This document shows positions 1-20,532 of a stretch of DNA of 20,532 nt, in pieces. The notes below the pieces were generated by a model. That model searched no databases. It had not been told where the DNA came from and was given only the letters and a program-made list of their open reading frames with translations. The position numbers were made by a program, and so were the translations under genes. This DNA is from a virus. The stretch's first letter is position 1, and every line of letters begins with the position of its first letter. Where the stretch lies: IMG/VR virus record IMGVR_UViG_3300027872_000030, positions 1-20,532 of that record; one strand, 5' to 3'.

Positions 1-1713
1 TAAATTAGCCCCGGATGTAGTTTGTCCCTTATCATCAAGGATCCCATTGCTGGACACATTCATGTGTAGTTGATCGCCATTAGTCCAGAAGCCATACATT
101 TTTTTATTACCAGTAAGTTCCCATTTTGTTAGTATAGACTGGAATCCAGACAGGGCGCTCGGCTTTATCCACGCCATTATTGTAATATCAGTCGCGCCGG
201 TGATACCGGCAGCGGGGAAATTAGCATCTGTCGCATTAAAGAAATGTGATGTGCCGTTGAGATTAGCATGTACGCCTACGAGTTCAATATCCGTGACCAA
301 TGCCCCGGCACTGTCATCTGCCAACATGGTAGCATCGCCAGATGGATCGCCGTCAGCAAATACTTTTACACCAAACCCCGTTCCATCTCCAAGACGGAAC
401 CCTTCACCATCATAAGCCGCTGTCTGGATACCGGCGGCAGTGGTCAAGGTTGACTCTGTGGCTCCGTTCACTACGGCAGATACTGTTTTGCCTGATGGCG
501 GGTACACAACACCAGTACCGGATTGCGTAAAGTCCGCCATAAAGAGCGTATCCTGATCGACTACGAAAGCTATGCCGGGGTCATCGTCGCCTACCTCCGT
601 CGCTGTCCATGCGCGGCTGAAAGCCTGAATAGTCATTGAACCATTTAGCTGGTTGGCTTGTGAAGTATCCGCACCTATCTGGGTAGTTGATTCGACAGCG
701 TCTATAGAGTCGGACGATAGGGCGTTATCTGGCGTTGCGTCCCGACTTGTCCCGTCTGTATACAATTCGATACGGTCGTTCTTGAAGTCTATCACACATA
801 CTATCTGATGCTCTGCGCCAGCAGCCCAGCCACTGATGTCGAACGATACGAGATGTTGAGTGCCGTCAGTATCATGGACAACGTAGGTTAGTAGGCCAGC
901 GGTATCTATATAACATCGCTCGCGGTTATTTGTCGCGCTGGTTCCCTGGTTATCGAAGAAGTAATGAGTCAATCCATCGCCAGGTACAAATGACAGCGAT
1001 GTGCGTATTCTGGTAGTCTTCTGCGCCGAGTTCCAGTTCTCGGTAATTGTAGCGGAATTGAGCGACGCGCTACCTATCGTGTATCGCACGTCATCGCTAC
1101 CGTTTATGACCATGCCATTTTCAGTAGTTAAGGTAGGCAATGCCGGGAATACGAACGATGCTCTGGCCTGAGAGCCTATGACGAGGTTGGTGAGTGATGT
1201 TAGGGCGGTTCCTGATGCTGTAAAGCTGTCGTTATGAACCACGCGCTCAGTAAAACCCCATATCTCAATAGTAGAGCCTGACCGTGTCGCTATGATGATG
1301 ATAGGCTTATCAGCGGTGAGGGATGCTGATAGTGTATCTGTGCTATCAGTATACGTGCTGTCAGTAGCTCCGTAGATTACGTCATCATCAGACTGACGTA
1401 TAAGTATATCTCCAGAATCAATGATAGGATGTTGGCCTGATACTGTAGCTGGCGTGTACTTGATAGCTACAGTCCAGTCAACCAGATCCGTGAGCCTGTT
1501 AAGCGTTATCAGGTCGTCAATGCCGTCCAGAATGACGCCGTTCCCAGACCAGGACCCGCCAGTCATTACGCCTGGGTTCAGCGAGTCGATCAGGTTATTG
1601 AACCGACTACCAGCCTTTTCGTTCATAGGCAGCCATAGCTTCATGCCGACTAGATCAACGTCTGCGCCAAACCGTGGCAGCTGTCCTGGTAGCATTATTG
1701 CCCTGTTCGCCAT
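1..1713 (-). CDS. Multi-domain LamG / concanavalin A-like virion adhesin, 3' end cut by window
   Basis: I translated this frame by hand from 1713 to base 1: 571 codons with no stop, so the gene continues beyond the left edge. It reads as a beta-rich protein with about three concanavalin A/LamG-like units. Unit 1 is residues ~19-190 (KLWLPMNEKAG, NGVILDGIDDLI, WTVAIKYTPA). Unit 2 is ~205-370 (AEHQIVCVIDF, then RIELYTDGT, the strand and turn typical of the fold). Unit 3 is ~478 onward (ANLNGTSHFFNA, then DITIMAWIKPSALSGFQSILTKW, a textbook LamG_3 beginning). Such domains bind glycans or proteins, so a host-attachment or capsid-surface role is likely (inference). The start at 1713 is preceded by AAGGAT at good spacing. 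An ATG at 1719 in the same frame overlaps the preceding stop (TAATG) and is the alternative. Confidence 0.85.
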   Translation of the reverse strand, partial: MANRAIMLPGQLPRFGADVDLVGMKLWLPMNEKAGSRFNNLIDSLNPGVMTGGSWSGNGVILDGIDDLITLNRLTDLVDWTVAIKYTPATVSGQHPIIDSGDILIRQSDDDVIYGATDSTYTDSTDTLSASLTADKPIIIIATRSGSTIEIWGFTERVVHNDSFTASGTALTSLTNLVIGSQARASFVFPALPTLTTENGMVINGSDDVRYTIGSASLNSATITENWNSAQKTTRIRTSLSFVPGDGLTHYFFDNQGTSATNNRERCYIDTAGLLTYVVHDTDGTQHLVSFDISGWAAGAEHQIVCVIDFKNDRIELYTDGTSRDATPDNALSSDSIDAVESTTQIGADTSQANQLNGSMTIQAFSRAWTATEVGDDDPGIAFVVDQDTLFMADFTQSGTGVVYPPSGKTVSAVVNGATESTLTTAAGIQTAAYDGEGFRLGDGTGFGVKVFADGDPSGDATMLADDSAGALVTDIELVGVHANLNGTSHFFNATDANFPAAGITGATDITIMAWIKPSALSGFQSILTKWELTGNKKMYGFWTNGDQLHMNVSSNGILDDKGQTTSGANL

Positions 1714-1718
1714 GCTCA

Positions 1719-2150
1719 TTATCCTTGTATATGGCCGTAGTAGTTGTATTTGATTATCATCTTCGACTGCCAATCGTTAAACATGCGGGTAGCTAACTTA
1801 TTCAGGCTTGCTTGTGTTGGCTTGCCTGACAGCTTGACCACCCCGGACACCTCGAAACGCACGCCTGATGTTATTTGCGCCATCCCAGCATCGCTAATCT
1901 GCCCAACACCGACAGCCTCAGTCGTCTCCGGTACCATGATAGGCTCGTCGAATTCATCTACCTCTCCAGAATCCACCATCACTGTCGTCTTTACTGATGG
2001 CCGTAATACCGTCCGCTTGCTTATGCCTTCGTGTTCTAAAATATCAGACCATTGTACATCTACCGCGTTACTGCCGGTAGGAATAGCTCTGTGGATTACC
2101 AGCCTGTATTTGTTCGGGCCAATCTTCTCAAATAAACGCTTGCCTGTCAT
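1719..2150 (-). CDS. Hypothetical virion-associated protein, 143 aa
   Basis: Unrecognised 143-residue protein. The N-terminal part (YRLVIHRAIPTGSNAVDVQW) and the alternating polar/hydrophobic centre suggest a beta-strand-rich small virion protein. The C-terminus (LNKLATRMFNDWQSKMIIKY) looks like a short amphipathic helix. No catalytic motif or signal peptide is visible. It sits between a small structural protein and the LamG adhesin. GGGGTT lies upstream of its ATG, and its TAA overlaps an in-frame ATG of the next gene. A neck, decoration or fibre-base role is possible but is inferred only from position. Confidence 0.75.
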   Translation of the reverse strand: MTGKRLFEKIGPNKYRLVIHRAIPTGSNAVDVQWSDILEHEGISKRTVLRPSVKTTVMVDSGEVDEFDEPIMVPETTEAVGVGQISDAGMAQITSGVRFEVSGVVKLSGKPTQASLNKLATRMFNDWQSKMIIKYNYYGHIQG

Positions 2151-2154
2151 GATA

Positions 2155-2766
2155 TTAACCCCATTGTACCGCTACGGCATGACAGGCGAAAGCCTGCCCA
2201 CCGCCCGAACCATCCACCGCGATACGAAATCTGCCATATTCATCAGTGGTGGCGTCGGGCGCGAGTGCCTTGATGTCTATACCAATTTCGTTATATATCT
2301 CCGCCTGGTCGAATATAGTAGAGCCTGTCTGGGCGTTAATTAAAGCCTCTTCTATGGTTACAGAGACGCCGCCAGAGACAGACTTAATACGCGCCCATTC
2401 GCTCAGTGTTGGATCTGTATTCTCGCAGAATATGTTATCACCAGCCACAAAGCCAGTAGTGTCTGCAAGCGTGATCACTGTTGCGCCAGCGGCTACTGTG
2501 CCATTCACTATCTGATCGGCAACTGACGCCCCCAACTGAGTTGAAAGAGTTGTTACCGGAGTCCATGTATTCCCTGAGCTGTCGGGGCTTGTTTCTATTC
2601 TAAAGTCGATAGCTGCGGTTAGAGCAGTAGCGGCGCGTCTGCCAAACCTCAGCCAGATATTGCACTCAGAAGCGCTAGGGATTACCCCTATGGCCGTTGA
2701 GAGCACTACCCCACCGGCAGCGATTTCCTGCAATGTCAATAAGGTAGTTTTGAGACGTGTCGCCAT
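2155..2766 (-). CDS. Putative virion structural protein with inserted beta domain, 203 aa
   Basis: A well-formed AGGAGG lies five bases upstream of the ATG. The protein is rich in Thr, Ala, Val and Gly. Residues ~85-160 contain a pattern often seen in phage virion proteins: GATVITLADTTGFVAGD, then SEWARIKSVSGG, then VTIEEAL. This insertion is a small beta domain that interrupts a longer beta framework (IWLRFGRRAATAL and WTPVTTLS before it, GRFRIAVDGSGGGQAFACHAVAVQWG after it). No enzyme signature is seen. It probably forms part of the capsid surface, neck or an appendage; the exact role is unknown. Confidence 0.8.
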   Translation of the reverse strand: MATRLKTTLLTLQEIAAGGVVLSTAIGVIPSASECNIWLRFGRRAATALTAAIDFRIETSPDSSGNTWTPVTTLSTQLGASVADQIVNGTVAAGATVITLADTTGFVAGDNIFCENTDPTLSEWARIKSVSGGVSVTIEEALINAQTGSTIFDQAEIYNEIGIDIKALAPDATTDEYGRFRIAVDGSGGGQAFACHAVAVQWG

Positions 2767-2782
2767 GATGCCTCCTGTGTAT

Positions 2783-2806
2783 GGGCGGAGCCGTTAAGCC
2801 CCGCCC
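2783..2806 (-). terminator. GC-rich hairpin in the gap before the 2766 gene
   Basis: GGGCGG (2783-2788) pairs perfectly with CCGCCC (2801-2806) across a 12-base loop that can pair further by two G-C pairs. It lies between the stop at 2845 and the ribosome binding site of the 2766 gene. There is no T-run after it on the minus strand. It is therefore a weak terminator, a processing site or simply a stable intergenic hairpin. Confidence 0.3.
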
Positions 2807-2844
2807 GGGATTAGCGTGATTACGCGACTTCAATACGGCTGCCG

Positions 2845-3282
2845 TTAAATCTCCTCTGCGTCTACGATTTGCAATACAGGAACGGGTTCCGCGCCTACGT
2901 CATCACGAATCAACTCGGCTAACTGTAGCATAATAGCGCCAGTAACACACCCTTCTGAAGCGATTATCAGGCTGGCTAGAACAGGTTGCACGTTGACGCT
3001 GATCGTCTGTGCCGCGAGCTGTTCGTATTCTGTCTGATATGCTTCAGGATCAGTCATGACGTATTGGCCGTCCGACGTGGTCTTATTGCCGGCTTCATCG
3101 CGCTGGGCGTGTTTGGCGATCAGATCCATCCTGGCTTGCTCGAAACTTTGGTACTCAGCTTGTATTGCCGGAGCCATCCTGCAAAACCCATAATTTGCCC
3201 GGTTGTCCAAGCCGTCCACATGCAACACTTTGTTGAGTCCTATTAGTTTAGCTTCTAATGTCCCTGCGGTGAATTCTATCAT
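2845..3282 (-). CDS. Hypothetical phage protein, 145 aa (possible tail-assembly type)
   Basis: I chose the start at 3282 (MIEFTAGTLEAKL) because AAGGAG sits just upstream at good spacing. An upstream in-frame ATG at 3324 lies inside the terminator-like hairpin and has no binding site. The middle is helical and charged (EYQSFEQARMDLIAKHAQRD), followed by SDGQYVMTDPEAYQTEYEQL. This arrangement recalls small siphophage proteins of the DUF1617 kind, which carry an N-terminal helix pair and a short gly/asp turn. That resemblance is from memory and weak. There are no catalytic residues or membrane segments. The position among virion genes suggests an assembly or structural role. Confidence 0.75.
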   Translation of the reverse strand: MIEFTAGTLEAKLIGLNKVLHVDGLDNRANYGFCRMAPAIQAEYQSFEQARMDLIAKHAQRDEAGNKTTSDGQYVMTDPEAYQTEYEQLAAQTISVNVQPVLASLIIASEGCVTGAIMLQLAELIRDDVGAEPVPVLQIVDAEEI

Positions 3283-3299
3283 TTTTCTCCTTATCGGTG

Positions 3300-3346
3300 A
3301 AGAAAGGGCCGCCCCGATAAACACCCCAGAAGGGGGCAGGCGGCCC
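3300..3346 (-). terminator. Hairpin terminator after the fibre-like gene
   Basis: Read on the minus strand, GGGCCGCC (3346-3339) pairs with GGCGGCCC (3313-3306). An inner GGGG/CCCC pair can form within the loop. The hairpin is followed by TTTCTT. It lies just after the stop of the fibre-like gene (3361) and before the ribosome binding site of the gene at 3282, a suitable place for a partial intrinsic terminator. Confidence 0.5.
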
Positions 3347-3360
3347 GTGAAAGTTACGCT

Positions 3361-5379
3361 TTACGGAATACCCACAAAGCCTCGCAATGTAGTTCCGTCG
3401 CACGTCACGATTGCAGTATTGGCAGTCTCTAGTGTCAGGACTGCGCCAGCAGAATTGTTCTGTATTTCGATAGTCTCGCCACCAGTATTAACCACAACAA
3501 AAGTCATGCCTGCGCAGTCAGCTTCTGGTGGAAACAATAAATCTTCGGTTGTACCACTCTGAGCGTCAACATACAACACGTTTGCAGTTAGTAATGTGCC
3601 TGCAGGCGTACCAGGCACGAGAGTCAGCGTTACAGCAACATCGCCCATATTTATGGTCTGGACGCCTTGAGCGAACACGCCTGCGCCGATAGTGACTTGG
3701 CCGGGTGCTCCGGCCGTTCCGCCGCCAGCTCCGCCGCCCGCGCCGGCAGTCAAGGTAATAGTTCCGCCTGTTCCACCAACGCCCGCGCCCGCACCAGAGT
3801 CTCCACCTGCGCCGGCTGTAATGGCTAGAGCACCACCAACGCCGCCATTTCCAGTAGTGTTTCCTGTAAGTCCTGCGCCAGTGATTAGAGATAATGCGCC
3901 GCCTGCGCCGCCAACAGCAGCAGCAGTGGCCGATGCACTTCCATCACCTGTTTTGATGTTAAATAACCCACCTGCACGCCCTGTGCCGGCTCCGCCATCG
4001 GCTCCGCCATCTTCTGTTTCAAGATATGCATCATGCCCTGCGGTATCAGCGGCGGCGGCAAAGGCTGCTATGGCAGCCTCGTCCGCCTGTAATAAATCAA
4101 CCCCGCCAATCTGGATAGTAAACGGATCGACGCTGTTCAGTGTCAGTTCCGCGGCTGTGGTGATCTTCTTTGCTGTAGCGATGGATATATCGCCGCCCAG
4201 GAAGAAGTCCAGAGCCACTCCCAGGCCACCGTCAGTCTGGAGGGATCCTGTAACTGTGCTGGTGGAATCAGTTACATCGTCAATGATGATGCGTCCTGCG
4301 GTTAGCATATTGCCTGCGCCTATACTAAGCGCATAGCCAGCCGTGATAGTAGCTGTTCCAGCGGCCAACGGCGCGGCTGCGATATACACCGTGGATGCTA
4401 CAGCCGTTGCAGGAGCAGCCGCAGAAGTGATCGTTGGTTGCCCTACCGTAAGGCCTAGCCCGTTCATGGCATTGACGCCTGTCGCTCCTGTTAAGGTGGT
4501 AATTCCAGGAGCTAATGATACAAGGTTATGAGTGACGCCAGCAGCGGCCACGATAGTCGCGGGTATCCCGGTCGCGGTTATATTAGCCGTCCCTGTGACG
4601 GTATTCCTTGTGTCAAGTACGAGGAATTTAGTAGTCGCGTCATAGAACTCAAGAGCGGCCACTGCGTTGGCTGGTACGACTATATCGCCAGCCGCGGTTC
4701 CCATATCCAGGTCGCCGGCAACTAATTTGAAACCAGCGTCGGACGTAATCTCCAGAGCAGCGCCGATGCCGCCGTCAGTCTGGATCGATCCTGTCGTACC
4801 GGTGGTTGAATCAGTTACATCATCAACGATTATCTTACCAGCAGTCAGCATGTTACCAGAAGCTATATGCAACGCATAGGGAGCCGTGATGGTTGCCGTG
4901 CCCGCGGCGGCTGGTTCGGCTGCGATATATACCGTTGACGCTGTTGCCGTCGCTGGTGTGCCTGCTGAGGTGACTGTCGGCTGCGCCACCGTAAGGCCTA
5001 AACCGTTCAGTGCGGTTACTGCTGAGTTCCCTGTTAGCGTGGTCGTTCCAGAAGCCAACGATAACAGCTTATGAGTGATCCCGGCGGCGGCTACTATTGT
5101 TGCAGGCATACCGGTCATGGTGATGTTGGCTACACCGGTCACAGTAACGCGGGTATCGAACACCATAAATTTCGTTGTGGAATCGAAGAACTCCAGAGCA
5201 GCTATTGTATCGGCTATAACCGTAATATCGACGGCGGCTGCCGAATAGTCAGGGCTACCGCTAGTTACTCCTGACGGCCCTATCGTAAATACTGATGCTC
5301 CTGATGTGACGCTATAAAAGTCAAGCTGCCCCTCTTTGCCGCTTGTGTCCCAGCGCGAACGGACTAGTGTTACTGGCAT
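3361..5379 (-). CDS. Large repetitive, glycine-rich fibre-like virion protein, 672 aa
   Basis: The start is set at 5379 (MPVTLVRSRW) because GGAGG lies six bases upstream; a further ATG at 5391 overlaps that site. Residues ~51-218 and ~232-399 are two related copies offset by exactly 181 residues: AALEFFDSTTKF versus AALEFYDATTKF, and TDGGIGAALEI versus TDGGLGVALDF. Then follows a stretch (~458-566) built of GGxGG and ITAGAGG units, then a compact C-terminal beta domain with FVVVNTGGETIEIQNN. Such Gly-rich repeat blocks occur in phage fibres and receptor-binding tips, where they can form polyglycine-II-type helices. A head-fibre, tail-fibre or appendage role is inferred. Next to the capsid operon, a head-attached fibre is plausible. 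Confidence 0.85.
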   Translation of the reverse strand: MPVTLVRSRWDTSGKEGQLDFYSVTSGASVFTIGPSGVTSGSPDYSAAAVDITVIADTIAALEFFDSTTKFMVFDTRVTVTGVANITMTGMPATIVAAAGITHKLLSLASGTTTLTGNSAVTALNGLGLTVAQPTVTSAGTPATATASTVYIAAEPAAAGTATITAPYALHIASGNMLTAGKIIVDDVTDSTTGTTGSIQTDGGIGAALEITSDAGFKLVAGDLDMGTAAGDIVVPANAVAALEFYDATTKFLVLDTRNTVTGTANITATGIPATIVAAAGVTHNLVSLAPGITTLTGATGVNAMNGLGLTVGQPTITSAAAPATAVASTVYIAAAPLAAGTATITAGYALSIGAGNMLTAGRIIIDDVTDSTSTVTGSLQTDGGLGVALDFFLGGDISIATAKKITTAAELTLNSVDPFTIQIGGVDLLQADEAAIAAFAAAADTAGHDAYLETEDGGADGGAGTGRAGGLFNIKTGDGSASATAAAVGGAGGALSLITGAGLTGNTTGNGGVGGALAITAGAGGDSGAGAGVGGTGGTITLTAGAGGGAGGGTAGAPGQVTIGAGVFAQGVQTINMGDVAVTLTLVPGTPAGTLLTANVLYVDAQSGTTEDLLFPPEADCAGMTFVVVNTGGETIEIQNNSAGAVLTLETANTAIVTCDGTTLRGFVGIP

Positions 5380-5420
5380 TGTAGCCTCCATACGCTTTCG
5401 CGTTTAGAGCGGTGGTTCCG

Positions 5421-5669
5421 CTATTTGGTTTTAGCCCCGCCCTTTTTGAATTGCTTGTCAGCAGGCGGGGCGTCTATTTGTTTGGCTTTGAGTTGCTTCT
5501 TTAGTTCGGCAATCTCATCAGCCTGTTCTTTTATCTTCACCTGCTCGGTTGTCTTCACAGGCTTGACTATCTTGCGGGGTATCAGGTCGAGAGTGCAGAA
5601 GTCGTCAGCCAACTCCAACACATCCCCGACCTTTGATCCGCGCCATTCTTCCAGAAATACAACTTTCAT
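5421..5669 (-). CDS. Small hypothetical phage protein with coiled coil, 82 aa
   Basis: The N-terminus (MKVVFLEEWRGSKVGDVLEL) matches the general style of small virion-module proteins that begin with a beta hairpin ending in a GD turn. Residues ~43-68 (KIKEQADEIAELKKQLKAK) are a strong coiled coil, and the tail is very basic (KQFKKGGAKTK). AAGGGGG lies upstream of the ATG. Its place between the decoration-like protein and the fibre-like protein suggests a small structural or assembly accessory. No function can be assigned. Confidence 0.75.
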   Translation of the reverse strand: MKVVFLEEWRGSKVGDVLELADDFCTLDLIPRKIVKPVKTTEQVKIKEQADEIAELKKQLKAKQIDAPPADKQFKKGGAKTK

Positions 5670-5696
5670 GTCGCAACTATCCCCCTTAATTAGCGG

Positions 5697-6398
5697 TTAC
5701 GCATACTTCTGAGCATCGATCAGAGTCTTCTGCGGATATGTGAGTATCCTCGGATTGAACGGAACGAATACAGCGCATCCCTCAGTTGGACCTACGCCTG
5801 CCTGCGCAATATCAAGCTGGAAGTGGGTGAAGTCGTTATCTCCATCCAGCATTGTGTTATCCACCGGGATCACGTACTGGCCGAATACGATTGCCAGCGT
5901 ACTGAAAGTGTTTGCTGCGGCAGTTAGTTCCAGCAGTATATCCTCGTCAGTGCCTGTGCCTGTGAGCGTCGCTGTTGCAGCAGAAGTGCCGCCTGTGAGC
6001 GTCTCGGTAGTTGTCCATGTGGTTGTTCCTGTGAGAAGCACCATCCAGAGCGTATCTGAACTTATCTTAACCACGTAAGCTGTATTTCCAGACGTGCCTC
6101 CAGTGACGGTCTCGGCTACAGCAAATGTTCCAGACTGCGCACTAATAGCGAAGCTCTGGCCGTTCTGGTAATACTTGGTGAAGCCAAGAGTCTTCGTGCC
6201 TGTGCCTGCGGAATCAGTCGCCTGATCTAGCGTTACAGCGGCAGTGCCGCCAGCCACGTCTCCAAGAGAGATCACGATGAACCCGCCGCCGTAATTCTCA
6301 AGGGAAATCCAGGGCGATGTGTTCGCTCCAGTATTCAAATCTTCCGGCCCTATTAGAAGCGGAAAAGGAGTCAGTGGTGTAGAATCTCCGAATTGCAT
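5697..6398 (-). CDS. Putative capsid decoration / minor structural protein with GGTSG repeats, 233 aa
   Basis: The first gene after the major capsid gene, where head decoration proteins usually sit. The start at 6398 (MQFGDSTPL) gives GGAGG a spacing of about eight bases; the in-frame ATG at 6404 is too close to it. The outer framework (ENYGGGFIVISLGDVAGGTAAVTLDQATD, then IPVDNTMLDGDNDFTHFQLDI) looks like a compact beta virion fold. Inserted near residues 90-150 are two copies of a beta motif, ETVTGGTSGNTAYVV and ETLTGGTSAATATL. A related motif pair occurs in the protein encoded at 15856-16317. A capsid-surface role is inferred from position and composition. Confidence 0.8.
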   Translation of the reverse strand: MQFGDSTPLTPFPLLIGPEDLNTGANTSPWISLENYGGGFIVISLGDVAGGTAAVTLDQATDSAGTGTKTLGFTKYYQNGQSFAISAQSGTFAVAETVTGGTSGNTAYVVKISSDTLWMVLLTGTTTWTTTETLTGGTSAATATLTGTGTDEDILLELTAAANTFSTLAIVFGQYVIPVDNTMLDGDNDFTHFQLDIAQAGVGPTEGCAVFVPFNPRILTYPQKTLIDAQKYA

Positions 6399-6438
6399 TG
6401 TCATTACCTCCGTATCTTATCCAGGTTGATACCTGTGT

Positions 6439-7794
6439 TTAGTCGCGGGCTGCCAACTCAATGAATGGAGCTTGAGTATCGCCTCTTGCTGGCTTGAAGT
6501 TTTCCGGCCACCACGGCTGCCCGTCCATGTCGAATATAATCCTGAATGACGTATGCGCTGTGTTAAAGTACAGATGTATAGAAGTCTCTGTCTCTGCGCC
6601 TGGCCGTCCGGCTGGCTGCCCGACCAGATACTGCGACCAGTCAAACAGGCATATGTCGCCAACGTCACCGACTATGCTCATCTGGGACGACCATGAGAGC
6701 GGAATCCCTAGCAGGCTATATGTGGGCTTGCCCTTTACGTCCTGGTTAGTCAAGAAGACGCCAGATCCACCAGTACCTACAGCCAGAGACAGCTTTATAA
6801 GCTGCGGCAGTACCGTTCGGTTAGAGAACCATGAGCCTGCGCCTATATCATCATCGCCAGAATACAGCCTCGCTACCATATCGGCTACGTTATCCAGGAT
6901 GAAAGTATTGACAATCTGATTGGTTGCTTTTGGCACCGTGACCTTATGATCGCCTGATGTAAGTACGCCTTTGGGCTGCTTTGCGCCAGTGCCACGTATG
7001 GCCGCCTTCGTGATAGCCGTACTCATGCCCTGGTCAAATACTCGCTGAATGAGCGACTCTATAGACACTGCTGAAAATTTCAACAGGTTCCGCGATACCT
7101 TCACAGCGCCAATAGCCTGCTTCAGGTTAAGCTCAACCGCGCCAGTCTCGAAGTTGCTCTCAGTGAAAGCCTCCTCTTCGCCTTCCCAGTAGAATTGACC
7201 ATTGCCGAAGACCTTGCCTTGAGACTCGTCAAAACCATTCAGGAAAGGTATTACCACCTTGTCATACGCCATCGGGATGATGGTAGCTCGACTCAAGACA
7301 GGGTTGATTGCCCGCTGTCTATCAAGTGCCGTGGCGACGTACTCGGTCGGAACTAAAGTACCGCCAGTCTCGGGAGCGCCAACGGTCTGTGTCGCCTTCA
7401 CCTCAGAACGCCAAATCTTCAACTCTTCCGACTCGACCTTCTCCAATCCCTCGGTCATCAAGTCAGCAGCCATGTGTCCGAGAGACTTAAAGGGGTTCTT
7501 ACGGATGGGCTTCTCTTCGGTTTCCCGAATGTCTATATTCAATCCGTCAGGCTTCTCCAGGAATTTCAGCAAGGTCTTCTGCTCTTCCTGGAGCGTGACG
7601 ATTGCTGCATCCCGCTTTGCTATCTCTTCGCTCTTCTTATCACCTTCCGGCGCGTCTGCTTTTAGCACTTCGGCCTGGGCTTTAAGCTGCTCTTCCTGAA
7701 CCTTCTTGGCGTCAGAAATGGCGACAAGCCCTGCACGCTGTTTGATCTTATTCATCAGCGCTCTTTCTTCTTTGGTTAAATTCAGTTCTGCCAT
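6439..7794 (-). CDS. HK97-fold major capsid protein with N-terminal scaffold (delta) domain, 451 aa
   Basis: Forms the icosahedral head shell. Residues 1-~120 are charged and strongly coiled-coil-forming (KKVQEEQLKAQAEVLKAD, TLQEEQKTLLKFLEKPDG), as expected for the delta domain that scaffolds procapsids and is cleaved away. The mature fold begins near ETGGTLVPTEYVATAL (~142-157), the usual HK97-type entry motif. The N-arm and E-loop then follow, with characteristic segments such as LNLKQAIGAVKVSRNLLKFS and a C-terminal RIIFDMDGQPWWPENF. The start at 7794 (MAELNLTKEE) is placed by GAGGTG upstream; a GTG start three codons earlier would overlap it. The presence of a delta domain implies a maturation protease, and the only candidate is the fused protein just upstream. 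Confidence 0.93.
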   Translation of the reverse strand: MAELNLTKEERALMNKIKQRAGLVAISDAKKVQEEQLKAQAEVLKADAPEGDKKSEEIAKRDAAIVTLQEEQKTLLKFLEKPDGLNIDIRETEEKPIRKNPFKSLGHMAADLMTEGLEKVESEELKIWRSEVKATQTVGAPETGGTLVPTEYVATALDRQRAINPVLSRATIIPMAYDKVVIPFLNGFDESQGKVFGNGQFYWEGEEEAFTESNFETGAVELNLKQAIGAVKVSRNLLKFSAVSIESLIQRVFDQGMSTAITKAAIRGTGAKQPKGVLTSGDHKVTVPKATNQIVNTFILDNVADMVARLYSGDDDIGAGSWFSNRTVLPQLIKLSLAVGTGGSGVFLTNQDVKGKPTYSLLGIPLSWSSQMSIVGDVGDICLFDWSQYLVGQPAGRPGAETETSIHLYFNTAHTSFRIIFDMDGQPWWPENFKPARGDTQAPFIELAARD

Positions 7795-7842
7795 TACATT
7801 CACCTCGTATTAGTTTACGTTGCTATCGTTTCGTTCCCAACG

Positions 7843-7926
7843 CTCGCTAATGCCTCCAGTTCCTTCGCCTAATATCTCCACGCTCTCGCGCTAATATCTC
7901 CAGCGTCGTTACCTGACATCTCTACA
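7843..7926 (-). repeat. Four tandem 22-bp repeats upstream of the capsid gene
   Basis: The core, read on the minus strand as TGGAGATATTAG, recurs with a period of exactly 22 bp. Plus-strand cores lie at 7847-7858 (ctaatgcctcca), 7869-7880 and 7891-7902 (both ctaatatctcca), and 7913-7924 (ctgacatctcta, degenerate). The period is not a multiple of three and stop codons occur, so it is not coding. It fills the gap between the protease-ATPase stop and the capsid ribosome binding site. Two helical turns per unit would suit a protein-binding array. Confidence 0.75.
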
Positions 7927-7939
7927 AGCTGTACTGCTG

Positions 7940-10429
7940 TTACACACACTTTTTGCCTCGTGCGGCCAGCAGTCTTTCCGCAAATGTCACGATCTTATCG
8001 TCCCCTGCGGCTTTCTTTTCCTCATCGTCTTGATCGAGTAAGTATTGCGCCATCCCTGGCGTTATTTCTGAGTCCACCAGATCGCTCCCTGCCTCTTCCC
8101 CTGTTCGTCTCAATTCCTCTTCATTGAAAAGCTCTTTTGTCTCAACTCTCTGTAACCCGGCCACAAGATCCATCTGATCGCTCATCCTGATCATGCTTTC
8201 AACCAAAGCCGCTCCGGCACTCATATCCTCATCTTCCGCTATCGTCAGCGAATATTCCACTAGATGATTGATGTGCGCTCCTGAGAAGCCTTCAGTAGCC
8301 TTCACGAGCTCATCGAGTATCGCTTCCGATATATCGCCAGCCCAGAGCTTAAACATCTGCTTCCGCTGGCTATCGTCTGGCAAATCGAACAGTATGACGT
8401 GGTGGAATCTCCCAGGCCGATCTATCAACGCCTTCGGCAGTTTGTCCGGGTGATTCGTGGTAAGTATCGTCATGAGTCCTTTATTCTGCTTGAGTCCGTC
8501 CAGTTCGGTCTTGAGCATATCTTTATCAAGCGATCTGTCTATATCTTCCATAAACAATACAGTCGGTGCTAACTTTCTCGCCATATCGAATGCCAGCGCC
8601 ATGATAGAGCTAGGCATCCCATACATGAAGTCCCTGGCAGATACCCAGATATAAGTGCTGTCGGTATCATTCATTATGGTGCGCCCTGCTTTTGTCTTGC
8701 CTGTACCTGGTGGCCCTACGAATAGCAAGCCGCGACTGTTCCCGCCGGATTTGCTGGTGATATTCATCGACTTCTGTATTGCTTGCTTGTCTTTGGCGTT
8801 GATGATTAACTCATCCCACTCGTCATCAGTATTTGATAGAAATTCTCCAGACAGCGCAAACTTCTCACCTTTTAACATGTGATTACTGTTCGCCTCTTCG
8901 TGAATGGCGTTCATTATCTCATCGCTTCTAGCCTCGTGGCCATCGCTGGTGATAATTGAGAACTGCATTCCGCCCCAACTTGGTGCAAAGTCCTTGACCA
9001 GCGCCATATCGCCATCATGACAATACTGACTCCCATCCACCAGAAAGCGCTTTCTCCTTCGTGAGTTTAGCTGTATGTAGGATCGGGATGGTGGAAATTC
9101 CTTGCCTTCGTATGAGAATCGCCGCGTATCATCTACCGCCATATCGTCCGTCACGATACTGATCGCTTCCAGATAAGTACCTAACAGCGGTGATGGTATC
9201 GAATAGCTATTGACGTATATATGCTTGACCTGGCAGTCGAGAAACTTGGTGAATAATGAATATCTGAATACCGTATTAGCTTCGTCATATTCGGCAATAT
9301 CGAATGATTTATCTAGCGATTTATTCCATGGGCCTACTGCCTTGCCTAAAGCTTTCCCCGGCTCGCCTTCGTTCGGAGTAAGATCGGTAGCGGTGAGCAA
9401 GTCGTCAATAGCGACAGTGGCAGAATCCGTAGCATCTCGCGTGGCGGCCAGCATCTTGCGATTCTTTGCAGATATTTCACGGCCCGCCTTGAATGATATA
9501 TCCTCAATCCCCAGGCCTTTGCCGCCATCTTTCAACGGTGCATCCAAGTCGTCTAGTATCGGGTCACCATCTGGGTAAACTCTACGCAGACTGGCTGCAA
9601 GCCTATTTACCGGGGCGTCATCTTCGATAAACTCCTTAGTTCCGCCTTCTTTGAGCGTATAGGCGTCTTGCTCGCTTTCAAGCAAAAGCCCTTTCTCAAC
9701 AGCTAACGATACCGCAAACGGATTCGAGGGGATCATGACTTTTGAGTATTCCAGCATGATAACCTTCGTGAATATGCGTTTGAGTCCGTCCAGCATATCG
9801 GCAGTAGCCTCTCTGCCTTTTAGAGCAAGGAATGCCGTTGTGCGCTTCACCCAGGAGTCATGTAGCTTTTCCCAGCCTTTATCTTGCGGCTCCAGCCATT
9901 CCACAGGTATAAAGCCTATGGAGTCGCCTATGGGCATATCTTCAATAGACCACTGGTAAAGCTGTTCAGCTAACGGGTTAGCTTTCTCGGATGCAAATAT
10001 TGTCTTAGCCAGAAGCGAGTGCATCCGCTCAACGGCAGATTTCTCGTTAGGGACGATCCATTCGTTTTTTCCTAAGCCTATTTCGCTATAAAGATGGCTT
10101 CGTAATACAATAGGCAATGCCCTGTAATCATCCAGAATGACCGCCTCTGGCAGAATAGCCTCGCTATCCCTGTCCTTTGCAATGGTGCTGATATAGGACT
10201 GGACAAAACGACCTTTACCTTTAGCGTCAGCCCTGCCCTTCTTGTTGATGTCGCATACGAAGTCTTTAAGGACGTACTGGGCGTCATCTATACTCAAGCC
10301 GAAGTCTTTCTTCGCTCGTTGTGCCACTGATTCTGCAATCTTCATGAGACCATGAGCAGCCACATCTTCGCCAGCCTTGCCAGCTTCACCAAGCTGTGCC
10401 ATCAATGCGTCTAATGTTATCCGATCCAT
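7940..10429 (-). CDS. Prohead protease-like / AAA+ ATPase fusion protein, 829 aa
   Basis: Two regions are recognisable. Residues ~75-245 fit the HK97 prohead protease family (U35/S78): the entry STIAKDRDSEAILP, then PIVLRSH (H112, candidate catalytic His), YQWSIEDMPIGDSIGF (S170 in SIGF), and IMLEYSKVMIPSNPFA (E227/S229), matching the family block LxExSxVxIPxNPxA. Residues ~255-370 are an acidic linker and ~375-550 an unassigned N-domain. Residues ~560-735 form an AAA+ module: Walker A GPPGTGKT (572-579), Walker B VLFMEDID with ED in place of the usual DE, as in BCS1-like ATPases, sensor-1 N659, RPGRF with arginine-finger candidates, and the lid motif GFSGAHI. GAGGTG precedes the ATG. It occupies the protease slot between the head morphogenesis and capsid genes. 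The protease assignment is by motif and spacing; the ATPase assignment is firm. Confidence 0.88.
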   Translation of the reverse strand: MDRITLDALMAQLGEAGKAGEDVAAHGLMKIAESVAQRAKKDFGLSIDDAQYVLKDFVCDINKKGRADAKGKGRFVQSYISTIAKDRDSEAILPEAVILDDYRALPIVLRSHLYSEIGLGKNEWIVPNEKSAVERMHSLLAKTIFASEKANPLAEQLYQWSIEDMPIGDSIGFIPVEWLEPQDKGWEKLHDSWVKRTTAFLALKGREATADMLDGLKRIFTKVIMLEYSKVMIPSNPFAVSLAVEKGLLLESEQDAYTLKEGGTKEFIEDDAPVNRLAASLRRVYPDGDPILDDLDAPLKDGGKGLGIEDISFKAGREISAKNRKMLAATRDATDSATVAIDDLLTATDLTPNEGEPGKALGKAVGPWNKSLDKSFDIAEYDEANTVFRYSLFTKFLDCQVKHIYVNSYSIPSPLLGTYLEAISIVTDDMAVDDTRRFSYEGKEFPPSRSYIQLNSRRRKRFLVDGSQYCHDGDMALVKDFAPSWGGMQFSIITSDGHEARSDEIMNAIHEEANSNHMLKGEKFALSGEFLSNTDDEWDELIINAKDKQAIQKSMNITSKSGGNSRGLLFVGPPGTGKTKAGRTIMNDTDSTYIWVSARDFMYGMPSSIMALAFDMARKLAPTVLFMEDIDRSLDKDMLKTELDGLKQNKGLMTILTTNHPDKLPKALIDRPGRFHHVILFDLPDDSQRKQMFKLWAGDISEAILDELVKATEGFSGAHINHLVEYSLTIAEDEDMSAGAALVESMIRMSDQMDLVAGLQRVETKELFNEEELRRTGEEAGSDLVDSEITPGMAQYLLDQDDEEKKAAGDDKIVTFAERLLAARGKKCV

Positions 10430-10474
10430 ACCATCACCTCAATATGCTGTGTCAAGGCCCCGGCCTACAAAACG

Positions 10475-10524
10475 AAGAAAACCCCGGCTAAGGGGAAAGT
10501 CACCTTGTAAGCCGGGGTTTTCTT
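10475..10524. terminator. Strong bidirectional intrinsic terminator
   Basis: Fifteen-bp perfect arms (10475-10489 and 10510-10524, core accccggct) flank a 20-base loop. On the plus strand a T-rich tract follows (ttttctttttatt). On the minus strand the arm ends in TTTTCTT followed by CGTTTTG. It lies between the stop of the 10845 gene and the start of the protease-ATPase gene. It can therefore end or attenuate the upstream packaging/head transcript, and it blocks antisense transcription entering from the left. Confidence 0.8.
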
Positions 10525-10560
10525 TTTATTCTATTTTAGTTTTGCTATTATCTAGATCAT

Positions 10561-10845
10561 CTATTCCTCATATGGCGGTATTAGTACTTTCTCCTCAATA
10601 CCACGACATGCCACGTAAGTTCCTACAATATCACCAAGCACAGGCATCGGCCAACCTTCTAATATATCGTCAAATTCTTCGCTCTCATAGATAAGTTGAA
10701 ATACATGGCGCATGTGATCATAATGACAAGCGCAAAACTTAGCGTCGCTCGGAAGTCCATGCTCAACCTTAACATGATAGTCTTCGTTCTGGATAAACAT
10801 AAAGTTCAGAAAAGAACCATTCATCTCTAATATCGCTCGTTTCAT
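10561..10845 (-). CDS. Hypothetical protein, 94 aa
   Basis: Unrecognised acidic protein with a Cys/His-containing patch (FCACHYDHMRH, residues ~37-47) that could bind metal, followed by two helices and a C-terminus rich in acid residues (IPPYEE). Its ATG overlaps the stop of the previous small gene (ATGA), so it is translationally coupled to it. It is the last gene before the strong terminator. No assigned function. Confidence 0.65.
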   Translation of the reverse strand: MKRAILEMNGSFLNFMFIQNEDYHVKVEHGLPSDAKFCACHYDHMRHVFQLIYESEEFDDILEGWPMPVLGDIVGTYVACRGIEEKVLIPPYEE

Positions 10846-11033
10846 GACATCCCCTCGTCTATCACTGTCGGCTTGCGCCGCTTCCTGCTCTTTATCCTGC
10901 CTCGCACCGTGTATCGCCTCTTTGGTGACATCTCTATAATATCCGAATAGCTGATCTTCGAGCCTATCACCATTTTATTACCTTTGAGCTTGAATGTCAA
11001 GTTGTTTATTAGAGCTCGCTTGAAGCTGTTCAT
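10842..11033 (-). CDS. Small basic hypothetical protein, 63 aa
   Basis: A basic protein (SPKRRYTVRGRIKSRKRRK) containing KISYSDIIEMS followed by YTVRGR. That order of segments faintly recalls the ISYEDxVxLA...YTVTYR pattern of beta-grasp (multiubiquitin-like) small phage proteins. The resemblance is from memory and the second strand is interrupted by Arg/Lys residues, so I do not assign it. Residues could equally contact DNA or RNA. Its stop overlaps the next start. A later in-frame ATG (MVIGSKISYSD) is a possible alternative start. Confidence 0.6.
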   Translation of the reverse strand: MNSFKRALINNLTFKLKGNKMVIGSKISYSDIIEMSPKRRYTVRGRIKSRKRRKPTVIDEGMS

Positions 11034-11034
11034 G

Positions 11035-11220
11035 TCAATGGTTTTTCCACTTCATCATACTCAATGCGCCTATCATGCCTCTCTCAACGCCTTCCCTGCC
11101 TTCTCTAGCCTCTAGCCTAAGCATCTGGCGACGCGCCCTGTGATATTTACGTTTAGTGAACTTGCCTTCGCCTCTAGCTGACCAGCCTGGCGATCTGCCT
11201 GTATGCCCGCGTTTAGCCAT
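11035..11220 (-). CDS. Very basic small protein, 61 aa
   Basis: Begins two bases after the stop of the head morphogenesis gene, with AAGGAGG inside that gene's end acting as binding site. Composition is strikingly basic at the N-terminus (MAKRGHTGRSPGWSARGEG, then KFTKRKYHRARRQMLRLE). This suggests nucleic-acid binding or packaging-associated electrostatics, but no motif identifies it. The C-terminus carries MIGALSMMKWKN. Not recognised. Confidence 0.6.
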   Translation of the reverse strand: MAKRGHTGRSPGWSARGEGKFTKRKYHRARRQMLRLEAREGREGVERGMIGALSMMKWKNH

Positions 11221-11221
11221 C

Positions 11222-12142
11222 TCACGCCGCCTCCTTGAGCGTTGAAGCCCCGTGTGAACATCTACAATTTACGATCTCTTCGGCCGGCCCGTTGGGATCA
11301 TGCGGGAAGCGCAGCCCATTACTGAACCGCTTGCCTAGCTCGACCTCTTCGCCATCTATCCGATGCGAATGCCTCACCTTGCTATCCCTACTATCTATCC
11401 ATACGATGGTCGCTACAACGTCGCTATCAACGAAGCCCTGAAACGTTCCCTGGTTACTAGCTCCCACTATCTCGGTACGTGCTATCGTATCCGTCCTGGA
11501 TCCCTTCGCTATATCGAACACATCGGCGACACGCTGCGATAGCTCAGGTATTGACTCGCCAGCATCGAATCCAGTAGCGAGTGCCGTCCTGAGTCTTGCC
11601 TGCGTCGTCTCGTTCACTTCTTTGGCAAACTTAAAGACACGGTTCTGCAGGATCCTTCGTGCGTTGGCATTAGTGACGTCAAATGCAGCTTCCAAGCCTA
11701 TCTCGGTAAACGCCGCCTGTCCAGCCTCCTGGAAGGCTGTCGTGACGAATGGACGTGCTACCCGCTCGAATATCGGTATCCAGGTAGCCACCACAAATAT
11801 GTCATCAACGAACGACTCCGCGGCGACCTCTGCCTCTTCGCTAACGACTTTCTCAATAAGCAAATCATAAACGCCGTTGGTGCCCCAACACCCCTTTTCG
11901 CCATCTCCTGCCTGCCTGTACGTTACGACCTGTATCGCCTTGCTTGTATCCGGCGGCGTCTTGCCTCGCATCTTACTCAACACCGACCGCTCCTGCCTAT
12001 TGAACGTCTTTATCAATTCAGGCTTGAAGGCGTCCTCAGTATCTTCAGTGCGTTTGGCGAATATGTCCCAGCGCACTTCCAGATCAACCTCAACGGCTAT
12101 CTTGTAGGTCAATATTTCGAATGGTGTTAGGTTAGTTGTCAT
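11222..12142 (-). CDS. Phage head morphogenesis protein, Mu F / SPP1 gp7-like, 306 aa
   Basis: Proteins of this family are minor head components that associate with the portal and influence assembly or DNA ejection. The family's C-terminal domain spans ~183-298: LRTALATGFDAGESIPELSQRV, the ARTEIVGASNQG block (221-232), VWIDSRDSKVRHSHRIDGEEV, and DPNGPAEEIVNCRCSHG (282-298) with its paired cysteines and histidine. The N-terminal part (1-~180) is helical and contains an extended pattern (FNRQERSVLSKMRG) like the linker found between portal and gp7 domains. AGGCAGG precedes the ATG. It lies several genes after the portal, separated by unknown genes. Confidence 0.9.
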   Translation of the reverse strand: MTTNLTPFEILTYKIAVEVDLEVRWDIFAKRTEDTEDAFKPELIKTFNRQERSVLSKMRGKTPPDTSKAIQVVTYRQAGDGEKGCWGTNGVYDLLIEKVVSEEAEVAAESFVDDIFVVATWIPIFERVARPFVTTAFQEAGQAAFTEIGLEAAFDVTNANARRILQNRVFKFAKEVNETTQARLRTALATGFDAGESIPELSQRVADVFDIAKGSRTDTIARTEIVGASNQGTFQGFVDSDVVATIVWIDSRDSKVRHSHRIDGEEVELGKRFSNGLRFPHDPNGPAEEIVNCRCSHGASTLKEAA

Positions 12143-12150
12143 TACCTGCC

Positions 12151-12942
12151 TTACGTAGGTTTCGTCTGGTATTCTATGCCGCTCAAATCTTTCTGAAAAA
12201 TACTCATATCGGGATCTTCGTCCCCTTTATACCACGGAGCGACGTTTGGCACGCCAAGCTTGCGGAGTAGCTTAATGCAGTCCGTCATTAACTGAATCTC
12301 GCCTTCGTCATCCCAGCCGTGTCTAACAAGTTGTCTCATCATATCCGCCAACTCAGGCGCGTGGCTCATGACTTCCATCTGTGCGTCAGTGGCAGATCCT
12401 AGATTTTCTACCAGATAGCGTACACGCCCGTCTGGATGCATAATGCGATCCTCATATTGGCCATCTACACTTACCGCTTCACGCGCCCACCGCTCAGATG
12501 CTACGTCGTTCTGATAACAATCCTTACTCTCTGGTTGGCTACAATAACCCCTATGAACGCAGTTGAATTTGGTACAGGTATTCTCCGTGCATTTCTCATC
12601 TTCTGCCGCCACCGGCTCACATAACGACTCCTTGAGTTCGGCGTTTTTGCGCCTCAAATCAATGTTTTCATCGAGAGCGGCATCTAGTAAAACCTTCTGG
12701 CTATCCACCTGAACCTGTAATGAGATCTCTTCCTGCGCCTTTTCCGGCTCGTCAACAAGGCGAATGTCTTTAAGCGTTCGATACTCCAAACTCTGACGGC
12801 CGTAATTAGGTGCTATCACCAAATCGGGAGCATAAGACTTAACGCGGCCTCGCATTACGTCGCAGGCGGCATCTGTAACCACCACTTCGAAGCCCTTCTC
12901 CCAAGCTACCCGCGCCTTCTCTTTTATCGTCATCTCCGCCAT
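12151..12942 (-). CDS. Hypothetical protein with Cys cluster and coiled coil, 263 aa
   Basis: Three regions. Residues ~1-62 are a beta-like N-terminal domain (FEVVVTDAACDVMRGRVKSY). Residues ~64-105 form a coiled coil (EKAQEEISLQVQVDSQKVLL, DENIDLRRKNAELKE). Residues 108-142 hold six cysteines (C108, C118, C123, C128, C134, C142) with spacing suggestive of a metal-binding knuckle. The C-terminal region contains SHAPELADMMRQLV, resembling the APELLEAL helix found in many small phage regulatory or accessory proteins. GGGGGC precedes the ATG. It lies between a small unknown gene and the head morphogenesis gene. Function unknown. Confidence 0.75.
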   Translation of the reverse strand: MAEMTIKEKARVAWEKGFEVVVTDAACDVMRGRVKSYAPDLVIAPNYGRQSLEYRTLKDIRLVDEPEKAQEEISLQVQVDSQKVLLDAALDENIDLRRKNAELKESLCEPVAAEDEKCTENTCTKFNCVHRGYCSQPESKDCYQNDVASERWAREAVSVDGQYEDRIMHPDGRVRYLVENLGSATDAQMEVMSHAPELADMMRQLVRHGWDDEGEIQLMTDCIKLLRKLGVPNVAPWYKGDEDPDMSIFQKDLSGIEYQTKPT

Positions 12943-12951
12943 GTTAGCCCC

Positions 12952-13248
12952 CTACTGTATTAAGTTGTCCAGAAAGCCATGCTCTGTCTCGAAAGTAATA
13001 GCCTCAATCCGTGCAACTGGTATAAGCGCATGAGTCTCGACGTCAGCCTTACCAGAGATTACCTGGCCAAGATAAAGCATCGGGACATTATACACCTTAA
13101 CGATGTCCTTTAGAATGCCGTTGACGCTTCGTTCACTATCGTGTAGCTTAAAATCAACAAAGAGCCTGACGTCATGTTCCTTTGACATCCTGATAATATT
13201 TTCAATAACTATCGTACCATCAACTTGCTGTGGTTCTTTCTGTACCAT
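12952..13248 (-). CDS. Hypothetical protein, 98 aa
   Basis: No family is recognised. The layout looks alpha/beta: IVIENIIRMSKEHDVRLFVDFKLHD, then VNGILKDIVKVYNVPMLYLGQV. No catalytic signature is visible. GGGGAT lies upstream of the ATG, and its TAG is followed at once by the ribosome binding site of the next gene. It is one of a group of unknown proteins inserted between portal and head morphogenesis genes. Confidence 0.65.
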   Translation of the reverse strand: MVQKEPQQVDGTIVIENIIRMSKEHDVRLFVDFKLHDSERSVNGILKDIVKVYNVPMLYLGQVISGKADVETHALIPVARIEAITFETEHGFLDNLIQ

Positions 13249-13261
13249 ATCCCCTATCCCC

Positions 13262-13786
13262 CTAATCTGTCCCTGCGTCTACTGACCAATGTGCTTTGTG
13301 TATTCCATCATCAATACCGGCAACCATATAGCCTGCATACCTCGGACTCGGCCCTCTGTGAACTATCGGCTCTTCAATTATCTCATGGAATTCAACCGGC
13401 CGCCTGTTCTCGCCTAACGCGTCATCAAGAGCCTTTACTAGCTTATCACAATCAGGCTCAAGAGCAACGCGCTTACCGTCTTGATAAGCCACGAACCATC
13501 CAGGGTGCGACTTGAGTAATGCCGGCTTCTCTTGGAGCCATGCCAATGAGTTCTGCCTGTTACTTGGCGGCGGACCTGGCCATTCTTTACCATGTCGCGC
13601 CTCAAACGGATTCGGCTCGTCAGTAATCGGGAAAACCATCTTGCTAACATGCGTGCCGTGTATCATCTCCGCCTTCGGGCGTGGCATATTCCGTTTCGGC
13701 CACGGATATGGCGGTTCTATTTTGCCTCCGACGCTCGTATGCATCTGCCGATGCCGGTGCTTCCATAGCCAGATAATGCCTTTCAT
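13262..13786 (-). CDS. Hypothetical protein with DUF5678-like C-terminal region, 174 aa
   Basis: The start is set at the ATG at 13786 (MKGIIWLWKH), with GGGGTG about eight bases upstream; a GTG nine bases further upstream is in frame but overlaps that site. Residues ~84-140 contain LLKSHPGWFVAYQDGKRVAL and then DKLVKALDDAL and VEFHEI. This resembles the small DUF5678-type fold, in which a WVA-type strand is followed by a gly turn and a helix. The N-terminal half is basic and proline-rich (WPKRNMPRPKAEM, WPGPPPSN). The role is unknown. The DUF resemblance is by eye. Confidence 0.65.
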   Translation of the reverse strand: MKGIIWLWKHRHRQMHTSVGGKIEPPYPWPKRNMPRPKAEMIHGTHVSKMVFPITDEPNPFEARHGKEWPGPPPSNRQNSLAWLQEKPALLKSHPGWFVAYQDGKRVALEPDCDKLVKALDDALGENRRPVEFHEIIEEPIVHRGPSPRYAGYMVAGIDDGIHKAHWSVDAGTD

Positions 13787-13797
13787 TAGATTCACCC

Positions 13798-14157
13798 CTA
13801 CTCAAAAACCAACTGCAAGCTATAATCTTTCTCAAATAACTCTTCCAAAATCTTCGATGGCTTTGCATTGAATTGACGCCCTATCCAATATTGGTTTTCA
13901 CCTTTATACTTTGTATATAGTTCCAGAAAGTGCGCGCTTGATATAGCCTGTCCAGAATCGGCCGCCTGTATATATTCTTCCAGATACATGTAGTCGCGGC
14001 TTGTTTCGGCGTAGGAGATTCCCCACACAAACAATACAGCAAGTAAGGCAACGCCGCTTATAAAAGCAATGAACTCCAGAGTCACGTTTACGCAATACCA
14101 CCCAAGTACCCATGATGTTATACATATTGCCACTAGACTTCCGATTATCCAGATCAT
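13798..14157 (-). CDS. Small membrane protein with two transmembrane segments, 119 aa
   Basis: Residues ~2-24 (WIIGSLVAICITSWVLGWYC) and ~28-48 (EFIAFISGVALLAVLFVWGI) are hydrophobic helices separated by a very short turn, so the protein is likely a hairpin anchored in the inner membrane. The C-terminal ~70 residues are cytoplasmic or periplasmic, charged and helical (DYMYLEEYIQAADSGQAISS). Its ATG overlaps the portal stop (ATGA), implying coupled translation. A membrane protein inside a head module is unusual. Superinfection exclusion, lysis or injection are possibilities, with no direct evidence for any. Confidence 0.75.
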   Translation of the reverse strand: MIWIIGSLVAICITSWVLGWYCVNVTLEFIAFISGVALLAVLFVWGISYAETSRDYMYLEEYIQAADSGQAISSAHFLELYTKYKGENQYWIGRQFNAKPSKILEELFEKDYSLQLVFE

Positions 14158-15623
14158 CCCCTACCCCCTATAGTCCTCTGCGATTTCACCGTGTCTATGA
14201 GTCGGTGTATTCGTTCCGTCGTCATCTGCTCTATTTGCGGTGCTTGTGCCTGTCCCGCCATACTGACCGGCACTCTGCTGGTGTCTACCCACGGCTCCGC
14301 CATCAAGCCCCCAAGCGGTTCTTTGCCATCACGGATCCTGATCTCGTCTGGTGTACTTGCGCCAAACTTGAGGTATACCGAATCCTGCTTCAGCTGAAAC
14401 TGCTTGTCTTCCAATACCGGGTTATCAAACGCTATGATGATGTTATCGTTGAACTGCGGCGTGAGTTGAGCATTTAACGCCTCGCCAATGAGCGTGCATA
14501 GCGGAGCGGTGCTGTATAGCGCAAACTGAGTCAGCGATGCTTCTAGCCCGGCTCTCGTGCTTGTCTGCCCTGTCATTAACGCCTCCGGTATAGAGAAGTT
14601 ACGAAGCATCTCCTGCATCAACTGCTCTCTGGCCTGACGGTAATCCAACTCGCGGGGCGTCATGCCGAATGGCTTTGGCTCAACGTTCTCCATGACCATC
14701 CACTTGCCGGCATTTCTGACGCCAGACTTTGCCGCCTCAAACTGCTCCAATAGCTTCTTCTGCTGTTCTGGAGTAGTCCTGCCTGTAGTACTCAAGACCC
14801 CGCCAAGACTCGCGTCATTCTTAAAAATACGTTCATCAAACTGCTGCATGTTCTCTGTCAAGTTGAAAGCATCAGCGGCACCAGCCACGTCGCCTCTGCC
14901 GTGGAATTGATACCTGGCCCCAGGAGCGTAGAGCCTGAAATGGATCACATCCTCTGGCGGGAAGATATGTTCTTGCGATCCACGCTTGTAGACGTATTCT
15001 TTGACCAGCGTATTCTCATCAGGTCTGATACGCATATACTCAGACGGTGCTATCCAGATAGCAGCCGGGACGCCCAAGCCGTTCCGTATCAGCACCCAAT
15101 ATGCGTCGCCTGTTAAGGACATATAAGCTGTCGTGACGAACTTCAAGCCGTAATTATCCCATGCTGAGTTGACGTTCAAGAGCAGATCCACCAACGGATG
15201 CCCGCCGGTTATTTCTTCCAACTCTTCCGCGCTCGCAGCTACCGACCCCGGCGTTGCCTTGCCGATAATCTCGCGCTGTATGTGCTTGGGTACCGGCTTA
15301 ACCTTCGTGATCTTGAATGCACTCTTGGTTCCCGGCTCTTTCGTCTTGAACACCCTCAACGGCGTGGTTGCCAGCGCGTTCCCTATCAGCTTTACAGAAG
15401 CATGTATATTACGCTTATTAGCCTGTATCTGAGCGATAGGGCTGTCCGGGTCGATAACTGTGCCGCTGATGCCCGTCATCATGTTGACAAAGCCCAGGAT
15501 GCCATCATGCGAGCCATCGAATCTGATAGCCTTGCGTCCTGATAGCATACCGCCAAATAGCGGGTCCCAGTATCGCGCCAGGAAGTTATCTTTTGCTATA
15601 GTTACTAAGCCTCTGCTGTTCAT
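14154..15623 (-). CDS. HK97-family portal protein, 489 aa
   Basis: Forms the dodecameric ring at one capsid vertex through which DNA is packaged by terminase. Family features are seen in order: SVKLIGNALATTPLRVF near the start (~76-92), WDNYGLKFVTTAYMSLTGDA (~155-174), APSEYMRIRPDENT, VIHFRLYAPG, then the long stem-region block QFDERIFKNDASLGGVLST (~261-279), the helix LMQEMLRNFSIPEALMTGQ (~335-353) and the C-terminal crown. The start at 15623 is chosen because it overlaps the preceding stop (ATGA); an in-frame ATG at 15635 is an alternative. Length (489) is somewhat above the commonest ~400-450 for this family. Confidence 0.93.
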   Translation of the reverse strand: MNSRGLVTIAKDNFLARYWDPLFGGMLSGRKAIRFDGSHDGILGFVNMMTGISGTVIDPDSPIAQIQANKRNIHASVKLIGNALATTPLRVFKTKEPGTKSAFKITKVKPVPKHIQREIIGKATPGSVAASAEELEEITGGHPLVDLLLNVNSAWDNYGLKFVTTAYMSLTGDAYWVLIRNGLGVPAAIWIAPSEYMRIRPDENTLVKEYVYKRGSQEHIFPPEDVIHFRLYAPGARYQFHGRGDVAGAADAFNLTENMQQFDERIFKNDASLGGVLSTTGRTTPEQQKKLLEQFEAAKSGVRNAGKWMVMENVEPKPFGMTPRELDYRQAREQLMQEMLRNFSIPEALMTGQTSTRAGLEASLTQFALYSTAPLCTLIGEALNAQLTPQFNDNIIIAFDNPVLEDKQFQLKQDSVYLKFGASTPDEIRIRDGKEPLGGLMAEPWVDTSRVPVSMAGQAQAPQIEQMTTERIHRLIDTVKSQRTIGGRG

Positions 15624-15859
15624 CGGTGTACCCATTTATTAACGATAACCCGAAAAGTAGCCGCTGTGGCGTTTACTGCCCTGGCAAAGTCTTCTGCGCT
15701 TATACCTGCCTTCATCATGACCATCATCCCTTTGAACAAGGCAACCTCCAGCTGCTCATCACTGTGCGAAGATAGATCAAACCCCACGGCCACCATACCG
15801 ATTCGTATGTTCCGTAGTGCCTTCCGCCGCTTATATGATAGCCACCATTTCTTTATCAT
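15620..15859 (-). CDS. Small hypothetical protein, 79 aa
   Basis: Basic, helical N-terminus (WWLSYKRRKALRNIRIGM) followed by FDLSSHSDEQLEVALFKGMM and AEDFARAVNATAATFRVIV. No family is recognised and there are no cysteines or membrane segments. Its ATG overlaps the previous stop (ATGA), and its own stop overlaps the portal start, so it is coupled on both sides. A portal- or terminase-accessory role is only a guess from position. Confidence 0.7.
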   Translation of the reverse strand: MIKKWWLSYKRRKALRNIRIGMVAVGFDLSSHSDEQLEVALFKGMMVMMKAGISAEDFARAVNATAATFRVIVNKWVHR

Positions 15860-16317
15860 AAATCCCCCCGTGAGAGCCGCTTAACGCGCCATCTTTTTAA
15901 CTGACACTTACCCAACCAATAACACATGCTTATAAATGACCGCACGATAGGTTTTATCCTATGATACCAACGTATCTTGCCGAATTTCACTGTATCAGAA
16001 CGAACCTTTTTGACCCTGAACTCATTACCTTCTGCTCCGCTTGATATTATGATAGTATCGCCACGGCAAAAGCCTTTCGGCACGCACGGCACAACAGAAC
16101 TATTAGATAGCGATAAAACGCCAGAGCCACCCACCTGCCCCGCGCTAACGATTGTTTCGCAATCAATCCACCTGCTATTCGTACACGACATCCTCACCAA
16201 CAGCCTATTGGCCACTACATCGATTATCTTAGCTTCATTGCCGGATGTTCCACCCCTTACCGTGTCACCGACATCAAATTCGCCATCCGTACAATTTAAA
16301 TATAGTCGCCAATCCAT
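15856..16317 (-). CDS. Hypothetical beta-motif protein related to the decoration-like protein, 153 aa
   Basis: The start at 16317 (MDWRLYLNC) is chosen over the upstream ATG at 16383 because it follows the terminase stop by a few bases and has GAGGGGGG directly upstream. It contains FDVGDTVRGGTSGNEAKI (~14-31), a turn motif also seen in the protein at 5697-6398, and a second, looser copy (GDTIIISSGAEGNEFRVKKV). Between them the spacing and the ETI/ETV strand are conserved. This beta repeat is common in phage virion proteins. Here it sits immediately after the terminase gene, an unusual place for a structural motif. The C-terminus is basic (KRWRVKRLSRGDL). Confidence 0.7.
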   Translation of the reverse strand: MDWRLYLNCTDGEFDVGDTVRGGTSGNEAKIIDVVANRLLVRMSCTNSRWIDCETIVSAGQVGGSGVLSLSNSSVVPCVPKGFCRGDTIIISSGAEGNEFRVKKVRSDTVKFGKIRWYHRIKPIVRSFISMCYWLGKCQLKRWRVKRLSRGDL

Positions 16318-16327
16318 CCTACCCCCC

Positions 16328-17623
16328 TCACAGCATCCATATATTGGCTTTGTCGTCCTCATGGAAGCGTGTAAATAACGCATACCTCTCAGCGTCCTGC
16401 AAGTGGTCTTTTTCCTTGACAGGACTTTCTTTATCCAGGACCTTTCCGCTTCTATCCGTCTTCCATCGATAAGTGCGCTTCTCCCGTAAATGATTGACGC
16501 TGGCAGTCAATATCTTAGGCCGCCTGGTATTTACAGAGTCAATGCCAGCGCCTACCGAGTTCTTAGCAGGAAAGATATTGAATCCTGCATCGTATATCTC
16601 ATCAATGAACTCAGGTTCGTTGGGGTCTGCATAGATCTCATCACTTTTCGATATGCCAAGTTCTTCCATTCTGGCTATACGATCAGCGTTCTTCATCTCA
16701 GTTTCATATATTAACTCTCGCTCATATATCTCAGTATCCAGGATGCCTATCTCTAATAATGCAGTCTGGTTTCTATACCCAAAGTCCAGCCCATATATCA
16801 CCTCGTCGAACTTATCAGGCCAGTCGGCTTCGCTTATCTCTTCGTAGTTGACGTATATGCGCTCTGCCAACGCTGTCCATAGCCCCTGGTCATATATGCT
16901 ATACCTCTCCGGGTCTTTCTCTTTGAGAGCCGCGAGCATAGCCACGTACTGATCGTCTACCCACTTATTATTACGCCAGGTAGAATGGATGACGGTAGCA
17001 TATACCTCAAGGTGTCTGCGAAGCTCTGGTATTTCGATAACGAGCTTGATACGAAAGCTATTACCATCGTCCCACGTCTCTAGTTTAGGAGCATTCTCGG
17101 AGTCAAAGAACTCGTCATTGAGCCAGCTAGTATCATCCATTGGGTTGAAGGTCATGACGATCTGGAAATAGCTGGGAGCCTCACCACGGAGCCTGAGATC
17201 GAGCTGTCGGAAGTCTGCCAACGTAAATCCAGTCGCCTCTTCCATCCAGATACTTGTTATGTTTTCGATCGACTTAACCTTCTCTGGATCGTCAAGCCCT
17301 GAGCATATTATGAACGACCCGCCAGCCCATGTCAAGGATAATTCCGACTTGTTCACCTTGACGCCAGGCAAGCCCCAAGCGTCTATGTAGCTCAGGAAGA
17401 GGGCAAAGACGCTATGTTTGACCGATACTGACGTCTTACGCAAGCACAAAAAACCCTCTTGATAGCCTTCCTTCTCTGCCTTCTCGATTCTCAAGAGGAT
17501 CTTCTGTGCCACTTCATGACTCTTACCGCTACCGCCGCCGCCGTAAGGCAGTAAATACCTGTCGTGGCATTTTATCAAGTCGAATAATTGCTCGTTAGCT
17601 GTCTGTACGAGATCAACTTCCAT
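16328..17623 (-). CDS. terL: Terminase large subunit (PBSX/Terminase_3 type), 431 aa
   Basis: ATP-driven DNA-packaging motor with a C-terminal nuclease. Walker A is YGGGGSGKS (K34), Walker B is SIWMEEA (E128/E129), and the coupling motif is TFNP (158-161). The nuclease domain shows GLDFGYRNQTALL (D280), YADPNEPEFIDEI (D333) and DHLQDAERYAL (D406/D410). The D280 and D333 motifs match the Terminase_3 pattern (LDFGY...; YADSAEPK...). GAGGT precedes the ATG. It follows the small subunit after one small gene, and the portal lies two genes beyond, as in many siphophages. The length is usual. Headful versus site-specific packaging cannot be decided from this gene alone. Confidence 0.96.
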   Translation of the reverse strand: MEVDLVQTANEQLFDLIKCHDRYLLPYGGGGSGKSHEVAQKILLRIEKAEKEGYQEGFLCLRKTSVSVKHSVFALFLSYIDAWGLPGVKVNKSELSLTWAGGSFIICSGLDDPEKVKSIENITSIWMEEATGFTLADFRQLDLRLRGEAPSYFQIVMTFNPMDDTSWLNDEFFDSENAPKLETWDDGNSFRIKLVIEIPELRRHLEVYATVIHSTWRNNKWVDDQYVAMLAALKEKDPERYSIYDQGLWTALAERIYVNYEEISEADWPDKFDEVIYGLDFGYRNQTALLEIGILDTEIYERELIYETEMKNADRIARMEELGISKSDEIYADPNEPEFIDEIYDAGFNIFPAKNSVGAGIDSVNTRRPKILTASVNHLREKRTYRWKTDRSGKVLDKESPVKEKDHLQDAERYALFTRFHEDDKANIWML

Positions 17624-17630
17624 TATTACC

Positions 17631-17942
17631 TCACGATACTCTGTAGGTAACTACAAAGAGGTCTTGCTTGTCTTCAGGGATGCTACTAAAAAACTTATCA
17701 TAAAATCGCTCTTCGTCATCAAGAATGTGGTCAGGTTCGCTTCTCAGGTGAATTTCAATCTGTAACTTTTCACATTCAGGCAGTTCAGGATCTTCTAATT
17801 GGCTAAATATTATACGTTCCACGCCGCGATAAACGTTATGGATTATTGCAATAATCGTAGGTATGAATTGGAGGATGCCTTTCCTGCGACACGTGTCTCT
17901 CGTTTCGTCAAGAAGCTCAGTAGTTGTTTTCTCGATAGCCAT
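17631..17942 (-). CDS. Hypothetical acidic protein between the terminase subunits, 103 aa
   Basis: The ATG overlaps the terminase small subunit stop (TAATG), so translation is coupled. Composition is acidic and helical (TTTELLDETRDTCRRKGILQ, ERIIFSQLEDPELPECEKLQ, then DEERFYDKFFSSIPEDKQDL). No family is recognised. Genes between terS and terL are uncommon but occur; a modulator of terminase is a natural guess without direct evidence. Confidence 0.7.
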   Translation of the reverse strand: MAIEKTTTELLDETRDTCRRKGILQFIPTIIAIIHNVYRGVERIIFSQLEDPELPECEKLQIEIHLRSEPDHILDDEERFYDKFFSSIPEDKQDLFVVTYRVS

Positions 17943-18379
17943 TATAGGTCGTCCTCTGATACTTTACCGCCAAAGCTGAAGGTCACGTTTCTGTCTATTG
18001 TTCCGCTATGCTCAACCTGCTCTTTGGGCTTGTGTCCATTCCTATCAAGTATGTCGCTTGCCGTCTTCTGCTGTAGCCTCAATATCTCAGGATCATCGCT
18101 CTTGACACCCATTATCTTGATATAAGCATTCGTCGCCATATCACTCATAGTACTCAATCTTTGACCAACTGCCGCCTTCCTATCTGACGTTCGCTTATAG
18201 AGTTCTGCTACTATTCCAGCATTCCTAAGCAAGCGGGAAGCGTCGTTATATTTGCCTGTTCCATCCTTATATCCAGCCCCCAAATATGAATCCACCAGAC
18301 TCATCCCCACCTCGATATTATCAACAAATTTCATCTGCCGGGGATTCAGTCGGTGTACAGCTTTCTCATGTTTTGGCAT
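17942..18379 (-). CDS. terS: Terminase small subunit, 145 aa
   Basis: Recognises the phage genome and hands it to the large subunit. The N-terminal helix-turn-helix-like block LNPRQMKFVDNIEVGMSLVDSYLGAGYK (11-38) matches the consensus LTPKQxxFVxxYLxxxNATxAAxxAGYS of Terminase_2-type small subunits. The central part (RLLRNAGIVAELYKRTSDRK) and the C-terminal oligomerisation helix with HKPKEQVEHSG, then a beta tail, also fit. GGAGA lies upstream of the ATG. It overlaps the end of the small ORF before it by 14 bases. Its position directly before terL strengthens the assignment. Confidence 0.93.
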   Translation of the reverse strand: MPKHEKAVHRLNPRQMKFVDNIEVGMSLVDSYLGAGYKDGTGKYNDASRLLRNAGIVAELYKRTSDRKAAVGQRLSTMSDMATNAYIKIMGVKSDDPEILRLQQKTASDILDRNGHKPKEQVEHSGTIDRNVTFSFGGKVSEDDL

Positions 18380-18524
18380 CTACTGTCTCCGCCTTCTCCG
18401 CATCCAACCTGACTGGCTTGCCGTCTACGAGCTTATAGCCAAGTTCCTTCATCCAGTTCCGCCACGGCTTGCCCTTCGTCGATAGCATCCAGAATGTCGT
18501 TCTGGTTAAATTCGTGTGTACCAT
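18366..18524 (-). CDS. Small protein, 52 aa
   Basis: Translated by hand: begins at ATG 18524 (MVHTNLTRTTFWMLS) and ends with DAKT-stop, 52 residues. GAAGGTGG, made of the end of the methyltransferase gene, gives a good ribosome binding site. It overlaps the terminase small subunit start by 14 bases. The sequence is basic and Trp-rich in the centre (KPWRNWMKELGYKLVDGKPV). Unknown. The alternative reading frame over the same bases also looks protein-like (see findings), which tempers confidence. Confidence 0.55.
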   Translation of the reverse strand: MVHTNLTRTTFWMLSTKGKPWRNWMKELGYKLVDGKPVRLDAEKAETVDAKT

Positions 18525-18525
18525 C

Positions 18526-19557
18526 TCATACCACCTTCGGGAGCTGCGCTTGCTTCAACTTATCCAACATCTCTTCTCGAACAGTCTTTGCTATATGATA
18601 CATCATGACCGGCGGAACACTCAAACCCAATCTTGCCCATTGTTCAGCGAATGTTCCTATCAACTGAAAGTCATCAGGGAAAGCACATATTCGCTTGAGT
18701 TCTGCTATTGAGAATTTGCGTTTTTCTATCGAACCATCATTCTCCGCTTCGATCATCCCGCCTTTTTCATTACCGCCTGCCCCTAAGATAGCGACAGAGG
18801 GGCAATCACTATCTTTCCATGAAGGATGATAATAGTCTTTATTATGCGAGATCCGTAAACTCCACGGCAATACATCTCTCACAGTATACCTATAACTCAA
18901 TGGCTTTGGGTATTTAGGTTCTAACCCTAAATCATTTCGTACCCCTATAAATATCACTCGTTGCCGCGCCTGTGGAACACCTAACCATTGAGCATCTAAG
19001 AGCTTTACTTTGACATTATATCCACAATCTTTCAATCGTTGTAATATCAGCTTGAAATAGCCTTTTGCTTTGCCCTTAACCAATCCTGAAACATTTTCGG
19101 CAACAAATACTTTAGGCTGTAATCCTTCGAGTAACCGAGTATATTCAAAAAAGAGATCATCAGTTCGCTGTCGCTTACCTAAATATGCCTTCTCTTTGCC
19201 CCATTTTTCTGAACCTTTACCAGCTGTTGAAAATGAATCACAAGGTGGCGATCCATCCATTAGATCAAGCTCGCCTTTTTTCAATGATAATCGATCAAGT
19301 ATTTCTTCTGACTGGACCTGACGTATATCACTCTCGTCAACATAAGCAGTATGATTTAATCTATAAGTTTCAGCCGCTATCGGTATAAACTCATTAGCCC
19401 ATAGTACCTCGAATCCCGCCATCCTATAACCCAATGAAGAACCGCCACAACCTGAGAATGTAGAGATAACATTATATCCATTCCATTCTACCTGCTCTAC
19501 CTCAGACATTGATGGTACTCTATATTCTGGCTTATCTTCTATTGCTATAGCTTTCAT
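18526..19557 (-). CDS. DNA (cytosine-5)-methyltransferase, 343 aa
   Basis: Transfers methyl from AdoMet to C5 of cytosine. Conserved motifs in order: I STFSGCGGSSLG (34-39 core FSGCGG), IV DGSPPCDSFS with catalytic C106, VI VAENVSGL (E154 N155 V156), VIII QARQRVIFIG (196-204), then a target-recognition region, a block like motif IX (IAELKRICAFPDDF) and motif X. Motif X reads GLSVPPVMM, with Leu where most enzymes have Asn (GNSVPP). No cognate restriction enzyme is visible, so it is an orphan enzyme, as is usual in phages, where it often protects DNA. It starts by ATGA overlap with the 48-codon ORF. The 8-C tract just upstream replaces a ribosome binding site. Confidence 0.95.
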   Translation of the reverse strand: MKAIAIEDKPEYRVPSMSEVEQVEWNGYNVISTFSGCGGSSLGYRMAGFEVLWANEFIPIAAETYRLNHTAYVDESDIRQVQSEEILDRLSLKKGELDLMDGSPPCDSFSTAGKGSEKWGKEKAYLGKRQRTDDLFFEYTRLLEGLQPKVFVAENVSGLVKGKAKGYFKLILQRLKDCGYNVKVKLLDAQWLGVPQARQRVIFIGVRNDLGLEPKYPKPLSYRYTVRDVLPWSLRISHNKDYYHPSWKDSDCPSVAILGAGGNEKGGMIEAENDGSIEKRKFSIAELKRICAFPDDFQLIGTFAEQWARLGLSVPPVMMYHIAKTVREEMLDKLKQAQLPKVV

Positions 19558-19700
19558 TGGGGGGGGCTTTCTGTTAAGTAATACTCAATATAATGTTGAC
19601 TATGAGCACTTGCTGTAATACAAGGGGCTATAAGATATTCACCCTTACTCCATGATTCTGTACCTGTATCATTGATAAATCTTACCTTAACCTCATACAT
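19554..19700 (-). CDS. Small coupled ORF, 48 aa
   Basis: Translated by hand from ATG at 19700: MYEVKVRFINDTGTESWSKG, continuing to a C-terminus ending in TESPPQ and TGA at 19556. The ATG shares its A with the preceding ParB-like stop (TGATG), and its TGA overlaps the methyltransferase ATG (ATGA), so the three genes are translationally coupled. The predicted protein has a beta-strand pattern (VKVRFIN, EYLIAPCITASAH). It ends in a run of eight C residues. No family is recognised. Confidence 0.6.
   Translation of the reverse strand: MYEVKVRFINDTGTESWSKGEYLIAPCITASAHSQHYIEYYLTESPPQ
19559..19566 (-). other. Eight-C homopolymer tract at the gene junction
   Basis: On the minus strand C8 lies two bases before the methyltransferase ATG and inside the last codons of the 48-codon ORF. 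The ORF frame there reads AGC CCC CCC CAA TGA. A shift by -1 gives CCA ATG and reads straight into the methyltransferase frame. It is a potential slippage site for ribosome or polymerase. Confidence 0.7.
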
Positions 19701-20245
19701 CACTTAGGGCTTCCAGACCATTCATAGTCACATTTAGGACATTTGTATTCAGTATCTATATCATCACCATATTCAGGAAAGTCTTCTGGTGGCTCAACTT
19801 CTATCGACTGCATGGCCTCAATTCGTTCCAGCGTATACCCCATCCTCTGTATAGGTACATTCATCTCTATCAGATTCACGCTGATAGCCTTCAGCTTCAC
19901 CGGGTCATTCGTGGACATATCACTCAGAGCATTATCCCGGGCTAACAGCGCCAATGTTTCAGCATCCGTGAGATCCTTCACCACGAAGTCAGCGAACTTG
20001 CACCCTATCCCCAGGAGCGCCTCGTAGACACCGTGACCCTTATATAACCGCTTAGTAGATCTCTGGATTCCCATTGACCCGGCTATATATCCATCAATAG
20101 ATAGGCTGTATTTCAATGCTTTGATTTGTTCTAAGGAGTGAACTCGTGGGTTATCGGGATGCTTAGTTACCTCGGACAACGGGAGTCGCTGTAAATCCAA
20201 CTCTGCCACTTCCAGGGGGGAGATCGCTTTATCCGTTGTTGTCAT
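19700..20245 (-). CDS. ParB/Srx-like domain protein, 181 aa
   Basis: Resembles ParB-like nuclease domain proteins common beside phage terminases and DNA methyltransferases. Motifs: HPDNPRVHSLEQIKALKYSL (the ParB box), the KGHGVYEALLGIG block that corresponds to the GHxRxxA signature (the Arg is absent here), and VKDLTDAETLALLARDNALS. It ends in a half zinc-ribbon (CPKCDYEW). The start at 20245 is preferred, with AAGG in CAAGGCTCACAC upstream; a further in-frame ATG at 20275 is possible and has GGTGA next to it. Its stop overlaps the next ATG. The missing Arg in the box makes nuclease or CTPase activity uncertain; a DNA-binding or adaptor role is as likely. Confidence 0.85.
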   Translation of the reverse strand: MTTTDKAISPLEVAELDLQRLPLSEVTKHPDNPRVHSLEQIKALKYSLSIDGYIAGSMGIQRSTKRLYKGHGVYEALLGIGCKFADFVVKDLTDAETLALLARDNALSDMSTNDPVKLKAISVNLIEMNVPIQRMGYTLERIEAMQSIEVEPPEDFPEYGDDIDTEYKCPKCDYEWSGSPK

Positions 20246-20397
20246 GTGTGAGCCTTGATTAAATAGCAGGCGCATTTCACCAATTTATGCTACGCTAAAG
20301 CGGACGGTGTCTCGATTCCCGCCATCTCCTGCTCATGTCTGCATTAGAAATGCCGAAGCGTGGAACAAAGCTACATTTGCGACGGCCTTGATAAGAT

Positions 20398-20442
20398 GCT
20401 CAAGGGAGCGACCCCGATCAACCAAGCCGCCGACCCTTGAGC
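20398..20442 (-). promoter_or_regulatory. Inverted repeat at the predicted 5' end of the packaging transcript
   Basis: GCTCAAGGG (20442-20434) and CCCTTGAGC (20406-20398) are perfect 9-base arms. An inner GCGGC/GTCGC pairing with one G-U can extend the structure. No T-tract follows, so it is not a normal terminator. In the transcript it would form a hairpin at or near the 5' end, which can stabilise the RNA, or it could be an operator-like site in DNA. Confidence 0.5.
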
Positions 20443-20447
20443 GTTAC

Positions 20448-20475
20448 CTAATATGGAAGGTTAGTTAAATATCAA
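20448..20475 (-). promoter_or_regulatory. Candidate sigma70-like promoter for the packaging operon
   Basis: Minus strand: -35 TTGATA (20475-20470, 5/6 match to consensus), a 16-base spacer, -10 TATTAG (20453-20448, 4/6). Transcription would start near 20441, at the base of the inverted repeat described next. It lies upstream of the first gene of the cluster. This is a consensus match only; no experimental support can be claimed. Confidence 0.35.
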
Positions 20476-20532
20476 TAAGTGAATGGCTGTCCGATATATC
20501 GCTTTAATACAAGAGCGGGCGGGGGACCGAAC

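Follow-up and report, generated by a model that had tools for sequence, protein, structure and literature searches.

A probable head maturation protease of the S78 family joined to an AAA+ ATPase in uncultivated bacterial viruses

Prohead proteases, which trim the interior of a freshly assembled virus shell, are regarded as small, ATP-free enzymes, and to our knowledge none of the characterised ones (HK97, T4, lambda) needs ATP. The T4-type prohead proteases have their catalytic residues in common with the herpesvirus protease (PMC5694885, PMC7411985). The S78 prohead proteases (PF04586) are a known family and are encoded, like the gene considered here, in the head module by the portal and capsid genes. 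The joining of such a protease to an AAA+ ATPase could not be found described, as far as searched. Among 50,697 annotated phages, no record matched at least 80% of the fused proteins, and the matches covered the AAA part only. A literature search, which was partly not aimed at fusions and had the subscription literature mostly outside its scope, likewise returned no such fusion. Within the phage records and literature searched, the architecture can be taken as new.

The fusion gene and its head-gene cluster

The DNA analysed, called the window below, is a 20.5-kb IMG/VR virus record. Its minus-strand head genes follow one another in the transcription order small terminase, large terminase, portal, MuF-like protein, fusion and HK97-fold capsid (Table 1). 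The fusion ORF, read in the first-pass annotation as one 829-residue protein, is indeed a single protein of that length and lies on the minus strand. It opens with an ATG at 10429, runs for 829 codons and is preceded by a good ribosome-binding site (GAGGTGAT-GGT-ATG). All the motifs that had been named in it are present, comprising S81-P94 (STIAKDRDSEAILP), H112, S170 58 residues on, and LEYSKVMIPSNPFA (226-239) in the protease part, and Walker A (572-579), E628-D629, N659 and RPGRF (671-675) in the ATPase part. The two parts are separated by a variable linker, where identity to the relative L002 falls to 25% as against 75-81% on either side. The linker carries a K-x-G-R-x-[LI]-S motif, which reads KAGREIS from residue 314 in the window protein, occurs in 24/47 fused proteins and is also found in an AAA-less homologue, L010 (KEGRVLS).

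Table 1. Head genes of the window and parts of the fusion protein
Feature	Coordinates	Strand	Evidence
S78 prohead protease-AAA+ ATPase fusion gene, 829 aa	7940..10429	-	ORF and ribosome-binding site; 46 distinct fused proteins
S78 (HK97 gp4-type) protease domain, residues 72-249	9683..10216	-	102 bits, E=6e-31, profile without window clade
Candidate catalytic His112 codon	10094..10096	-	Conservation; aligns with His of HK97 gp4 FNHK
Candidate catalytic Ser170 codon	9920..9922	-	Conservation; aligns with Ser of HK97 gp4 SVGF
Candidate third catalytic residue, Glu227 codon	9749..9751	-	Conservation; aligns with Glu of HK97 gp4 REISV
Variable linker with K-x-G-R-x-[LI]-S motif, residues 260-366	9332..9652	-	Identity drop against L002
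N-domain of AAA module with conserved LKGEKFALSGEF stretch, residues 367-540	8810..9331	-	pLDDT; profile of region
AAA+ ATPase core and lid, residues 541-745	8195..8809	-	PF00004 1.8e-20; fold search
C-terminal tail, residues 746-829	7943..8194	-	Low model confidence, pLDDT about 37-68
Major capsid protein, HK97 fold	6439..7794	-	PF05065 8.9e-34; TIGR01554 1.8e-49
MuF-like head morphogenesis protein	11222..12142	-	PF04233 4.4e-10
Portal protein	14154..15635	-	PF04860 5.5e-43
Large terminase	16328..17623	-	PF04466 6.6e-40
Small terminase	17942..18379	-	phrog_51 3e-6

The capsid gene lies directly downstream of the fusion gene in the window and in most relatives. It has an ATG start at 7794 with GAGGTGA upstream, and PF05065 spans residues 147-439 of the 454-aa ORF that is read from GTG. 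The capsid protein carries a delta-domain-like N-terminal extension of about 135-145 aa ahead of its core, and extensions of a similar kind are found in many relatives. Two capsid paralogues stand in tandem in L017, L055-L057, L060, L067, L070, L071 and L073; where the core motif was found, the N-terminal extension measures about 115-180 aa in one paralogue and about 50 aa in the other. Elsewhere in the window, a C5-cytosine methylase (18526-19557; PF00145 1.3e-57) and an ORF judged ParB-like by eye (19700-20275) are located upstream of the terminase genes, and positions 3361-5391 encode a 676-aa protein with internal repeats and without a family match.

Homology and predicted structure of the two halves

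The protease half of the window protein eludes the standard family models. Direct scans of its N-terminal half with Pfam, PHROGs and NCBIfam give no match up to E<=10, PF04586 hits nothing across the entire window at E<=1, and tblastn against phages returned nothing. These gaps reflect limited sensitivity rather than absence of the domain, because relatives of the protein and a profile built from the family do match. Relatives were taken from IMG/VR scans and include L002-L004 (65-71% identical overall), L006, L009, L010 and L017. The N-terminus of L017 matches PF04586 at 28.4 bits (cut-off 21) and annotated head maturation proteases at E=3e-18, and among 22 sampled relatives the N-termini of 15 match PF04586 and those of three match PF14550. 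Further evidence comes from an independent profile of 45 protease domains from which the window's clade was excluded. The window protein scores 102 bits against it (E=6e-31), whereas the highest score among 2,000 shuffles is 8 bits, and the same profile finds HK97 gp4 (1.5e-19), Twort (3.5e-16), My1 (1.2e-27) and phiKM1 (2e-37).

The family alignment places H112, S170 and E227 on FNHK, SVGF and REISV of HK97 gp4. Both Ser170 and Glu227 are identical in 55/55 distinct domains, and His112 is a histidine in 54/55, the exception being a gap in the truncated L063. The reading of the first third as a prohead protease is thereby borne out by homology through the relatives' profile, while the direct PF04586 match that had been proposed as a check did not materialise; a naive direct-Pfam test would wrongly have discarded the protease reading. 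An AlphaFold2 model of the domain reached a pLDDT of only 37 with six sequences, and became usable with 45 (pLDDT mostly 80-95). The fold search with the whole model lists AAA matches only. The AAA half accounts for most of the signal in such searches, so they are uninformative on the protease fold.

The AAA+ half is recognised directly, with PF00004 matching residues 568-682 at E=1.8e-20. Residues K578, E628, D629, N659, R671 and R674 are invariant wherever aligned in 59 distinct module sequences, so the Walker A and B motifs, the sensor-1 residue and the arginines of a full AAA+ module are present, as had been proposed, and fixed in the family. The AAA lid model gives 18 bits for the window protein, below its cut-off of 27.2, and 29.6 bits for L017, above it. 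A PDB sequence search with the module lists Cdc48 first. The AlphaFold2 model (45 sequences) has a pLDDT >90 through most of residues 391-740, and its fold search lists YjoB (7.2e-17) and Bcs1 (7e-16) first over about 420 columns including the N-domain, with TM-scores by target length of only 0.42-0.53.

The suggestion that the enzyme is Lon- or FtsH-like fares less well. No M41 or Lon protease domain was found in Pfam and NCBIfam scans of the window protein, and its sequence has no HExxH. Moreover, the fold search ranks YjoB and Bcs1 highest, and pore loop 1 lacks three residues relative to Cdc48 and varies across the family at its aromatic position. Because of this shortened loop and unconserved aromatic, FtsH-style threading is less likely than Bcs1-like remodelling, and we infer that folded or bundled substrates are more likely remodelled in the Bcs1 manner than threaded as by FtsH or Lon.

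Spread of the fusion and exchange of the protease domain

A scan with the AAA module by itself returned 67 contigs. They hold 56 distinct AAA-module proteins, with the protease in the same ORF in 46, in the neighbouring gene in seven, and cut off at the contig 5' end in three. The module is therefore joined or adjacent to an S78 protease in 53/53 distinct cases with intact context. Where the genes are split, the AAA gene lies upstream of the protease in L077, L101, L102, L103, L107 and L108 and downstream of it in L096; since the split genes abut in either order, the link between AAA module and protease is not one frozen accident. The usual gene order, where visible, is portal - MuF - [S78.AAA] - capsid. 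Profile homology, conservation across 55 domains, gene order and 46 fused proteins together support what had been read from one gene, namely an HK97-type prohead protease with a full AAA+ module in the protease slot. As judged from sequence, two complete predicted catalytic modules, joined or adjacent, occupy that slot. The fusion is present in dozens of uncultivated bacterial viruses, and the original observation is thus right and wider than a single gene could show. A first scan of genome contigs found no family member; a second yielded one true member, L018, on a contig of a Candidatus Cloacimonadota MAG, besides 32 AAA matches of more distant kinship. The split AAA module of L103 (334-5802) forms the C-terminal part of a 1823-aa ORF, with about 1260 residues preceding it.

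A second head protease (PF04586, ClpP-type PF00574 or S49 PF01343) was sought in the records of 12 larger relatives (40-135 kb). None was found, and the sole PF04586 match, where there was any, is the fusion protein itself, in keeping with the earlier statement that no separate protease gene is visible. Other genes of note were seen in two relatives. L006 encodes, in its head module, a subtilisin-like S8 peptidase upstream of MuF (48-1214; PF00082 5.4e-44, phrog_3677 5e-67), and L010 has a similar partial gene, recognised by eye (17-478). The idea that this subtilase is the real head protease was dropped, as no record other than L006 and L010 was seen to have it and the window does not. The MuF-like gene of L006 (1522-2901) has an apparent intein at a conserved C-terminal Cys motif, with Hint/intein matches below the curated cut-offs. 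L010 additionally encodes, in antisense orientation to its head genes, a TnpB/Cas12f-like transposon-associated protein (11442-12272), assigned by eye from its zinc-finger motif.

The AAA module is optional as well as mobile. L010 has a 494-aa homologue without it in the same slot, nested within the fused clade of the protease tree. Since this protein has the same protease without the module, ATP is not indispensable to the protease chemistry. Furthermore, the K-x-G-R-x-L-S motif, which belongs to the C-terminal region of the unfused protease, precedes the AAA module in proteins of the window's clade but follows it in L016-like proteins, so the place of the module in the chain is not fixed.

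The protease domain in turn varies against a constant background. L059 (1249-4209) and L061 (2262-5231) are 100% identical at the protein level over the stretch that starts right behind the protease domain and takes in the AAA module, whereas their protease domains share 62%; their upstream MuF DNA is about 95% identical. L089 and L091 have 100% identical AAA modules and capsid proteins and protease domains of 29% identity, with a crossover inside the gene and a left flank that also differs. For L002 and L053, TerL, portal, AAA module and capsid are 78-82% identical and the proteases 40-42%. Across the exchange pairs, which include L055/L060, protease identity is 29-62% versus 82-100% for the AAA half, and the flanking head genes are conserved in several. 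The S78 catalytic domain is exchanged as a cassette in a fixed head background, which is unexpected and, being frequent, unusual. One guess is that the exchange lets the phage evade host factors directed against the protease. A related proposal, that a tailed-phage lineage keeps an ATP-driven maturation machine, in which an AAA+ ring would remodel the scaffold inside and pass it to tethered S78 proteases, and treats its protease as an exchangeable cassette (29-62% against 100% for the AAA module), perhaps selected by host defences or inhibitors directed at head proteases, is put forward tentatively and is rather doubtful. The notion that the capsid protein is followed more closely by the AAA half than by the protease half was rejected, since over all pairs the two rank correlations hardly differ (0.46 and 0.47).

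Proposed role and comparison with known systems

The protein very probably serves as a protease in head maturation, and its AAA partner is very probably functional. That the partner drives ATP-dependent remodelling of the substrate in particular is a closer call, falling slightly to the doubtful side of even. Taken together, an S78 head protease that shares its chain with an AAA+ ATPase able to form a ring and to remodel scaffold by means of ATP is the account we favour, with reasonable though not strong confidence. The fusion protein would be built into the procapsid, where the AAA halves may assemble into a ring. ATP could then be used to pull, loosen or reposition the internal scaffold, the likely target being the delta-like N-terminal region of the capsid protein and perhaps MuF too. 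The tethered proteases would then cut the remodelled scaffold in cis, and the variable linker might later be cut or stay flexible. ATP hydrolysis may thus drive capsid maturation. It counts against this account that co-transcription together with mosaic recombination could by themselves hold the two halves together.

The main rival, considered unlikely though deserving attention, is that the AAA ring is a head-assembly chaperone for the incorporation of portal, MuF or capsid, tethered to the protease only for joint entry into the procapsid, while the protease works independently of ATP. YjoB is a chaperone/translocase-type rather than a degradation AAA protein, and the AAA fold is closest to YjoB and Bcs1. 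Bcs1 is likewise a chaperone/translocase and not a degradation AAA protein (PMC12219900, PMC11143374). The existence of a protease without the module in L010, the split genes, and the exchange of the protease domain independently of the AAA half also fit a chaperone. Against it stands the fact that the module is persistently fused with, or placed next to, the protease and not the portal, MuF or capsid gene. Less probable still is a ring that serves for oligomerisation or timing, whose ATP state clusters or releases S78 domains active only in the closed procapsid, with substrates not remodelled. The herpesvirus relatives of the S78 protease are active as dimers, the variable linker separates two conserved halves, and the pore loop is missing a conserved aromatic, all of which would suit such a device. 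All catalytic ATPase residues are nevertheless invariant, and a static scaffold is disfavoured because such residues would not be needed. It is very improbable that the fusion stays in the virion and that its AAA half enters the host by injection and acts there: MuF proteins, encoded next to it, can reside inside the virion, but no signal was found, the position next to the capsid gene is conserved, and the protease half and the slot point to head maturation. Misassembly, or chance motifs in an N-terminus that is no protease, may be dismissed despite the missing direct Pfam match in the window, given the margin over the shuffles in the profile test and the recurrence of the fusion as a continuous ORF in 46 distinct proteins across many metagenomes.

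A motor-joined family makes energy-driven remodelling of the procapsid testable, together with extraction of scaffold from a closed shell and the swap of a catalytic domain while motor and capsid protein stay constant. It also supplies names for many genes whose protease half escapes standard models.

Several described systems share parts of this architecture. Stand-alone FtsH/Bcs1-like ATPases of phages and bacteria, such as that of Erwinia phage phiEaP8, show a weak 23% identity over residues 371-766, in a match without the protease. FtsH and Lon also combine an AAA+ motor and a protease on one chain, and FtsH models detect the AAA core of the fusion. However, the protease here is of the S78 type and N-terminal to the motor, not an M41 zinc or a Lon Ser-Lys enzyme, and the fusion differs further in its shorter pore loop 1 without a conserved aromatic and in having no HExxH. 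YjoB and Bcs1 are the best structural matches to the N-domain and AAA core, and the Walker-B order E-D of Bcs1 is fixed in the fusion family. They differ in that the AAA module of the fusion is joined to a viral protease and is, by sequence alone, nearer to Cdc48. Bacterial AAA outgroups fall outside the single clade formed by all 56 fusion modules (support 100/99). The closest relatives on the protease side are the S78 prohead proteases of HK97 (gp4), the T5-like My1, Twort and phiKM1, whose domain is homologous, with the H, S and E residues aligned. Those proteases are 203-261 aa long and have no ATPase, whereas in the present family about 400 aa of AAA module follow on the same chain or are encoded by the next gene.
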